A stretch of 64,000 nucleotides of DNA, taken from contig NZ_JTHE03000023.1 of the NCBI RefSeq assembly GCF_000817775.3, positions 1-64,000 of the forward strand, written 5' to 3'. Below, piece by piece: positions 1 to 64,000 of this stretch. Each line of letters opens with the position of its first letter. Position 1 is the first letter of the stretch. This DNA comes from Lyngbya confervoides BDU141951 (GTDB lineage Bacteria > Cyanobacteriota > Cyanobacteriia > Thermosynechococcales > Thermosynechococcaceae). The notes under the pieces are model-generated. The model saw only the letters and a program-made list of their open reading frames with translations. It had not been told where the DNA came from and made no database searches. The translations under genes and the position numbers were made by a program.

Positions 1-219
1 GAGCTGCTGCTGAATATAGCGATCAAGGCCCATAGACTCAAGGCGCTGTAAATCCCAGGGAGAGGGACCCAACCCCAGTCGATTCAGAACGTGAAGGGCA
101 CGAGTGCTCTGGGAACCCGATGAATGGATCGCCATCGTTTGGGCAATCAGCTGCTGGCTGGCATCAGCCCCAAAGGCAGCAGAAGCCATCCCGGGGGTCG
201 CGGCGGCATTGGGGTCCAA
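1..219 (-). CDS. DUF1800 family protein, N-terminal fragment (cut by window edge)
   Basis: Only the first 73 codons are in the window; the gene runs off the left edge. The translation carries the opening signature of DUF1800 proteins: an RALHVLNRLGLGPSPWDLQR stretch followed by a GLDRYIQQQL-like segment. DUF1800 proteins are large, often exported, of unknown biochemical role, and frequently encoded beside DUF1501 proteins. The start is taken as TTG at 219, because a perfect AGGAGGT (232-226) lies 6 bases upstream; an in-frame ATG further in has no such signal. No signal peptide is obvious in the first 30 residues, which are Ala-rich. Family assignment is confident from the motif; function is unknown. 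Confidence 0.75.
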   Translation of the reverse strand, partial: MDPNAAATPGMASAAFGADASQQLIAQTMAIHSSGSQSTRALHVLNRLGLGPSPWDLQRLESMGLDRYIQQQL

Positions 220-232
220 GGGGATACCTCCT
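217..232 (-). promoter_or_regulatory. Shine-Dalgarno sequence and TTG start of the DUF1800 gene
   Basis: AGGAGGT at 232-226 followed by 6 bases and TTG at 219-217. It is one of the strongest ribosome-binding sites in the window and decides the start of the truncated gene. Confidence 0.7.
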
Positions 233-369
233 CAAAGAAAACAATCGGGGAAGATTTAGGCGATCTCTATCCTTTGGGACGCAACCCAGGAATTGAGGGT
301 TCCAACCCCATCTAATCGGCTATTCTAACAATCCGGTTTGTCTTTGCGAAAATTCTCTCTAGAAAGCGG

Positions 370-837
370 TCAACGGTTTTGATGCTTTAACATTCGCTGC
401 ATGTCGCGGTTGTCCTGGCGCTTTTTTAGGTCCTCACGCTTGTCATAGAGCTTTTTACCCCGCGCCAGGCCCAGGGAAACTTTCACCCAGCCGCGTTTCA
501 GGTACATTTTTAGCGGCACCAGGGTCAATCCCTGCTGTTCCGTTTGTCCAATGAGCTTGCGAATTTCGCCGCGATGCAGAAGCAGCTTGCGATCGCGCCG
601 GGGCTCATGGTTGTAGTAGCTCCCCACGTTGGTGGAGGGAGAAATGTGCACATTGAGCAGAAACACTTCCCCCTCCTTGACGCGGGCATAGCCATCGCGT
701 AGGTTGACCCGCCCGGCCCGGATAGATTTCACCTCGGTTCCCGTCAGCTCAATCCCGGCTTCGTACACCTCCAGGATCTCATACTGAAAGCGGGCTTTAC
801 GATTGTCGGCAATTACTTTGTAGGATGTGTCGCTCAT
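370..837 (-). CDS. smpB: SsrA-binding protein SmpB
   Basis: 155 residues, the normal SmpB length. SmpB binds tmRNA and brings it to stalled ribosomes for trans-translation in the cytoplasm. Diagnostic features are the N-terminal IADNRKARFQYEI region, the TGTEVKSIRAGRVNLRDGY core of the OB-fold, and the basic C-terminal tail (KKLYDKREDLKKR), which enters the decoding centre. The ATG at 837 fits the family start. It is a single-gene unit between the DUF1800 gene, which lies downstream on the same strand after a gap of about 150 bases, and the divergent TRAP-binding protein gene. The partner tmRNA gene was not seen in this window. Confidence 0.97.
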   Translation of the reverse strand: MSDTSYKVIADNRKARFQYEILEVYEAGIELTGTEVKSIRAGRVNLRDGYARVKEGEVFLLNVHISPSTNVGSYYNHEPRRDRKLLLHRGEIRKLIGQTEQQGLTLVPLKMYLKRGWVKVSLGLARGKKLYDKREDLKKRQDNRDMQRMLKHQNR

Positions 838-1003
838 ACCCTCATCCTACGTCAAGGTTCAGCATTTCGGGCACCCTTTCTCGCCCTCAATCCGGGATCC
901 ACGCAGCTTGATGATTTGAGATTTCAAGGCGGCAGCACCGGGGGATGATTGCGGTTCCTTCCCTCAAGGAGTAAAAATAAACCAGCCCTCATGAGCAGCA
1001 TCT

Positions 1004-2122
1004 ATGCAGCGTCGTCACCTGATCACAGGAGCAGCCGGAGCAACCGCAGCGGTGGGACTCAGTGGCTGCATTCGGATTCGTCGCATGACCTCCCGCACCA
1101 CCAGCAGCCTGCCTTCCCTCCGCTGGCGCATGGCCACAAGCTGGCCCAAATCCCTGGATACCATTTTTGGGGGAGCGGAAACCATTTGCCGACGGGTGGC
1201 CGAGATGACGGACAATCGCTTTATCATTACCCCATTTGCGGCCGGAGAAGTGGTGCCGGGACTACAGGTCCTCGATGCTGTGCAGGCGGGCACCGTCGAA
1301 TGCGGTCACAGCGCCAGCTACTATTACATCGGCAAAAATCCCACCCTGGTGTTTGGCACCTCAGTGCCCTTTGGCCTCAACGCCCAGCAGCAAAATTCCT
1401 GGCTTTACCAGGGTGGGGGTCTTGAAGCACTGCAAAACCTTTATCGGGACTTTAGCATCATTAACTTCCCTGCCGGCAACACTGGTCCCCAAATGGGGGG
1501 CTGGTTCAAGCGCCCCATCCAAACCCTAACGGATCTGCAGGGGTTGAAAATGCGCATTCCCGGCATGGGCGGTAAGGTCATGGCAAGTTTGGGCGTCAAT
1601 GTGCAGGTTCTGCCGGGAAGCGAGATTTATTTGGCCCTAGATCGCGGAGCCATTGATGCCGCCGAATGGGTCGGCCCCTACGATGATGAAATTTTAGGCC
1701 TGCACAAGGCCGCAAGATATTATTACTATCCAGGCTGGTGGGAGCCCGGCCCCACTCTGGAAGCCCAGGTGAATCTGGCGGCCTGGAACAAGCTTCCTGC
1801 CGAATATCAAGCGGTGTTCAAGACGGCTTGCTTTGAGGCCAATTTGAGCATGCTCTCACGCTACGATGCCCTCAATGGCGATGCCTTGGGCCGGTTAACC
1901 CAGGGCGGCACCCAGCTAACGGCCTATAGTCCAGCGATTCTCACGGCGGCCCAGCAGGCCGCCTTTGAGATCTATGAAGACACTGCCCGCACTGACGCCA
2001 CCTTCAAAACGGTCTTTGAGCAGTGGCGTGCGTTTCGCACTCAAGTGTATCGCTGGAACAAAATCAATGCCCTCAGCTTTGACAACTTTGCGATCGCTGC
2101 CCTGCAAGCGGAGCCAGAGTGA
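1004..2122 (+). CDS. TRAP transporter solute-binding protein (DctP family), TakP-like lipoprotein
   Basis: 372 residues. The N-terminus has a twin-arginine start ([12 protein letters not shown]) followed by LSGC, so export through Tat with lipid attachment at Cys22 is likely. The body is a DctP-type (SBP family 7) fold: the segments [32 protein letters not shown] and [14 protein letters not shown], plus a WWEPGPTLE stretch, resemble the alpha-keto-acid binding protein TakP. TRAP binding proteins deliver carboxylates or other organic acids to DctQ/DctM membrane subunits. No dctQ or dctM lies nearby, so its partner must be elsewhere or it works alone. The ligand cannot be read from sequence. 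ATG 1004 is chosen because the signal sequence begins there. Confidence 0.88.
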
Positions 2123-2222
2123 GGGCTTGACGGCCCAGACCAGGCAGCGGTGACCAGTGAGAGGGAGACAAGCCATAAGGTGTAGGTTATCTTGGGCTGA
2201 TTCGGGAAGCGGGGGGCCTAGG

Positions 2223-2264
2223 CCAGTCGATCTAGACCAGTCGATCTAGGCCAGTCGATCTAGA
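2223..2264. repeat. 14-bp tandem repeat, three copies, spanning the mtfA-like stop codon
   Basis: Three consecutive copies of ccagtcgatctaga (2223-2236, 2237-2250 with one change, 2251-2264). The stop codon of the minus-strand M90 peptidase gene (2248-2246) lies inside the middle copy. The unit is not a multiple of three, so each extra copy lies downstream of, or defines, the stop. Confidence 0.9.
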
Positions 2265-3064
2265 CCGTAGTAGGTCCGCAACAAATGATAGAGGTCTCGC
2301 TGTTGGCGAAACAGCTGCTGGGGCTTTTCAAAGAAGGCTTCCGTGGCCACCGCAAAGAATTCTGCGGGACTGCTGGCGCCATAGGGGTCTAAAACCGTAG
2401 GTCGTCCCCGCTGCACGTCGGCGCACAGCTGTCGATAGGCGCGGGTCATCACGGTGGCCCAGGCCGAATAGGCCTCTGACTGGGCCAATCGGGGCACCCC
2501 TTCGGTAGGCCCCTCCGCCTGATCCAGCTGGTGGGCAAACTCATGTAGAACCACGTTACGCCCATCCTGCCATTGCCCCAGATCGCGCTGCACCTGATCC
2601 CAGGCCAAAACCAACTGATCGCGGGACCAGGACTCTCCCAGGCGAACCTCCTGGCGCTCCTCCACCATGCCTCCCCCCACCGGCAAGCGATGCCTGACCC
2701 GGTAGGCCGTGGGATAAAGCAAAATTGTCTTGAGCTGGGGAAAATAGCGATGGTTCTGGGAAAAGAGCAGCAGAGCCGCGATGGCCAGGATCTGGATTTT
2801 CATCTCTAGCGTCACCACCAGGCCATTGCAGCCAATAAACTGCTTTTCCGCCAACAGAACCTGGATGGATTCCTGGATCTGCCCCTGAAGATCGGCGGGG
2901 ATTTGGTCATAGAAGGGAATGGTGGCGCGCACCGTGGCCAGCCACTGCGCGGGAAAGGGGCTGGCTCGGAGGCGACGACGGCGCCAGTTTTTCCAAACCG
3001 GGTAGCCAAAAATCACTCCCAGGCTCACGCCCATCACCGTCAACACAACCAGCAGGGCGGTCAT
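2246..3064 (-). CDS. M90 family zinc peptidase, MtfA-like
   Basis: 272 residues, membrane-anchored by an N-terminal hydrophobic segment (about residues 2-22). It has the zinc-binding HEFAH at about residues 174-178 and the downstream DQAEG segment typical of MtfA (DUF980, peptidase family M90). In E. coli MtfA responds to the Mlc regulator and links to the glucose phosphotransferase system; cyanobacteria lack that context, so here only a metallopeptidase role is inferred. Its ATG overlaps the stop of the upstream acetyltransferase gene by four bases (ATGA), indicating translational coupling in a two-gene operon. The 3' end falls in a 14-bp triplicate repeat. Confidence 0.88.
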   Translation of the reverse strand: MTALLVVLTVMGVSLGVIFGYPVWKNWRRRRLRASPFPAQWLATVRATIPFYDQIPADLQGQIQESIQVLLAEKQFIGCNGLVVTLEMKIQILAIAALLLFSQNHRYFPQLKTILLYPTAYRVRHRLPVGGGMVEERQEVRLGESWSRDQLVLAWDQVQRDLGQWQDGRNVVLHEFAHQLDQAEGPTEGVPRLAQSEAYSAWATVMTRAYRQLCADVQRGRPTVLDPYGASSPAEFFAVATEAFFEKPQQLFRQQRDLYHLLRTYYGLDRLA

Positions 3065-3513
3065 GGTGAAGTATCGGAGACGAGATGGAGAGACATGGCC
3101 TGGTGTTCCAGACCGGCTTCGTGAAAAATTTCGCCGACCGGATGAAATCCCAGGCGATCATAGAAGGGCACTGTGGGAGATTGGGCATGCAGGACAATCT
3201 CTACATAGCCCTGCTGCCGCCCATAGGCGATCGCCGTGTAAACCAGCTCACTGCCAATCCCCTGCTGGCGATAGTCCGGCAGCACCGCCAGCCGCTCTAG
3301 CTTCAGGCGCCTCGGGCCAATTTCGCGCAAACGAGCCACGCCCACGGGTTGCCGATCCAGGGAGGCCAGCACATGAACTGCCTCAGAATCCTTGCCGTCC
3401 CAGTCTAGGGCGGGGTCAATGCCCTGCTCTTGGCCAAAAACGCGATGGCGGATCCCAGAAATGCTTTGGGCTTCAGCGACAAACAAACAAGTTTTAATGG
3501 TCAAGGAAGCCAT
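3061..3513 (-). CDS. GNAT family N-acetyltransferase
   Basis: 150 residues covering one complete GNAT domain. Motif A is visible as LERLAVLPDYRQQGIGSELV, the acetyl-CoA pyrophosphate-binding loop (RxxGxG-type), followed by the C-terminal VPFYDRLGFHPVGE motif common to ElaA/YjcF-type acetyltransferases. It would transfer an acetyl group from acetyl-CoA to an amine; the substrate is unknown. It is the first gene of a pair with the M90 peptidase, which it overlaps by 4 bases. The pairing is compact but does not by itself explain the function. Confidence 0.88.
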   Translation of the reverse strand: MASLTIKTCLFVAEAQSISGIRHRVFGQEQGIDPALDWDGKDSEAVHVLASLDRQPVGVARLREIGPRRLKLERLAVLPDYRQQGIGSELVYTAIAYGRQQGYVEIVLHAQSPTVPFYDRLGFHPVGEIFHEAGLEHQAMSLHLVSDTSP

Positions 3514-3940
3514 AATCAGACAACTAAGGAGGCGGGAATCAGGGATTTGCAGGAGGTAACGTCAACGGACAGCTTTTTTCGGACAGCCTCCCGGAAACTA
3601 CATAGCCGTCTCCCTCAACGTTATCCCCAGCTTGCACAACCCCCAATCTGTAATATAGGCGAGCCTTCCCTCTGCTGCCAGGCCTCACCTAGACTGCAAT
3701 GAGTTCGCAAATCTCATCCCGAGCCCCTGGGCAGAAGCTGCGATCTCGATTTTTATTTGGCTAATTTTAAATACTGCTCTTTTCAAAGGTGGAAATTAAG
3801 CGGGCGAGATGATCCTTTTCTGAATGAATTGGGCAACCTGGCAACATAATTTACCAGTTTTGTCATAGATTGGGCGGCTTTTATTGTTTCTAAATAATAT
3901 TAGCCTTTCTTCCTATGAATTAATTGCCATGGAGGGGAAA
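3514..3940. other. AT-rich intergenic region upstream of the decarboxylase fusion
   Basis: About 430 bases between divergent genes. No open reading frame of interest was found. The segment from about 3755 to 3930 is noticeably richer in A+T than the surrounding DNA, as expected for a promoter region, but no clear -10/-35 pair could be fixed by eye. Confidence 0.5.
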
Positions 3941-5686
3941 ATGACGCATCAAGTATTAAAGGGAAACCTAAAAGTTTTAGACCGAACTCTTCCCTCCCGT
4001 TCTCAAGGGACTGCCTGGTACCAACAGCTTGATATCCAGGCCATTGCTCACCGATATTCAACCCCGCTTTACATCACCAATCAGGCGCGGATTGTTCAAA
4101 ATCTTAGGGCCTATCAGGATCTATTGGGCGAGACTAAAAATGTCTACTTTCCGGTCAAGGTCAATCCTTGCTTAGCCACCTTCAAGCTGCTAGCCAAGCT
4201 GGGATGTAGTGCAGATTGTGCTTCCCGTCGCGAGGTTCAACTTGCGCGACTCGCTGGTGTGCCGGAGACTCAATTAAGTTACTATTCCCCGGCCCTGGAT
4301 CTGAACTTGGCGATCACGTTACTGAGCAACGGGGGCAGTGTGGTCATTGATTCCCCTTCAGCCCTGAGGGCGTTATCAGACCACCTAGAGGGCAAGGACT
4401 TTCCCGGAAAGCTGTTGCTGCGCGTGAATCCTCCCCTCTATCACAGCTACCGCGGAACAGCCGACTATCAAAAACACACCGCCCACGGACATGAGTCCAG
4501 TCAATTTGGTCTCCCTAGCGAAGAGGTCATTCCCTTTCTCAATTCAACAACGCTTCCCTTTTCCGGACTTCACATCCATGTGGGCACCCAAATGGACAAC
4601 GTTGAGGTTTTTCAAGAAAGTTTGGAGGCGCTGCATGAGCTGTGCGATGTCATCCATGCCATTACCCCTCACAGGATTGTCGAGCTGAATTTAGGGGGAG
4701 GATTAGGCGTTGCGGCCCACGCAGGCGAACGGTTTCCCCTGATCTCTGACTTGGCGAAGGCTCTACAGGACCGATTCCGGCCAGAACTCACCTATAAAAT
4801 GGAGCCAGGCAACGCCCTGTTCGGAGATGCCACGGTGCTGTTGACCCAGGTCATGACTCGTAAATCGTCTCGCGGTAAAGGCTGGGCCATTGTTAATGTT
4901 GGCACCGATCAGCTGTTGAAAGTGACCCTGGCTGGATTTGCCCAGGAGATTCTGCGCGCTGACGGCACCCCCCTGCCCAGAAGCGGCATGGACAGTATTG
5001 CTGGCCCCCTGTGCTTTGCGGGGGATATTCTTCTCCCTGAAACGGACCTCAGCGGGATAGAAGAAGGCGATGTCCTGCTCCTGCCTAAGGTGGGGGCCTA
5101 TTGTCGGTCAATTGGCAACCGTTTCAACGGCCAGACCGAACCCGCCATGCTGATGGTGGATGAGGACCAGGAACTAGGATTGGTGTATGGGCCGGAAGAC
5201 CCCTATTGGCAGCCGGTGATCCAAAGCTTTCAGCCAGCTGCCCTGGAGGAATTGCCGGGGGAGGCAAAGCCCTTTACCCCAGAACAATTTAATCAACTCC
5301 GTAGCGTCTATCTCCATCAGGAATGCAGCCAGGACCGCTATACCTTTCATGAGTGCATCAGAGTTGCCCCAGGTCAGTATGAAATGAGTATTGAAGTCCA
5401 CTCCTCCGTGGCGTTCATTTCGGCCCCCACCGTCATGAGAATCATTTCTGATGCTGCCGTAGCTGTGATTATCGATAGCTTGGGATGCGAAGAGAAGACC
5501 ATTTCGGTCTGGGGCAGTCGCTTTAACGTCTCTCTCAAGAGTCTTTTGCGGTCAAAGCGACGACATCGCCTCCGCATTCATCTCACAGAGAGAACGCAAT
5601 CCCCCCACTCTAAAAACCAAGAACTCATTGCCTACTGGCAACTGGGAGAGGGGGCCGGGTCTGGCAATATTCTGGCTCTGGTCTAA
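3941..5686 (+). CDS. PLP fold-III decarboxylase (LysA-like) fused to an FcoT-like hot-dog domain
   Basis: 581 residues from ATG 3941, chosen because GGAGGGG (3931-3937) sits just upstream; an ATG at 3929 and a TTG at 3884 lack a ribosome site. Residues 1-430 are an alanine-racemase-fold, diaminopimelate-decarboxylase-like enzyme: PLP lysine K73 in FPVKVNP, HIHVGTQ (211-217), GGG (252-254), GAYC with C388. Two substrate-side motifs differ from true LysA: EPGR is EPGN (288-291), and the usual C-E-S-x-D motif is GPLCFAGD (355-362). Residues about 450-581 resemble the FcoT-like thioesterase hot-dog of mycobacterial Rv0098, with a matching GSRF segment and an ending YWQLGEGAGSGNI. Inference: decarboxylation of an unusual amino acid coupled to an acyl-thioester step. 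No biosynthetic cluster is adjacent. Confidence 0.8.
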   Translation: MTHQVLKGNLKVLDRTLPSRSQGTAWYQQLDIQAIAHRYSTPLYITNQARIVQNLRAYQDLLGETKNVYFPVKVNPCLATFKLLAKLGCSADCASRREVQLARLAGVPETQLSYYSPALDLNLAITLLSNGGSVVIDSPSALRALSDHLEGKDFPGKLLLRVNPPLYHSYRGTADYQKHTAHGHESSQFGLPSEEVIPFLNSTTLPFSGLHIHVGTQMDNVEVFQESLEALHELCDVIHAITPHRIVELNLGGGLGVAAHAGERFPLISDLAKALQDRFRPELTYKMEPGNALFGDATVLLTQVMTRKSSRGKGWAIVNVGTDQLLKVTLAGFAQEILRADGTPLPRSGMDSIAGPLCFAGDILLPETDLSGIEEGDVLLLPKVGAYCRSIGNRFNGQTEPAMLMVDEDQELGLVYGPEDPYWQPVIQSFQPAALEELPGEAKPFTPEQFNQLRSVYLHQECSQDRYTFHECIRVAPGQYEMSIEVHSSVAFISAPTVMRIISDAAVAVIIDSLGCEEKTISVWGSRFNVSLKSLLRSKRRHRLRIHLTERTQSPHSKNQELIAYWQLGEGAGSGNILALV

Positions 5687-5782
5687 TCCCCCCTCCAATA
5701 CATACATGGCCGCTGGATGTCTTGGATCCATTGCGGCCTCCTGGCTCGGCAGTGTTGGATTGGGGGGAAGCCTTGATTTAGA

Positions 5783-6079
5783 TCATCCCCCTTCCAGGAC
5801 CCCGTGCTGGGGGACATCGTGCTGGGTGTCTTGGCGTGAGTAAGGGTTGACTCGGTCCGCCCAGCCGCTGTCTGCGGCCCTCGGCCGGGGTAAATACTCG
5901 GTCCGGCAAACGGGCGACTCCGGGAATCGTTCTAAATAGACCTTTCCATGCAGATGCCGAATTGTAAACTGGGTACAAAAGTTATGGCGTGAATTAAAGT
6001 GACAACAGCCATCGCAAGTGGGAGGGATCGGGTGGATTTCCCCGACGGAGATAGAGTCGTTGCTGCGGTTTAAGCTCAT
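5783..6079 (-). CDS. Small cysteine-rich protein of unknown function
   Basis: 98 residues. The start is ATG 6079, preceded by AAGGA six bases upstream. The middle holds CDGCCHFNSRHNFC followed about 29 residues later by a PVCRTE segment, so five cysteines and several histidines could form a small metal site. The C-terminal third is Arg/Gln-rich and low in structure. I do not recognise the family. It lies about 170 bases downstream of ecfT on the same strand and could be co-transcribed, but the gap argues against tight coupling. The reading frame could be fortuitous; the ribosome site and the cysteine spacing favour a real gene. Confidence 0.5.
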   Translation of the reverse strand: MSLNRSNDSISVGEIHPIPPTCDGCCHFNSRHNFCTQFTIRHLHGKVYLERFPESPVCRTEYLPRPRAADSGWADRVNPYSRQDTQHDVPQHGVLEGG

Positions 6080-6250
6080 GTTCAATCCTTGCCTCCGCCC
6101 TTTCCATCAAGCCCTTACCCATGCCGTTGGGGCCAGGACTGACGCGGGTGGAGATATGTTTTCTAACCTCCCCCTCAATATTCCCACCGGGACAATTATT
6201 TTTGACAGCCAGAGAAAAAACCGCCTCGGACCAGAAAAACATTTGCCCCC

Positions 6251-7111
6251 TTAGATTTCTGGAAGCATCCAGGCAAACTGTCCCACTCCCCACTTGAAGT
6301 ATAGGCCAAAGGCACCGAGCCAGAAGAGGCTAAACCCAGCGATCGCCAGGTAATCGGCTAAGGTCATCACCGACTCGTGTAAATAGGTGCGATCGGAGCT
6401 ACCGGAGAAGGCCTTGGATTGAAGCACCACCTCCAGCTTTTGGGATTTAGATAGGGCGCCCAGAATCAGCGGCACGGCAATAGTGGCATAGACCCTCGCG
6501 CGGCGGACGGGCCCCATTTCCTCCAGAGCCAGTCCGCGTAGGCGCTGCGCCTGGATAATGGACTGTAGCTCATCAAATAAAAGCGGGAAAAAGCGCAGGG
6601 TTGAGGAAAAAATAAACACAATCTTGTAGGGAATCTTCAACTGCACCAGGGAGAGGATCATATTGTTGATATCCGTGGTGAAGACTCCCAGGGGCAGCAC
6701 TAAAATCATCGTCAAGGTTTTAAACGTCAGATTTAAACCATAGAGCGTGCCTTCCAGGGTTAAGCTAGATCCCCCCACCCCAGGCCAGGCAGAGGGCAGC
6801 GTCAACAGGGGCGTCAAGGTGGCGTGACCGGTGAGAGCCTTCACCTGCGTGACGTTAAAAAAGCCCATGCCTAACAGTAAAAGCAAATAAAGGGGCATGA
6901 GGACCTTCAAGATGGTGGCCAGATAGGTCCAGCGTACGCCCGCCAGCAAACAGGCTAGCAAAACCCCCAGCATGAGTCCGCCCCCCAGGAGGGGGCTTTC
7001 CCAGAGAAAGGCAACCCCAGTCAGGGTCACCATCATGGCGAGTTTGGTGCGAAAATCCCAGCGCGTGAAAATTGACTCACGGCTGACCGTTTGCCATTGA
7101 ACCTGTCCCAT
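6251..7111 (-). CDS. ECF transporter transmembrane protein EcfT (CbiQ-like)
   Basis: 286 residues with several hydrophobic segments and the cytoplasmic coupling region of EcfT proteins: AQRLRGLALEEMGPVRR near residue 190 and a second coupling helix around LQSKAFSGS. EcfT joins the ATPases to the substrate-binding S protein and transmits the conformational change. The second coupling motif departs from the common A-R-G form, carrying S-K-A instead. Its start overlaps the stop of the ATPase gene (position 7111), so the three genes S, A-A' and T form one operon read leftward. The substrate is not evident. Confidence 0.9.
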   Translation of the reverse strand: MGQVQWQTVSRESIFTRWDFRTKLAMMVTLTGVAFLWESPLLGGGLMLGVLLACLLAGVRWTYLATILKVLMPLYLLLLLGMGFFNVTQVKALTGHATLTPLLTLPSAWPGVGGSSLTLEGTLYGLNLTFKTLTMILVLPLGVFTTDINNMILSLVQLKIPYKIVFIFSSTLRFFPLLFDELQSIIQAQRLRGLALEEMGPVRRARVYATIAVPLILGALSKSQKLEVVLQSKAFSGSSDRTYLHESVMTLADYLAIAGFSLFWLGAFGLYFKWGVGQFAWMLPEI

Positions 7112-8847
7112 TAAACGATATCCTGAGTCATTGCCATTTTGGTCAAGCAGTCCGCCAACTCCCCAGGGGTGAGCAGGGGGTAATTGTGCCCCACGATTTT
7201 ACTCAGATGCTGGGCCAGCAGCACCGTCTGCGGGGGGGTTAGATAGGTGGCCGCCAACTGATCCGTCTGATGATAGGCAGAGCGCAGGGGAGCATCGAGC
7301 AGCAGGGTGCCTTTGCCCATTACGATGGCCCGTTCAGCATAACCCGGCATCAAATGCAGGTGATGGGTAATCACCATCAGGGTTTTTCCCATGCGGTGCA
7401 GTCGCTGACTCACCTCAAGAATTTCCCGAGATCCACGATAGTCCTGACCGACGGTGGGTTCATCTAGAATAATCACCTCGGGGTTCATCGCCAGAATGGC
7501 TGCAATGACAATCCGAGCGCGATCGCCCTTTGGCAACGATAGGGGATGGGCCTGACGCAAATCCATCAGGTCCATGGCCTCTAGGGCCGCCCCGGCCTTT
7601 TCCTGAATCTCCGTGTCCCCATAGCCCAGGTTTTTCAGGGCAAAGGTCACCTCCCGCTCAACCGTGGTGTTAAAAATCTGGTTGTCGGGGTTTTGGGCCA
7701 CATAGCCAATGCGCCGGGCCAGTTCGCTCACGGTGTAGTCCGTGCTTTTGCGCCCCTCGATCCACACCGTTCCTTGAGTGGGCTGGAGCAGATTCAGAAA
7801 ATGCTTCACCAAGGTGCTTTTCCCGGCCCCATTCTGACCGACCACCAGCACGTATTCTCCGGCATGAATATCCAGGGAAAGATCGCGCAGCGCCTGGGTG
7901 CCGTCTGCGTAGGTATGGCTGAGTCCTTGTACCGACAGCAGCGGCAAGGCGCCAGGGGCGTGCGGCAAGCCGGGAAGGGGGAACTCGGCAGGGGTGGCCT
8001 GCTGAATCAGGGGGGTCATGGCTTGTTTTCCCGCGTCCAGGGTAACCGGAATCGGATGGACAGCAAGGCCCTTGGCGTTCAGTTGCTCAAACACCTGGGC
8101 CACCTGAGGCGCGCGCAGATCGTGCTGCCACAGGAGTTCCGGTTGACTGTAAATTTGGGCAGGGGTGCCCGTGGCCACTAATTCCCCGCCCGAGAGCAGG
8201 GCAATGCGATCGCAATATTGCGCCATCTCCTCCGCCGCGTGGCTCACCATGACAATGGTCATACCCAGATCCTGATTTAGGGCCTTCACGGTGGCAAAGA
8301 CTTCTTGGGTTCCCACCGGGTCGAGTTGGGAGGTTGGCTCATCCAAAATGAGCAGGCGTGGACGCAGTGCCAGGGCAGCAGCGATCGCTAGGCGCTGTTG
8401 TTGTCCCCCCGATAAATCCTGGGGATGCTTTTGCTCAGTTCCCTCCAGGCGCACGGCAGCCAATACCTGGGGAATGCGGGCCCGAATCTCCGCTGGAGGC
8501 ACCTTCAAATTCTCCAGGGCAAAGGCAATTTCGTTTTCCACGGAGGTGGCCGTTAGCTGGGTGGCAGGATCTTCGAACACGGCTCCCACCCTCTGGGCCA
8601 GGGTGCTAACCGGATGGGTTAAGGTATCTAGGCCCGCTACGGTGACATAGCCAAAAAATCGGCCCCCGAAAAACTGCGGCACAATGCCATTCAGCGCCAG
8701 GCAAAGGGTGGTCTTTCCCGCCCCGGTTGGCCCAATCAAGCCAAAAAATTCTCCAGACTCCAGGGTCAAGGAGATGTCGCGTAAGGCCAGCCTTTGGGTT
8801 CCCGGATACAGGTAGGACACCTTATGAAAGGTTGCCAGTGAATCCAT
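7111..8847 (-). CDS. ECF transporter ATPase, two nucleotide-binding domains fused
   Basis: 578 residues containing two ABC ATPase domains in one chain. Domain 1 has Walker A GPTGAGKTT, signature LSGGQQQR, Walker B LLILDEPTSQLD and a switch His in VSHAAEE. Domain 2 has Walker A GQNGAGKST, Walker B VIILDEPTVGQD and ITHHLHLM, but its signature is LSLPKGDRAR instead of LSGGQ. One of the two composite ATP sites may therefore work differently or be weak. It powers uptake through the adjacent EcfT and S components. It starts 2 bases after the S-component stop and overlaps ecfT by one base, so the three are one operon. Confidence 0.93.
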   Translation of the reverse strand: MDSLATFHKVSYLYPGTQRLALRDISLTLESGEFFGLIGPTGAGKTTLCLALNGIVPQFFGGRFFGYVTVAGLDTLTHPVSTLAQRVGAVFEDPATQLTATSVENEIAFALENLKVPPAEIRARIPQVLAAVRLEGTEQKHPQDLSGGQQQRLAIAAALALRPRLLILDEPTSQLDPVGTQEVFATVKALNQDLGMTIVMVSHAAEEMAQYCDRIALLSGGELVATGTPAQIYSQPELLWQHDLRAPQVAQVFEQLNAKGLAVHPIPVTLDAGKQAMTPLIQQATPAEFPLPGLPHAPGALPLLSVQGLSHTYADGTQALRDLSLDIHAGEYVLVVGQNGAGKSTLVKHFLNLLQPTQGTVWIEGRKSTDYTVSELARRIGYVAQNPDNQIFNTTVEREVTFALKNLGYGDTEIQEKAGAALEAMDLMDLRQAHPLSLPKGDRARIVIAAILAMNPEVIILDEPTVGQDYRGSREILEVSQRLHRMGKTLMVITHHLHLMPGYAERAIVMGKGTLLLDAPLRSAYHQTDQLAATYLTPPQTVLLAQHLSKIVGHNYPLLTPGELADCLTKMAMTQDIV

Positions 8848-8849
8848 AC

Positions 8850-9644
8850 TTAGTAGATCGCCTCCCTGGGTTTCACCAGGTCAATGGCTCGCAGGCCAGC
8901 AATGACCCCAGTTCCGATGACCGTTCCCGCAACGCAGCGGATTAAATTTTCCAGGGGCATCACCGGAATGAGCCCCAACCAAACCTTCTGAGGCCAGTTA
9001 AAGATAAAGTAGGACACCGAAAGCTGGGCTAAATGACCCAGCCCAGAGGCCATCCAGGTGCCCAGAAACAGCCCTAAGGCAACCTGACGGATCTGGGGAC
9101 TGCCAATCCAGCGACCGCACAGTTGGCGAGTGGGTAAGATAAACAGCAGCAGCGCTGACCCGTCTACAAAGGCGCCTAAACAGATAACTGGCCATTCCAC
9201 ACCGTTGAGCAGGACGGCCCGACTGATGTAGGCCCCCAGAGCTAGCAGTTCTACCCCGCTGATGCCCACCCACCAAAACCGACGCGAGGCCTGGGCCGGA
9301 CGCATGGCACCGGCTGCGAAGCTGGCGATCGCCGCCCCGGCCACCGAAATGGCCGGAATCCCGGCGGTATAGGGCGCAAGAAAGACTCCCACCAGGCTGC
9401 CAATGGTGCTGGCAAGGGCTCCGGCAATGGGGCCTAAGATCCATCCCAATAGCGGAAAAACGCTGCTGCTGAGGGGAATGCCCCCGCCAGAGGCGCCCAC
9501 CACAAAGGAAAAGGGAATAAAGGCTAGGGCGGTGATGACGGCAGCCAGGACAACCACGTAGGCAATGGGAGATCCGTCAAGGGCGGCGCTGCCGAGATAC
9601 TGCACCTGACGCTCTTCGGCGTCGGGCGGAAGGTTTAAAGTCAT
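8850..9644 (-). CDS. ECF transporter substrate-binding (S) component-like membrane protein
   Basis: 264 residues with about six hydrophobic segments and small-residue-rich loops (VVGASGGGIPLSSSVFPLLGW, GPIAGALASTIGSLVG). By position it is the S component of the ECF operon: first gene, followed by the fused ATPase and EcfT. S components bind a vitamin or metal in the membrane. The sequence shows none of the classical signatures that would let me name thiamin, biotin, cobalamin or nickel. No cobalamin-riboswitch core was found in the leader. Start ATG 9644 is the first Met and leaves a leader of about 22 bases after the palindrome at 9666-9689. Confidence 0.8.
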   Translation of the reverse strand: MTLNLPPDAEERQVQYLGSAALDGSPIAYVVVLAAVITALAFIPFSFVVGASGGGIPLSSSVFPLLGWILGPIAGALASTIGSLVGVFLAPYTAGIPAISVAGAAIASFAAGAMRPAQASRRFWWVGISGVELLALGAYISRAVLLNGVEWPVICLGAFVDGSALLLFILPTRQLCGRWIGSPQIRQVALGLFLGTWMASGLGHLAQLSVSYFIFNWPQKVWLGLIPVMPLENLIRCVAGTVIGTGVIAGLRAIDLVKPREAIY

Positions 9645-9665
9645 GGAGAACGCCTACATTCACTG

Positions 9666-9709
9666 AACCTCCCTCATTATAGGGAGGTTTCCAGGGGCAG
9701 CCTGCCCCT
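9666..9709 (-). promoter_or_regulatory. Two adjacent inverted repeats with a TATAAT, upstream of the ECF operon
   Basis: AACCTCCCT (9666-9674), six bases, AGGGAGGTT (9681-9689): a perfect 9-bp inverted repeat. Read on the minus strand its centre contains TATAAT (9681-9676), a good -10 box about 32 bases before the S-component ATG. A second perfect repeat, AGGGGCAG/CTGCCCCT (9693-9700, 9702-9709), lies directly upstream. Either an operator overlapping the promoter or a folded leader is possible. No good -35 was found. Confidence 0.45.
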
Positions 9710-9921
9710 CGATGGGACCAATCGGCCAGGCCGCAGAGGCTAGATTGACCGTATGCAGGCGCTTTGAAGAAATCTCAAAAAAGTTTGAACCTTTCTTCTC
9801 AAGGTGGGGTCTAACCCATAGCGTTTGAATCTGATCAGCTTGAACTTGCGCGGTTTGAGCTTGTGAGGCAAGCGCGACACCTCTAACGCCCACTGTTAAA
9901 CCCACGATCAGGAGAACATCC

Positions 9922-10227
9922 ATGTTGAAACTTGCCCAGATTAGCGCCCTGAGTCTTGTCACCTTACTGTCCGTTTCCACGGTGGCTGCAGCTGGCCCAA
10001 TCCAAAATCGCCTCGATCGCCAAGATCAGCGCATTTCCCAGGGGGTGCAGAGCGGGGATCTCACCTATGCAGAATATCAGCGCCTGCAAAATCGTCAGGA
10101 TCGCATTGAGGATTTTCGGCAACGACAGATCCAAGATGGCAATGGCTTAAATCCAGTGGAGTTTTTGCGCATTAACCATCGACTCAATCGCCAATCTCGC
10201 CAAATCTATCGCCAAAAACACGATTAA
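9922..10227 (+). CDS. Small secreted protein with RxNxxQxxRI-type repeat region
   Basis: 101 residues. Residues 1-23 form a classical signal peptide (ISALSLVTLLSVSTVAAAG, cleavage after AAA). The mature part is a charged helical region beginning QNRLDRQDQRISQGVQSGDL and ending IYRQKHD, a pattern found in a widespread family of small periplasmic proteins of unknown role whose members end in the same IYRQKHD-like tail. It is monocistronic, divergent from the ECF operon and followed by a long HIP1-based hairpin. No function is proposed. Confidence 0.8.
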   Translation: MLKLAQISALSLVTLLSVSTVAAAGPIQNRLDRQDQRISQGVQSGDLTYAEYQRLQNRQDRIEDFRQRQIQDGNGLNPVEFLRINHRLNRQSRQIYRQKHD

Positions 10228-10275
10228 CCTTTCTGGCGCCATCCTACGGCGAAAATTTGAAGTTAACCTGAACCA

Positions 10276-10312
10276 AAATGCGATCGCCCCTTCATGAGGG
10301 GCGATCGCATTT
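10276..10312. terminator. Perfect 16-bp hairpin made of two HIP1 sites
   Basis: Left arm 10276-10291 and right arm 10297-10312 are perfectly complementary with a 5-base loop (tcatg). Each arm contains GCGATCGC. It lies 49 bases after the stop of the small secreted protein and could end its transcript, but no strong run of T follows. Confidence 0.65.
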
Positions 10313-10520
10313 ACTTTGAGGGGATTTATCGATTTTTATCCAATTGCGATTAAATCCGTAATCTCACGGAAGGAGGCGCTGAGACAAAATAGTTAAACTC
10401 TGAACAAGGAAAAATCAAGCTTGGCCAAGCTGATTGAGTTTTCTCCTTCTACCATTTTCCTTGCCATGGGGCGAGGAAAACGAATTGTTCAGTTCCCCGT
10501 TGTAGGAGATCCCCCCACGC

Positions 10521-10814
10521 ATGAATGGTGCAAACATCGATAATTCAGACTTTCTCCCGATTATTTCCCCAGCAAAACCCTTAAATTTAGCTCCCCTGCT
10601 CCAGTTTTCCAGCAGTGTCTGCGCGGTTGCTGGAGGCGTGCTGCTGGCTTCAAACACCCCAGTTAGCAAGTATGGATTTCTCCTGCTCGCCCTAAGTTCT
10701 GGACAAATGCTGCTGACCAGTGGCTTAACGGGAAATCGGGGCCTAATGGTCTATTCCGGTTCTGTCTTTTGCTTCGTGGATTGTTTGGGAGTGTATCGAT
10801 GGTTGCTACAGTAG
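10521..10814 (+). CDS. Small membrane protein of unknown function
   Basis: 97 residues with two or three hydrophobic segments (about LLQFSSSVCAVAGGVLLAS, YGFLLLALSSGQMLL and MVYSGSVFCFVDCLGVY). I do not recognise the family. It overlaps the next gene by 16 bases in another frame, which suggests translational coupling with the Coq4-motif protein downstream. The preceding 290 bases hold the HIP1 hairpin and an AT-rich stretch near 10330-10420 that may hold its promoter. Confidence 0.6.
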   Translation: MNGANIDNSDFLPIISPAKPLNLAPLLQFSSSVCAVAGGVLLASNTPVSKYGFLLLALSSGQMLLTSGLTGNRGLMVYSGSVFCFVDCLGVYRWLLQ

Positions 10815-11401
10815 TTTCTCCAGAGGAGAGTCGAGTTCAGGGACTCCAGACTCTCAATCTGTGCAGAATGGGTTTAGAGGAAAATATTGGGGATTTAACA
10901 CTTCGGGAAGGCTACTGGGCGTTTGCCAAGGACAAACAGGCCGATATCCCCTTAATTATCCGTCTGCTAGAAAATCCGGCCAGCCCCATTGCCCTGCCAG
11001 GCAGCATTGATTTATTTGGTCACGACTGTTTGCATCTGTTGCTCAATCGCGGCATGGATAACTTCGATGAAGCCTTTATTATTGGATTTACGATGGGAAA
11101 TGCCAGAGAACTGCAAAAGCGTCATTTAAATACCTTTCGCCTGGTAGCGTCCCACTTTTATCCTCCCCCCTACCGCTTTAGCGAAGGACATCTGAAATCC
11201 TTTGATTTGGGCGTCCTATACGGGCAAAGGTTGCCGTTTCGAGATATCCATCTCGTCGACTTCTCCCTGCACCTAGACCGATCGATCGCGCAGGTGCGTG
11301 AACTGTTCGGTATTTCAATTGCGGAACTGCGTAGGGTCTGCTATGCGGAGCGATTGTGGAACCCCCTCTGTCCAATATTTTCCCTCTCTCCAGGCCGCTA
11401 G
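10799..11401 (+). CDS. Coq4-like motif protein, conserved hypothetical
   Basis: 200 residues from ATG 10799; an upstream TTG at 10769 would add ten residues. Residues 75-91 read HDCLH followed by exactly 11 residues and E, matching the HDxxH(x11)E metal-binding signature of COQ4 proteins, which bind a divalent metal and act in ubiquinone biosynthesis. The rest (IDLFGHDCLHLLLNRGMD, FDEAFIIGFTMG) is compatible with an alpha-helical protein. Cyanobacteria make plastoquinone, not ubiquinone, so a lipid or prenyl-ligand role is only an inference. It is coupled to the membrane protein upstream and followed by a strong terminator. The cautious call is a conserved protein with a Coq4-like motif. Confidence 0.6.
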   Translation: MVATVVSPEESRVQGLQTLNLCRMGLEENIGDLTLREGYWAFAKDKQADIPLIIRLLENPASPIALPGSIDLFGHDCLHLLLNRGMDNFDEAFIIGFTMGNARELQKRHLNTFRLVASHFYPPPYRFSEGHLKSFDLGVLYGQRLPFRDIHLVDFSLHLDRSIAQVRELFGISIAELRRVCYAERLWNPLCPIFSLSPGR

Positions 11402-11460
11402 CTGCCAGGGAACGATGATGCGCTAGATTGACGAATCCGAGAACTGAAGAATGGTGGAGG

Positions 11461-11497
11461 TCTGCAAGGATAAGGCCATATCCTTGCAGATTTTTTT
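11461..11497 (+). terminator. Rho-independent terminator
   Basis: Stem TCTGCAAGGATA (11461-11472) and TATCCTTGCAGA (11479-11490), a perfect 12-bp pairing with a 6-base loop, followed by seven T (11491-11497). It ends the two-gene unit finishing at 11401. Confidence 0.93.
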
Positions 11498-11816
11498 GTG
11501 CAGACTGCGTTGGGGCGCCGACTTTAGGGGGGCTGCCCCCTTCGCGTCGATCAGCAAGGACACGATCTGGCTATTCTTCAATGCCGCTATCCTGTGTTCA
11601 CCCCCTCATGCCTTTTTGACAGCTTTCGCTTGGATCTCCCAACAATCCACGCTATGGTAAACAGGATCATCCGTAAAATCACTGACCCTAGCGCATCCAT
11701 ATCATTCTGGGAAGATCCGAGAAAGGGCTGTTTCCGTGAAGCGCCTATTTCTTCGGAACTTTACAGGATTAAGCGCGTCTTTGCCCAGAATCACGCTGTT
11801 CACTAGGGCTGACTCC
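11498..11816. other. Intergenic region before the GHL10 gene
   Basis: About 320 bases between the terminator at 11497 and the next start. A TTGACA occurs near 11616 but has no -10 box at the right distance. No convincing gene was seen. Confidence 0.4.
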
Positions 11817-13076
11817 ATGCTGATGAAGAATCTCTCCTCCCTCCTCCAGCGATCGCCGCGATCTTTGTTTGCGTTCCTGTGTGCGCTGTCCTTTGTGATC
11901 AGTGTGGTCCTGGGGCAGCTCAGTGCGGCCAAGGCCTATGCCCCCAGCACGGAAATTCGGGCGGTTTGGTTGACCACCAACGATACCCCAACCCTCAGGG
12001 ATCACGCAAAACTGACCCAGGCCATCGGTGAGCTCCGCAGCTTCAATTTCAACACGGTTTATCCCGTGGTCTACAACTCTGGCTATGCCCTTTATCCCAG
12101 CGCCACTGCCCAACGCGAGGGATTTCAGCCCTTTATTCGCCGGGGACTTCAGGGGCAAGACATCCTAGCAGACATCATCGAACAGTCCCATCGAAACGGA
12201 CTGACGGTGATTCCCTGGTTTGAGTTTGGGTTTATGGCCCCCCCTAGCTCCGAGCTAGCCCTGGCCCATCCCCAATGGCTGACTCAGCGCCAAGACGGAA
12301 GTACCCACTGGGAAGGAGCAGCTGGGGAGGTCGTCTGGCTCAACCCCTTTCATCCCGAGGTGCAAGCCCTAATCACCAACCTGGTGTTGGAGGTGGTCAC
12401 CCAGTACAACGGGGACGGGATCCAGTTTGATGATCACATGAGTTTGCCCTTTGAGTTTGGCTATGATAGCTATACTAAAAATCTATACAAGAGCGAAACT
12501 AAGAAAGATCCGCCGCCGAATCCCCACGATCCAACCTGGGTAAAGTGGCGTGCCGATAAATTGACGGCATTTATGACCCAGTTGAATCAGGCCGTTAAGG
12601 CCCGCAAGGCCAGCGCCATTTTTTCCGTTTCGCCGAATCCCTACGACTATGCCTACAAAGCCTCGCTCCAAGATTGGCTGCGTTGGGTGCGTCAAGGGAT
12701 TGTGGATGAGCTAATTGTTCAAGTCTATCGCCCCGACCTGGGAAGCTTTGACCAGCAGCTTGTCCAGCCGGAGATCCAAGAAGCTCGTCAGAAGATTCCC
12801 ACTGGCGTTGGCATTTTGACCGGGTTGCGCCACCGCCCGGTGAACATCAATCTCATTCAATCCAAGATCCAGACAGCCCGCTATCGCAATTTAGGGGTGG
12901 CCTTTTTCTTCTATGAAAGCCTGTGGGATGTGGCGCCTGAGCCGGTTGAATATCGAAAAGCCAGGTTTCGGGCCCTATTTCCGACGCCAGCGCGGCGGGC
13001 AATTAGCTTTAGCGCGCAGCAATATTCCTCTCCGGCGACGGCTTCACCCAAGTTGCTGTCAATTCCTCGCGATTGA
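11817..13076 (+). CDS. Glycoside-hydrolase-like family 10 (GHL10/DUF187) exported protein
   Basis: 419 residues from ATG 11817, chosen because a normal signal peptide begins there (NLSSLL, basic residues, FAFLCALSFVISVVLG, ending AKAYA). The mature protein starts EIRAVWLTTNDTP and shows the (beta/alpha)8-type segments of GHL10 proteins: FNFNTVYPVVYNSGYALYPS, NGLTVIPWFEFGFM, EVVWLNPFHPEV, NGDGIQFDDHMSLP and a late GVGILTGLRHR. GHL10 proteins are thought to cleave glycan or peptidoglycan-associated sugars in the periplasm. The possible GTG at 11736 would add 27 residues ahead of the signal and is rejected. It is monocistronic. Confidence 0.9.
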   Translation: MLMKNLSSLLQRSPRSLFAFLCALSFVISVVLGQLSAAKAYAPSTEIRAVWLTTNDTPTLRDHAKLTQAIGELRSFNFNTVYPVVYNSGYALYPSATAQREGFQPFIRRGLQGQDILADIIEQSHRNGLTVIPWFEFGFMAPPSSELALAHPQWLTQRQDGSTHWEGAAGEVVWLNPFHPEVQALITNLVLEVVTQYNGDGIQFDDHMSLPFEFGYDSYTKNLYKSETKKDPPPNPHDPTWVKWRADKLTAFMTQLNQAVKARKASAIFSVSPNPYDYAYKASLQDWLRWVRQGIVDELIVQVYRPDLGSFDQQLVQPEIQEARQKIPTGVGILTGLRHRPVNINLIQSKIQTARYRNLGVAFFFYESLWDVAPEPVEYRKARFRALFPTPARRAISFSAQQYSSPATASPKLLSIPRD

Positions 13077-13224
13077 GCATCGGTTTGGCGGTCCCCTCCC
13101 CCGTAAAATCCCCGTTAGGATGATGGCCCAGCCCTTGTCCAGGCCTGGCCCACTGCCCAACTCAGGGAGCCAAGAGAGGCCGCCCTAATCTCTGTTGGCG
13201 CCATAGGGATCGCAGAATCGTCCT
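13077..13224. other. Spacer between the GHL10 gene and the GGDEF/EAL remnant
   Basis: About 150 bases with no coding signal that I recognise; the end of the decayed gene on the minus strand begins near 13225. Confidence 0.4.
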
Positions 13225-13565
13225 CTTATCCCAAGTCACAGCCTCGCTAAGCCAAGCAGTCAAGCTGATTCGGGGTTTCAAGGCCTTCCGCAATGACCGC
13301 CCTTTCCAGCTGTGGAGCCAGAGTGACCATGATGTGGGCAACCGCAAAATTGTCTTCCCTCTCCGGGCTAGAAAATCTTCAGGTCGGCAGTATTGGGGGA
13401 GGCGATCGGCAATGGCAACGAGGAGCTGATGTCCCACGGCATGACTCAGGATCCGTTTACGAGCTTAAACGGACTGCAATTTAAAGATGCCAGCACCAGG
13501 AGATGATCCGACCTCTGTAACTGCTGATTGAAACCGCGCAGCAGACCGGTGCGACTCGGTAAGCC
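13225..13565 (-). pseudogene. Decayed GGDEF-EAL (diguanylate cyclase/phosphodiesterase) gene
   Basis: Reading the minus strand with frame changes recovers two c-di-GMP domains. From 13565 down: LPSRTGLLRGFNQQLQR and FKLVNGS, then (after a stop and a shift) HAVGHQLLVAIADRLPQY and CRPEDFLARRG, the first half of a GGDEF domain up to just before the active loop. The sequence then jumps to the end of an EAL domain: VTLAPQLERAVIAEGLETP, NQLDCLA, a stop, and RGCDLG. The GGDEF loop and most of EAL are deleted, and at least two frame changes and two stops are present. No protein can be made. The parent was probably a hybrid GGDEF-EAL sensor; upstream parts (13566-13800) may hold further unrecognised remnants. 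Confidence 0.8.
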
Positions 13566-14034
13566 GGGGAAGAGATTTTTACCAAGGATCTGGCGCAGTT
13601 CGCTGGTTCGCGGCTGCGCCGTCCATGGGATCTTTGCCTTTCCTCAGATCGTCGTGGGCACCGGCAAGACGAATTTCCACGACCCACTTTCTCCCAATGA
13701 ACCCGCTCACTTCCATGAGGGGTCAATCCAGGCCATAGGATTGCAGACTTTTCAGGGTTCAAGGGGGATTAAGTCCCGGCAGGGGGCCAGGAGAATAGAG
13801 CCATTGGATTCGGCGAATGAGCAGCTGTTTGATTCCGAACCAGCTGAGAGGAGGACAGATCAAAGGGGGGGACATATCAAAAAGTGATAAGTTTTGCCGT
13901 CTGTCGAGGCTCGAATCTCAACAGCGAACGTATAGTGAAGATCTTTAGCAGGGCGTTATTCCCCTGGCTAGGGGGGCAGAGAAAGTCCTGTCCCTGGCGT
14001 AGTTGAGGTGCAGTCCGAGGTTGAGGCAGGTTGC
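13566..14034. other. Non-coding stretch upstream of the UPF0182 gene
   Basis: About 470 bases. An open frame of 119 codons on the plus strand (13528-13887) has no recognisable domain and overlaps the pseudogene, so I treat it as fortuitous. The first 200 bases may be further debris of the GGDEF-EAL gene. The last 130 bases should contain the promoter of the next gene. Confidence 0.4.
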
Positions 14035-16797
14035 ATGAGTGTGGCAAGCAAAATAATTCTTGGCCTTTGTATCGTTTTGTTCATCGGTATTCCGGCTGGA
14101 GGTGCCCTAATCCACCTGCTCACCGAAAGCTGGTGGTTTGAAGCCCTGGGGTACAGCTCGGTGTATTGGACCACGCTCACCTGGCAGGGAATTTTAGGAC
14201 TGATCACCTTTACGCTCTACGTCACGGTCTTGGGGGTTCACTATGGACTGGCCCACCGGCTCACCCGCGATCGCCCCTATCAGTTTTTTGCCTACAGCGA
14301 GCTGCAGCCCTACTCACAATCCCTGGTCCGCAGCATTAGCCTGCTGATCATTGGGTTTGTGGCTCTGGTGGCTGCCAATAACAGCAGTAGCGCCTGGACC
14401 CGTGCGCCAGAGTTTCTCCAGGGACAGTCCTTCCACCAAACCGACCCTATCTTTAATCGCGATCTCGGGTTTTACCTGTTTCAGCTGCCCTTCCTAGAGT
14501 TGCTGCGCCAAATTTTCTTAATGCTGGCGACCTGGTCTTTGGTGCTAATTTTCTCCATTTACAGCCTGAAGGGCATCTTCACGGAGGCCAACCGTCTCTT
14601 CGAGCCCTCTTCCCTGGAACGCGGCATTAAAATCCACCTGGGCTTGGCGATCGCGGCGCTGATTCTCTTGTTAGGTTGGGGATTTTGGCTGGGGCAGTAT
14701 CATTTGCTCACCCGGCAAAGTGGGGTGGTCTTTGGGATCGGATTTACGGACTATCATGCCAGACTATTAAGCCATCGCCTGATGAGCATGGTCACGGTGG
14801 GGGTGGCGATGGCGGTCTTGGTTTCCCTGTGGCGGCGCGGGCTAAGGCCCATCATCATTGCCCTGACCCTCTTTGGCCTCGCCTTTGTCTCCTTAGAGGG
14901 GATTTATCCCTGGCTTGTGCAGTCCTTGATCGTCAGGCCCAATGAACTGGCCAAGGAAAAGCCGTTTCTGGCGCACAACATTCGCTACACCCAGGCGGCC
15001 TATCACCTGGAACAGGTGCAGAATGAAAAATATGACGTCCAGGCAGGGCTGACCCTGGATAAGCTCCAGGAGAATCAGACCACCCTGGAGAACGTCAGGC
15101 TCTGGGACTATCAGCCCCTGCTCAAAACCTATCGGCAGCTGCAAGAAATTCGATCCTACTACCGATTCCAGGATGTCGATGTGGATCGGTATCGCCTCCA
15201 GGGACAACTGCGGGCCGTCATGCTTTCCGCCCGTGAGCTAGACCTTTCCCAACTCCCTAGCCAAGCCCAAACCTGGGTCAACCAGCAGTTAAAATATACC
15301 CACGGCCACGGCCTGGTCATGAGCCCGGTGAACCAGGTCTCCACCGAAGGACTGCCCGAATTTTATATTCAAAACATTCCTCCCCAGAGCCGACTTGCGC
15401 CCCAGGTGGAGAATCCTGATATCTACTATGGCGAACTCACTCAATCGCCAATTTTTACCGGGACCACCACCGATGAATTTGACTATCCCCAGGGCAGTGG
15501 GAATGTGTTCAATCGCTATGATGGTCTGGGTGGCGTTCCCCTTGACAGCCTCGGACGAAGGCTGGCCTATGCCCTCGACCTGAGCCATCTGCAGCTGCTC
15601 ATCTCCGATTATTTCAATTCCCAAACCCGCATTCACTACGACCGACAGGTTCGGCAACGGGTGCAGCACATCGCGCCTTTCCTGCGCTACGACAGCGATC
15701 CCTACCTGGCGATCATCGACGGCAAGCTGAACTGGATTATCGATGCCTACACCACCAGCGATCGCTACCCCTACGCAGAACCCATCAACCCCCAAATCAA
15801 TGGGAATGATCGACCCGCTTCCCTCCATCGGTTAACCCAAGGCAACATCAACTACATTCGCAACGCCGTTAAAGTTGTGGTGGATGCCTACGATGGCACT
15901 GTTCTTTTTTATGTCATCGATCCCAGCGACCCGATTGTGCAAACCTATCAAAGGATTTTTCCCAATCTGTTTCGCGCCCCCACCACCATTCCAGACAGTC
16001 TGCGGCGTCATTTTCGCTACCCCGAGGATCTGTTTCGGATCCAAACCAGTCTTTTCCTGAACTACCACATGAGCGATCCCGAGGTTTTCTACAATCGGGA
16101 AGACCTGTGGCAGCTGCCCACACAGGTCTATGAAGATCAAGCGATTGTCATGGAGCCCTACTACGTCATCATGCGGCTTCCAGGGGCAACAGAGCCAGAA
16201 TTCATCCTGATTCAACCCCTAACGCCGAATCAAAAGGACAACATGATTGCCTGGATGGCTGCACGGACCGACGGCGAACAGTACGGCAAGATTATTCTGT
16301 TTAATTTTCCTAAACAGAGTCTGGTGTTTGGTCCTCGCCAAATTGAGGCTCGCATTGATCAAGACCCCACGATTTCGCAGCAGCTTACCCTCTGGAGTCA
16401 GTCTGGGTCCAAGGTCATTCGCGGCAATTTAATCATTTTCCCCATTGAGCGATCGCTGCTGTACGTTGAGCCCATTTACCTGCGCGCAGAACAGGCCGAG
16501 CTTCCCCAACTCAAGCGAGTCATTGTCGCCTACGACCAATCCATCGTGATGGCAGAAACCTTTGCTGAGGCGCTAACCCAGATTTTTGGCGAGGAAAAAA
16601 CAGCGACTCCCCCCCCCTCCGAAGATTCCGTCTCCTCTGCCTCCCCCCTGTTTGATCAGCTCGCTCAACAGGCTTTGGAAACCCATCAACAGGCCGACGC
16701 TGCTGCCCGCGCAGGGCAGTGGTCTCGCTTTGGCCAGCTGCAGCAGCGCCTGCGTGATATCTTGCAACGCCTGAATCAGAGCCCCCCATCCAGGTGA
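14035..16797 (+). CDS. UPF0182 family membrane protein
   Basis: 920 residues from ATG 14035, preceded by GAGGCAGG; a GTG at 14008 would add nine residues. The N-terminal third has seven hydrophobic segments (for example ILGLCIVLFIGIPAGGALI, IHLGLAIAALILLLGWGFW and PIIIALTLFGLAFVSLEGI). A large soluble domain follows with the usual UPF0182 landmarks: YVEPIYLRAEQ near the C-terminus, PQLKRVIVAY and the PLTPNQKDNMIAW segment. The tail is Pro/Ser/Gln-rich and ends in a short helix. The family is widespread in cyanobacteria and actinobacteria and its function is unknown. It is monocistronic. Confidence 0.95.
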   Translation: MSVASKIILGLCIVLFIGIPAGGALIHLLTESWWFEALGYSSVYWTTLTWQGILGLITFTLYVTVLGVHYGLAHRLTRDRPYQFFAYSELQPYSQSLVRSISLLIIGFVALVAANNSSSAWTRAPEFLQGQSFHQTDPIFNRDLGFYLFQLPFLELLRQIFLMLATWSLVLIFSIYSLKGIFTEANRLFEPSSLERGIKIHLGLAIAALILLLGWGFWLGQYHLLTRQSGVVFGIGFTDYHARLLSHRLMSMVTVGVAMAVLVSLWRRGLRPIIIALTLFGLAFVSLEGIYPWLVQSLIVRPNELAKEKPFLAHNIRYTQAAYHLEQVQNEKYDVQAGLTLDKLQENQTTLENVRLWDYQPLLKTYRQLQEIRSYYRFQDVDVDRYRLQGQLRAVMLSARELDLSQLPSQAQTWVNQQLKYTHGHGLVMSPVNQVSTEGLPEFYIQNIPPQSRLAPQVENPDIYYGELTQSPIFTGTTTDEFDYPQGSGNVFNRYDGLGGVPLDSLGRRLAYALDLSHLQLLISDYFNSQTRIHYDRQVRQRVQHIAPFLRYDSDPYLAIIDGKLNWIIDAYTTSDRYPYAEPINPQINGNDRPASLHRLTQGNINYIRNAVKVVVDAYDGTVLFYVIDPSDPIVQTYQRIFPNLFRAPTTIPDSLRRHFRYPEDLFRIQTSLFLNYHMSDPEVFYNREDLWQLPTQVYEDQAIVMEPYYVIMRLPGATEPEFILIQPLTPNQKDNMIAWMAARTDGEQYGKIILFNFPKQSLVFGPRQIEARIDQDPTISQQLTLWSQSGSKVIRGNLIIFPIERSLLYVEPIYLRAEQAELPQLKRVIVAYDQSIVMAETFAEALTQIFGEEKTATPPPSEDSVSSASPLFDQLAQQALETHQQADAAARAGQWSRFGQLQQRLRDILQRLNQSPPSR

Positions 16798-16923
16798 AAG
16801 CGGCCCCATATCGCATCGCGCCTCCTATTCAGCGCTGTCCCCCCCATAAATCTATCCCAGGAGACATGCAGCCAAGGTTAAGGCCTGGTAATCTTCTGAG
16901 ACCTTGTCTCCCTTGCCTGCCCC

Positions 16924-17178
16924 ATGTTGACCTATGACCCTCGGTGTAAACGGATTGGCAGCTATCTGATCGATGCGGGTCTGCTGGACCCCAATCAAGT
17001 GGATGTCATTCTGGCCGATCAGGCCCAGACCCATCTGCGGTTTGGAGATATTGCAGTGGCCAGGGGCTGGGTCAGCCCGGCAACCATTGAATTTTTGTGC
17101 AGCTACATCATTGAGCCCGAACGTCTATTAGGCAGCCCCATTAAGCCACCGGACTTTTTCTCGACCTCTCTACAATAA
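16924..17178 (+). CDS. Small protein with MshEN-like (T2SSE N-terminal) fold
   Basis: 84 residues. The sequence RIGSYLIDAGLLDPNQVDVI followed by RFGDIAVARGWVSPATIEFL shows the two-helix repeat pattern (LGxxLvxxGLlxxxQlxxAL, then RlGexLvxxGwv) of MshEN domains. Those domains form the N-terminal part of type II/IV secretion ATPases, and in several proteins bind c-di-GMP. Here the domain stands alone, as in many short cyanobacterial proteins, and has no ATPase attached. The role is unknown. The TAA stop lies at the first of two 11-bp direct repeats. Confidence 0.7.
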   Translation: MLTYDPRCKRIGSYLIDAGLLDPNQVDVILADQAQTHLRFGDIAVARGWVSPATIEFLCSYIIEPERLLGSPIKPPDFFSTSLQ

Positions 17179-17198
17179 TCAACCCTCAATCAACCCTC
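17177..17198. repeat. 11-bp direct repeat at a stop codon
   Basis: aatcaaccctc at 17177-17187 and again at 17188-17198, starting inside the TAA stop (17176-17178) of the MshEN-like gene. Confidence 0.8.
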
Positions 17199-17589
17199 GA
17201 TTGCGGGGCCGATCTGTGGGCAATCTCTATCCAGTGGCCCTCCAGGTTCTGGAACAAAATATCCCAGGGCCTGTTCCTGCATCATCGAATCCAGTAATAT
17301 GGCGCTAGCGACTTTAATGCTTTCTTGATGTTTTTTTAAGATTTTGAAGCTGCGATATTTGTCTCTAGGTGCAGGACGGGTGTCGGTGCTGACCTTTGCT
17401 GCCATGAAGGGGTCTGAAGGCCATCCTCCTAGACCGGGAACTTGACCCGCCTTCCGCAACAATGGCAGTCAGATTGTGCATGCTGAATACAACCTGCGGT
17501 GTTGCTTGAGCCATGGTCCCTTGCCCGAAGTCTCTATGGAAAGATTGTGAGCCCCAGGGACAGTTCACTTTTGATCAACTTGGTAAGTC
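17199..17589. other. Intergenic region with no recognised gene
   Basis: About 390 bases. Short open frames on the minus strand (for example 17190-17462) carry no domain I recognise. One frame, ending near 17200, reads LFQNLEGHWIEIAHRS, which faintly recalls the end of a glyoxalase-fold domain, but this is too weak to call. Confidence 0.35.
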
Positions 17590-19803
17590 ATGATTTCAAC
17601 AGTTCCTTCGCCCCAACCCGTTCCGAATTCTCCTGGTTCATCTACCGCGTCCCCCTGGCCCAGCGCCCTGTCCGAACTGAAGCATGAGACGCTGGTCATT
17701 AAGGAAGATGACTTGTTTTTAATTACCGATCCCCTGGGCAACGTGACCGGGCGCGAGAACCCAGCAAATTATGCGCCGGTCTGGCCCACCATCACTGGCC
17801 TCTTTTGCCGAGATACGCGCGTTCTGAGCCATTCTGAACTACAAATCGCCGGCTGTGCCCCGATTTTATTGGGCAACAACAGCCGCGATGGCTTTTCTCT
17901 GGAGGTGATTGCTACCAATCCCGCGATCCCTCAGGTTTTACCCGGCGAAAAGATTGGAATCCGCCGGACAATCAGCCTACGCGGTCGCCTGTTTGAAGAA
18001 ATTGAGCTGCGCAACTACTCGGTGGATCCCCTCACCTTCCAGGTGAGCCTGAGCCTGGGGGCAGACTTTCGGGATTTGTTTGAGGTGCGTCAGTTTGCCG
18101 ATCGCCCCCAACGAGGCCAGGCGCAGGTTCAACGATCGGCCCCAAACCAGCTGGAGTTTGTCTACCGGGGGCTTTGCGGACAGCACTTGAGCGCTGAGGT
18201 CACGATTACCCACAGGTCGCCCAGCGCTTGGGTGGGCAGCACCTTACTCTGGGATCTGCACCTGGGTCCCCAGGAAACGATCTGTCTTGGGTATCAGCTG
18301 ACCCCCAAAATGGATGGGGAGCCCATGTCCCAGATTGCTCCGGTTACTCATCTGGCCGAAAGCTCGCGGATTTCCCAGATCGAACAAGACCACTGGCATC
18401 AGAGGGCCACTCGCATCCGATCCAATAGTGAGCCCCTCAATGAAGTCATTGCCCAGGCGGAACAGGACATTTACCTGCTCTTGCAGTCCTTTTCTGGGGG
18501 AAAGGTTCTGGCCGCCGGGATTCCCTGGTATTCCACCCTGTTTGGCCGAGATGCGATTATTGCCGCCCAGCAAACCCTGATGCTGGATGCCACCATTGCC
18601 CGCGATACCCTCCGAACCCTGGCTCAGTTCCAGGGCCGCAGCGATAGCGATTGGCACGACGAGGCGCCGGGTAAAATTTTGCACGAGCTGCGCTTAGGAG
18701 AGATGGCACGCTGTCATGAAATCCCCCATACTCCCTACTACGGCACCATTGATGCAACGCCGCTATGGATCTTGCTGTATGGCGATTATTTTGACTGGAG
18801 CCATGACCAGGGCCTGATGGATGAGCTGTGGCCCAACGCCCTAGCTGCCATGGCATGGATCGAGTCGGCCCGCGATCGCCGCGGGTATCTGAGCTACCGG
18901 AAGCGATCCCAGCGGGGACTCGACAACCAGGGCTGGAAGGATTCTGGGGATTGTATTGTGGATGCCCAGGGCAAAATGGCCACCGGGGCGATCGCCCTGT
19001 GCGAAGTGCAAGCCTATATGTATGGTGCCTATCAGCGCATGGCCGCCCTAGCTGAGCGTCGGGCACAGTTGGATCTAAGCCGACACTGGCGCACCCAGGC
19101 GGCGGCCCTTAAGGAGCAATTTAACCAAGACTTTTGGATGCCCGAGGCCCAGTTTCTGGCCCTGGCCCTCACCGATACCGGAGAGCAAATTGACAGCATC
19201 ACCTCAAATCCGGGTCATTGTCTGGGGTCAGGAATCTTGGATCTAGACAAGGCAGAGCAGATTGCCGATCGCTTGATGGCCCCTGACCTGTACAGCGGTT
19301 GGGGAGTTCGCACCCTTAGCAGTGAATCCCCAGCCTATAACCCCATGAGCTACCACATGGGATCAATCTGGCCCCACGACAACGCTCTGATTGCCCTGGG
19401 TCTGCGTACCCTGGGTAAAACCGACGCGGCCTTTCAGCTGGTGCAGTCTCTACTGGAGATGACCCAGATGCAGAACCAAGGCCGTCCACCGGAGCTGTTT
19501 TGCGGATTTGATCGGCAAACCAAGCAGGGTCCGGTTTCCTATCCCGTTGCCTGCTCTCCCCAAGCCTGGGCCACGGGGAGTATCTTTCAGTTTTTGCAGC
19601 TGATGCTCAATCCCGTCCCGGACGCAGCCCAGCAGCGCCTCACTCTGATCCACCCGGCACTCCCGGCCACCCTCACCTCGCTGTTTGTTGGGAATCTGAG
19701 CGTCGGCAGCGCTCAAGTCGATCTGCTGCTGACCCGTCAGGGATCCCACACCCACTGCGAAGTGGTGCGCAGGAGCGGAGATCTCAGGGTAGAGATTCTC
19801 TAG
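17590..19803 (+). CDS. Amylo-alpha-1,6-glucosidase-like enzyme with GDE N-terminal domain
   Basis: 737 residues. After a Pro/Ser-rich start, residues about 30-240 match the GDE_N_bis beta-domain (DDLFLITDPLGNVTG, GLFCRDTRVLSHSELQI, LRNYSVDPLTFQVSL). The rest is an (alpha/alpha)6 catalytic region with GIPWYSTLFGRDAIIAAQQT, HELRLGEMARC, PYYGTIDATPLWILL and YHMGSIWPHDNALIA. Such enzymes hydrolyse alpha-1,6 or related glucosidic links in glycogen and glucan breakdown in the cytosol. Exact specificity varies across the family. It is a different subtype from the decayed debranching gene at 53000-53470. The stop codon adjoins a 15-bp duplication. Confidence 0.9.
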   Translation: MISTVPSPQPVPNSPGSSTASPWPSALSELKHETLVIKEDDLFLITDPLGNVTGRENPANYAPVWPTITGLFCRDTRVLSHSELQIAGCAPILLGNNSRDGFSLEVIATNPAIPQVLPGEKIGIRRTISLRGRLFEEIELRNYSVDPLTFQVSLSLGADFRDLFEVRQFADRPQRGQAQVQRSAPNQLEFVYRGLCGQHLSAEVTITHRSPSAWVGSTLLWDLHLGPQETICLGYQLTPKMDGEPMSQIAPVTHLAESSRISQIEQDHWHQRATRIRSNSEPLNEVIAQAEQDIYLLLQSFSGGKVLAAGIPWYSTLFGRDAIIAAQQTLMLDATIARDTLRTLAQFQGRSDSDWHDEAPGKILHELRLGEMARCHEIPHTPYYGTIDATPLWILLYGDYFDWSHDQGLMDELWPNALAAMAWIESARDRRGYLSYRKRSQRGLDNQGWKDSGDCIVDAQGKMATGAIALCEVQAYMYGAYQRMAALAERRAQLDLSRHWRTQAAALKEQFNQDFWMPEAQFLALALTDTGEQIDSITSNPGHCLGSGILDLDKAEQIADRLMAPDLYSGWGVRTLSSESPAYNPMSYHMGSIWPHDNALIALGLRTLGKTDAAFQLVQSLLEMTQMQNQGRPPELFCGFDRQTKQGPVSYPVACSPQAWATGSIFQFLQLMLNPVPDAAQQRLTLIHPALPATLTSLFVGNLSVGSAQVDLLLTRQGSHTHCEVVRRSGDLRVEIL

Positions 19804-19831
19804 AACAGGCCCCTCCAGAACAGGCCCTGGG
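19802..19831. repeat. 15-bp direct repeat at a stop codon
   Basis: agaacaggccc at 19802-19812 and 19817-19827, period 15, beginning inside the TAG stop of the glucosidase gene. Confidence 0.75.
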
Positions 19832-19844
19832 ATTTGGCAGATCG

Positions 19845-20174
19845 TCAGGGATCAGCGTCTGCAAAGGGCAAGGATTCGGCCTGGACCCCTTCCTCCCCCT
19901 CCAGCAGCTTTCTCAGCTTCATTCTGGGAATATAGGGCCAGCCGCCTTCTTGCTCAATATCTCGCAGCAAAGCATAGAGGGCCTGGCGGTTCGTGGGCAA
20001 TAGCCGCAAAAAAGCATCGTCTCGAATTTCGCGATGCAGCTTTTCAAGTAAGCGCAAAAGCTTGAGCAATTCAGCAAGATCTCCCTGTGCTTCGGATGCA
20101 GCTTGATGAACCGCTTCAGAGATGGATTGAAAGGAAGGAGGAGAGGAATGCAAAGGGGGAGAAGATGGGTCCAT
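19845..20174 (-). CDS. Conserved hypothetical helical protein
   Basis: 109 residues from ATG 20174; a TTG at 20207 would add eleven. The protein opens with a Ser/Pro-rich stretch, then a helical region of heptad character (AELLKLLRLLEKLHREIRD), then LLPTNRQALYALLRDIEQEG and WPYIPRMKLRKLL, and an acidic tail. No enzyme motif is present. I do not recognise a named family. It converges on the amylo-1,6-glucosidase-like gene and is divergent from the DUF1995 gene. Confidence 0.65.
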   Translation of the reverse strand: MDPSSPPLHSSPPSFQSISEAVHQAASEAQGDLAELLKLLRLLEKLHREIRDDAFLRLLPTNRQALYALLRDIEQEGGWPYIPRMKLRKLLEGEEGVQAESLPFADADP

Positions 20175-20398
20175 AGGTTCTGAAAGGGGGCCAATGCTGA
20201 CCCTCAAGATCCCTGATCCTGCGCAGGGTCGAGGGCTGGCTAAAATACTGTTCAGCTTACCAAGGAACGGAAATCACAGCCAGCGTCAGTACCTGGGGCA
20301 GGTGGATCGGATTAATCGTAACGGATTGTTTGCTCAGGCAAAGATTGGGGAACAAACTGTCGTATTCTTTTAGCCGAAAAGGTGCTACCCAAGATTGC

Positions 20399-21097
20399 AT
20401 GTCCCAGCTTCCTGAAAGCCTTGAACAGGCTGTGTCCCAATCCGTGACTGCCACCCAAGCCGCGATCGCCGCCGGCCAATCTCGGGTCCAAGTGGAGCTG
20501 GTCATTCCTGAACTCAAGCCCATGGGCATCGCTCAGCAGTTCCTGGCGGAATACCCCGAACTGGGCACTCCGTTGAAGGTGTTTTTCCCCGATGCGGGAG
20601 CGGCAGCCCTAGCCCGGCGAGACTGGGAGGGGGTTCCCTATATCCTCAAGGGAATTAAAGAGCTGCTTGAGCCTGTGCAGCCTGAGGATGCAGCCTTTGT
20701 GCTGGTGGCTCCCTCAGCGGTTGAGGTTAATGAGGCCGAGACGATTGCCAACCAAAGTGGCGATCGCCCCTATATTTTGCTCAATCCCCAACTCCAAGAC
20801 GTGAGCGGGGTCGGCATTGGCTATGCGGGGCGGCAGCTGCGCGAGCGGTTTCTCAGCACCCTTGAAACCAGCTATTATCTGTGCCCCCTCGCGGGGGGAC
20901 TCCTTTTCCGATCCTTCCCCCAACCCTGGGAGATTTATCAAGAAACCGAAACCGACGCCTATCAGCTCCTGGAGTCCAGGGAGAGTAAGCCCAGTGGGGA
21001 AGAAATTGAGGAAATTTTTGGAAAAGTGGGTGATCCCCAGGGACAAATGGGGATGCTGCAGTCCCTGACGCGCTTTCTCAAGTCCTTGAGCCGTTAA
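20399..21097 (+). CDS. DUF1995 family protein
   Basis: 232 residues from ATG 20399; the open frame can be extended to a TTG at 20330 without support. The start MSQLPESLEQAVSQSVTATQ, the segment RVQVELVIPELKPMGIAQQF, the DRPYILLNPQL stretch and the closing SLTRFLKSLSR are typical of DUF1995 proteins of cyanobacteria and chloroplasts. Plant members are linked to chloroplast functions including photosystem or low-PSII accumulation, but no biochemical activity is established. It is predicted to be soluble, without signal or membrane segment. It is monocistronic, upstream of the aminotransferase gene with a 145-base gap. Confidence 0.85.
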   Translation: MSQLPESLEQAVSQSVTATQAAIAAGQSRVQVELVIPELKPMGIAQQFLAEYPELGTPLKVFFPDAGAAALARRDWEGVPYILKGIKELLEPVQPEDAAFVLVAPSAVEVNEAETIANQSGDRPYILLNPQLQDVSGVGIGYAGRQLRERFLSTLETSYYLCPLAGGLLFRSFPQPWEIYQETETDAYQLLESRESKPSGEEIEEIFGKVGDPQGQMGMLQSLTRFLKSLSR

Positions 21098-21242
21098 CCC
21101 CCCCCAATCTGGCACCATTAACCCAGGTTTGCACTTGGCGATCGTTGATGATTTTGTGTTAATTCGTAAAAAAATTTTGGCAGCCATCCCAAAAAAATCA
21201 TTTCCACTGCGACAATCTTTAAAAACCGATTAAGGATTTGCA

Positions 21243-22412
21243 ATGAAACTGGCAGCGCGCGTACAACAGGTTCCTGCATCGTTGACCCTGGCCATTGCGG
21301 CGAAGGCAAAGGAAATGCGCGCAGCTGGCATTGATGTCCTAAGCTTCAGCGCAGGCGAACCGGATTTTGATACCCCCGATCACATTAAGGCCGCCGCCAA
21401 GCAAGCCCTTGATCAGGGCAAAACCAAGTATGGTCCGGCACCGGGAGAACCCCGGCTGCGCGCAGCCATTGCCCAGTCCCTCAACGCCCACCAAGGGCTG
21501 AATTTTCAACCGGACCAGATTATTGTCACCAATGGCGGCAAGCATTCCCTCTATGGACTGATGCAAATCTTGATCGAGCCGGGAGATGAAGTGATTATTC
21601 CTTCTCCCTACTGGCTGAGCTATCCCGAAATGGTGAAATTAGCCGGAGGCACCGTGAAATTGCTGGAGGCTAAGGCAGATAATGCCTATAAAATTACGCC
21701 GCAGCAGCTGCGAGCAGCTATAAAACCCCAATCCAAGCTATTTGTTTTTAATTCTCCCTCTAACCCCACGGGGATGGTCTACACCCCCGAGGAGGTGCGG
21801 GCCATTGCAGCGGTTTTAAGGGAGTCTGAGATTGCCATTGTCTCTGACGAAATTTACGACAAAATCCTCTACGAAGGCACTGAGCATCTCAGTCTTGCCG
21901 CCGCCGATCCCCAGCTGCAAGAGCGCACCTTCATTAGCAGCGGCTTCGCCAAGAGCTATTCCATGACCGGATGGCGCATCGGCTATCTAGCAGGGCCACG
22001 GGACGGTATCGAAGCCATGGCCCGTTTGCAGAGCCACAGCACCTCCAATGTCTGCACCTTTGCCCAGTATGGTGCGATCGCCGCCCTCGAAAGCTCTCAA
22101 GACTGTGTAGAACAGATGCGGCAGGCCTTTGCCCAGCGCCGGAGCGTCATGCTAGAGCGAGTTCAGGCCATGGCTGGCCTAGACTGCCCGGCTCCCCACG
22201 GGGCCTTCTACCTGTTCCCCTCCATTGCCGCTACGGGTCTAGATTCCCTGACCTTTTGTAACCGCCTTTTACAGGAACAGCACGTTGCCGCAGTGCCGGG
22301 AATTGCCTTTGGAAATGATGCCTGTATTCGTCTCTCCTACGCCACCTCCCTAGAGGCAATCCAGGCGGGGCTAGATCGACTGGAAACGTTTATGAACCAG
22401 GTGATGGGTTGA
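21243..22412 (+). CDS. aspC: Class I PLP aminotransferase, aspartate aminotransferase type
   Basis: 389 residues. It has the full fold-type-I aminotransferase pattern: [15 protein letters not shown] near residue 35, [11 protein letters not shown], the Tyr stacking on PLP in [33 protein letters not shown], and the Schiff-base lysine K237 in [16 protein letters not shown], with a C-terminal substrate Arg in ACIRLSYAT. This is the Ib/gamma-type aspartate aminotransferase that interconverts aspartate and oxaloacetate with 2-oxoglutarate/glutamate; some members also use prephenate. It is a cytosolic, single-gene unit. A role in aspartate and amino-acid supply is likely. Confidence 0.93.
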
Positions 22413-22579
22413 TTTTGTAAACATTTCGGTGCAAATTCCGTGAACCAATGGAGGAGCCATTACGATGGGCCTGTGAGATTTATCACGGTATCTTGCTTGG
22501 GGCAACTTTAGGATAGGACCAGGGAAAGTCTATGCCTTGATCTTCCCCACCGCTAATCCACCGCCCTTGTTCTCCAACC

Positions 22580-23854
22580 ATGAGTCTCTGCATTAACCCC
22601 ACCTGTACCAAGCCGCAAAACTCCAAGGAGGATCTGTTTTGTCAAACCTGCGGCACAGAACTGCTCCTGGAAGGACGCTATCGGGTGCTACAAATGCTCG
22701 GGGCCGGAGGCTGCGGCAAAACCTATGAAGTGAGCGATCGCGACGGTTCCGTTAAGGTCCTCAAAATCTTGATCAATAACGATCCCAAATATATCGAGCT
22801 GTTTCAGCGCGAAGCCTTTCTCCTAAGCCATCTGCGTCATCCGGGCATCCCCTCGGTGGAGACCAATGCCTATTTCACCACCTTGCCCAAGGCCAGTACA
22901 GAACCCCTCCATTGCCTGGTGATGGAAAAAATTATTGGTCTTGATTTGCACAAATATCTGCGCCAGCGCGGACATCCTCTGGATCAAAAGCTAGCCTTGC
23001 AGTGGATCCGCCAGCTGGTGCAAATTTTGCAGGCCATTCATCACCAGAACATTCTGCATCGGGACATTAAGCCATCCAACATTATGCTCAAATCCGATGG
23101 GAACCTGGCGCTGGTGGACTTTGGCACAGCCCGATCCATTACCAATATTTATGACAGTGCTGGTCAGGTGCAGGCCACCCGGATTATGTCTGCCCTCTAT
23201 ACCCCCGATGAGCAAATGAAGGGGCATCCGGTGCCCCAATCGGATTTTTTTGCCCTCGGGCGCACCTTTGTGTATTTGCTCACCGGCCAAGATCTCGGAG
23301 AGTTTTACAAACCGCTAACGGCCGATTTTGAATGGCACGATGCGGTGCCCCACCTGTCGCCAGCCTTCGTGGAGTTTTTAGATCAACTGATGGCCCCGCT
23401 GCCAGCCCAGCGCCCCGCCACCGCAGAGGAGATTTTGTCCAAGCTTCAAACCCTTGAACAAGAACTGCTGCAGCCTCCATCAACCTCGGGAAATTTGGGC
23501 TATGCCAAAACCCTGCTGGCTCACCCCGAGAAACGGGAATCCCCCCTCCCTCCGGTTAACTCGGGACCCCTATCCTCCCCGCCCCCCTTTTCCGGAGCCA
23601 CAAGTGCGCCATCGAACCCGCCTAGTCCTCCGGTCTACACCGGGAATCCTCACTCCCAGGCCATTTCCAGCGACTTTCTCGCCCAGTGTCAGCTGAATCT
23701 AGCGGAACGGATTGGCCCCATTGCGGCGATTGTATGCCAGCGCACCTTGGCCCAGCGATCAACCTGGACCCAGCAAGAATTTGTCAATGCGATCGCCCAA
23801 AATATCCCCGATCCCCAGGCCGCCCAGTCCTTTCGTCAGGCTCTTGGCGGCTAG
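22580..23854 (+). CDS. Ser/Thr protein kinase with N-terminal zinc ribbon
   Basis: 424 residues. The N-terminus CINPTCTKPQN...FCQTCGTELLL has the four-cysteine zinc-ribbon typical of cyanobacterial Hanks-type kinases. The kinase domain (about 30-300) shows a Gly-rich loop (LGAGGCGKTYE), the Lys in VKVLKIL, HRDIKPSNIML, DFGTARS and an APE-like region. A Pro/Ser-rich linker follows, then a C-terminal helical domain (DFLAQCQLNLAERIGPIAAI, WTQQEFVNAIAQNI) common in this family and of unknown function. No transmembrane segment is seen. The next gene encodes a double-FHA ABC transporter; FHA domains bind phosphothreonine, so the kinase is a plausible regulator of it. Confidence 0.93.
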   Translation: MSLCINPTCTKPQNSKEDLFCQTCGTELLLEGRYRVLQMLGAGGCGKTYEVSDRDGSVKVLKILINNDPKYIELFQREAFLLSHLRHPGIPSVETNAYFTTLPKASTEPLHCLVMEKIIGLDLHKYLRQRGHPLDQKLALQWIRQLVQILQAIHHQNILHRDIKPSNIMLKSDGNLALVDFGTARSITNIYDSAGQVQATRIMSALYTPDEQMKGHPVPQSDFFALGRTFVYLLTGQDLGEFYKPLTADFEWHDAVPHLSPAFVEFLDQLMAPLPAQRPATAEEILSKLQTLEQELLQPPSTSGNLGYAKTLLAHPEKRESPLPPVNSGPLSSPPPFSGATSAPSNPPSPPVYTGNPHSQAISSDFLAQCQLNLAERIGPIAAIVCQRTLAQRSTWTQQEFVNAIAQNIPDPQAAQSFRQALGG

Positions 23855-24081
23855 AGCCGTGAACAGCGGAAATTGGTTGGGGGACAAGACGCAGGAATAG
23901 GGCGCGGGGAACACCCAGACTGGGTCGCCCCCATAAAGAAGGCCACTTTCTTAAGATACGCAAATTGAGAATCCCTGTGGCTTGACCACTCAGGCTAAGA
24001 TATTTGAACCGACACGGTCGCAGGAGTGTAGCTCGATTCACCGACTGGAGGACAGCATTAAGGGGATAACTAGGTTTAGTA

Positions 24082-26766
24082 ATGAATCAACAAACCGCCA
24101 AAATAGACGTCATTCGCGCTGGCATCCTACAACAATCTTTACCACTGTCTCAGAGCTACATCACCCTTGGTCGTGCCCCGGATAACACGCTGTGTCTCAG
24201 CGATGATTTATCCGTATCGCGCTACCACGCCCAGATTGCCTGGACCAACAACGACTACGTCATTACCGATGTGGGCAGCTCCGACGGCACCTATGTGAAC
24301 GGGCAACGACTCCCCCCCCAGGTGCCTCACAGGCTCTCCCATGGCGACATTGTGCGCATGGGCACCGAGTTTGAAATCAAGTTTTCCGCCCAGCTGGCGC
24401 CGAGTGCAGGGCCTGTGAACCAGAGCGGCGGCCGAGATCAGCAGTATAAGACCATCCTGGGGGCGGATATCAACTTTCGGGCCCAGGCCGCGCCCGTGCC
24501 TGCCCAGGAGCTAAATCTCCAGGGAAAAAATCAGTTCACCATTGGCCGCGACCCCAGCAACGAGATGATTATTGATCATCCCTCGGTGTCGCGCTTCCAC
24601 TCGCAGATTCGGTTTGAAAATGGCGTTTACACCCTCTACGACCTCAATTCAACCAATGGCACCTACGTGAATGGTCAACAGGTGCTTGGGCAACGGCGTC
24701 TGGTGGTTGGCGATAACATTCGCATTGGCCCCACCAGTCTGGTGTTTCAGCTTAATCAGACCCTGCTGCGCACCAATGAAGAGGGGAACCTCAGAGTTGA
24801 TGCGCTCAATCTTAACAAGCAAATCCGCAAGGACTTAAATCTGCTGCAAAATATCTCTCTGAGCATTTTGCCACGGGAATTTGTGGCCATTGCTGGGGTG
24901 AGCGGCGGCGGCAAATCCACCCTCATGGACAGCTTGACCGGATTCCGCCCGGCCACCAGTGGCAACGTCTACGTCAACGGGATTGATCTCTATCGCAACT
25001 TCAACGCCTACCGCGCCGAAATTGGCTATGTGCCCCAGCGCGATATTGTGCATATGGAGCTCACCGTAGAGCAGGCGCTGGACTTTGCGGCGCAGCTGCG
25101 AATGCCCGCCGATACCACCCGCGTAGAGCGCCGCAAGCGCGTGGACGAAGTGCTGCGGGAGCTTAACTTGACCCACCGCCGGGAGCTGCCGATTTTCTCC
25201 CTGAGCGGTGGACAGCTCAAGCGAGTTTCCATTGGCGTAGAGCTGCTCACCAAGCCCAGCCTGTTCTTTCTGGATGAGGCCACCTCAGGACTAGACCCCG
25301 GCACCGAAAGTGAGCTGATGCAGCTTCTGCGTGAGCTCGCCGACCAGGGGCGCACCATTTTGCTGATCACCCACGCCACAGACAATGTGATGCTCTGTGA
25401 TCAGGTGATTTTCATGGCTCGCGGCGGCAACCTGGCCTACTACGGCCCTCCCCAGGAGGCGCTCGCCTACTTTGGGGTGCAGCGATTCAACGAGATTTAT
25501 CGCAAGGTGGAAAATGAGCTATCGCCCGAAGAATGGAAGCAGCGCTACCTGCAATCCCAGCAGTTTCAAAACTATGTAGTTGCTCGTCAGCAGGTCATTC
25601 AGGGTGCGGTCGGGAGCCACGGCGGTCGCGGAGCCGGGCGCAACCAGCCCTTGCCGGGGGCCCGCGTTCGGCGAATTTCCAGCCTGCGTCAGTTTATTAT
25701 TCTGTCCAAGCGCAATCTCGCCATCCTCATGCGCGATCGCATAGGGCTGGCCCTGATGCTCGCGGTGGCTCCCTTGTTGGGACTGTTAGACTTTGTCGCC
25801 TGGCCCCCAGTGCTGTTTACCCAAGCAGAAGAGGGCAACCCCAGTCTGGCCATTTCCATGCTGTTTACCATGGTGCTCATCGCAGTGATGGTGGGCAGTC
25901 TGGCCACCATGCGGGAAATTGTTAAAGAGATTGATATCTACAAGCGGGAGCGTATCATTGGGCTTCAGATTTTACCCTATGTGATGTCTAAGGTGTGGGT
26001 GGCGCTGCTGCTGGCCCTATACCAAGCCTTTATTTTTGTCCTTTTTAAGGCCCTAGCGGTTGATATTCCCAGCGATACCACCACCCTGGTGAGTCTCTAT
26101 ATCACCATGGCCCTAGCTACGGTGGGCGGCATGCTCATGGGGCTGTTGGGCTCGGCGGTTTCTCCCAACCAGAGCGTGGCCCCCATGATTGTGCTGGTGT
26201 TTATTGTGCCGCAGATTCTGTTTGGCGGTGGGGTGCTGCCGGTTAATACCTTTGGCCCGGCTGGTCAAACCTTAAACAATTTAGCTCTGACCAAGTGGCC
26301 CTTTGAGGCCCTGATGACTATCACCGAATTTGGCACCGATGTGGCTGAGGATTCCTGCTGGTCTCTGCCACGCGAGGAGCGCCGGGATCTGAAAAACGAC
26401 GAGAAGGAAAACTGTCAGTGCCTGGGTCCAAATCTGTTCAAAGGCTGTAAGTTTCCAGGCATTGAACAGTTTTACGTCCCTGAAATTGATCAAGATCCCC
26501 CAGAAAAGCCGGTGTCACCCACCAATCCGCAGGAACTAGAAGCCTATGAAGCGCAACTCAATGAATGGTCAGAGGAGCTCAGCAACTACCAAATTGCATA
26601 CAACGGCGCGATCGCCGAGGCGGAAGGCAACATCGATGGACTCTACGATAAGTTTGGCCAAGCTTTTAAGGTGGAGGTGACGGGCCATTGGATTGTTCTC
26701 ACCATATATAACCTGATTGTCTTTGGGTTAATTCTGCTGGTTCAGAAGCTCAAGGATATCCTGTAG
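24082..26766 (+). CDS. ABCG-type transporter with two FHA domains
   Basis: 894 residues in one chain. FHA1 (about 20-95) has LGRAPDN, SRYHAQI and SDGTYVNGQ; FHA2 (about 150-225) has IGRDPSN, SRFHSQIR and STNGTYVNGQ. Both keep the Gly-Arg, Ser-x-x-His and Asn residues for phosphothreonine binding. The ABCG ATPase follows with Walker A GVSGGGKST, signature LSGGQLKR, Walker B LFFLDEATSGLD and LLITHATD. The permease half (from about residue 545) has six hydrophobic segments, with a Cys-rich extracellular insert of about 120 residues (ENCQCLGPNLFKGC) before the last helix. It probably exports a lipid or other hydrophobic compound. The architecture resembles mycobacterial Rv1747, which is controlled by the kinase PknF. 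The upstream gene is a kinase; the downstream gene starts 2 bases later. Confidence 0.93.
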   Translation: MNQQTAKIDVIRAGILQQSLPLSQSYITLGRAPDNTLCLSDDLSVSRYHAQIAWTNNDYVITDVGSSDGTYVNGQRLPPQVPHRLSHGDIVRMGTEFEIKFSAQLAPSAGPVNQSGGRDQQYKTILGADINFRAQAAPVPAQELNLQGKNQFTIGRDPSNEMIIDHPSVSRFHSQIRFENGVYTLYDLNSTNGTYVNGQQVLGQRRLVVGDNIRIGPTSLVFQLNQTLLRTNEEGNLRVDALNLNKQIRKDLNLLQNISLSILPREFVAIAGVSGGGKSTLMDSLTGFRPATSGNVYVNGIDLYRNFNAYRAEIGYVPQRDIVHMELTVEQALDFAAQLRMPADTTRVERRKRVDEVLRELNLTHRRELPIFSLSGGQLKRVSIGVELLTKPSLFFLDEATSGLDPGTESELMQLLRELADQGRTILLITHATDNVMLCDQVIFMARGGNLAYYGPPQEALAYFGVQRFNEIYRKVENELSPEEWKQRYLQSQQFQNYVVARQQVIQGAVGSHGGRGAGRNQPLPGARVRRISSLRQFIILSKRNLAILMRDRIGLALMLAVAPLLGLLDFVAWPPVLFTQAEEGNPSLAISMLFTMVLIAVMVGSLATMREIVKEIDIYKRERIIGLQILPYVMSKVWVALLLALYQAFIFVLFKALAVDIPSDTTTLVSLYITMALATVGGMLMGLLGSAVSPNQSVAPMIVLVFIVPQILFGGGVLPVNTFGPAGQTLNNLALTKWPFEALMTITEFGTDVAEDSCWSLPREERRDLKNDEKENCQCLGPNLFKGCKFPGIEQFYVPEIDQDPPEKPVSPTNPQELEAYEAQLNEWSEELSNYQIAYNGAIAEAEGNIDGLYDKFGQAFKVEVTGHWIVLTIYNLIVFGLILLVQKLKDIL

Positions 26767-26768
26767 GT

Positions 26769-27521
26769 ATGAAGCGACTGACTAAAATCCTGATGTTCCT
26801 CGGGCTGGGATTTCTAATTACCCTGGTGATTGCCTGGTTCCGCCTTGAGGCCATTGCCCATCAAGCCCTAGAGGAAAATCTCACCCGCGTTCTGGGCGTA
26901 CCGGTTCACATTGAACGGCTGCAGCTTCAACAACTGGCGGGGAAAGCCCAGTTTGACAACCTGGAAATTGATAATCCCGAAGGCTATTCCGCGAATAAAA
27001 TTGTTGCGGTTCAGCAAATTGATGTGGCCTTTGATCCCTGGAGCCTGTTTCAATCGACGATTAAAATTGACCGTTTGGTTTTCCAAAATATCCGCGCAAG
27101 TTTTGAACAAACCCTGGAGGGCAACAATATTCTGGAGATTGTGAACCATGTGAAGGGGCGGTCTCAGAGCTGGCGGATTCAGACTCCCACGACGGCCCAG
27201 TTTAACTTTCAGGACAAGCGGTTTGAAATTAACCAGGCAAACCTCAAGGATATTCAGGTGAACGTGAACCTGAATCCCCTGGGTGGATTGATTCCCTTTG
27301 GAAACTTTTCCCCCGAGCTTGAGTTCTCGATTCCTGATATTGAGCTGAAGCAGGTGACCTCTGAAAATGCCCAAACCGTTCTTGAAGGAACCCTCAACGA
27401 CATCATCTCCGATCTGCTTTCTAGATTAGCCGGTGGCATTACCACCGAGCTTCCCAACAAAATGAATGGGGCGGGATCGAAGGGCGTGATCGACAAAGTT
27501 TTAGATGTCCTGCCCTTTTAG
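26769..27521 (+). CDS. AsmA-like inner-membrane protein
   Basis: 250 residues with one N-terminal membrane anchor (LMFLGLGFLITLVIAWFRL) and a beta-rich outside domain. The opening pattern, helix then ALEENLTRVLGVPVHIERLQ, then AQFDNLEIDNPEGYS and VAFDPWSLFQSTIKIDRLVF, is that of AsmA/DUF748 proteins, whose larger members form lipid-transport bridges between membranes. It begins two bases after the ABC transporter stop, so the two are almost certainly one operon. If the transporter moves a lipid, an AsmA-type partner would make sense; that is inference. Confidence 0.8.
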   Translation: MKRLTKILMFLGLGFLITLVIAWFRLEAIAHQALEENLTRVLGVPVHIERLQLQQLAGKAQFDNLEIDNPEGYSANKIVAVQQIDVAFDPWSLFQSTIKIDRLVFQNIRASFEQTLEGNNILEIVNHVKGRSQSWRIQTPTTAQFNFQDKRFEINQANLKDIQVNVNLNPLGGLIPFGNFSPELEFSIPDIELKQVTSENAQTVLEGTLNDIISDLLSRLAGGITTELPNKMNGAGSKGVIDKVLDVLPF

Positions 27522-27596
27522 CGTGATCCCAGTCCCCATGCCATCCTGGCTTGGACCCTCCCTAGCCCCCAGCCCTGTCCTTGATGCGATGTACCC

Positions 27597-29123
27597 ATGC
27601 CCTTGAACCGCCCCCTGCGATCGCTCCATTCTCAATCCACCCTGTCTCGTCAGCGCCGTCTGGTCCAGGGGATCACCCTGGTGATTTGCTTTTTGATCAT
27701 TCCAGGACTGCTGCTGTTGATCACCTGGATGACTCCAGCCCTGGCCGCGACGCCCCGTCACTATAACGAACTCACCTTTCCACCCCTGCCCGAGGTTCAG
27801 GTTCCGGACTACCAGCGCACCACGCTGGACAATGGCCTGACGCTTTACCTGCTCGAAGATCACGACCTGCCGCTAGTGAGCGGTCAAGCCTGGATTAAAA
27901 CCGGATCTCGATGGGAACCCGCGGATCAGGTGGGATTGGCCAGTATCACTGGGGAGGTGATGCGCAGCGGCGGCACGCTGACTCATCCAGCCGATCAGCT
28001 CAATGAACTGCTGGAGCAGCGAGCGGCAGCCGTGGAGGTGTCCATCGATACGACGGCGGGGTCCGCCAGCTTTAGCGCGCTCTCCGAAGATTTACCGCAG
28101 GTGTTTGAGTTGTTCAGTGAGGTTCTGCGCAAGCCTGCCCTCCCCCCAGACAAAATTGATCTCTCTAAAACCCAGCATCTGGGGTCTATTCAGCGTCGCA
28201 ACGACGATCCAGAGGATATTGGGAGCCGCGAGTTTAGAAGGCTTATCTATGGCCGCCAAAGTCCCTACGCCCGCATTGAGGAGGTGGAGACCATTGACAA
28301 TATCCAGCGCGAGGATATTCAACGGTTTTACCAGACATACTTTCAGCCCAATCGAATGATCTTGGGCATTGTGGGTGATTTTGACACGCCCACCCTCCTG
28401 GCGCAGATCAATCAAACCCTGGGAGACTGGAGACCCAGTGCTTCTGGGGTGGAAGATACGCTGCCTGAGGTGGCACAGACCGCCAATCCGGGTCTTTATC
28501 TGGTTAATCTTCCCCAGTTAACCCAGAGTACCGTGCAAATTGGGCATTTGGGTGGGCGACTCGACGAACCCGATGTGTTCCCCCTTTACGTGATGAACGA
28601 AATCCTGAATAGTTTTGGAGGACGGTTGTTTAACGAAGTGCGATCGCGTCAGGGATTGGCCTATTCCGTCTATGGGGTTTGGAGTCCCCAGTATGATTAT
28701 CCGGGGCTGCTCATTTCGGGGGGACAAACGCGATCTGATACCACGGTGCCCTTTATTCAGGCCGTCAAATCAGAACTGAAAAAGCTGCGGGAGACCCAGG
28801 TGAGCGCCAAGGAACTCCAACAGGCAAAAGATGCCATCTTAAATTCCTTCGTCTTTAATTTTGATCGCCCCGGAAAAGTGCTGACGCGTCTGATGCGCTA
28901 CGAATACTATGGCTACCCGGAGGATTTTATTTTTCGCTACCAGCGCGCGGTGAAGGCCACGACGCAAGCGGATGTTTTAGGCGCGGCTCAGCGCAACCTC
29001 AGGCCCGATCAGCTGGTCACCCTGGTGGTGGGCAACCAGGCAAGCATCCAACCTCCCCTGACCAGCCTAGCTCCCCAGGTTACACCTGTGGATGTCACCA
29101 TTCCCAAGGGCAATCTCGGTTAA
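27597..29123 (+). CDS. M16 family peptidase-like protein, non-catalytic type
   Basis: 508 residues. An N-terminal membrane segment (VICFLIIPGLLLLITWM) followed by ALAA suggests export. The M16 fold is clear (RTTLDNGLTLYLLEDHDLPL, RMILGIVGDFDTP, GGRLFNEVRSRQGLAYSVYG), and it keeps the Arg/Tyr pair motif in RSRQGLAYSVYG. The zinc motif HxxEH is missing: its position reads VGLASITGEVMRSGGT. M16 peptidases often work as pairs, one chain with the zinc site and one with the R/Y pair. This chain is the second kind; a catalytic partner is not in the window. The stop overlaps that of the convergent DUF1400 hydrolase gene by four bases. Confidence 0.88.
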   Translation: MPLNRPLRSLHSQSTLSRQRRLVQGITLVICFLIIPGLLLLITWMTPALAATPRHYNELTFPPLPEVQVPDYQRTTLDNGLTLYLLEDHDLPLVSGQAWIKTGSRWEPADQVGLASITGEVMRSGGTLTHPADQLNELLEQRAAAVEVSIDTTAGSASFSALSEDLPQVFELFSEVLRKPALPPDKIDLSKTQHLGSIQRRNDDPEDIGSREFRRLIYGRQSPYARIEEVETIDNIQREDIQRFYQTYFQPNRMILGIVGDFDTPTLLAQINQTLGDWRPSASGVEDTLPEVAQTANPGLYLVNLPQLTQSTVQIGHLGGRLDEPDVFPLYVMNEILNSFGGRLFNEVRSRQGLAYSVYGVWSPQYDYPGLLISGGQTRSDTTVPFIQAVKSELKKLRETQVSAKELQQAKDAILNSFVFNFDRPGKVLTRLMRYEYYGYPEDFIFRYQRAVKATTQADVLGAAQRNLRPDQLVTLVVGNQASIQPPLTSLAPQVTPVDVTIPKGNLG

Positions 29124-30781
29124 TCGTGTCCGTTGCCCAGGGAAGAGGCACAGGCTTGGGTGAGCGGATCGCCCAGGGCTCTCAGGGCCGGAGGCGTAAC
29201 CAGTCTCAAGGGGTAGGGCTTCTGGCTCAGGGAGGCTAAATTCTCAGGCGTCAGCGGAGGAGCCGACCGGTGAGGATTAGGGAGGGTCGATTGGATAAAG
29301 GCTAAGACCAGGGCGTTGAGATAGTGACTCATCAAAGCCGGATCGGGCTGCTTCAGGGGTGGTTGCACCAGGAAGAGGCCCTGCTCCCCAAAATCATTGC
29401 CAAAGAAATGCTGCCCCTGCTCAATCATCACCAGGAACTGATGGGGGTGGGTCATGAATTGAAAGGGACACAGGGATTCTGGGAGAGACGGGGCCACCAG
29501 ATCTTGACTGCCCGTAATCATCAAGGTGGGAATTTGGATAGAAGCCAGGCCCTCAGGGGCAAAGCGTTGGGTGCCAAAGGTATTGAGGGCCACAACCGCT
29601 CGAATACGCGGATCAAAGGGCGGTTCTTCCCACGGATCATCGGAACTGGCGGGTGCCCTGGATCCAGAGCACAGCAGGAGCAGGGCAAAATCCACCATCC
29701 GCCGCTGGGTCACAGGCTGGGCGCAGCCCCGCTGCCCCAGGTTGGGGTCCACCCGAGCCCCGGCCAAGGTCAGGGCTGTATTGCCACCAATGGAATAGCC
29801 CAGGACTCCGATTTGCTGAGGATCAATGCGTGCCACGGGCGCGGGAATTGAGGGACCTTGGAGCCAATCTAGAAAGACTTGAATATCTCGGGGTCGGTGG
29901 GACCATTCCTGGAGATCCATGACCTCCTGCTCCTGACCGGAGATCAGCTTCTCGAACCAGGCGCGATCGCTGCCGGGATGCTCAACAATGGCCACGGCAA
30001 TTCCATGGGACACTAAATGCTGGGTCAAGCTTTGAAAGGCACTGCGGTCGTCTCCAAAGCCAGGGGAAATAATCCACAGGGGCGCAGCGGTCGCTGACGC
30101 GGGCATTGTCAGCACCACCGGAATGCGGCGGTTGCGCGCTGTATCTTGCACCTCAATTTGAATTGCCTCCGTCCCTTGGGGACCGGCAACGCTTAACATC
30201 TCCAGGGATGCCGCCTGGCCAGAGGACTGCCCCCCCCCTCTGGAATGGGCGCTGGCAGCGAGTTGGCGGGCAAGGGTGGCCCGCTGGCGCAGAAGGGTCA
30301 GGGTCGATTGCAGGGCTTTGGAGTTAAGGTAAACCGTGCGGTTGGGAAAGGACTGGAGCAGGGAAATGGGCGAGAGTCCTTCGGGCTGCTGGGCCGCTTG
30401 AATCATCGCAGATCGCAGGGCCGTGGCGCCGTTGGTGCGCTGCTCCGTTTGCAGCCTTTCCCCTAAGAAGGCCAACGTGCTCTCTCCAAAGGAAGAGTAA
30501 AGCAGTTGGGACAGAGCCACCCCCTTGATCTCTAGGCGGGTGGACAGAAGCCGCTGCAGATCGGCCCGCTGGTCCTCGCTTAGCCGCTGGAGAAAAGGCC
30601 TCAGCGTTCCTGGCATCTGACCGGTTTGGGCAAATTGTTCCAGATCCGCCACCGAGATTGAAAACCGGAGGGCGCTGTAGGAAAAGGTGATCTGCTCTGC
30701 CCCTAGAAGCGGGCGGGGGGCCAGAATCACGCCCAGTCCCATGGCTACGGCAAGCATTCCCCTGTGGATTAGCGCGTTCAC
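29120..30781 (-). CDS. DUF1400 domain alpha/beta hydrolase, exported
   Basis: 553 residues. A signal peptide (GMLAVAMGLGVILAPRPLLGA) is followed by the DUF1400 domain (about 30-150: ITFSYSALRFSISVADLEQF, LQRLLSTRLEIKG, VYLNSKALQSTL), which is mostly confined to cyanobacteria. An alpha/beta hydrolase similar to platelet-activating-factor acetylhydrolase/chlorophyllase-type enzymes completes it, with the nucleophile elbow GYSIGG (in IGVLGYSIGGNTALTL), an oxyanion region SPGFGDD and a late His in EQGQHFFGN. It would hydrolyse an ester outside the cytoplasm; the substrate is unknown. It is monocistronic, convergent with the M16 gene. Confidence 0.9.
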   Translation of the reverse strand: MNALIHRGMLAVAMGLGVILAPRPLLGAEQITFSYSALRFSISVADLEQFAQTGQMPGTLRPFLQRLSEDQRADLQRLLSTRLEIKGVALSQLLYSSFGESTLAFLGERLQTEQRTNGATALRSAMIQAAQQPEGLSPISLLQSFPNRTVYLNSKALQSTLTLLRQRATLARQLAASAHSRGGGQSSGQAASLEMLSVAGPQGTEAIQIEVQDTARNRRIPVVLTMPASATAAPLWIISPGFGDDRSAFQSLTQHLVSHGIAVAIVEHPGSDRAWFEKLISGQEQEVMDLQEWSHRPRDIQVFLDWLQGPSIPAPVARIDPQQIGVLGYSIGGNTALTLAGARVDPNLGQRGCAQPVTQRRMVDFALLLLCSGSRAPASSDDPWEEPPFDPRIRAVVALNTFGTQRFAPEGLASIQIPTLMITGSQDLVAPSLPESLCPFQFMTHPHQFLVMIEQGQHFFGNDFGEQGLFLVQPPLKQPDPALMSHYLNALVLAFIQSTLPNPHRSAPPLTPENLASLSQKPYPLRLVTPPALRALGDPLTQACASSLGNGHD

Positions 30782-30937
30782 TGGGCCGCCCTCTCTGCGA
30801 TTCCTTGGAGATCATCCAGGGACACTGTTCCCCTGTCTGGTTTCATCATAGCGCTGGGGCCAGGACCCAAAAGGATCGCCACAGTCCCTACTGATAATGC
30901 TACAGTTCCAGCACAGTCATGGACACAAGGATTCCCC

Positions 30938-32578
30938 ATGCCCCATAGACCTTGGTGCCGACGCGCAATTCTTCGCCGCTGCTTCCTGGCGGGTCTGGCC
31001 GTGGTTTTACTGACAACCCTGGGAAATTGTTCTGCACCGCAAACACCGGAATCTGGGCAGTCTCAGCTATTGGTGTTTGGTTCTGGCGGCCAGCCCGTCA
31101 ATCTGACCCCTGGGAATGTCACCGATGGCAACTCCATCTATGCCCAGCGTCAGCTTTACAATACCCTCCTGGGCACAGAGGCTGGCAGGACGGACTTGGT
31201 TCCGGAACTGGCCACGAACTGGACCTCCTCAGAGGATGGACGGACCTGGACCTTTACCCTGCGTGAGGGGCTGAAATTCCACGATGGCACCCCCTGTAAT
31301 GCTGAGGCCGTGGTGTTTAACGTGCAGCGCTGGTGGGATCCAGAATTTGACTTTGGCGATCGCGACCAGGGAAACCTGTATGAAATCTGGCCCAACTTGT
31401 TTGGGGGCTTTAAGGGAGATCCCGCCTCAATTCTGGCCTCGGTCCAGGCCCCTGACCCCCAGACGGTGGTCTTTCAGCTCACCACTGCCTTTGCCGCCTT
31501 TCCGGCGGCCATTAGCTCTGGCTACTTTGGCATCGCCAGTCCCACAGCCATCCGGTCGGCCCGATCAAGCTACGGCAAACCCTCGGGACCCGCGGTTGGA
31601 ACCGGACCGTTTGTGCTGCAGGACTGGCGCAGCGGCGATCGCCTCACCTTGACCAAAAATCAAACCTACTGGCAGCGTGATCGGCCCAGGGCCGAAACCC
31701 TGATTCTGCGGTTTGTGGAAGACCCAGCGGCCCGACTGGCCCAGCTGCGATCTGGCACCCTGGATTTCACGGTGGACCTCACCCCGGATCAGCGTCCGGA
31801 AATTGAGCAAGATCCCCAGCTGCAGTCGGTGGTTCGCCCCTCGCTCAATGTGGGCTATCTGGCCCTGAATCCCAGCTATGATCCCCTCTCCAAGCCGGAA
31901 GTGCGCCGAGCCCTGGCCCAATCCCTGAATAAGTCAGAGATTGTCCAGGCCTTTTGGGGAGACCTGGGACAAACCGATGGTCATTTTATTCCCCCCGCCC
32001 TGGGAGATTTTCGCGCTGCCGAAGTTAGCGATTACCCGTACGACCCCGCTGCTGCCCGGCAAGCCCTGGCCCAGGCCGGATATCCAAACGGGTTTGATTT
32101 GGATTTGTGGTACATGCCCGTGAGTCGGCCCTATTTTCCCAACCCCAAGCCCATTGCGGAGGCCTTGGCCGCCGAACTAAGCCAGATTGGGATTCGAGTC
32201 AAGCTGCAAACCAAGGATTGGGGATCCTATTTGGCCGATCGCAATCGTGCTCCTGGGTTTCAGGCCTTTATGTTGGGTTGGACTGCCGACTATGCCGATC
32301 CTGATAATTTCCTCTATGCTCACTTTGGTCCTGGATCAACCCAGGACTTGGGAGGATACCAGAATTCGCAGCTATTTACATGGCTCAATCAGGCCCGATC
32401 CACCCCCGATCCAGCCCGGCGCCAGCAGCTTTACCAGAACATTGATCAACTGCTGTTTACCGAAGCCCTACGGATTCCCATCGTGCATTCCCAGCCCTTG
32501 CTGGCCCAGCGATCGCGCCTGCGGGGGTGGCAGCCGAGTCCCCTCGGCAGTGAGGATTTCGCCGCGGTGGAGAAGTGA
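30938..32578 (+). CDS. ABC transporter solute-binding protein, peptide/nickel family (SBP family 5)
   Basis: 546 residues. The N-terminus is basic then hydrophobic (FLAGLAVVLLTTLGNC), with a lipoprotein Cys31 in an atypical lipobox (L-G-N-C). The body is DppA/OppA-like: LLVFGSGGQPVNLTP, LVPELATNWTSSEDGRTWTF, TLREGLKFHDGTPCNAEAVV, GTGPFVLQDWRSGDRL and QLLFTEALRIPIVHSQPL. These proteins capture peptides, nickel complexes, glutathione or sugars. It is the first gene of an operon with two permeases; only one base separates it from the next start. The ATPase genes are not in the window. Confidence 0.93.
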   Translation: MPHRPWCRRAILRRCFLAGLAVVLLTTLGNCSAPQTPESGQSQLLVFGSGGQPVNLTPGNVTDGNSIYAQRQLYNTLLGTEAGRTDLVPELATNWTSSEDGRTWTFTLREGLKFHDGTPCNAEAVVFNVQRWWDPEFDFGDRDQGNLYEIWPNLFGGFKGDPASILASVQAPDPQTVVFQLTTAFAAFPAAISSGYFGIASPTAIRSARSSYGKPSGPAVGTGPFVLQDWRSGDRLTLTKNQTYWQRDRPRAETLILRFVEDPAARLAQLRSGTLDFTVDLTPDQRPEIEQDPQLQSVVRPSLNVGYLALNPSYDPLSKPEVRRALAQSLNKSEIVQAFWGDLGQTDGHFIPPALGDFRAAEVSDYPYDPAAARQALAQAGYPNGFDLDLWYMPVSRPYFPNPKPIAEALAAELSQIGIRVKLQTKDWGSYLADRNRAPGFQAFMLGWTADYADPDNFLYAHFGPGSTQDLGGYQNSQLFTWLNQARSTPDPARRQQLYQNIDQLLFTEALRIPIVHSQPLLAQRSRLRGWQPSPLGSEDFAAVEK

Positions 32579-32579
32579 G

Positions 32580-33599
32580 ATGGGGTTAGAGGACCTGGGG
32601 CTGTATTTACTCAAACGCCTCCTGCGGCTGGGGGCCGTGCTGCTGGGGATTTCCCTGCTGGTGTTTGGACTATTGCACCTGATTCCAGGAGACCCGGCGG
32701 TGACCCTGCTGGGGGATCGCGCGACCCCCGAACAGATTGAGGCCCTGCGCGATCGCCTGGGTCTGAACCAGCCGCTGCCGCTGCAATACTTGGCATTTTT
32801 AGGACGAGTGATCCGCCTGGATCTGGGCACCAGCATCTTCACCGGCGTTCCCATCTGGGAGGAGATCCGACGCTACTGGCCCGCCACCTTGGAGTTGGCC
32901 TTGGCGGCCATGGCGATCGCCGTGATGATCGGGATTCCCCTGGGGGTGATCGCAGCGGTGCAGCAACACCGCTGGGTAGACCAGATCGCTATGGTTGCTT
33001 CGCTATTGGGAGTTTCAATGCCCGTGTACTGGCTCGGACTGCTGCTGGTGTATGGCTTTGCCGTGCATCTGCAATGGCTACCCCCCAGTGGCCGCCTTGG
33101 AATAGAAACCCCCTGGGTTCCCCAAACTGGATTTTTAATGCTGGATGCCCTGATTCAGGGCAATGGGGCAGTTCTGTGGGACGGGGCCAAACATCTGGTG
33201 CTGCCCGCGGTTACCCTGAGTACCATTCCCCTGGCGACCCTGGGACGGATGACCCGCAGCACCATGGTGGAGACCCTCTCCCAGGACTACATCCGCACCG
33301 CTCGTGCCAAGGGGGTGGCAGAGGGGTGGGTGGTGGTTCGCCATGGTTTAAAAAATGCGCTGCTGCCGGTGGTCACCCTGATGGGTCTGGAGTTTGGCAC
33401 GCTGTTGGGGGGCGCGATCCTCACCGAAACAATTTTCTCCTGGCCGGGAATTGGCACCTGGATCTATGACGGTATTTTGCAGCGAGACTATCCCGTGGTG
33501 CAGGGAGGGGTGCTCTTTGTCGCCTGCGTGTTTGTGATCGTGAACCTCTTCGTGGATCTGTCTTACCAGCTTCTAGATCCAAGGATTCGGCTGCAATGA
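32580..33599 (+). CDS. ABC transporter permease, DppB type
   Basis: 339 residues from ATG 32580, right behind the binding-protein stop; the frame is open further upstream but that part is a shadow of the preceding gene. It has the N-terminal DppB segment (YLLKRLLRLGAVLLGISLLVF, HLIPGDPAVTLLGDRATPEQ, LRDRLGLNQPLPLQYL) and a binding-protein-dependent transport domain with the EAA loop (RTARAKGVAEGWVVVRHGLKNALLPV). About six membrane helices. It pairs with the DppC-type permease that overlaps it by four bases. Confidence 0.95.
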   Translation: MGLEDLGLYLLKRLLRLGAVLLGISLLVFGLLHLIPGDPAVTLLGDRATPEQIEALRDRLGLNQPLPLQYLAFLGRVIRLDLGTSIFTGVPIWEEIRRYWPATLELALAAMAIAVMIGIPLGVIAAVQQHRWVDQIAMVASLLGVSMPVYWLGLLLVYGFAVHLQWLPPSGRLGIETPWVPQTGFLMLDALIQGNGAVLWDGAKHLVLPAVTLSTIPLATLGRMTRSTMVETLSQDYIRTARAKGVAEGWVVVRHGLKNALLPVVTLMGLEFGTLLGGAILTETIFSWPGIGTWIYDGILQRDYPVVQGGVLFVACVFVIVNLFVDLSYQLLDPRIRLQ

Positions 33600-34453
33600 T
33601 CCGCCAATTTTGCCAGTCCCCGGCGCTGCGTCGATTGCTGGCCTCGATGGCAGGTCGAATCGGCTTGGGGCTCACCAGTTTCCTGGGGGGGGCCGCGGTG
33701 CTGGCCCCTTTCCTGAATCCCTACAATCCGGCTCAAGATCGCAACTATGCCATTCGCCTGCAGGCCCCGAATGGGGCGCACTGGTTTGGATTGGACGGTT
33801 TGGGCCGCGATATTTTCACCCAAGTGTGGTACGGCATCCGCACCTCCTTAGAAATTAGCTTGATCTCTGTGCTGCTGGGCTTGCTGGCGGGGGTGCTGCT
33901 GGGGCTACTGGCGGGGTATTTTCGCGGCTGGGTTGATGGGGTGATTGGCTGGCTCACCGATGTGATGCTGGCGTTTCCGTCCATCCTCCTGGCGATCGCG
34001 GTGGTCACCGTCACCGGGCCAAGCCGGATAAGCGTCATGGTGGCGGTGGGACTAGTGCAGGTTCCCAAGTTTATTCGCCTGACCCGCAGCCTCACCCTCT
34101 CGCTACGGGAGCAGGCCTTTGTGCAGGCTGCCCAAGCCTTTGGGGCCGGGCCGGGGCGAATCATGGCTCGACATCTCCTGCCCGCGTGCCTGTCTGCGCT
34201 GACGGTGCAGGCGACCCTGGCCATCGGGACGGCCACTCTGGAAGCTGCCGGGCTGGGATTTTTGGGCCTGGGCACCCAACCGCCTGCCCCGGAACTGGGC
34301 ACCATGCTCTCCGATGCCTTCAAGGGAGGCTACTCCCTCTCAGCTCCCTGGACGATTCTCTTTCCAGGGCTGTTTATTACCTTGATGGTGCTGGCCTTTA
34401 CGTTGCTGGGCGATGGCCTGCGGGATGCCCTACATCCCCCCCGAAGACTCTAA
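33596..34453 (+). CDS. ABC transporter permease, DppC type
   Basis: 285 residues. It starts with ATGA overlapping the DppB stop. The N-terminal segment contains the usual LAPFLNPYNP and HWFGLDGLGRDIFTQVWYG of DppC proteins. The transport domain has the EAA loop (FVQAAQAFGAGPGRIMARHL) and the closing GDGLRDALHPPRRL, diagnostic of DppC/OppC. Together with DppB and the lipoprotein it forms a peptide-type importer lacking its ATPases here. A strong terminator follows. Confidence 0.95.
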   Translation: MIRQFCQSPALRRLLASMAGRIGLGLTSFLGGAAVLAPFLNPYNPAQDRNYAIRLQAPNGAHWFGLDGLGRDIFTQVWYGIRTSLEISLISVLLGLLAGVLLGLLAGYFRGWVDGVIGWLTDVMLAFPSILLAIAVVTVTGPSRISVMVAVGLVQVPKFIRLTRSLTLSLREQAFVQAAQAFGAGPGRIMARHLLPACLSALTVQATLAIGTATLEAAGLGFLGLGTQPPAPELGTMLSDAFKGGYSLSAPWTILFPGLFITLMVLAFTLLGDGLRDALHPPRRL

Positions 34454-34487
34454 AAAACCTTACTCAGGCAACGGTCAGCCCAGAAAA

Positions 34488-34517
34488 AAGCGCTGGTTTC
34501 CCAGCGCTTAGATTTTT
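34488..34517 (+). terminator. Rho-independent terminator after the peptide-type ABC operon
   Basis: AAGCGCTGG (34488-34496), loop tttc, CCAGCGCTT (34501-34509), then agattttt: perfect 9-bp stem followed by five T. It lies 35 bases after the DppC stop. Confidence 0.88.
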
Positions 34518-34606
34518 GGAGTATGCAAAGAATCCTTGCATGATTTTTTAGTTTAGATGCGTCAAGATTAGAACATTGGCCCGTAACAATTTTAGTAACC
34601 AGATCC

Positions 34607-35524
34607 ATGAACAGCCCTGCCTTTCCCACGACGCACCAATGGACCTGGCGCGGTCATCGGGTGCGCTATCAAACCCTGGGCGATCGCGGCAGTGCGGTAA
34701 TTTTGATCCACGGGTTTGGCGCCTCCGGCGATCACTGGCGCCACAACCTTGCGGCCCTGGCCACCCAGCATCGCGTCTATGCCCTGGACCTCATGGGCTT
34801 TGGCTTCTCCGATAAGCCCAATCCCCAATCCTTTTCCTACACCTTTGAAACCTGGGCCGATCAGGTGCTGGACTTCTGTGAGGCGGTGGTGCAGGCGCCG
34901 GTTCATCTGATTGGCAACTCCATTGGCTGTATTGTGGCGCTGCAGGCCGCAGTCCAAGACCCCCATCGGTGTCACAGCCTCTCCCTGCTAGACTGCTCCC
35001 TGCGGCTGCTCCACGAACGCAAGCGCCCCACCCTGCCCTGGTATCAGCAGATCAGTACGCCCATTTTTCAGCGCGTTTTAGGCCTGCCCCCGGTGGGACA
35101 GTTTTTCTTCTCCCAGGTGGCCAGACCTGGGGCGATCGCCAACTTTTTGCGTCAGGCCTACCATAACTCAGCCGCAGTCACCCAGGATCTGGTGGAATAT
35201 ATCTACCGCCCAGCCCTGGAACCGGGCGCAGCCGCGGTGTTTTTGAGCTTCATTCAATATTCCCACGGTCCCCTGGCCGAAGACCTGCTGCCCCAGGTGC
35301 GCTGCCCAGTGCTGATCCTCTGGGGAGCCGAAGATCCCTGGGAACCGCTGGCGTTAGGGCAAGATCTGGCTCAATTTGACTGTGTTGAGGACTTCATTGC
35401 CCTGCCTGGCGTGGGACACTGCCCCCAGGATGAAGCGCCCGATCAGGTCAACCCCATCCTGCTTCAGTGGCTAGATCGGCAAACCCCTCAGCTGCATAAT
35501 CACAAACATAAGCTAACCCTCTAG
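34607..35524 (+). CDS. Alpha/beta fold hydrolase
   Basis: 305 residues. The alpha/beta hydrolase landmarks are the oxyanion strand VILIHGFGASGDHWRHNL, DLMGFGFSDKP, the nucleophile elbow GNSIGCIVALQAA, an acid in LWGAEDPWEP and the His in LPGVGHCPQDEAP. It lacks a signal or membrane segment, so it is cytosolic. Close to the haloperoxidase/esterase type common in cyanobacteria; substrate unknown. It lies between the ABC operon terminator and the carbonic anhydrase gene, with an 82-base gap to the latter. Confidence 0.9.
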   Translation: MNSPAFPTTHQWTWRGHRVRYQTLGDRGSAVILIHGFGASGDHWRHNLAALATQHRVYALDLMGFGFSDKPNPQSFSYTFETWADQVLDFCEAVVQAPVHLIGNSIGCIVALQAAVQDPHRCHSLSLLDCSLRLLHERKRPTLPWYQQISTPIFQRVLGLPPVGQFFFSQVARPGAIANFLRQAYHNSAAVTQDLVEYIYRPALEPGAAAVFLSFIQYSHGPLAEDLLPQVRCPVLILWGAEDPWEPLALGQDLAQFDCVEDFIALPGVGHCPQDEAPDQVNPILLQWLDRQTPQLHNHKHKLTL

Positions 35525-35606
35525 ACTTCCCTTTTCGTATAAGCCATGGGATTCTTAGAAGGGTGATTGTCACGGGGTTACCCACCCGATTGGATCAGGG
35601 GACGCA

Positions 35607-36452
35607 ATGGAGAAGCTAATTCGAGGCGTGCAGCGGTTCCGAGAAACCTACTACGCCCAGCATCGAGATTTATTTGAGCAGCTCTCCCAGGGGCAGCATC
35701 CGCGGGTGTTATTCATTTCCTGCTCGGATTCCCGCGTGGATCCGGCCCTGATTACCCAGACGGATTTGGGCGATATTTTCGTCATCCGCAATGCAGGCAA
35801 TATTGTCCCGCCCTACGGGTCCGCTAATGGGGGGGAAGGGGCCACCATTGAATATGCCATCAGCGCCCTGAATATCAAGCAGGTCATCATCTGCGGCCAT
35901 TCCCACTGCGGAGCCATGAAGGGCCTTCTCAAGCTCAATCAAATTCAAGAGGATTTACCCCTGGTCTACGATTGGCTGCAGCATGCCCAGGCCACGCGAC
36001 GGCTGGTCAACGATAACTACCCGGACCTGAGCGGCGAAGAGCTGATGGAGGTCACCGTTGCAGAAAATGTGCTGACGCAGATTGAGAATCTAAAAACCTA
36101 TCCGGTGGTGCGATCGCGTCTTTTCCAGGGCAAGCTGGACATCCACGGTTGGGTTTACCACATCGAGACGGGCGAAGTGCTGGCCTATAATCCTGACACC
36201 CACGCCTACGAATATCCCCAGACCGAACTAGAACAATACCATCCTGAAGTGGGACCGGCCCCCGGACGGTACGTGCGCACCAGTGCCCCAGTCGTGGCCT
36301 GCGAAAACCCCCACTACCTGGGACAGCCCCAGGCGGAGGACCACTCAGCTTACACAACTCCGCAGCAGCCCTCGTCCCCCAGGGGGTCCCAGGAAACCTT
36401 TGTGCCCACCTGGCTCAGTCCTGAGCAGGCCCATCGTATTTATAACGGCTAA
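35607..36452 (+). CDS. ccaA: Beta-class carbonic anhydrase, CcaA/IcfA type
   Basis: 281 residues. Zinc ligands are C39 (in FISCSDSRVDP), H98 and C101 (in CGHSHCGAM), with the D41/R43 dyad. These numbers equal those recalled for Synechocystis CcaA. The core ends near residue 200 (GWVYHIETGEVLAY). The remaining 80 residues form a Pro-rich tail, as in carboxysomal CcaA, where the C-terminal extension binds CcmM. The enzyme converts bicarbonate to CO2 inside carboxysomes for Rubisco. Carboxysome targeting is inferred from the tail. No ccm genes are nearby. Confidence 0.93.
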   Translation: MEKLIRGVQRFRETYYAQHRDLFEQLSQGQHPRVLFISCSDSRVDPALITQTDLGDIFVIRNAGNIVPPYGSANGGEGATIEYAISALNIKQVIICGHSHCGAMKGLLKLNQIQEDLPLVYDWLQHAQATRRLVNDNYPDLSGEELMEVTVAENVLTQIENLKTYPVVRSRLFQGKLDIHGWVYHIETGEVLAYNPDTHAYEYPQTELEQYHPEVGPAPGRYVRTSAPVVACENPHYLGQPQAEDHSAYTTPQQPSSPRGSQETFVPTWLSPEQAHRIYNG

Positions 36453-36531
36453 AGAACGGCTATTGCTGGAGGATACCGCTGAGGCCGCCCCCTCCAGCGC
36501 TCAGACCCGACCCTGATACCCAGGCCTCTCA

Positions 36532-37677
36532 TCAGCTCGCGGCCTTGGCTTGACGCATCGCCTCAATAAACTGCTCAAAGAGGTAGTCAGCATCGTGGGG
36601 ACCGGGACTGGCTTCCGGGTGATACTGCACCGAAAAAATGGGTAGGGTTTTGTGTTTAAGTCCAGCCACCGTCTTGTCATTTAGGTTCAGGTGGGTAATT
36701 TCAATCTCCTCGGCATCCAGGGAATCGGCATCCAGGGCAAAGCCGTGGTTCTGGCTGGTAATTTCGACCTGCTGGCTCAATCCACAGGGCTGGTTTAAGC
36801 CGCGATGCCCAAACTTGAGTTTAAAGGTGCTTGCCCCCAGGGAAAGGCCCAGAAGTTGATGCCCTAGGCAAATGCCAAACATGGGCTTCTTTGCCGCCAA
36901 AAGCGCCTTAGCTGTCGCTATCCCCTCGGTGACCGCGGCAGGATCGCCGGGACCATTGGAGAGGAAAATCCCGTCTGGATTGTGGGCCAAAATGTCTGCG
37001 GCGCTGGTCTCTGCGGGCACCACGATCACCCGGCAGCCGTAGCTGGAGAGTCGCCGCAAGATATTGCGTTTTACACCGAAGTCCAGGGCCACCACCACAA
37101 AGGCCTGTTGAGATCCGACCTGGGGGGAAAATTCCCAGGCGGCAGGGGTGCTATCTTTCCATTCGTAGGGTTGGGGGGTTGAGACCTCCTTCACCAGGTT
37201 CAGCCCGGTCATGGAGGGTGCCGCCTTCACCTGCTGCAGAAGCAGATCTGGATCGAGAATTTCCGTCGAGATGGCTCCATTCATGGCGCCCAGGGAGCGA
37301 ATCTTTCGGGTAAGGGCGCGGGTATCAATCCCAAAGATGCCAGGGAGATGGTGCTGCTTCAGATAATCCGGTAAGGACTGCGCAGCGCGCCAGTTACTGG
37401 GTTCAAAACAGATATTTCGGGCGATGGCCCCGTTAACCTGGGGTTGGGAGGACTCTTCATCCTCCGCATTGACCCCGGTATTTCCTAGCTCAGGATAGGT
37501 AAAGATGACAATCTGTCCGCGGTAGCTGGGATCGGTCAGGACTTCTTGATAGCCTGTCATGCCCGTATTAAACACCACCTCGCCCACGCGGGTGCCCTGG
37601 GCGCCGAAGGACCAGCCGCGATATACGCTTCCGTCTGCGAGGACCAGTAGAGCCGGAGAATGAGAAGTCAGAGGCAT
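36532..37677 (-). CDS. carA: Carbamoyl-phosphate synthase small subunit (glutaminase)
   Basis: 381 residues from ATG 37677, where the conserved N-terminus ([18 protein letters not shown]) begins after a short leader; an ATG at 37758 would add 27 unconserved residues. The N-terminal CPSase domain shows [20 protein letters not shown]. The class I glutaminase domain has the nucleophile Cys in [16 protein letters not shown] and the His-Glu pair in [15 protein letters not shown]. It supplies ammonia to CarB for carbamoyl phosphate, used for arginine and pyrimidines. carB is not in the window. Monocistronic, divergent from purA. Confidence 0.95.
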
Positions 37678-39935
<2,258 letters not shown>

Positions 39936-39960
39936 TGGACTGACTCCCAAACTTCACCGA

Positions 39961-40869
39961 CTAAGAATCCCGGCCATTGCGGGTGGCAGGCTGGTCTTGA
40001 AGCGGTTGCTGCTGGTGGTCGTTAAACTGCTCTTGATCAAAGAAATACAGACTGCGAATCGGATAGGGAATGCTAATTTCAGCGCGATCGCAGGCTTGCT
40101 TCAGAGCAATCATCACCCGAGACCGAGTCCGGCGCACATCCGCAATTTTAGGAGCCGTCCAATAGCGCACCACTAAATTAATCGAGCTATCGCCAAAGCT
40201 GACCACATCCACCTCTGGCTTGGGTTGATCTAAAACCCCTTCCACCTGAACCACTGCCTCAAACAAGGTTTGCACAGCCTCTGGCAAGGGCGTATTGTAA
40301 TCCACACCAATTTCTAAATCCGTGCGACGCTGGGGCCGCTCCGTCAGCACCTGCACCGGGCTGGTGAATACAACGGAGTTGGGAATCACCACCATCTCGC
40401 CCCGGTAGGTGCGAATTTGGGTCGATCGCAGCGCAATCGTCTCCACCGTTCCCTCAAAATCCGCCACGATAATCTGATCCCCCAGGGCAAACGGTTCCTG
40501 AAGCAACAGCAAGATCCCAGCCAGAAAGTTTTTAAAGATATCTTGAAAGGCAAAACCAAAGGCAACGGAACTTAAACCAAGCAGTGCAATGATATCGCCT
40601 AGCGCTAAGCCCGGAAAGGCAATGACGCAGGCCATGAGAATGCCCACAATCCAGGTAAGCACAAAGCTGCTTTGGGTCATGAGAACCTGGAGAGATCGAT
40701 TACGCAAGGTGGTGCTGGCCACCTTGCGCACAATATTATTCACAAATCCGGCTAAAAACCGGGTCAAAATTAAAATAAAAATTGCTAACAAAAGACCGGG
40801 CAAGGTGGCAATACCGTTACCAATCAGCTCAATGATTGTCGATTTAACTTCGGTTAAGAATCTAGTCAT
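39961..40869 (-). CDS. MscS family mechanosensitive ion channel
   Basis: 302 residues from ATG 40869; a TTG at 40914 lacks support. Three N-terminal hydrophobic segments precede the pore helix and the MscS beta-domain: ALLGLSSVAFGFAFQDIFKN, LAGILLLLQEPFALGDQI, RSTQIRTYRGEMVVIPNS. The C-terminal alpha/beta domain follows (DLEIGVDYNTPLPEA). Such channels open under membrane tension to release solutes on osmotic downshock. The Gln/Asp-rich tail is not conserved. It is probably the first gene of a pair with the ferredoxin-like gene 25 bases on. Confidence 0.93.
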   Translation of the reverse strand: MTRFLTEVKSTIIELIGNGIATLPGLLLAIFILILTRFLAGFVNNIVRKVASTTLRNRSLQVLMTQSSFVLTWIVGILMACVIAFPGLALGDIIALLGLSSVAFGFAFQDIFKNFLAGILLLLQEPFALGDQIIVADFEGTVETIALRSTQIRTYRGEMVVIPNSVVFTSPVQVLTERPQRRTDLEIGVDYNTPLPEAVQTLFEAVVQVEGVLDQPKPEVDVVSFGDSSINLVVRYWTAPKIADVRRTRSRVMIALKQACDRAEISIPYPIRSLYFFDQEQFNDHQQQPLQDQPATRNGRDS

Positions 40870-41343
40870 AATAGGTCTGCCATTTCGTCTGCTCCTTTGG
40901 GCCTCCCCCCTCAACCTTAAAGACTTGGGAGAAGGGAAAAAGGTAACGACTTATTATAGTCAATTACCCCTCTCCTGTTCATCCTGCTAGGGTCAGACAT
41001 AAACTGCCCCCAACTCACTTTCAAAAGAGCATTTTAAAAGAGGGTCTTGCACCTGAGTGGAGGCATCTTAGGCCCAAGGATTGCGCCATGGCCTAGAACT
41101 GTCCAATCGCTGGAGGGAAAGGATGTCAGAGGTGCTTGACAATCCTAAAAAAAATATAAAGTTCTCTTGCTCATGAGGTATGATGGGCGTAGCTCGCTCA
41201 ATCTTTTCCTGCTGAATAGAGATCGTCCGTTAGCAAAAGTTCGCGACCTACCTAAGGCAAAAGCCTACCTTGTGTCAGCTGTGTCTCTGTGCTAGAGCAG
41301 CCTTCTTGCCTGATATCCAATTCATCAGTTGCGTAGGTGGAAA
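40870..41343. other. Intergenic region between MscS and response regulator genes
   Basis: About 470 bases between divergent genes. It contains a TTGACA (41136-41141) but the best -10-like TATAAA (41155-41160) lies only 13 bases away. No gene was recognised. The A-rich run at 41147-41160 may mark a promoter region. Confidence 0.4.
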
Positions 41344-41841
41344 ATGTCTTTGAGCGTGAATCCAAGCGAAGACTCATATGGCAACAGGTCAGAGGGTGCG
41401 GCTTTCCCAGAGGCCTCACCCCACGCGGATGGTCCCTTAGTGGTGGTGGTAGATGACCACGAAGATAGCGTAGGAGTGGTGGTCTATGTTCTGGAATCTA
41501 TACAATGTCGACACATATCCATGGATAGCGGCGCAGGGCTGCTGGAGGCTTTAAGAAGTATTCGCCCTGACGTGATTCTGCTGGATATTCTTTTACCCGA
41601 TATCAACGGTCTAGACTTAATTGATCTGATCCGCCGTGAATTCAGTAACCTGCAAATCCCGATTATTGCCGTGACCGCTCTCTCAAGCGCTCAAGATCGT
41701 CATGCTATTGCCCAAAAGGGATTTACGGACTGTCTGATCAAGCCCTTCGATCTGTCCTTACTGCGACAAAAGCTGCAAAACTATCTCTACCAGCACCAAT
41801 CATCGTTTTTCCCGATTTCAGCAAACTGCTCCGCCCCTTAA
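41344..41841 (+). CDS. Single-domain response regulator (receiver only)
   Basis: 165 residues from ATG 41344, preceded by GTAGGTGG; a TTG at 41329 adds five residues. After a 30-residue polar leader, the receiver domain has the acidic pair D37-D38 (VVVVDDHED), the phosphorylated D81 (LLDILLP), T111 (VTALS) and K133 (LIKPFD). All key receiver residues are present. There is no output domain, so it acts by protein contact, like CheY or Spo0F. No histidine kinase is adjacent. It converges on the DUF2294 pair with a 2-base gap, so the 3' ends almost touch. Confidence 0.9.
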   Translation: MSLSVNPSEDSYGNRSEGAAFPEASPHADGPLVVVVDDHEDSVGVVVYVLESIQCRHISMDSGAGLLEALRSIRPDVILLDILLPDINGLDLIDLIRREFSNLQIPIIAVTALSSAQDRHAIAQKGFTDCLIKPFDLSLLRQKLQNYLYQHQSSFFPISANCSAP

Positions 41842-41843
41842 AA

Positions 41844-42320
41844 TCAGCCCTTCTCTGATGCCTTCTCTGATGAAGATCCGTTGCCAGCATAGGTAGAGGA
41901 GGCAAGCACGGCTGGCTTGAGCACCAGGATGATACTCTTTCGCCCAGTTTCAATCTTTGACTCCGAAAGTAGATCAATAATTGATCGCTGAGTAGATTTT
42001 TCAACCAAACCGATCAGCTGCTCATGAAAGGTCAAATCAATTTGAGAGCGGACTTGCTTTGCGAGAGGCTGCTGTTCCATGCGGAACAGCAGTTGCTCTA
42101 CGGGACTAATCGCGTTTTGGAAAATCAAGACCAGTTGTTCCTGGTTCAGGAACTGACAGGTTACCAAATCCGGTGCATGACCCACCAAGGATTGGTAAAG
42201 TGAGCAAATTTTGTGAGCAAGGGTCTCCTCGATAGATCTGAACTTATTCATGGTATTGGGTCGCAATTTGATCTTGATAGTAAATGAAGACGATGAGGGG
42301 AGGGATCCGGAAGATCCCAT
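41844..42320 (-). CDS. DUF2294 (MpsC-like) protein, copy 2
   Basis: 158 residues from ATG 42320, supported by an AGGA seven bases upstream and a 19-base gap to the preceding gene; the conserved domain itself begins at a second ATG, 42251 (135 residues). The domain reads IEETLAHKICSLYQSLVGHA, PDLVTCQFLNQEQLVLIFQ, IDLTFHEQLIGLVEK and GRKSIILVLKP, the DUF2294 pattern. DUF2294 includes MpsC of staphylococci, encoded near the sodium/CO2 transport proteins MpsAB. Function is unknown. A 12-bp in-frame tandem duplication lies at its C-terminus (SEKASEKG). Confidence 0.8.
   Translation of the reverse strand: MGSSGSLPSSSSFTIKIKLRPNTMNKFRSIEETLAHKICSLYQSLVGHAPDLVTCQFLNQEQLVLIFQNAISPVEQLLFRMEQQPLAKQVRSQIDLTFHEQLIGLVEKSTQRSIIDLLSESKIETGRKSIILVLKPAVLASSTYAGNGSSSEKASEKG
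41849..41872. repeat. 12-bp tandem duplication in the 3' end of a DUF2294 gene
   Basis: ccttctctgatg at 41849-41860 and 41861-41872, in frame, duplicating four residues of the C-terminus. Confidence 0.85.
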
Positions 42321-42339
42321 GGGATTTTCCTTCCTTCGC

Positions 42340-42756
42340 CTAAAGTCCTTGCTGAGTTCGATTGGGTCGTATCTGGGGAGCACGTTCAAGAATCACAATG
42401 ATTCCCCCACGACCGGTATTCAACGTAGAGTCACTTAAGATATCGAGCACCGGAACTGAGAGAATCTCCTCAATTAACGTTTTAAGCTGGGGCTGGAGTG
42501 CCCGATCCAAGTCTTCTCGGACCTGCTCAGCCAGGTCATCCTTTCCCTCTTCTGCTAATATCCTTTCCGGCTTTGTCACGGTATCTTCGAGGATGATGGC
42601 GAGCTGGCTATCAAAGAGCTGGCAACTCACCTTGCTGGGCTGATGGCCTAGCTGTTCGCTGTAAAAGGCCCTAATTTTTTGGGAGAGTGATCGCTCTAGT
42701 TGGCCTGACGTAGGTAGTACAAACTCGGATGATTTCGAATTAGTCATATTACTCAT
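42340..42756 (-). CDS. DUF2294 (MpsC-like) protein, copy 1
   Basis: 138 residues from ATG 42756; a start at 42786 would add ten residues. The domain LERSLSQKIRAFYSEQLGHQ, PSKVSCQLFDSQLAIILED, LTLIEEILSVPV-like segment and TGRGGIIVILERAP match DUF2294. It is a tandem paralogue of the next gene, 19 bases apart on the same strand, with moderate identity, so an old duplication. Both lack membrane segments. DUF2294 proteins of unknown activity sometimes accompany Na+/CO2 uptake proteins; none is adjacent here. Confidence 0.82.
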   Translation of the reverse strand: MSNMTNSKSSEFVLPTSGQLERSLSQKIRAFYSEQLGHQPSKVSCQLFDSQLAIILEDTVTKPERILAEEGKDDLAEQVREDLDRALQPQLKTLIEEILSVPVLDILSDSTLNTGRGGIIVILERAPQIRPNRTQQGL

Positions 42757-43047
42757 AGACGTAATCCCCTTAGAAACCGCCTTCACCCATCAACCTGTCA
42801 GCTCCCAGGCTAAGCTCAAGGTTAGTCCATGGATAACCCGGACAGTTGCCCCTAAATTAAGGGGGCTAGCTGATTAATGAGTATAATCAGAGTTGCTAAA
42901 AGCAGGATTTTACAGGTGATACATTACTTAGCCTTAAGCTTAATTTCACTTAGAAATAAATTTAAAGATTCTTAGGATAGAACTCTGTGGTTTTTGTAAT
43001 TCCGTCTTTGGAGGGATCTGAGACAAGGCGGCGGCGCATGACCCACA

Positions 43048-43075
43048 AGTGATAGATCAGCGAGTGATAGATCAG
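43048..43075. repeat. Direct repeat agtgatagatcag, two copies
   Basis: 43048-43060 and 43063-43075, period 15, in the intergenic region. Confidence 0.85.
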
Positions 43076-43203
43076 TTAATGTGTGAATTCAGTCAGTCAG
43101 TGATGGATGGAAGCTCCTCCAGCGAGGGAGGGCTGCTTTAGGGAGAAGTTAATCCGGGTGAAACCTGGTTCCAGGTTTGGGGGGACGGTGCATCAGGCGA
43201 ATG

Positions 43204-43226
43204 CCTCCCGCAGATTCTGCGGGAGG
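43204..43226. terminator. Palindrome after the 43254-43826 gene, possible terminator
   Basis: CCTCCCGCAGA (43204-43214), one base, TCTGCGGGAGG (43216-43226): perfect 11-bp inverted repeat. It lies 28 bases past the stop of the minus-strand gene, but no T-run follows in that direction. Confidence 0.5.
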
Positions 43227-43253
43227 ACTTAAATGACGAAATGACGGTTACTT

Positions 43254-43826
43254 TTAGGGTTGAGATTGCCCAGTGGGCCCCTCGGAACTGGAGGGGGTTG
43301 GGTTACCTTGAGACGGGTCTGAGGAGCTTTGGGGAGGGGTTTCCGGTTGTGCGGCCCTGCCTGGATCGGTCGAGGAGGAAGAGGGGGGGCTGCTGCCAGA
43401 GTTGGGAGCTGTTGGGGGAGCGGTATTGACGTCAATGGACGTATTGACCGAGGGGGAGCCGTTGGATTCGGGAGCGTCGGGCGGCTGGGTCTCGGTGCTG
43501 GGAGAGGCGCTATCTGTATCAGGCTCTGTAATGGTGACGTTGATGTTGGGGGGAGATGATTCAGCGGCGGGCTGCTCCTGTGTTGGCTCCTGGGGAACGG
43601 GAACAGGGACAATATTGGTGCGATTGCTCTGGTCGAGCAGATACCAGATAAAGGCCCCCAAGCCTAGGGCGATCGCTATGATTACACCAATGGTCAGCCC
43701 CAGGGTTAAGCGGTTATCTTCGCGATTTTGGCGGTTGGCATTTCGGTAGCCAGACCTGTAGGCTGCTTCACGCCGGGCTTGGGTGTCATCGGAATGGGGG
43801 GGGGCGGAGGGATGAGAGTCTTTCAT
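43254..43826 (-). CDS. Single-span membrane protein with Ser/Pro-rich extracellular tail
   Basis: 190 residues from ATG 43826. The first 45 residues are polar and basic (AYRSGYRNANRQNRED), then one membrane helix (LTIGVIIAIALGLGAFIWYLL), then about 120 residues of low complexity rich in Ser, Pro, Thr and Glu/Asp (SSPPNINVTITEPDTDSASP). There is no catalytic motif; the layout is of a small membrane anchor with a disordered outer tail. Not a recognised family. It is encoded just downstream of another single-span protein on the same strand. Confidence 0.7.
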   Translation of the reverse strand: MKDSHPSAPPHSDDTQARREAAYRSGYRNANRQNREDNRLTLGLTIGVIIAIALGLGAFIWYLLDQSNRTNIVPVPVPQEPTQEQPAAESSPPNINVTITEPDTDSASPSTETQPPDAPESNGSPSVNTSIDVNTAPPTAPNSGSSPPSSSSTDPGRAAQPETPPQSSSDPSQGNPTPSSSEGPTGQSQP

Positions 43827-43896
43827 AGAGTTAAAGATTGGGGTAAGTCTTGGATAACACGTTGATAAGCCAAGCAAGGATGGGGAAATGCCCTTG

Positions 43897-44142
43897 CTAC
43901 CTTGTGGTAGGAGCGGAGCCCTGTTCATAGGTAAAAACAAGAACAGGGAGGGCCGAACGATCTTTTGATGCAGGTTGAGAGGAGGCCTCGCGGCTGATCC
44001 AGAGAGCTGTACCGGTCAGGAACATGACGGCAACGACAGTCGTACCCATAAAGACCCCCAAGATATTGTCACGGCGCTGACGCGCCTGGAGTACCTGAGC
44101 ACGCTTGTGATCAAGGGGGGGGAAATGACTGTGATTTCTCAC
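43897..44142 (-). CDS. Small single-span membrane protein
   Basis: 81 residues from GTG 44142, preceded by GAGGA nine bases upstream; a TTG at 44157 has no such signal. Polar, basic N-terminus (HKRAQVLQARQRRDN), one membrane helix (LGVFMGTTVVAVMFLTGTALWI), then a short outside tail. It is 70 bases upstream of the 43254-43826 gene on the same strand, and the two share the same plan (basic inside, one span, polar outside), suggesting a functional pair. Unknown family. Confidence 0.55.
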   Translation of the reverse strand: MRNHSHFPPLDHKRAQVLQARQRRDNILGVFMGTTVVAVMFLTGTALWISREASSQPASKDRSALPVLVFTYEQGSAPTTR

Positions 44143-44524
44143 TGTAATGTTCCTCAAACCGACATCAAACAGCTTTGGCCTTGGGAGGCAAGCCTACAAC
44201 TCACCTATTGAGGGCTCCTAAGGGAGGGAGGAAGTGATTGTCTCCTAAAGCCAAGGGCAAGGGATTTAACATCCCATCCGGCGGAACCGAATCTGACTTG
44301 GACGGGACAGCCCCTCAAAGTCGCGTAGATTAGGTAACCGTTTCTGTTTCTAAATTAATGGAGCGGATCGCCGATGCAAATCCATATTTTGGGCGAAGAT
44401 CGCAACGGAGGAACTCCTTCTAAAGAGAGAGTCTGTCCCTGAGAAGCTCCCCAATTGGAGCAAGATCGAGAGGAAAAGATTGGTCTATACTTAGCTCAGC
44501 CCTATTGCAAAAAGAACGATCCCC
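44143..44524. other. Intergenic region upstream of the PhoD-like gene
   Basis: About 380 bases between divergent genes; no gene recognised. A 108-codon frame at 44455-44781 is a shadow of the PhoD-like gene. Confidence 0.45.
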
Positions 44525-46906
44525 TTGGCTCGAAAACGGTACTTTGGCGATCGCCTGGCAGAAATTCCCTTCTTGCTTGCCGGACCCATACTACGTCAGG
44601 TGAACGTAACGTCGGTTACCGTCTGGTTTGCAGCTCGACAGGGGGTGGCCGGAACCCTCAGCGTTTATCCCACGGGGGACGGCGGAACCAAACTTGGACC
44701 GCCAATCCTGCTAGGCTACGGCCAGACTATTCAGGTGGGATCGGCGCTTTACCTGTGTGCCCTTACCGCCACCGGGGATGACCCCCTGCAAGCCGGTCAA
44801 CTCTATGCCTACGATCTGGCCTTGGATGGAAATGATGTTCATGTGGATTCTCTGGCCCAGTATTTTACTGGATCAGATTCCGTGAGCTATTTTAATCACG
44901 GCCTGCCTACCTTTGTTCTTCCTCCAAGGGAGGTTAAAGATCTCAAAATTGCCCATGGATCTTGTCGGAAACCCCATGGTCAGGGTCAAGACTCCCTACC
45001 GCTGCTTGATCAACTCCTGGCCAGGCATGCGGCGACGCCACAGGATCGGGTGCAGCAGCTCTTTTTCACCGGTGATCAAATCTATGGAGACGATGTGGCG
45101 GATGCGCTGCTTTGGGTGGCCACCGACGTCGGCGATATGCTGCTGGGCTGGACGGAAGCCCTGCCCATCCAGGACCGAAATGCTGACTCCCAGGACGAAG
45201 AAACCGTTTACGAGTCCTATGCCCTCAGGCCGGGGGTGCGCTCCGATATTGCAGAGCATCAGGCGGGCTTGACCGCTACCCTTGGCAAGGGAGAGGAACG
45301 GGCCAACAGCCATTTTTTTACCTTTGCAGAATATTTGGCGGCCTATTTGCTGGTTTGGTCTCCAGCCCTCTGGCCTCAGCAGTTTCCCGCAAAGGCGGAG
45401 ATTCGAGGCCAGGTGAGGGTCATTGATCGCTGGAGCCAGGATGTCGAGATTCTCCAGTCCTTCGTGGCAATGCTTCCCCAGGTGCGCCGCGCGCTGGCGA
45501 ATGTAGCCACCTATATGATCTGCGATGACCATGACATTAGCGATGATTGGTACTTAAATCGAGAGTGGTGTGAGCGCGTTCTGGCTAAGCCCTTGGGGTA
45601 TCGAGTTGTGTTTAACGGCTTGATGGCCTATGCCCTGTGCCAGGCCTGGGGCAATACCCCTGAGCAGTTCTTGCCGGGGCAGCCCGGTGAAAAGCTACTG
45701 GCCGCCATCGAGCGCTGGTCAAACAGCCATGGCGAGGATCAAGCTGCGGCCCAGGCGATCGCTCGCTATCTGGGCATGCCCGATCAGACGGTTGGAGAGT
45801 GGTTCTGCCGCGATCAGGATGTGAAGATTCTGAACCGTCATCCCGATGCCTTGCGCTGGCATTTTTGGGTGCGCAGCTGTGGCCATGAGGTGCTGGTTCT
45901 CGATACGCGCACCTGGCGCGGGTATCCAGAGGGCAAGGGCATTGCCCCGCCCATGCTGTTGTCTCCTAGCGCCTTTGAAGAACAGCTAGAGCGTCCCCTT
46001 TCCCAGAGTGCTAACCCTCCACCTCTGACCTTTGTGGTGTTGCCGACCAACCTAGTGGCCCTAACGGTGGTGGACTGGGTGCAGGAGTGGGACTGGTGCC
46101 GCGATCGCGTGTTTACCCATGATGTGGGAGATTCGTGGAACTTCCACGAGGTGGCCTTTACCCGACTTCTCCTCACCCTGAGTCGGTATCGACAGCGGCT
46201 AATCATTCTATCCGGGGATATTCACTACAGTTGCGCTGTGCAGATGCAGGTGTGGCCCCAGTTTGGGAAAGCCCTGAGCCACCCGCAGTCACAGCATCAG
46301 GCCCCCTGCACGCTAGTGCAGCTCACCTCCAGCGCCATTAAAAATGCGGAAACTTCCACCCATGTGATTCACACCAAGCTGAAATCGCTGCTGCCAGAGC
46401 CCTCTGAGGACTGGTTAGGTTGGCGATCGCCCCCAACCTTGTTGGAGGTGGTGGTGCAAGACGGCTACAGTTCCCGGCGTGTGAAATCCTTGCCTGCCGA
46501 AGGTCCCTACTGGTGCCCGACCCAACGGTTTTGGAGCAGTCACGGCAATGATTGGATTGCCTGGCGCCTCCTGCCAGCACCGGGAAGTTCTCCTCCAGAC
46601 TGGCGGTATCGACTCCGTTGGCTGCGGCGTCAGGCTGCTGTGACCACGCCCTTCCAACTACCGGAACGTCCCCAGGTGTCTTCTCTCTCTTGGATCTGGA
46701 GTAATCGCTGGTTTCAAGAAGGCCCGGAGGTGATTGGCCACAACAATTTCTGTCAGGTGTCGTTTCAGATCGAAGCGGGTGAATTGAGGGTGGTTCAAGA
46801 TAGCTATTGGTTGGCACCCTGGCATCCAGGGCAGGTGGTGAGCAGTCGCTTTTGTGCATCCATTGGAAATCAGACGGAGCAGCCTTTGCCCTCTCGCGAC
46901 GAATGA
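44525..46906 (+). CDS. PhoD-like phosphatase (metallophosphoesterase)
   Basis: 793 residues, with a TTG start at 44525 as the only usable start before the conserved region. The fold is that of PhoD-like phosphatases: an N-terminal beta-domain (VTSVTVWFAARQG), then the metal-binding motifs IAHGSCRKP, FFTGDQIYGDDVAD, MICDDHDISDDWYLN, and late LIILSGDIHYSCAV. These bind Fe/Ca and hydrolyse phosphodiesters or monoesters. PhoD enzymes are usually exported by Tat, but this chain has no signal peptide at the N-terminus, so it may be cytoplasmic or use an unrecognised route. Phosphorus scavenging or internal phosphoester turnover is inferred. Monocistronic. Confidence 0.88.
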   Translation: MARKRYFGDRLAEIPFLLAGPILRQVNVTSVTVWFAARQGVAGTLSVYPTGDGGTKLGPPILLGYGQTIQVGSALYLCALTATGDDPLQAGQLYAYDLALDGNDVHVDSLAQYFTGSDSVSYFNHGLPTFVLPPREVKDLKIAHGSCRKPHGQGQDSLPLLDQLLARHAATPQDRVQQLFFTGDQIYGDDVADALLWVATDVGDMLLGWTEALPIQDRNADSQDEETVYESYALRPGVRSDIAEHQAGLTATLGKGEERANSHFFTFAEYLAAYLLVWSPALWPQQFPAKAEIRGQVRVIDRWSQDVEILQSFVAMLPQVRRALANVATYMICDDHDISDDWYLNREWCERVLAKPLGYRVVFNGLMAYALCQAWGNTPEQFLPGQPGEKLLAAIERWSNSHGEDQAAAQAIARYLGMPDQTVGEWFCRDQDVKILNRHPDALRWHFWVRSCGHEVLVLDTRTWRGYPEGKGIAPPMLLSPSAFEEQLERPLSQSANPPPLTFVVLPTNLVALTVVDWVQEWDWCRDRVFTHDVGDSWNFHEVAFTRLLLTLSRYRQRLIILSGDIHYSCAVQMQVWPQFGKALSHPQSQHQAPCTLVQLTSSAIKNAETSTHVIHTKLKSLLPEPSEDWLGWRSPPTLLEVVVQDGYSSRRVKSLPAEGPYWCPTQRFWSSHGNDWIAWRLLPAPGSSPPDWRYRLRWLRRQAAVTTPFQLPERPQVSSLSWIWSNRWFQEGPEVIGHNNFCQVSFQIEAGELRVVQDSYWLAPWHPGQVVSSRFCASIGNQTEQPLPSRDE

Positions 46907-47331
46907 AACGGGAATCATCCCCACTGGTCTAGTCCAGTCTCCTTGCTGATCGGTCGATGTCGCTTGGAGGGGGATCACAGAGCGCGCATTGTCGAGAGAC
47001 CGACGGTAGAGAACGCCACAGGGCCTGGGGGGCAGGGGAAAGTGACCCTTTGTGGGCCCCCACCTTCACATGCTGGGAAACCTGAGCGTATTCTTGTATT
47101 CTTATTCACGTAGCCTTGTCTCCGCGCTCCCTTGGCCTGATACCGTCGCCGGAGGGCCTCCTTCCCCGGTGATTCCCTGGAGGCTCATGCCTAGAATATG
47201 GGGCTCAGCAGCGGATACCCAAAAGAGGATCCGGCTCCCCCCAGGGATGACGGTTGTGCAGGGTTTTGCTCCCTGGAGGGCTCCTTGCTGAGCAATAATG
47301 GAAATACGGGAGTTTGCAAGGACGGTAGCAA
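46907..47331. other. Intergenic region between the PhoD-like and crtL genes
   Basis: About 425 bases, GC-rich, with several small palindromes (for example GGAGGGCCTCC near 47151-47161) but no coding region or named regulatory element that I recognise. An AAGGA before the crtL GTG start is the only clear signal. Confidence 0.4.
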
Positions 47332-48567
47332 GTGTTTGATGCGTTGGTGATTGGGACAGGGCCAGCGGGGCTGACCATGGCGGCGGCCCTCTGTGCCAGG
47401 GGACTGAGTGTTCAAGGTCTTTCTCCAAAACCCCCCACAGAACCCTGGGTGAACACCTTTGGCATCTGGGAAGATGAACTTGACGCTTTGGGGTTGACCG
47501 GTCTACTTTCCCATCGCTGGCCCTACAGCGTTTCCTATTTCTCCCAGGGGGAAGTTAATCACCAGCGCACCTATGGACTGCTCGATAAACGCAAGCTACA
47601 GTCCTACTTTCTCGAGGATTGTCAAAAACATGGGGTCCGCTGGCATCAAGGCCATGCGGCCACCCTGGATCACCATTCCCACCACTCCAGCGTCACCACC
47701 CACGAAGGCGACCAGTTTCAGGCCCGAGTCGTCATCGACGCCAGCGGTCATCAGCCGGTTTTTGTGAAGCGATCGCTGCGCAAGACCACCGTGGCCTACC
47801 AAGCGGCCTACGGCATCGTGGGTCGCTTTACCCATCCCCCCATTGCCCAGAATCAGTTTGTGCTGATGGACTATCGTTCCGACCACCTTACGGCGGCGGA
47901 TAAGGCCCAAGATCCCCCCACCTTTCTTTACGCCATGGATCTGGGCAACGACGTATTCTTTGTGGAGGAAACCTCCCTGGCCGCTGCCCCCCCTGTTGGC
48001 TTTGATGTCCTGGAGCGTCGCCTGCATCAGCGGCTTCAGGCCCGAGGGGTTGAGGTGGTGGAAACCCATGAAGTGGAGCGCTGCCTGTTTCCCATGAATC
48101 TGCCCATGCCCGATCTGCGCCAGCCCGTGATTGGATTTGGCGGGGCCGCCAGTATGGTTCATCCGGCCTCCGGCTACATGATTGGATCGCTCCTGCGGCG
48201 ATCGCCCGATGTGGCCGATGCCATTGCCATGGCTCTTGTGATGGGCAATCCCTCTCCCCAAACCCTTGCCCGATCAGCCTGGAAAGCGCTTTGGCCTCAG
48301 GATCAGCTCCGTAAATATTATCTCTATCGCTTTGGCCTGGAAAAGCTGATGCGCTTTGAAGAAGCTCGCCTGCATCATTTCTTTGAAACCTTCTTTAGCC
48401 TGCCCCAGGAACAGTGGACCGGCTTTTTAGCCAACACCCTCACCACCCCAGAACTGGTCCAAGCCATGATCCACCTCTTTGCCCTTGCTCCCAACGATGT
48501 GCGCTGGGGGCTGATGAAGTTTGCCGAGCGCGAAGCGCCGCTGCTCTGGCGTTCCATCACGGCCTAG
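47332..48567 (+). CDS. crtL: Lycopene beta-cyclase, CrtL type
   Basis: 411 residues from GTG 47332. The FAD motif VIGTGPAGLTMAAAL is at the N-terminus; VIDASGHQPVF, FLYAMDLGNDVFFVEETSL and FGGAASMVHPASGYMIGSLL match the cyanobacterial/plant lycopene beta-cyclase family (CrtL-b). The enzyme cyclises lycopene to beta-carotene using reduced FAD as a cofactor without net redox change, in the membrane. The family usually begins M/VFDALVIGTGPAGL, so the GTG start is well supported. No other carotenoid gene is in the window. A 17-bp-period duplication lies just after the stop. Confidence 0.93.
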   Translation: MFDALVIGTGPAGLTMAAALCARGLSVQGLSPKPPTEPWVNTFGIWEDELDALGLTGLLSHRWPYSVSYFSQGEVNHQRTYGLLDKRKLQSYFLEDCQKHGVRWHQGHAATLDHHSHHSSVTTHEGDQFQARVVIDASGHQPVFVKRSLRKTTVAYQAAYGIVGRFTHPPIAQNQFVLMDYRSDHLTAADKAQDPPTFLYAMDLGNDVFFVEETSLAAAPPVGFDVLERRLHQRLQARGVEVVETHEVERCLFPMNLPMPDLRQPVIGFGGAASMVHPASGYMIGSLLRRSPDVADAIAMALVMGNPSPQTLARSAWKALWPQDQLRKYYLYRFGLEKLMRFEEARLHHFFETFFSLPQEQWTGFLANTLTTPELVQAMIHLFALAPNDVRWGLMKFAEREAPLLWRSITA

Positions 48568-48588
48568 CCACTGAGGTCCACAGGATTC

Positions 48589-48620
48589 TTGATTTCTGGC
48601 TGGTATTGATTTCTGGCTGG
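48589..48620. repeat. Direct repeat of 15 bp, two copies, after crtL
   Basis: ttgatttctggctgg at 48589-48603 and 48606-48620, period 17, 22 bases after the crtL stop. Confidence 0.85.
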
Positions 48621-48647
48621 AGCGTGCCGCCGCCGCGATACATCCCC

Positions 48648-48950
48648 TTAGCTGCTCCCTAGGGCAATTAGGGTGGCGACCCCAAAGGCGGTCATGAGAC
48701 CCGCGGGCATAAATTTGCGCGTTTTGAGAAGACGAACGATAAAAACAATGACCAGCAGCAGGCTAACGGCGATCGCTAACCACAGGCCGCTCTGCTGTTG
48801 TTGCAGCTGCAAACCCGCCGCCACCAGCAGCAGCGTCCCGCTGATGAGACCGGAAATGAGAGAAGGCTTGCTGTCGGCCTGTCGGTAGCCTAGGATGCCA
48901 CCCACTATGGCCAGCAGACCGTACACTGAGGTAAATAGAATTCCCACCAT
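48648..48950 (-). CDS. TMEM14 family membrane protein
   Basis: 100 residues from ATG 48950, preceded by AGGAGG; a longer frame from 49010 is less likely. Four hydrophobic segments (GILFTSVYGLLAIVGGILGY, SLISGLISGTLLLVAAGLQL, GLWLAIAVSLLLVIVFIVRLL, AGLMTAFGVATLIAL) follow the TMEM14 layout, which in plants (FAX1) exports fatty acids from the chloroplast. In cyanobacteria a fatty-acid role is suspected but not shown. It converges on crtL. Confidence 0.87.
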   Translation of the reverse strand: MVGILFTSVYGLLAIVGGILGYRQADSKPSLISGLISGTLLLVAAGLQLQQQQSGLWLAIAVSLLLVIVFIVRLLKTRKFMPAGLMTAFGVATLIALGSS

Positions 48951-49184
48951 GGCAGTTGCCTCCTGGGCTACAAAGGCTGGGCGGAGAAATTGGGCATACC
49001 CATTGGGCATTAACCTGATTCCGATTTTATCGATCTGTTGCCGCCACTTTTAGCGTGGAGAGTAGAAAATTGGCCCGGTCCACTATCCCCCACCCCTCAG
49101 CTGAGATGATAGCGTTAAGGAGAGGGCGGTCGCTGGGCAAGTGAATGCCCCGGTTTTCCTCGGAGGCCTGTTGCGATCTCTATC

Positions 49185-49781
49185 ATGCGTATCCCTATTG
49201 TCTTGGCGACTCTTGTTGCCCTAACTGCCTTAATTTTGCAAAATCGAACGCCCGTCTTGCAGCTCACCTTTTTGGGACTGCAATCGCGACCGTTCTCCCT
49301 AGGGCTTTGGGCGGCAGCGGCCCTGGGGGTTGGAGTTGGATTGGGGCTGTTTCTACAGCTGTTGTTCTTGCCGGCCAGCCGCGCCAGCGGACAGAATGAG
49401 CGATCGCCGCGGTCGGATCGGTTCTCTCGAAGACGTCGGCCTGCTGCGGCCCAGTCCTCGGGCACCCAAGCCGGGGGTTGGAATACAGGAGGGACCTCCT
49501 CCTGGAGTGAACAGGCAGAACAGCAAGAGGCAGAGGACCGGTTTTGGTCAGCCCCAGAAAAATCGGTGTCCCCAAACCCACGTCGCAGCCGAGAATCTGC
49601 CGCCGATTTGGATCGCCCCTCAGCAGAGGCGGTGCCCTCCCCGCCGAGTCCTGATCAAACCATTGTGGATGCTGAATATCGGGTGGTTTCTACACCCTAC
49701 TCGCGCCCGAACCAGGATTCTGACGAAAACTGGGACGAGTTTGATGATGACTTTTTTGATGAGGTGGTGCGAGACAAGTAA
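49185..49781 (+). CDS. LapA-domain (DUF1049) membrane protein
   Basis: 198 residues. The first 65 residues form two membrane helices with the LapA motif (VLATLVALTALILQNRTPVL, LTFLGLQSRPFSLGLWAAAAL). The rest is polar, with an Arg-rich stretch (RSDRFSRRRRPAAA), a Ser/Pro-rich middle and an acidic tail ending in DEFDDDFFDEVVRDK. LapA (YciS) partners YciM/LapB in E. coli LPS control; cyanobacterial members with long disordered tails have no known role. Monocistronic. The stop is followed by a 13-bp imperfect duplication. Confidence 0.82.
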   Translation: MRIPIVLATLVALTALILQNRTPVLQLTFLGLQSRPFSLGLWAAAALGVGVGLGLFLQLLFLPASRASGQNERSPRSDRFSRRRRPAAAQSSGTQAGGWNTGGTSSWSEQAEQQEAEDRFWSAPEKSVSPNPRRSRESAADLDRPSAEAVPSPPSPDQTIVDAEYRVVSTPYSRPNQDSDENWDEFDDDFFDEVVRDK

Positions 49782-49784
49782 CCC

Positions 49785-49810
49785 GCACTAGTGATCTGCA
49801 CCAGTGACCT
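49785..49810. repeat. 13-bp imperfect tandem duplication after the LapA gene
   Basis: gcactagtgatct (49785-49797) and gcaccagtgacct (49798-49810), 11 of 13 identical, three bases after the stop. Confidence 0.65.
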
Positions 49811-49899
49811 GCGTCGGCTCTACCCCTAGGCTTCAGGCCTGGGTGTCGCAGGAACCAACCTCGCCGGCCGGGTTAAAGCTGGGGCTGAATCGGCTGCCG

Positions 49900-49998
49900 C
49901 TAGTTGACTGCAATTTCGGTCAGCTCCGTGATTTGTACCCGTGGGCAACGGGGAATGGAAAAGGCCTGTGGAGTCGGGGTGACGGGGAGTTCAGTCAT
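49900..49998 (-). CDS. Candidate 32-residue peptide gene
   Basis: An ATG-initiated frame of 32 codons, 13 bases downstream of the DUF2064 gene on the same strand. The predicted peptide is Pro/Thr-rich at first, then RCPRVQITELTEIAVN. No ribosome site is visible in front of the ATG, so a chance frame is quite possible. It is noted because of its tight position and because its C-terminal pattern faintly recalls short PqqA-like precursor peptides. No maturation enzyme is next to it. Confidence 0.2.
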   Translation of the reverse strand: MTELPVTPTPQAFSIPRCPRVQITELTEIAVN

Positions 49999-50011
49999 GA
50001 ATTCTGGCCAA

Positions 50012-50701
50012 TTAATCTGGGCCAAAGTCGGTGTCAGGGGTGAGGCTGTGGGCCGCGCAAAGGTTTAGCGTAAGCTGGACGTTCGGGTTTCCCTGGTTTC
50101 GCTGGATAAAGGCGCTCAGGTCAGAGGCCGTGTCCACATCGAACCAAACCGGAAGCTGATGCACTGGAACTGAAGCAGCTTTCAGGCGTTTCAGCGTTTC
50201 CTGGTAGACCCTTGGGGTGCTCCAGGTCATATTTTGAAACACTTCGGGCCTAAAACCATCGCGATGGAACCCCAGGGTGTAGTAGCCTCCATCCTCGCTG
50301 GGGCCAATCACCCCTCGCCCCTGGGCCAGATGGCGCCATGCCTCTTGCAGCATGGAGAGGGGCACATCGGGACTATCGCTACCGAGAATGAGCAGCTGCT
50401 TGTAACCTAGCGCAAATCCGCATTCGAAGGCGCGCTGCATCCGTTGACCCAGGTCCCCCTCTCCTTGATAAAACAGGCGATCGCAGGTGAGCCAGGCGCG
50501 AATCTGCGGGGCTTGGTGAGCCGGGGCGTAAAACACCAGAATCGGGACCTGCACTGCTTGCAAGGTTTGGTAGAGATCCAGGCCAAAGCAGCGGTAGAGA
50601 TCACAGGCGAGATTGTCGCCAATGCGTTTCCCCAACCGGGTTTTAACCTGTCCTGGCTGGGGCGCCTTCACAAATAGCAGGATGGCACGGGAGTCAGACA
50701 C
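50012..50701 (-). CDS. DUF2064 / TIGR04282 family glycosyltransferase
   Basis: 229 residues from GTG 50701, which overlaps the preceding stop by eight bases; an ATG at 50737 would overlap more. It is a GT-A-like fold with AILLFVKAPQPGQVKTRLG at the N-terminus, LLILGSDSPDVPLSMLQEAW in the middle, and SEDGGYYTLGFH, WFDVDTASDLS near the end, the pattern of TIGR04282 proteins, linked to arsenosugar biosynthesis in some cyanobacteria. No ArsM/ArsS genes are nearby, so an arsenosugar role is not shown. The gene is co-transcribed with the hypothetical gene upstream. Confidence 0.88.
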   Translation of the reverse strand: MSDSRAILLFVKAPQPGQVKTRLGKRIGDNLACDLYRCFGLDLYQTLQAVQVPILVFYAPAHQAPQIRAWLTCDRLFYQGEGDLGQRMQRAFECGFALGYKQLLILGSDSPDVPLSMLQEAWRHLAQGRGVIGPSEDGGYYTLGFHRDGFRPEVFQNMTWSTPRVYQETLKRLKAASVPVHQLPVWFDVDTASDLSAFIQRNQGNPNVQLTLNLCAAHSLTPDTDFGPD

Positions 50702-51140
50702 GCGGGACCATTGAGGATCGCTGCTGCCCCAAAGCATAGCAGAGCAGCGCTTCTAGCTGGCGGGGTTTGCAACTGTAAAGCTTCCCGGCCTGGGGAGAGC
50801 GGAAGTACCAACGTCCTCCCCAGGGCGATCGCTGGTAGCCCAGAACCCAGCGCTGACCGTCGGCGTTGAAGACGGCCACAAACTCAGGATGCTTCAGGTA
50901 ACGCGCATCGAGCTGCACGCGCAGACCCAGATCCTGCTGTAGCGACTGGCTTAGCCCTTGATTCAAACGGCGTTGAAAAATTCCGCGATCATGTACTAAC
51001 CGTCGGCGCAGTCGCAGGGCGGCCGCTTGACGCTGCTGCTCGTAGCGGCTGCGGTGGCGCAAATATTGCTCGTCTACAGGAGACAGTTCCACCGTGGCAA
51101 GAACGGCATTCCGAGAGGAGGGGGGGATCAGGCATTCCAT
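50694..51140 (-). CDS. Conserved hypothetical protein
   Basis: 148 residues. The N-terminal half is basic and helical (DEQYLRHRSRYEQQRQAAAL, RLRRRLVHDRGIFQRRL), the second half has FVAVFNADGQRWVLGYQ and GGRWYFRSPQAGKLYSCKP, perhaps a small beta-domain. I do not recognise a named family. It overlaps the DUF2064 gene by eight bases, hence an operon. Confidence 0.65.
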   Translation of the reverse strand: MECLIPPSSRNAVLATVELSPVDEQYLRHRSRYEQQRQAAALRLRRRLVHDRGIFQRRLNQGLSQSLQQDLGLRVQLDARYLKHPEFVAVFNADGQRWVLGYQRSPWGGRWYFRSPQAGKLYSCKPRQLEALLCYALGQQRSSMVPRV

Positions 51141-51207
51141 AAAAAACTTTCCCTAGGTTCAGGACAACGCTTGGACGGCAGGCGGCACCAGTGATTGGGA
51201 GAGAGTG

Positions 51208-51235
51208 TTGCGCCCTTAAATTTGCGCCCTTGAAT
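51208..51235. repeat. 14-bp tandem duplication after the TPR gene
   Basis: ttgcgcccttaaat (51208-51221) and ttgcgcccttgaat (51222-51235), 13 of 14 identical. It lies about 90 bases past the stop of the TPR gene. Confidence 0.85.
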
Positions 51236-51326
51236 TCGCCCGTTGATGCCGGGGCACCTTGGATTGAATTGGTACAATTGTACTGTACCGGGCGAAAGCT
51301 TCGTCGTCAAGTTTTTCTATGGATAT

Positions 51327-52592
51327 CTAAAAATCCAGGTTCTGCTCCAGATTGTGGATGACGGACTCCAGGTACCACTCCTGAGATCGGCCTGGATATT
51401 GATGCTTCATGCGCTTAATCATCCCCTCTGCGAGATCGCGGTTGCCCCCGATCAATCCCAGCAGTCTTTGATAGAGGCGATCGCCAGGAGAGGATGCGGC
51501 GGCGGCGGGAGCCTGGGACTCCAGGGCTGCTAGCTGGTTTTGCACCCGGTGATATTGGGGCCAGTTTTCCTGGGCGCAGAATAGGGTCATGGCGCGCTGA
51601 TAGTCGGCGATGGCCTGGGGACGATCTCCGATGAGGGCGTAGGTGTTCCCCCGATCAAAAAAGACTTCGGGGTTTTCGGGATGGCGGCTGAGGGCTTCGC
51701 CATAGTCTTCGATGGCGCCCAGGTAATGCTGCATGGATCGATAGGCATTCCCCCGAGCGACGTAGGTCTCGGCATCTTCTGGACTCAGACTCAAGGCCTG
51801 GTTACAGTCAGCAATGGCCCCCTGGATATCTCCTAGCTGCAGTCGCGCCTTGGCGCGACTGCGGTAAACCAGCGCGTCCGTAAACTGGAGGGCCAGAGCC
51901 TGATTGAGATCCGCCATTGCCCCTTGCAGGTTGCCCTGCTTGAGATACACGAGCCCCCGGCAGCAGTGGGCGCGACCATCCTGGGAATCGGCCTGGAGAA
52001 TCCAGTTGATATCCTCCAGGGCCTGTCGGGTATCGCCCTGCTGCGTAAGGGAAAGGATGTGCTGGAAATAGTCCTTTTCGCCTGGGGTTGGGGAGTGAGG
52101 GTGAGAAGAGGGGGGACGGATAGTCTGGGCCTGGATCTGATCAATTTTGTCCAGGCAATAGCGAGCGCCATCCGGTTTGTCCTGGGCCAAAAAGAGTTTG
52201 GCGGCGGCCTTATAGTCTGCGATCGCCTGGCGGGTTTGGGCCTGGCGTTCGTGCAGGGTGGCGCGCAGCTGGTGGGCTGCTGCGTAGTCGGGCTGCTGAT
52301 CCAGAGCTGCGTTGATATCTGCTAAGGCTCCAAGGGGATTTTTGAGGGTGAGGCGAGCCAAAGCGCGTCCATAGTAAGCCTGGGCATGCTGGGGATCAAG
52401 CGCCAGGGTTTTGCCGTAGTCGCTCACCGCCTCGTAAATTTGTCCGGCCTGAAAGTGGGCCTTTCCCCGCTGAAAGTAGGCAGGGGCATCGTGGGGATGG
52501 CTCTCGATCAGTTGGGTCAAGGTGGCGATCGCTCCGGTATAGTCGCGGGCTTGGATCTGGGCCAGGGCTTGGGTCCATAGAGAATGGGTCAT
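51327..52592 (-). CDS. TPR-repeat protein
   Basis: 421 residues from ATG 52592, the start of the first helix; the frame to 52679 has only a Cys-rich extension. It is built almost wholly of tetratricopeptide repeats: about ten units of 34 residues with the A-Y-x-x-R-G/N pattern (DAPAYFQRGKAHFQAGQIYE, AQAYYGRALARLTLKNPLGA, AETYVARGNAYRSMQHYLGA, PEVFFDRGNTYALIGDRPQA). A Ser/Pro-rich linker interrupts the array near residue 165. TPR arrays are protein-binding scaffolds; no partner can be inferred. No signal peptide. A small membrane protein gene lies 19 bases upstream. Confidence 0.92.
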   Translation of the reverse strand: MTHSLWTQALAQIQARDYTGAIATLTQLIESHPHDAPAYFQRGKAHFQAGQIYEAVSDYGKTLALDPQHAQAYYGRALARLTLKNPLGALADINAALDQQPDYAAAHQLRATLHERQAQTRQAIADYKAAAKLFLAQDKPDGARYCLDKIDQIQAQTIRPPSSHPHSPTPGEKDYFQHILSLTQQGDTRQALEDINWILQADSQDGRAHCCRGLVYLKQGNLQGAMADLNQALALQFTDALVYRSRAKARLQLGDIQGAIADCNQALSLSPEDAETYVARGNAYRSMQHYLGAIEDYGEALSRHPENPEVFFDRGNTYALIGDRPQAIADYQRAMTLFCAQENWPQYHRVQNQLAALESQAPAAAASSPGDRLYQRLLGLIGGNRDLAEGMIKRMKHQYPGRSQEWYLESVIHNLEQNLDF

Positions 52593-52611
52593 ATCCTGTT
52601 GCTGAGTCTGT

Positions 52612-52911
52612 CTAAGAGTGAGGATGAACTCGGTCCCCTTGCAGTGGAGGGCGGAACACAATCCAGAGGAGAATGCCAAGGGGCCAGAGGATAGCCACCA
52701 TCAGCGCCACCCAAAACCCCGGTTTGCCCCGCCGGGTTGCGTCCCGGTAGGCCCAAACCAGGCTGCCAATAAAGGCCCCCAGGAGCAGCAAGTAAAAAAG
52801 CAGACCGATCACCACACCCACTCCTTTTCTGGCTGCCCCCATGATCAGGGGCGTTAAAAAGAGCAGCAGTAGACCGATCCAGCGTTTGCGGACGGTTAAT
52901 TTAAATCCCAT
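52612..52911 (-). CDS. Small membrane protein
   Basis: 99 residues with three hydrophobic segments (IGLLLLFLTPLIMGAA, VVIGLLFYLLLLGAFIGSLVW, FWVALMVAILWPLGILLWIVF). The N-terminal KLTVRKRW and the loop YRDATRRGKPG between helices are basic. The pattern WVALMVAILWPLGILLWIVFRPP is common among small PLDc_N-like or hypothetical membrane proteins of cyanobacteria. Function unknown. It precedes the TPR gene by 19 bases on the same strand, likely co-transcribed. Confidence 0.7.
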   Translation of the reverse strand: MGFKLTVRKRWIGLLLLFLTPLIMGAARKGVGVVIGLLFYLLLLGAFIGSLVWAYRDATRRGKPGFWVALMVAILWPLGILLWIVFRPPLQGDRVHPHS

Positions 52912-52947
52912 TACTTTCGCCTCCTTGCGGGTTCTGTGCTGGGGTCA

Positions 52948-52988
52948 ATGGGTTGATCATCATGGGTTGATCATCATGGGTTGATCAT
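52948..52988. repeat. 14-bp tandem repeat, three copies
   Basis: atgggttgatcatc at 52948-52961, 52962-52975 and 52976-52988 (last copy 13 bases). It lies at the 3' end of the decayed debranching-enzyme gene. Confidence 0.9.
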
Positions 52989-52999
52989 ATTCGATGTCT

Positions 53000-53470
53000 C
53001 TGCTGCAAGGCGCCTGCAAAGGACGGGACTGGATTGAAGTACGCGGATAGCGCTGAAAGCCCAGGGTTTGTTCGGCCAAGGCGCTATAGGGGGCATAGCC
53101 CAGATCCTGCGCCAGGGCCTAATCAGCGCCTCATCCTGAGTGGCGGTATGGTAAGTCTGGAAGGCCTCAAAAGACCAGACAATGGCGTCCACCCTATTGT
53201 CCTGGGGCTGACTCCCGCCTCTGAAAAGTATTGGGCAGCATCCCGTGATCCAGGGACTGAGTAAAGGTCTGAATCCTCTCTCAGGCCATGTCCCCTCCTC
53301 TGGTGCTCGCCCCGCAGGTTCATCGTTGCATCGCGGACCCAATCCCCAACCCAGGAATGGCCAACAATGATCGTTTGTCCAGAGGGATGGTTGACCAGAG
53401 GGAGCGATGGACCATGAACTGATTTGCAGCCAGCACCAGCTGTTGAATCCAGGAGGGGAATGGGACCCTA
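53000..53470 (-). pseudogene. Decayed glycogen-debranching (amylo-1,6-glucosidase, GDE) gene
   Basis: On the minus strand three frames together give a shortened catalytic domain. From 53380: TIIVGHSWVGDWVRDATMNL, against the usual TIIAGYPWFxDWGRDTMIxL; then, in another frame, IQTFTQSLDHGMLPNTFQ (usual RTFAxxxDHGMLPNRF); then DAIVWSFEAFQTYHTATQDE and a final ALAQDLGYAPYSALAEQTLG. Several frameshifts, a stop in the first frame and missing segments show it cannot be translated. The N-terminal domain is gone; 53471-53720 shows no remnant I can identify. It differs from the intact enzyme at 17590-19803, so it is a lost second debranching enzyme. Confidence 0.78.
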
Positions 53471-53720
53471 GATCTGGGGCCGATTGAGCCATAAGGGGGT
53501 GCGAGGGTTGTTTATGGAGCCCTTCCCAGCAGCCTGAGTTTCTCTGGGTGAATGGCTGAAGTCAGGAGACCTGCACTCCCCTGTGGATTGCGCGTTTAAG
53601 CGAGAGGCAGTCCCGGCAACGATGGCCTGTGTGGATCAAAAACGGGGCAGGGGAAAGAGGGCGTTTGAGATCCAGTCAGCGGATCGGAAATGATCGGTGG
53701 CGTCCGGTTGTCGAAAAATC
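53471..53720. other. Non-coding stretch upstream of the decayed GDE gene
   Basis: About 250 bases without recognisable coding sequence; by position it may hold unrecognised debris of the debranching gene and the 3' flank of the sugar-nucleotide pyrophosphorylase gene. Confidence 0.4.
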
Positions 53721-54863
53721 TTAGGCCTCTGGGACCGCCACGGTAAACTGCGACTGGGGAGGATCCTGCCTAGCATCTGTAATTAACCAGTCCAAGGAGG
53801 CTGCCTTAACATCAATGGCCATGCCTGTCTTATCCACACAGTAGCGGCCAAACACCAGCTTATCCACAAGCCGCACGTCTGGCCCTAACCTGGAATATTC
53901 AAAGATGACGCTATTGTCGACAATCGCGCCGCCGCAAATGTGACAGTTGGGGCCAATCATGGCAGGCCCAATGATCTTGGCATGGTCTTCAATTTTGCTC
54001 ATGCCGCCAATGTAGACCGGTCCCTGAATATCAACCTTATCCCAGTTCACGGCCACATTGATGCCGGTATAAACGCCGGGCTTCACCTCATGGCCTGGGA
54101 TCTTAACGTTTTTAACTTCACCCTTTAGCACGCTGCGAATTGCCTGCCAGTAGTCCGGCACCCGACCAATATCAATCCATTGAAAATCCATGGCGATGCC
54201 GTAAAAAGGAGCTTGCTTTTCCACCAGTAGGGGAAATAAATCGCTGCCAATGTCAAATTTTTGTCCCGAAGGAATATAGTCCAAAACCTCAGGCTCAAAA
54301 ATGTAAATCCCCGTATTAATGGTGTTGCTCAGGGCTTCTTCCACCTTCGGTTTTTCCTGAAAGGTTTGGATTCTGCCGTCTTCGTCAGTCACCACTACGC
54401 CATAGCTAGATACCTCAGAGGCTGGTACCGACTTCATGATCACCGTGGCAATTGATCCCTTGGCTCGATGCCACTGGACGGCTTGGGTCAAATCTAAATC
54501 AATGAGAGCATCGCCGCAGAGCACCACAAAGGTGTCGTCAAAGAAGGGGTGAAAATCTTGAATCCGGCGCATGCCCCCCGCAGACCCTAGGGCTTCACCC
54601 ACCAGTTGACCATCCTCTATTTTTCCTTCAAAGGAATAGGCAATATTCACGCCAAAGCGCTGACCATCCCGAAAGTAGTTTTCAATTTCAGCAGCGAGGT
54701 GACTAATGTTCACCATAATCTCCTGAAACCCGTGTTGGCGAAGCAGTTCAACCAGAAACTCCATCACTGGCTTTTGCAGAATGGGAATCATGGGCTTAGG
54801 AATGCTGTAGGTAATTGGCTGAACGCGAGTTCCCTTACCCGCAGCGAGAATCATAGCTTTCAT
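53721..54863 (-). CDS. Sugar-nucleotide pyrophosphorylase (mannose-1-phosphate guanylyltransferase type)
   Basis: 380 residues. The nucleotidyltransferase domain opens with AMILAAGKGTRVQPITYSIP and KPMIPILQKPVMEFLV, with the catalytic VVLCGDALIDLDL and a DFQWIDIGRVPDYWQA segment. A left-handed beta-helix (from about residue 255: GVYTGINVAVNWDKVDIQGP, VYIGG, IIGPAMIGPNCHICGGAIVD) forms the C-terminal part. Such enzymes make GDP-mannose or other NDP-sugars for polysaccharides; the exact sugar cannot be fixed. Monocistronic. The start ATG 54863 matches the family. Confidence 0.92.
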   Translation of the reverse strand: MKAMILAAGKGTRVQPITYSIPKPMIPILQKPVMEFLVELLRQHGFQEIMVNISHLAAEIENYFRDGQRFGVNIAYSFEGKIEDGQLVGEALGSAGGMRRIQDFHPFFDDTFVVLCGDALIDLDLTQAVQWHRAKGSIATVIMKSVPASEVSSYGVVVTDEDGRIQTFQEKPKVEEALSNTINTGIYIFEPEVLDYIPSGQKFDIGSDLFPLLVEKQAPFYGIAMDFQWIDIGRVPDYWQAIRSVLKGEVKNVKIPGHEVKPGVYTGINVAVNWDKVDIQGPVYIGGMSKIEDHAKIIGPAMIGPNCHICGGAIVDNSVIFEYSRLGPDVRLVDKLVFGRYCVDKTGMAIDVKAASLDWLITDARQDPPQSQFTVAVPEA

Positions 54864-54983
54864 GCGTGAGTCAAATGATGGAGCCTGAACAAATGCGAAG
54901 GTATCAAGGCTACTTTAACAGAGTCTCTTGTCGGGTTTAACCAAATCTCATGCTCCAAGGCAGCTTTAATCCAGCAACCAAAA

Positions 54984-55748
54984 TTAAGAAGTCACCAGAG
55001 TAAAAACCTGACCGTCGTAGAGGATTCGCTTAATGCCTCTGGCGCTCAACAGAGGATAGGTTTTCTCCAGTAAATCGGTGTTGGGAATTTTAACGACGCG
55101 CTGGGATCGGCGTAGGAATCGACTCGCTAGCTTGTGGTTCGAGAAGACAGGCAGGGTTTGGGCAGATTCCTCTTCCTGGGGGACGGCCCCGAGTTCCGAA
55201 AAGTCCTTGAGGGGTCGGGTAATCAACTCTGAGGCTCGATCTACCACCAGGTAGCACTGCTTGGGCAGGTCGGCATCGTCAATGGGCAAGACCTGCAATG
55301 GCGCTGATCGGCTTCCCGTATCCGCTGAGGACTCAGCCTGTTGAGTTCCATTTCCAGGGATGATGATGTCCTCCTCCTCCTGGGCGCTCAGCACCGAGGG
55401 GGCTTGCTTGGGGTCAGGCAGCGTGGGCTTGGGAGAGAGAGCCCCATCCTCTGGGTCAGGCGATACCCTGCGGTGGCGTGTTCGACGCGATCGCTTTGAG
55501 GGCATCTCAGCCTGGGAGTTCGCGGATGAATTGGCAGATGGAGTGTGCTTTTTGCCCTGCCGCGTCCCCTGTCGCCGCGTCACGATTGCTTCGTACTCCT
55601 CGGGCATAATCTCTAGCTTGAGAATTCGCCGTGCCGTTGATACGCTCACCCCAAAGCGTTCCGCTAAATTGGTAATGGTTTCAGATGTCTCTTTAAACAG
55701 TTGAATCAGGTCTTGTTTATCTGCGGCCGAGAGTTTGCTTCGAGTCAT
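54984..55748 (-). CDS. Helix-turn-helix protein, conserved in cyanobacteria
   Basis: 254 residues from ATG 55748. The N-terminal 60 residues hold a helix-turn-helix of the transposase/resolvase type (LIQLFKETSETITNLAERFG, VSVSTARRILK). A long charged Ser/Pro/Lys-rich linker follows (KRSRRTRHRRVSPDPEDG), then a C-terminal domain (QCYLVVDRASELITRPLKDF, LLSARGIKRILYDGQVFTL). The overall plan is typical of a cyanobacterial DNA-binding protein of unknown target. Function as a regulator is inferred only from the helix-turn-helix. No transposase catalytic residues were seen. Confidence 0.72.
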   Translation of the reverse strand: MTRSKLSAADKQDLIQLFKETSETITNLAERFGVSVSTARRILKLEIMPEEYEAIVTRRQGTRQGKKHTPSANSSANSQAEMPSKRSRRTRHRRVSPDPEDGALSPKPTLPDPKQAPSVLSAQEEEDIIIPGNGTQQAESSADTGSRSAPLQVLPIDDADLPKQCYLVVDRASELITRPLKDFSELGAVPQEEESAQTLPVFSNHKLASRFLRRSQRVVKIPNTDLLEKTYPLLSARGIKRILYDGQVFTLVTS

Positions 55749-56168
55749 GCTGATTGGGTGACGGGATAGGTTCAAAGGTCGTCTGAATAACCCTAGAGTT
55801 TATCTATTCTATTATTCATGCCTCGGTTCTGTGCAGCTTTTTGAGACGAATCGAGATCGGTTTGCCCATTGACTTGGGCCTCTGCTGGAGCAGAGGAAAC
55901 GCCAGTTAGACCCTAGCTGGTTAGGCGTAGCCGCGAGGGCGTCGGGCCTACAAACGAAATTATTTATTAAAAACCAGGGTGGCGAATCTCCCGCTGATAT
56001 GCGCCGGTGATGGACATTCCTTGACATAGATCCTTTGAGATACCAGTGATTTCAGGATTTTTCATCTCCCTGCAAAAAATTTCCATTGACAATGAAGTCA
56101 CGATATCTGTATTTTTTAATCAAGAATGATTTTCATTAAAATTAGATTGTCCAAGGCTTTAGTGATTC
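55749..56168. other. Promoter region upstream of futA
   Basis: About 420 bases between divergent genes. The 3' part (56040-56165) is A+T-rich and contains the candidate Fur box. At 55922-55950 a short inverted repeat (TAGGC...GCCTA) with GCGTAGCC-like sequence recalls dispersed cyanobacterial palindromes. No gene found. Confidence 0.5.
56124..56138. promoter_or_regulatory. Candidate Fur box upstream of futA
   Basis: GAATGATTTTCATTA, with the palindromic core AATGA-TTT-TCATT, resembles the Fur consensus (GATAATGATAATCATTATC and its 7-1-7 form). It lies 31 bases before the futA ATG, where a repressor would block transcription under iron sufficiency. FutA genes are iron-regulated in cyanobacteria. 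Confidence 0.6.
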
Positions 56169-57209
56169 ATGCGCAGATTCTACCAACAACTTTTTCTGGC
56201 GATCGCGGGTTCTGCCCTGTTGGCAGGCTGTGGAGGAGGTTCCAATAGCTCCACAGAACCAGTACTCTACGTCTATTCAGCGCGTCACTATGACACCGAC
56301 ACTGCGCTTTACGATAGCTTCACCGAGAAAACGGGGATTCCCGTGCAGCTGGTGGAGGGAAAAGACGATGAGCTGGTGGCTCGCCTCAAGGCCGAGGGCG
56401 TCAATAGTCCAGCGGATGTCTTCATCACAGTGGATGCGGGACGGCTCTGGCGGGCAGATCAAGACGGTCTGCTCCAGCCTGTGCAGTCGGAGGTTTTGAC
56501 GGAACGCATTCCAGAAAACCTGCGCCATCCCGACGGGGACTGGTTTGGCCTCACCAAGCGGGCAAGGATTTTGGTTTACAACAAAGACAAGGTTAAGCCT
56601 GAGGAACTGTCCACCTATGAAGATCTCGCCCAGCCCAAATGGAAAGGGCGGGTTTGCGTCCGTAGCTCTTCGAATGTTTACAATCAGTCCCTGATTGGAT
56701 CCATGATCGAGTCCCGTGGCATTGAGGCAACCGAAACCTGGGCCAAGGGACTGGTGGCCAATTTTGCGCGGCCGCCCCAGGGAGGCGATACGGATCAAAT
56801 CAAGGCGGTTGCAGTCGGGGTGTGTGATGTGGCGATTGTGAACCACTATTACGTGGCGCGGATGCAGCAGTCGGACGAGCCTGACACGCAGGAGATGGCC
56901 AGCAAGGTTGCGATCTTTTTCCCCAACCAACAGGATCGCGGCACCCACGTGAATATTAGCGGTGCGGGGGTCACAGCCAATGCTCCGAATCGGGAAGCGG
57001 CCGTGCAGTTTATTGAGCATTTAACCAGCCCTGAGTCTCAGGCCGTTTTTGCCCAGGGCAATGATGAGTATCCCGTTGTGGCCGATGTTGCTCCTCCCCC
57101 AGAATTAGCCCAGTATGGAGAATTTAAGGCGGACTCCATTAACGTGAATTCCTACGGCAAAAATAGCCCGGAGGCCGTGAAGCTGGCTGACCGCGTTGGT
57201 TGGAAATGA
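56169..57209 (+). CDS. futA: Iron(III) ABC transporter substrate-binding lipoprotein FutA
   Basis: 346 residues. Lipobox LLAGC with Cys21. The body is an Fbp/FutA-type ferric-iron binding protein: VLYVYSARHYDTDTALYDSF, FTEKTGIPVQLVEGKDDELV, ARLKAEGVNSPADVFITVDAG, and the iron tyrosines in VNHYYVARM. It binds ferric iron in the periplasm for the FutB/FutC importer, which is not in the window. A candidate Fur box precedes it. The next gene, murE, follows after 64 bases but is functionally unrelated. Confidence 0.93.
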   Translation: MRRFYQQLFLAIAGSALLAGCGGGSNSSTEPVLYVYSARHYDTDTALYDSFTEKTGIPVQLVEGKDDELVARLKAEGVNSPADVFITVDAGRLWRADQDGLLQPVQSEVLTERIPENLRHPDGDWFGLTKRARILVYNKDKVKPEELSTYEDLAQPKWKGRVCVRSSSNVYNQSLIGSMIESRGIEATETWAKGLVANFARPPQGGDTDQIKAVAVGVCDVAIVNHYYVARMQQSDEPDTQEMASKVAIFFPNQQDRGTHVNISGAGVTANAPNREAAVQFIEHLTSPESQAVFAQGNDEYPVVADVAPPPELAQYGEFKADSINVNSYGKNSPEAVKLADRVGWK

Positions 57210-57273
57210 TGGAACGCCATTCCAATTTGGCGAAACTCCCGGCTACAATGGCGTCAGTTTTTGGGATGAGGCC

Positions 57274-58776
57274 ATGGTCAAATTACGGGACTTGCTATTA
57301 CAACTGCCAACGGAACTGTTTCTCTGCGCGGATTGGCAATCTTCCCAGCACCCAGGTTTAGACCAAACGGTCACCGGATTGTCAACGAACTCCTTTAACT
57401 GCCAGGCCGGTGATCTGTTCCTGGGAATGCCGGGAACCCGAGTCGATGGCGGCGACTTCTGGGCCAGTGCCCTGGAGCAGGGCGCGATCGCCGCTCTGGT
57501 GTCAGCTAGCGTCAAGCTGCCGGAGAATGGGGACGCTTGCGTGATCCCCATGACCGATATGGGGCGGGTTTGCGGGGAGGTGGCCAATCGCTTCCACGAT
57601 CGGCCCAGTCGTAAGCTGCAGATGGTTGGCGTGACCGGCACCAACGGTAAAACCACCACCACCCATCTCATCGACTACTTACTCCAGCAGGCCAACGCAC
57701 CGAGCGCCTTGCTCGGCACCCTGTATGCTCGCTGGCCTGGGTACCAGGCCACCGCGACCCACACCACTCCCTTTGCGGTGGAGCTTCAGGCTCAACTGGC
57801 TCAGGCGGTTAAGGCTGGCTGTCAATTTGGCGTGATGGAGGTTAGCTCCCATGCCCTGGATCAAGGAAGAGTGCAAGGGTGTGAGTTTGCTGTGGCTGTG
57901 TTTACCAACCTGACCCAGGATCATCTGGACTATCACCTGGATCTCGATCATTACTTTGAGGCAAAGGCACGCCTCTTCTCTCCCGCCTATTTACGGGGGC
58001 GAGCCATCATTAATGGCGATGATCCCTATGGTCAAACGCTGATCGCTCGTCTTGATCGCAGCCTTGTCTGGACCTATAGCACCCAATCTAAGGAGGCGGA
58101 CTTGCACTGTACTCAGCTGACCTATCATCCCGATGGGGTGGAAGGCACCTTGCACACGCCTCAGGGCGACCTGGATTTTCGCTGTCCCCTGGTGGGAGAG
58201 TTTAACGTGGCTAACTTGCTGGCGGCAGTGGGCGCGGTGCTGGCCTTGGATCTGCCCCTGGAGGGGATTGGGGCGGCCCTGCCCCACTTTGAGGGGGTGC
58301 CGGGACGGATGCAGCAGATTAAGGGATCTCCTGGCCAGGACATTGGCGTCATTGTGGACTATGCTCACACTCCCGACAGTTTAGAAAATCTGCTGAGGGC
58401 CGCTCGCCCCTTTGTGCAGGGAAAAATGATCTGCGTGTTTGGCTGTGGGGGCGATCGCGATCGCACCAAGCGACCCTTGATGGGAGGGATTGCCGCTCGC
58501 CTGGCGGACCAGGTGGTGGTCACCTCCGACAATCCTCGTACTGAAGATCCCCAGATGATCCTCAACGATATCCTGTCCGGGATTCCGGAATCAGTCACGG
58601 CGCTGGTGGAAGTGGACCGCCGCCGGGCCATTCAACGGGCCATTGACCAAGCTCAGCCGGGCGATACCGTCTTGATTGCTGGAAAAGGCCACGAAGACTA
58701 TCAAATCCTGGGCACCGAAAAAATTCATTTCGATGACCGGGAAGAAGCCCTCGCTGCCCTCGCCCAAAAATACTAG
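57274..58776 (+). CDS. murE: UDP-N-acetylmuramoyl-tripeptide synthetase MurE
   Basis: 500 residues from ATG 57274; the frame stays open to 57196 but that part overlaps the futA end. The ATP loop is GVTGTNGKTTTTHL near residue 120, with EVSSHALDQGRVQG and CGGDRDRTKRP. The DNPR motif in TSDNPRTEDP specifies meso-diaminopimelate as the amino acid added, so the organism has DAP-type peptidoglycan. It adds the third residue to UDP-MurNAc-L-Ala-D-Glu in the cytoplasm. It is a lone mur gene here. Confidence 0.96.
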   Translation: MVKLRDLLLQLPTELFLCADWQSSQHPGLDQTVTGLSTNSFNCQAGDLFLGMPGTRVDGGDFWASALEQGAIAALVSASVKLPENGDACVIPMTDMGRVCGEVANRFHDRPSRKLQMVGVTGTNGKTTTTHLIDYLLQQANAPSALLGTLYARWPGYQATATHTTPFAVELQAQLAQAVKAGCQFGVMEVSSHALDQGRVQGCEFAVAVFTNLTQDHLDYHLDLDHYFEAKARLFSPAYLRGRAIINGDDPYGQTLIARLDRSLVWTYSTQSKEADLHCTQLTYHPDGVEGTLHTPQGDLDFRCPLVGEFNVANLLAAVGAVLALDLPLEGIGAALPHFEGVPGRMQQIKGSPGQDIGVIVDYAHTPDSLENLLRAARPFVQGKMICVFGCGGDRDRTKRPLMGGIAARLADQVVVTSDNPRTEDPQMILNDILSGIPESVTALVEVDRRRAIQRAIDQAQPGDTVLIAGKGHEDYQILGTEKIHFDDREEALAALAQKY

Positions 58777-58816
58777 GGAGCCAACCATCGCCCTGGCCCT
58801 TTGTTTGAAGGGCCGG

Positions 58817-58861
58817 GGTCTGGAGAGCCAGCGGTCTGAAGAGCCAGCGGTCTGAAGAGAC
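58817..58861. repeat. 16-bp tandem repeat after murE
   Basis: ggtctggagagccagc (58817-58832), ggtctgaagagccagc (58833-58848) and a partial third copy from 58849. It lies between the convergent stops of murE and the GH57 gene. Confidence 0.85.
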
Positions 58862-58874
58862 TGTTGAACCTCCC

Positions 58875-61154
58875 CTAAGGCACGTTGAACGGAATCAGAG
58901 CGTCTTCTGGAAGATGCTCAACAAACTCGCCGTTATGCCCTAACACGGCCAGCACATTCACGTGCCAGTCTGGTTCCACCTCTAAATCAGACCAGGGAAT
59001 CGCCACCTCCAGACAATCCTGGAATCCAAGCTGAATCTGTTGTGATCGTCCATGCCACTGGCCATATTCCCCGGCCTCCTCTAGCCAGGTTTGTTGTGTG
59101 GGTAAATAAAAGCCGGCATGGTGGCGAAAGCGATAGTTGACCGGGGCGGTGTTGGGCACCTTGCTCAGGTTGATAGGACTGGTATAGCCCATCTGGTCAC
59201 TGTAGTACCAGAACAAATGCACTTCATTTGGATCGCCGTTCCCTGGCTGAATCCCGGCCTGAAAATCGAACCGGAAATAAAAGTTGAGGTGGTCTAGGCC
59301 ATACCAGAGTCGCTGGATGGGGCCGCTGCGATGCATGGTTCCTCTGGCCCCGGCAACGGTGACGCGCCCTGCGTGATCCCAGTCCTGCTCGTCGGCAATG
59401 CCGGTAATCACGGGATGAATAAAGCTTTGGGGTCGCATATTCTCTGCCCGATCATGTCGCTCCAGAGGATGGTGCAGCGCCTCGGGGATATCCTCTTGCA
59501 GCGCTTTATACAGGGCAATCAAATGTTCTCGGAACAGCTGGTCAAACATGGCATCGTGATTGGAGGAATGTCCCTCCCCAAACCACCAGAACCAGTCGGA
59601 TCCCTCAGCGGCGTAGAGCGCCTCCCAAGCGTCTGGGTTCTGCTCCTCGGTAGCCTCAGGATGATGGGCTAGGACCTGACGCGCCTGCCCGAGTAAATCC
59701 CAGGCGCGATTTTTGACCGGATCGCCAATCCAGGTGGTAAAACTCCCGTCTACCCAGGATCCACTGTGGAGTCGGTCCGCTGGCAGAACCTCCCTGGGCG
59801 GAGATTGATCCAAATATTCCGACACCGTGACCAGCCGAATTCCCTCGTGATCGCTCAGCTGCTGGTAAAGATTTTCCAAAAACGGAATCCCATCGCGCTG
59901 ATAAAACTCCCAGCAGTTTTCACCATCTAGGGCGATGGTGACCAGCCAGGGCTGATCCAGGGCGATCCCCGGCGGGGACGTCTCCGATCTCGCTGCAGCG
60001 GCTTCCTCCGACGGAGAATCCGCCGACTGTCGCTGCTGAAGCCGATGGGCAATGGATTCCAGGTGTCCCACCAGATCGCTAGCGGCGGCTTGGGGGTCCA
60101 TGCCGCTGTAGGAAAATCCAACGAGATCGGACAGTCGATGGTCTCGGAACACAATGGAGAGATCTCCCGTGGGGGTTTCCAGGCGATAGGGCTGGTAAAG
60201 GAGCTCCGGTTCAATGACGTTCCCAAATCCGTCTCGGTGGAAGAAGTGCTGAAGGGTCCAACCGAGAACTGCTTCATCGGAGCAGAGCCACTGGAACCCC
60301 TGCTGGGCAACGTAGGGCAACATTGCTGGACTAACAGACTGCTCTGAAGGCCAAAGGCCTCGGGGCTTGCAGCCAAAGCGATCGCAGTACAGGTCCCAGG
60401 CTTTGCGCAGATGGCGGGGGATATCTTCTGCCCACTGAAATCGCTGATCAGGGAGCTTCATGTGGGGGACGGCTACCTGTCCGGCATCGGTGTCGGCCAG
60501 CAGCGGCAAGATGGGATGGGTGTAGGGGGTGGTGGTCACCTCCAGCTGGCCTGTCTCTTGCATTTTGCGGTGTTGCGGCAGAATTCTCTGGATAATTTCC
60601 CGGTGCTTGGCGATAATGCGCTGGCGATCGCCCAGGGTGAAATCCTGCCCTTGCTCAAGCCAGGCTGCCACGTCGGGATCCTCCCAAAACAAGGGATCAA
60701 TCCAGGCCAGATTGTGCCATGCCAGCAGATCGCCAAAGTCGCGATCGCTCCAGTGTTCAAGGCACCATACCTTTCCCTCCTGTTGACATTGCTGGTACAG
60801 CTCGTCATAGCGCGGATGGGGGGCAATGAGCGTATGGTGCTGCGCGTCAAAAAAGCTGTCAATGATAAATCGCTTCTGGTCCGCCGTGAGCTGTTCCGTG
60901 GGGGTCAGGGTGACCGTTAAATAGGGATCAATGGCCGATCCCTGTGCATAGTCCTCAAGCTGCATGATCAAAGAGGGCACAAGGTTCACGGTTTGATGAA
61001 GCTTGGGATATTTTTCCAGCAGCAGGATCAAGTCCAAGTAATCCTTCGTGCCGTGGAGCCTAACCCAGGGCATGTTGTAGCGTCCCGTAATCCGGCTTTT
61101 GTAGAGGGGTTGATGCTGATGCCAAATAAACGCGACGTAAAGCGGGTGTGTCAT
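58875..61154 (-). CDS. GH57 family glycoside hydrolase / glucan-modifying enzyme
   Basis: 759 residues. Conserved region 1 is FIWHQHQPLY at residues 9-18. The nucleophile region reads GLWPSEQSVSPAMLPYVA and GFQWLCSDEAVLG; a later ALDGENCWEFY holds the acidic catalytic residue. After about residue 560 is a beta-rich domain (FYFRFDFQAGIQPG, QIQLGFQDCLEVAIPWSDL) of the type attached to such enzymes. GH57 enzymes act as alpha-amylase, 4-alpha-glucanotransferase, branching or pullulanase-type enzymes on glycogen; the subtype here is not fixed. It is cytoplasmic, with no signal. Divergent from gatA. Confidence 0.93.
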   Translation of the reverse strand: MTHPLYVAFIWHQHQPLYKSRITGRYNMPWVRLHGTKDYLDLILLLEKYPKLHQTVNLVPSLIMQLEDYAQGSAIDPYLTVTLTPTEQLTADQKRFIIDSFFDAQHHTLIAPHPRYDELYQQCQQEGKVWCLEHWSDRDFGDLLAWHNLAWIDPLFWEDPDVAAWLEQGQDFTLGDRQRIIAKHREIIQRILPQHRKMQETGQLEVTTTPYTHPILPLLADTDAGQVAVPHMKLPDQRFQWAEDIPRHLRKAWDLYCDRFGCKPRGLWPSEQSVSPAMLPYVAQQGFQWLCSDEAVLGWTLQHFFHRDGFGNVIEPELLYQPYRLETPTGDLSIVFRDHRLSDLVGFSYSGMDPQAAASDLVGHLESIAHRLQQRQSADSPSEEAAAARSETSPPGIALDQPWLVTIALDGENCWEFYQRDGIPFLENLYQQLSDHEGIRLVTVSEYLDQSPPREVLPADRLHSGSWVDGSFTTWIGDPVKNRAWDLLGQARQVLAHHPEATEEQNPDAWEALYAAEGSDWFWWFGEGHSSNHDAMFDQLFREHLIALYKALQEDIPEALHHPLERHDRAENMRPQSFIHPVITGIADEQDWDHAGRVTVAGARGTMHRSGPIQRLWYGLDHLNFYFRFDFQAGIQPGNGDPNEVHLFWYYSDQMGYTSPINLSKVPNTAPVNYRFRHHAGFYLPTQQTWLEEAGEYGQWHGRSQQIQLGFQDCLEVAIPWSDLEVEPDWHVNVLAVLGHNGEFVEHLPEDALIPFNVP

Positions 61155-61206
61155 AGGTTCTCTGTATACTGAAGGTTGAAAAATCTAGGAAAAAAGGATC
61201 AGCGGC

Positions 61207-62655
61207 ATGGCTTCCATTCGGGAGTTACACCAACAACTCATCACGAAAGCCCAGTCGGCCACGGAATTGACGCAAGCCGCCCTGGATCGCATTGACACAT
61301 TGGAACCTCATTTGAAGAGTTTTCTGAGCGTGACAGCTGATCATGCGTTGGCGCAGGCAAAACAAATTGATCAAAAAATTGCAGCGGGAGAAGAGATTGG
61401 GCTGCTAGCCGGCATTCCCGTTGGCATTAAGGATAACTTATCTACGAAGGGAATACCGACCACCTGCGGGTCAAAAATTTTAGAAAATTTTGTTCCACCC
61501 TACGAATCTACGGTGACCCAAAAGCTTCAGGCGGCTGGAGCAATCATGGTGGGCAAAACAAATCTTGATGAATTTGCCATGGGATCTTCCACGGAAAATT
61601 CTGCCTACCAGCTCACGGCGAATCCCTGGGACCTAGAGCGGGTTCCGGGCGGGTCCTCGGGGGGATCGGCTGCTGCCGTGGCCGCAGAGGAATGCGTGGT
61701 GGCCCTGGGATCGGATACTGGGGGATCCATTCGCCAGCCCGCCTCTTTTTGTGGCGTGGTGGGAATGAAGCCCACCTACGGGCTTGTCTCCCGCTATGGC
61801 CTGGTGGCCTATGCCTCTTCCCTAGATCAGATTGGCCCCTTTGGTCGCACCGTCGAAGATGCAGCCATTTTGCTGGGGGAGATTGCAGGCTATGATCCCC
61901 GCGATTCCACCAGTCTTAAGGTCGAGATTCCAGACTACAGGCAGTTTCTCAAGCCCGATCTCAAGGGGAAAACCGTGGGGGTGATTACGGAAACCCTGGG
62001 GGAGGGCCTGGATGAATCGGTGGCCCAGGCAGTGCAGGCGGCCATTGCGCAACTCCAGGATCTGGGCGCAGCGGTCCAGGAGATTTCCTGCCCCCGTTTC
62101 CGCTATGGTCTGCCCACCTATTACATCATTGCCCCCTCGGAAGCCTCGGCGAATTTAGCTCGATACGACGGAGTCAGGTATGGATATCGCGCTAAGAACC
62201 CGGAGGATCTGCTGCAAATGTATTGTGAAACGCGATCCCAGGGCTTTGGAGCCGAGGTGAAGCGGCGGATTATGATCGGCACCTATGCCCTCTCCGCTGG
62301 ATATTACGATGCCTACTACCTGAAGGCGCAGAAGGTGCGCACTCTGATCAAGCAGGATTTTGAGCGGGCCTTTGAATCGGTGGATGTGCTGGTCTGTCCC
62401 ACCTGTCCCACCACGGCCTTTAAGGCGGGGGAGAAAACCGCTGATCCCTTGAGCATGTATCTTTCGGATTTGATGACCATACCGGTGAATCTGGCGGGAC
62501 TTCCTGGCTTAAGTCTTCCCTGCGGGTTTGACCCGCAAGGGCTGCCCATTGGTTTGCAACTCATTGGCGATGTCCTGCGCGAAGACAACGTGCTGCACGT
62601 GGCCTACGCCTACGAACAGTCCACAGACTGGCACCAGCGATCGCCCCAGCTTTAG
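61207..62655 (+). CDS. gatA: Glutamyl-tRNA(Gln)/aspartyl-tRNA(Asn) amidotransferase subunit A
   Basis: 482 residues. Amidase signature enzyme with the Ser-cisSer-Lys triad: K75 ([11 protein letters not shown]), cis-Ser150 (GGSSGGSAA) and the nucleophile S174 ([13 protein letters not shown]), the positions expected from other GatA proteins. It supplies ammonia from glutamine to GatB for making Gln-tRNA (and Asn-tRNA), since many cyanobacteria lack GlnRS. gatB and gatC are not in the window. A bidirectional terminator separates it from infC. Confidence 0.97.
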
Positions 62656-62682
62656 GCTGAGTCTGCGCCTGCGATCCCCATG

Positions 62683-62716
62683 AAAAACCTGCTGTTCTCG
62701 GGAAAAGCAGGTTTTT
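62683..62716. terminator. Bidirectional terminator between gatA and infC
   Basis: AAAAACCTGCT (62683-62693) and AGCAGGTTTTT (62706-62716), a perfect 11-bp pairing, with A-run on the left and T-run on the right, so it can stop transcription from both gatA (+) and infC (-). Confidence 0.9.
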
Positions 62717-62754
62717 GTTCATCCTTTGGAGATAGCGGTGAAGGTGGAGATCGA

Positions 62755-63282
62755 TTAGGCAGAAACCATCTGGAGCACCAATCCGCGGCGGTCGAGGGAT
62801 TGAACCTTGCCGATGTTTTCCAGATCGTCTTGAATTCGTGACAGCAGCTCCACAGCGCGATCGCGGTGCTGATGCTCTCGACCCCGCAACCGGACCTGAA
62901 ATTTCACCATATTGCCATCGCCGAGCCACTTCTTGGCCAAATCCACCCGTCGACTGTAGTCTGCATCGTCAACGTTGGGACGCAGCTTGACCTCTTTTAG
63001 GCGGGTCTTGGAACTTTTACCGCTGTTCAGCCGTTTCTTCTGTTGATAGAGATGCTTCCCATAATCCATAATCCGGGCCACGGGAGGTTGGGCCTCTGGG
63101 GAGACCACCACGAGATCTAGCTGTACAGCCTGGGCCTGCTTGAGGGCGTCCGAGGTGGGGATCACGCCTTGATTGGTATTGTCTTGATCAATGAGCAACA
63201 CGTCAGCTGCCCGGATGTTGTGGTTAATAGGATGAGCAGGCTCAGCCTTTTTCATCATCGGTTTTACAATTCGTCTAACGAT
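62755..63282 (-). CDS. infC: Translation initiation factor IF-3, with probable AUC start
   Basis: 175 residues if translation begins at ATC 63282, placed 8 bases after GGAGG (63295-63291); the first ATG (63258) has no ribosome site and TTG 63297 overlaps it. IF-3 keeps the two lobes: PINHNIRAADVLLIDQDN at the N-terminal lobe, YGKHLYQQKKR linker, RLKEVKLRPNVDDADYSRR and GREHQHRDRAVELLSRI in the C-terminal lobe. IF-3 binds the 30S subunit and rejects non-canonical starts; E. coli infC uses AUU and represses itself by this route. An AUC start would allow the same feedback. The spacing argues for it strongly but does not prove it. Confidence 0.92.
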   Translation of the reverse strand: MVRRIVKPMMKKAEPAHPINHNIRAADVLLIDQDNTNQGVIPTSDALKQAQAVQLDLVVVSPEAQPPVARIMDYGKHLYQQKKRLNSGKSSKTRLKEVKLRPNVDDADYSRRVDLAKKWLGDGNMVKFQVRLRGREHQHRDRAVELLSRIQDDLENIGKVQSLDRRGLVLQMVSA

Positions 63283-63297
63283 AGGAACTTCCTCCAA

Positions 63298-63516
63298 AAA
63301 CTACTTGGAAATGTGTGAGAACTACTGTACAAAGACCGGGAGCGACAGTCAGTACTCCAAAGGGCTTAACCCAAGGTTCACCCATGGAAATATTTCAGTG
63401 CAGGTCCCAGTTCAAGACATGTTTTCTGATATCACTATAACAATTCCTTCGCTCCTGCTTCGATCCAGGTGCCGCGAACTGCCCTCCTTGCCCTTGCAAG
63501 ATTGCTGAGGATATCT
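63298..63516. other. Divergent promoter region, infC and dienelactone hydrolase
   Basis: About 220 bases between divergent genes. No gene was recognised; short frames on both strands (for example at 63305-63508 and 63412-63660) overlap either the spacer or the hydrolase gene. Confidence 0.4.
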
Positions 63517-64000
63517 ATGACTGATTTCAAAACCCTTGCAGAAATTGTCACAATTCAAAATCAGGAACTGGCCATCGAGTCCTACCAGGTCAAGCCTGTG
63601 GGGTCTGGTCCTTGGCCAGGGATTATTGTTTTCCAGGAAATTTTTGGGGTCAATGCCCACATTCGCTCAGTCACACAGCGTATTGCCCAGCTTGGCTACG
63701 TAGCCATTGCTCCTGCCATCTACCAGCGTCAGGTGGCAAATCTGGAGCTAGGCTATTCTGAGGCGGAGGTGCAGCTAGGCCGTCAATATAAGATGAATAC
63801 GCGGGCTGAGGAACTCTTGAGCGATACCCAGGCCACCATTACCTATCTTAATCGTCTGCCTGAGGTTCGATCCGGCTGTATTGGCACCCTGGGTTTTTGC
63901 TTTGGAGGCCATGTGGCCTATTTGGTGGCGACCCTGCCGGAGATTAAGGCCACGGCTTCATTTTATGGTGCTGGCATTGCCACGATGATCCCCGGCGGGG
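63517..64000 (+). CDS. Dienelactone hydrolase family protein, C-terminus cut by window edge
   Basis: About 161 residues are visible from ATG 63517; the gene continues past the edge. It is an alpha/beta hydrolase of the DLH family: IIVFQEIFGVNAHIRSV carries the conserved Glu, and GFCFGGHVAYLV is the elbow with the Cys nucleophile of dienelactone hydrolases. The N-terminal AIESYQVKPVGSGPWPG is typical. Such enzymes hydrolyse small lactones or esters; the substrate here is unknown. Catalytic Asp and His lie beyond the window. Confidence 0.88.
   Translation, partial: MTDFKTLAEIVTIQNQELAIESYQVKPVGSGPWPGIIVFQEIFGVNAHIRSVTQRIAQLGYVAIAPAIYQRQVANLELGYSEAEVQLGRQYKMNTRAEELLSDTQATITYLNRLPEVRSGCIGTLGFCFGGHVAYLVATLPEIKATASFYGAGIATMIPGG

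Follow-up and report, generated by a model that had tools for sequence, protein, structure and literature searches.

A fold-III amino-acid decarboxylase fused to a thioesterase-type hot-dog domain in Lyngbya confervoides, and its linkage to a histidine kinase and cyclic di-GMP regulator in four other cyanobacterial genomes

Introduction

Fold-III decarboxylases dependent on PLP and hot-dog proteins of the FcoT type are each known already. In the diaminopimelate (DAP) decarboxylase of T. maritima, the distal carboxylate of the substrate is bound by Arg249 and Arg285 and the distal amino group by Glu315; replacement of Glu315 by Phe or Leu admits D-Phe, and E315F mutants accept hydrophobic D-amino acids (PMC8277567). 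BtrK decarboxylates glutamyl-ACP (PMC7857480) and VinO acts on 3-methylaspartyl-ACP (PMC11284099), and carrier-bound substrates therefore have precedent for fold-III decarboxylases. Among signaling systems, rpfF is convergent with rpfGHC (the RpfCG kinase and c-di-GMP regulator) or with rpfR, which encodes a PAS-GGDEF-EAL sensor (PMC4504480), while in the cqs and lqs systems a PLP synthase is paired with a kinase (CqsA/CqsS) (PMC3376566). A limited literature search, aimed at the separate parts, yielded no description of a fold-III decarboxylase and an FcoT-type hot dog in one chain.

A gene of this architecture was analyzed in Lyngbya confervoides BDU141951, within the first 64,000 nucleotides of contig NZ_JTHE03000023.1 (hereafter the window). 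The gene is a rare one, in which an atypical amino-acid decarboxylase is indeed joined to a hot-dog domain of the thioesterase type. We give an even chance to the reading that its product is a bifunctional decarboxylase/acyl-thioester enzyme producing a small amino-derived metabolite, the product or its use being tied, in the larger of two clades (clade 1), to a histidine kinase and a cyclic di-GMP regulator.

Architecture and surroundings of the fusion gene

The gene was uninterrupted from the ATG at 3941 to the stop at 5686 (581 codons), confirming the decarboxylase/C-domain fusion which an earlier note on this DNA had read in one open frame. All of the motifs listed in that note were located in the protein (K73, HIHVGTQ, GGG at 252-254, EPGN at 288-291, GPLCFAGD at 355-362 and GAYC at 385-388), and the C-terminal end was confirmed in translation as YWQLGEGAGSGNI. 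Coordinates are compiled in Table 1.

Table 1. Features of the fusion gene in the window and location of the convergent kinase and regulator genes in other genomes
Feature	Position	Strand	Basis or remark
GGAGG ribosome-binding-like site	3931..3935	+	5 nt before ATG 3941; sequence
Decarboxylase-hot-dog fusion gene	3941..5686	+	single open frame, 581 aa, stop included; fused orthologs in six other genomes
PLP fold-III decarboxylase part, residues 21-432	4001..5236	+	PF02784, PF00278, TIGR01048 below cut-off; PDB DAP decarboxylases to 2e-33
K73, PLP Schiff-base lysine	4157..4159	+	LysA alignment, invariant
EPGN 288-291 (DAP decarboxylase: EPGR; clade 2: EPGH)	4802..4813	+	
K327, replaces second distal-carboxylate Arg (T. 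maritima R285)	4919..4921	+	alignment; roles from PMC8277567
GPLCFAGD 355-362, F359 replaces substrate Glu of CExxD	5003..5026	+	invariant in both clades
Hot-dog domain, residues 447-581	5279..5683	+	AlphaFold2 pLDDT 78, pTM 0.77; top Foldseek matches SAV606 and Rv0098
Central hot-dog helix, residues 495-514, invariant R500, S503, D504	5423..5482	+	AlphaFold2 model; alignment A6
Terminal strand motif YWQLGEGAGSGNILAL	5633..5680	+	partly common to Rv0098/SAV606
Kinase + regulator convergent with fusion	L035:10031-13881, L034:4651-8498, L041:3675-7525, L042:4396-8248		four genomes

No biosynthetic neighbors of the fusion gene were present within the window, in line with the earlier note, and no carrier protein, ligase or thioester supply genes were read beside it in the window or in related loci. 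A small GNAT acetyltransferase gene (3061-3513, minus strand) is divergent from the fusion gene, its product having a weaker match to the FeeM N-acyl amino acid synthase (7e-9); none of the other loci read had it next to the fusion. On the minus strand, 6251-9644 encodes a transport protein of the CbiQ kind together with a double ABC ATPase and a membrane protein that had no Pfam match, a set suggestive of an ECF-type transporter for a vitamin or metal.

The C-terminal hot-dog domain

The last 135 residues had no match in Pfam or NCBIfam, singly or as a set of five sequences, and no PDB chain was matched by the domain in profile searches. The PF10862 (FcoT-like thioesterase) model gave no match to the domain up to E 10; a search of the relatives and one actinobacterial plasmid with the same model gave zero matches anywhere, controls included, and is therefore uninformative. 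According to an AlphaFold2 model derived from an alignment of seven sequences (A6; pLDDT 78.3, pTM 0.77), the domain consists of a helix, two strands, a 20-residue helix and four strands, the order of a hot dog, so that the structure prediction proposed in the earlier note bore out the fold. A model of the full-length protein from three sequences was poor (pLDDT 47) and was not relied on. The best solved Foldseek neighbors were SAV606 with its Michael product (4.4e-5, TMq 0.70) and then Rv0098/FcoT (3.6e-4), followed by FabZ (TMq up to 0.66) and 4-hydroxybenzoyl-CoA thioesterases; the hot-dog regulator FapR was also among the matches, and one PaaI-like hot dog was matched in a viral fold library. 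The top rank of SAV606/FcoT for the modeled domain is suggestive, not decisive, since FabZ scores close behind.

The resemblance to Rv0098 was examined with PDB 2pfc, which agreed letter for letter with a stretch of Rv0098, and a terminal motif ([FYH]W[DQ]xxxGxxxGxxxLA) was partly common to the C-domain, Rv0098 and SAV606. The profile-profile comparison of the domain with these two proteins was of weak significance (hhalign P 0.034, a score reached by 2 of 200 column shuffles), and the residues shared by Rv0098 and SAV606 (TGHxN, NQ, WxxDD..HQL and FRxPxNP) were not found in the domain upon sequence comparison. The FcoT-like character claimed for the C-domain therefore holds for the fold and one terminal motif; by sequence it is not a member of the family.

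The domain has its own signature, ISxPxxxRIxSDA in the central helix and KxxSVWGxR in the next strand, invariant between both clades. In hot-dog thioesterases such as 4HBT, a catalytic acid is located on the central helix. D504 is at mid-position of this helix in the AlphaFold2 model and 4HBT E73 mutants were among the structural matches; the conserved D504 points to a hot-dog domain that may be catalytic. The main rival is a non-catalytic hot dog, which would dimerize the protein or bind a regulatory acyl-CoA or acyl-ACP while the decarboxylase uses a free, probably hydrophobic amino acid. The absence of the SAV606/FcoT motifs, the presence of FapR among the structural matches and the greater variability of the C-domain (28% identity between the clades vs 44% for the N-domain) are consistent with this rival, but the polar residues R500, S503, D504 and R527, located in the central helix and the strand after it and invariant in two clades, resemble an active site, and a hot dog without catalysis is considered possible, if improbable on the whole.

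A further alternative is that an amine made by the decarboxylase is added by the hot dog to an enoyl thioester, giving an N-alkyl beta-amino acid by an aza-Michael reaction like that of SAV606/CmiS1. Such chemistry is known for SAV606/CmiS1 (PMC11284099), the best structural match is SAV606 with its Michael product, and decarboxylation first would yield the free amine nucleophile. With TGHxN, NQ and the insert WxxDD..HQL missing from the domain, and with no oxygenase, ligase or ACP neighbors, this route is regarded as quite unlikely. The reverse order, with PLP decarboxylation coming after SAV606 chemistry, was rejected, as the SAV606-type product is a secondary amine, unable to form the PLP aldimine; decarboxylation would thus precede any N-alkylation, or the hot dog would act only on the thioester.

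The decarboxylase domain and its altered substrate site

The N-terminal part matched PF02784 (3e-28) and PF00278 (3e-11) and, together with the PLP lysine, GGG, EPG, Cys and GAY, has the features of a fold-III PLP decarboxylase; residues of the PLP site retained in the alignment were K73, H213, GGG, E288-P-G, C358, D362 and GAY. The TIGR01048 (lysA) score of 215.3 bits vs a curated cut-off of 297.9 does not reach the threshold for membership among DAP decarboxylases. Furthermore, none of the three residues that read the distal end of diaminopimelate is kept, Arg249, Arg285 and Glu315 of the T. maritima enzyme being aligned to N291, K327 and F359. A separate canonical lysA with EPGR and CESGD, a gene the earlier note had suggested looking for, was found elsewhere in the genome, and a 22-row tree separated the fusion proteins, as a single clade (100/100), from cyanobacterial LysA.

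As judged from these alignments, the fusion is not the housekeeping DAP decarboxylase, a reading already thought unlikely in the earlier note and rejected here because the distal residues are all changed and a separate lysA is present. A second decarboxylase for DAP (or a basic amino acid), its C-terminal extension being incidental, would agree with the top sequence matches, which are DAP decarboxylases, but is very unlikely in view of the sub-cut-off score, the three changed distal residues, the canonical lysA and the separate clade. The distal-site changes speak against DAP and basic amino acids as substrates and favor a distal group that is hydrophobic or neutral, hydrophobic rather than basic side chains being indicated by the E to F change at position 359 together with the published E to F mutants. 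Basic amino acids, which had been put forward as first substrates, are doubtful, as the Glu that reads the distal amino group is Phe here (PMC8277567).

Proposed reaction

In the bifunctional reading, the fold-III domain would decarboxylate a free or thioester-bound amino acid whose distal end differs from that of diaminopimelate, its side chain most likely being hydrophobic, neutral or linked as a thioester. The hot-dog domain would act on the acyl-thioester part, by hydrolysis or by elimination or addition next to the thioester, and a small amine or amino-acyl compound would be released by one dimeric protein. The substrate of the hot dog is presumably a thioester, and both domains probably serve one pathway; by analogy with BtrK and VinO, the substrate may be an amino acid tethered to an acyl thioester. 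Support for this reading comes from the retained PLP residues, the changed distal residues, the proximity of the hot-dog model to SAV606/FcoT, the invariant RIxSDA and KxxSVWGxR, the separate lysA and the kinase found in clade-1 carriers and in no other genome searched. The missing SAV606/FcoT motifs, the near equality of FabZ and SAV606 in Foldseek, the failure to find an ACP, ligase or thioester supply gene next to the fusion and the greater variability of the C-domain weigh against it. If bifunctional, the protein would represent a compact enzyme decarboxylating and releasing a thioester-linked or hydrophobic amino acid.

Distribution and evolution of the fusion

A survey of carriers and their neighbors, as proposed in the earlier note, revealed the full-length fusion in seven cyanobacterial genomes of two clades, always in a single frame; the neighbors were a kinase and a regulator in four genomes and proS, which the gene adjoins, in clade 2. 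Clade 1 comprises the genome of the window, MS004, SU_2_1, Tildeniella torsiva and Nodosilinea sp. LEGE 07298, with fusions 65-68% identical to the window's protein, and clade 2 comprises G278 and G597 (39% identity). Three clear fusion matches came from a draw of 386 genomes across the phylum, and no fusion was found in the viral contigs and plasmids searched. In SU_2_1, a low-coverage MAG, frame breaks occur in the fusion, kinase and regulator (L042:4396-10399), reflecting decay or assembly error.

The joining of two genes by chance or during assembly would agree with the non-conserved linker at about residues 433-446. It is excluded by the full-length fused orthologs in six other genomes and by purifying selection on both domains (dN/dS 0.034/0.223 and 0.041/0.183, Nodosilinea vs MS004), and is dismissed as exceedingly improbable; the fusion recurs in several assemblies, among them that of the isolate Nodosilinea sp. 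LEGE 07298, and the 386 and 391 genomes searched yielded no stand-alone C-domain.

Association with a sensor kinase and cyclic di-GMP regulator

In MS004, SU_2_1, Tildeniella and Nodosilinea, the fusion gene is convergent with a gene for a GAF-HisKA-HATPase histidine kinase, which likely forms an operon with that for a REC-PAS-GGDEF-EAL regulator; in the Nodosilinea isolate the fusion, kinase and regulator genes were observed side by side. A kinase ortholog was found in 5/5 clade-1 carriers and 0/57 other genomes (55 non-carriers and both clade-2 genomes, 62 genomes in total), a count that ignores kinship, includes four linked cases among the five and uses a threshold (E below 1e-100) chosen after inspection. 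In the window's genome, both partners are found on contigs other than that of the fusion, at 52% identity for the kinase and 61% for the regulator, and this unlinked case is the one physically independent data point for co-occurrence. Among the genomes searched for the regulator, it was present in 3/3 carriers and 2/54 other relatives. The enzyme does not strictly need the kinase, since clade 2 is without it. The earlier description of the enzyme as self-contained is not sustained, given the adjoining kinase and regulator in four other genomes and the co-occurrence of the kinase even where unlinked.

In MS004 (L041:736-1395, 7927-9139) and Nodosilinea (L035:5381-7036, 14921-16167), transposase genes lie on either side of the three genes, a hint of mobility. 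Diflavin-flavoprotein genes occur within a few kb of the regulator in the genome of the window, MS004 and the non-carrier G007 (L073:17-8453, L041:5417-13870, L074:3506-9228), suggesting that the regulator, at least, may have been inherited without moving. The flanking transposases raised the idea of a purely mobile cassette of three genes, which was not adopted in view of this arrangement.

The linkage in four genomes is newly seen and constitutes an unexpected signaling association. In clade 1, the product of the bifunctional enzyme or its use would be coupled to the GAF histidine kinase and the REC-PAS-GGDEF-EAL cyclic di-GMP regulator, and the product may be what is sensed. The enzyme may make a small regulatory molecule, a signal role being plausible but unproven. 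If the kinase and regulator read the product, they would form with the enzyme a cyanobacterial synthase-sensor pair of a new chemical class. By analogy with known systems, the fusion might even be the synthase of an undescribed amino-derived cyanobacterial signal, read by the GAF kinase and converted by the regulator to cyclic di-GMP changes, a proposal we consider speculative and rather unlikely.

Comparison with known systems

The fusion resembles LysA (TIGR01048) in fold, PLP lysine, HxHxG, GGG, EPG, C-x-x-x-D and GAY, but differs in the distal residues (Asn/Lys/Phe for Arg/Arg/Glu), the extra hot-dog domain, the sub-cut-off score and its distinct clade. With BtrK and VinO it shares the alanine-racemase-fold clade and the loss of the Glu of CExxD (GPLCTPED at the same place in BtrK); BtrK, however, retains the Arg (ESGR), both are without a hot-dog domain, and both work with a dedicated carrier and ligase, neither of which was seen near the fusion. 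SAV606, CmiS1 and FcoT (Rv0098) of PF10862 provide the best structural matches and a partly common terminal strand motif, whereas the fusion C-domain is without a Pfam match and without TGHxN, NQ, WxxDD..HQL and FRxPxNP, and is joined to a decarboxylase.

The Rpf/DSF and Cqs/Lqs systems are similar in gene layout, as in four genomes the fusion adjoins a kinase and c-di-GMP regulator, which in the window's genome are unlinked to it. Their synthases are a crotonase and an aminotransferase-like PLP enzyme, in contrast to a fold-III PLP enzyme with a hot dog, and the partner of the fusion is a GAF kinase without an evident membrane segment. If the signal reading is true, the fusion and its partners would parallel Rpf/DSF and Cqs/Lqs by convergence, with a decarboxylase and a hot-dog domain as building blocks.
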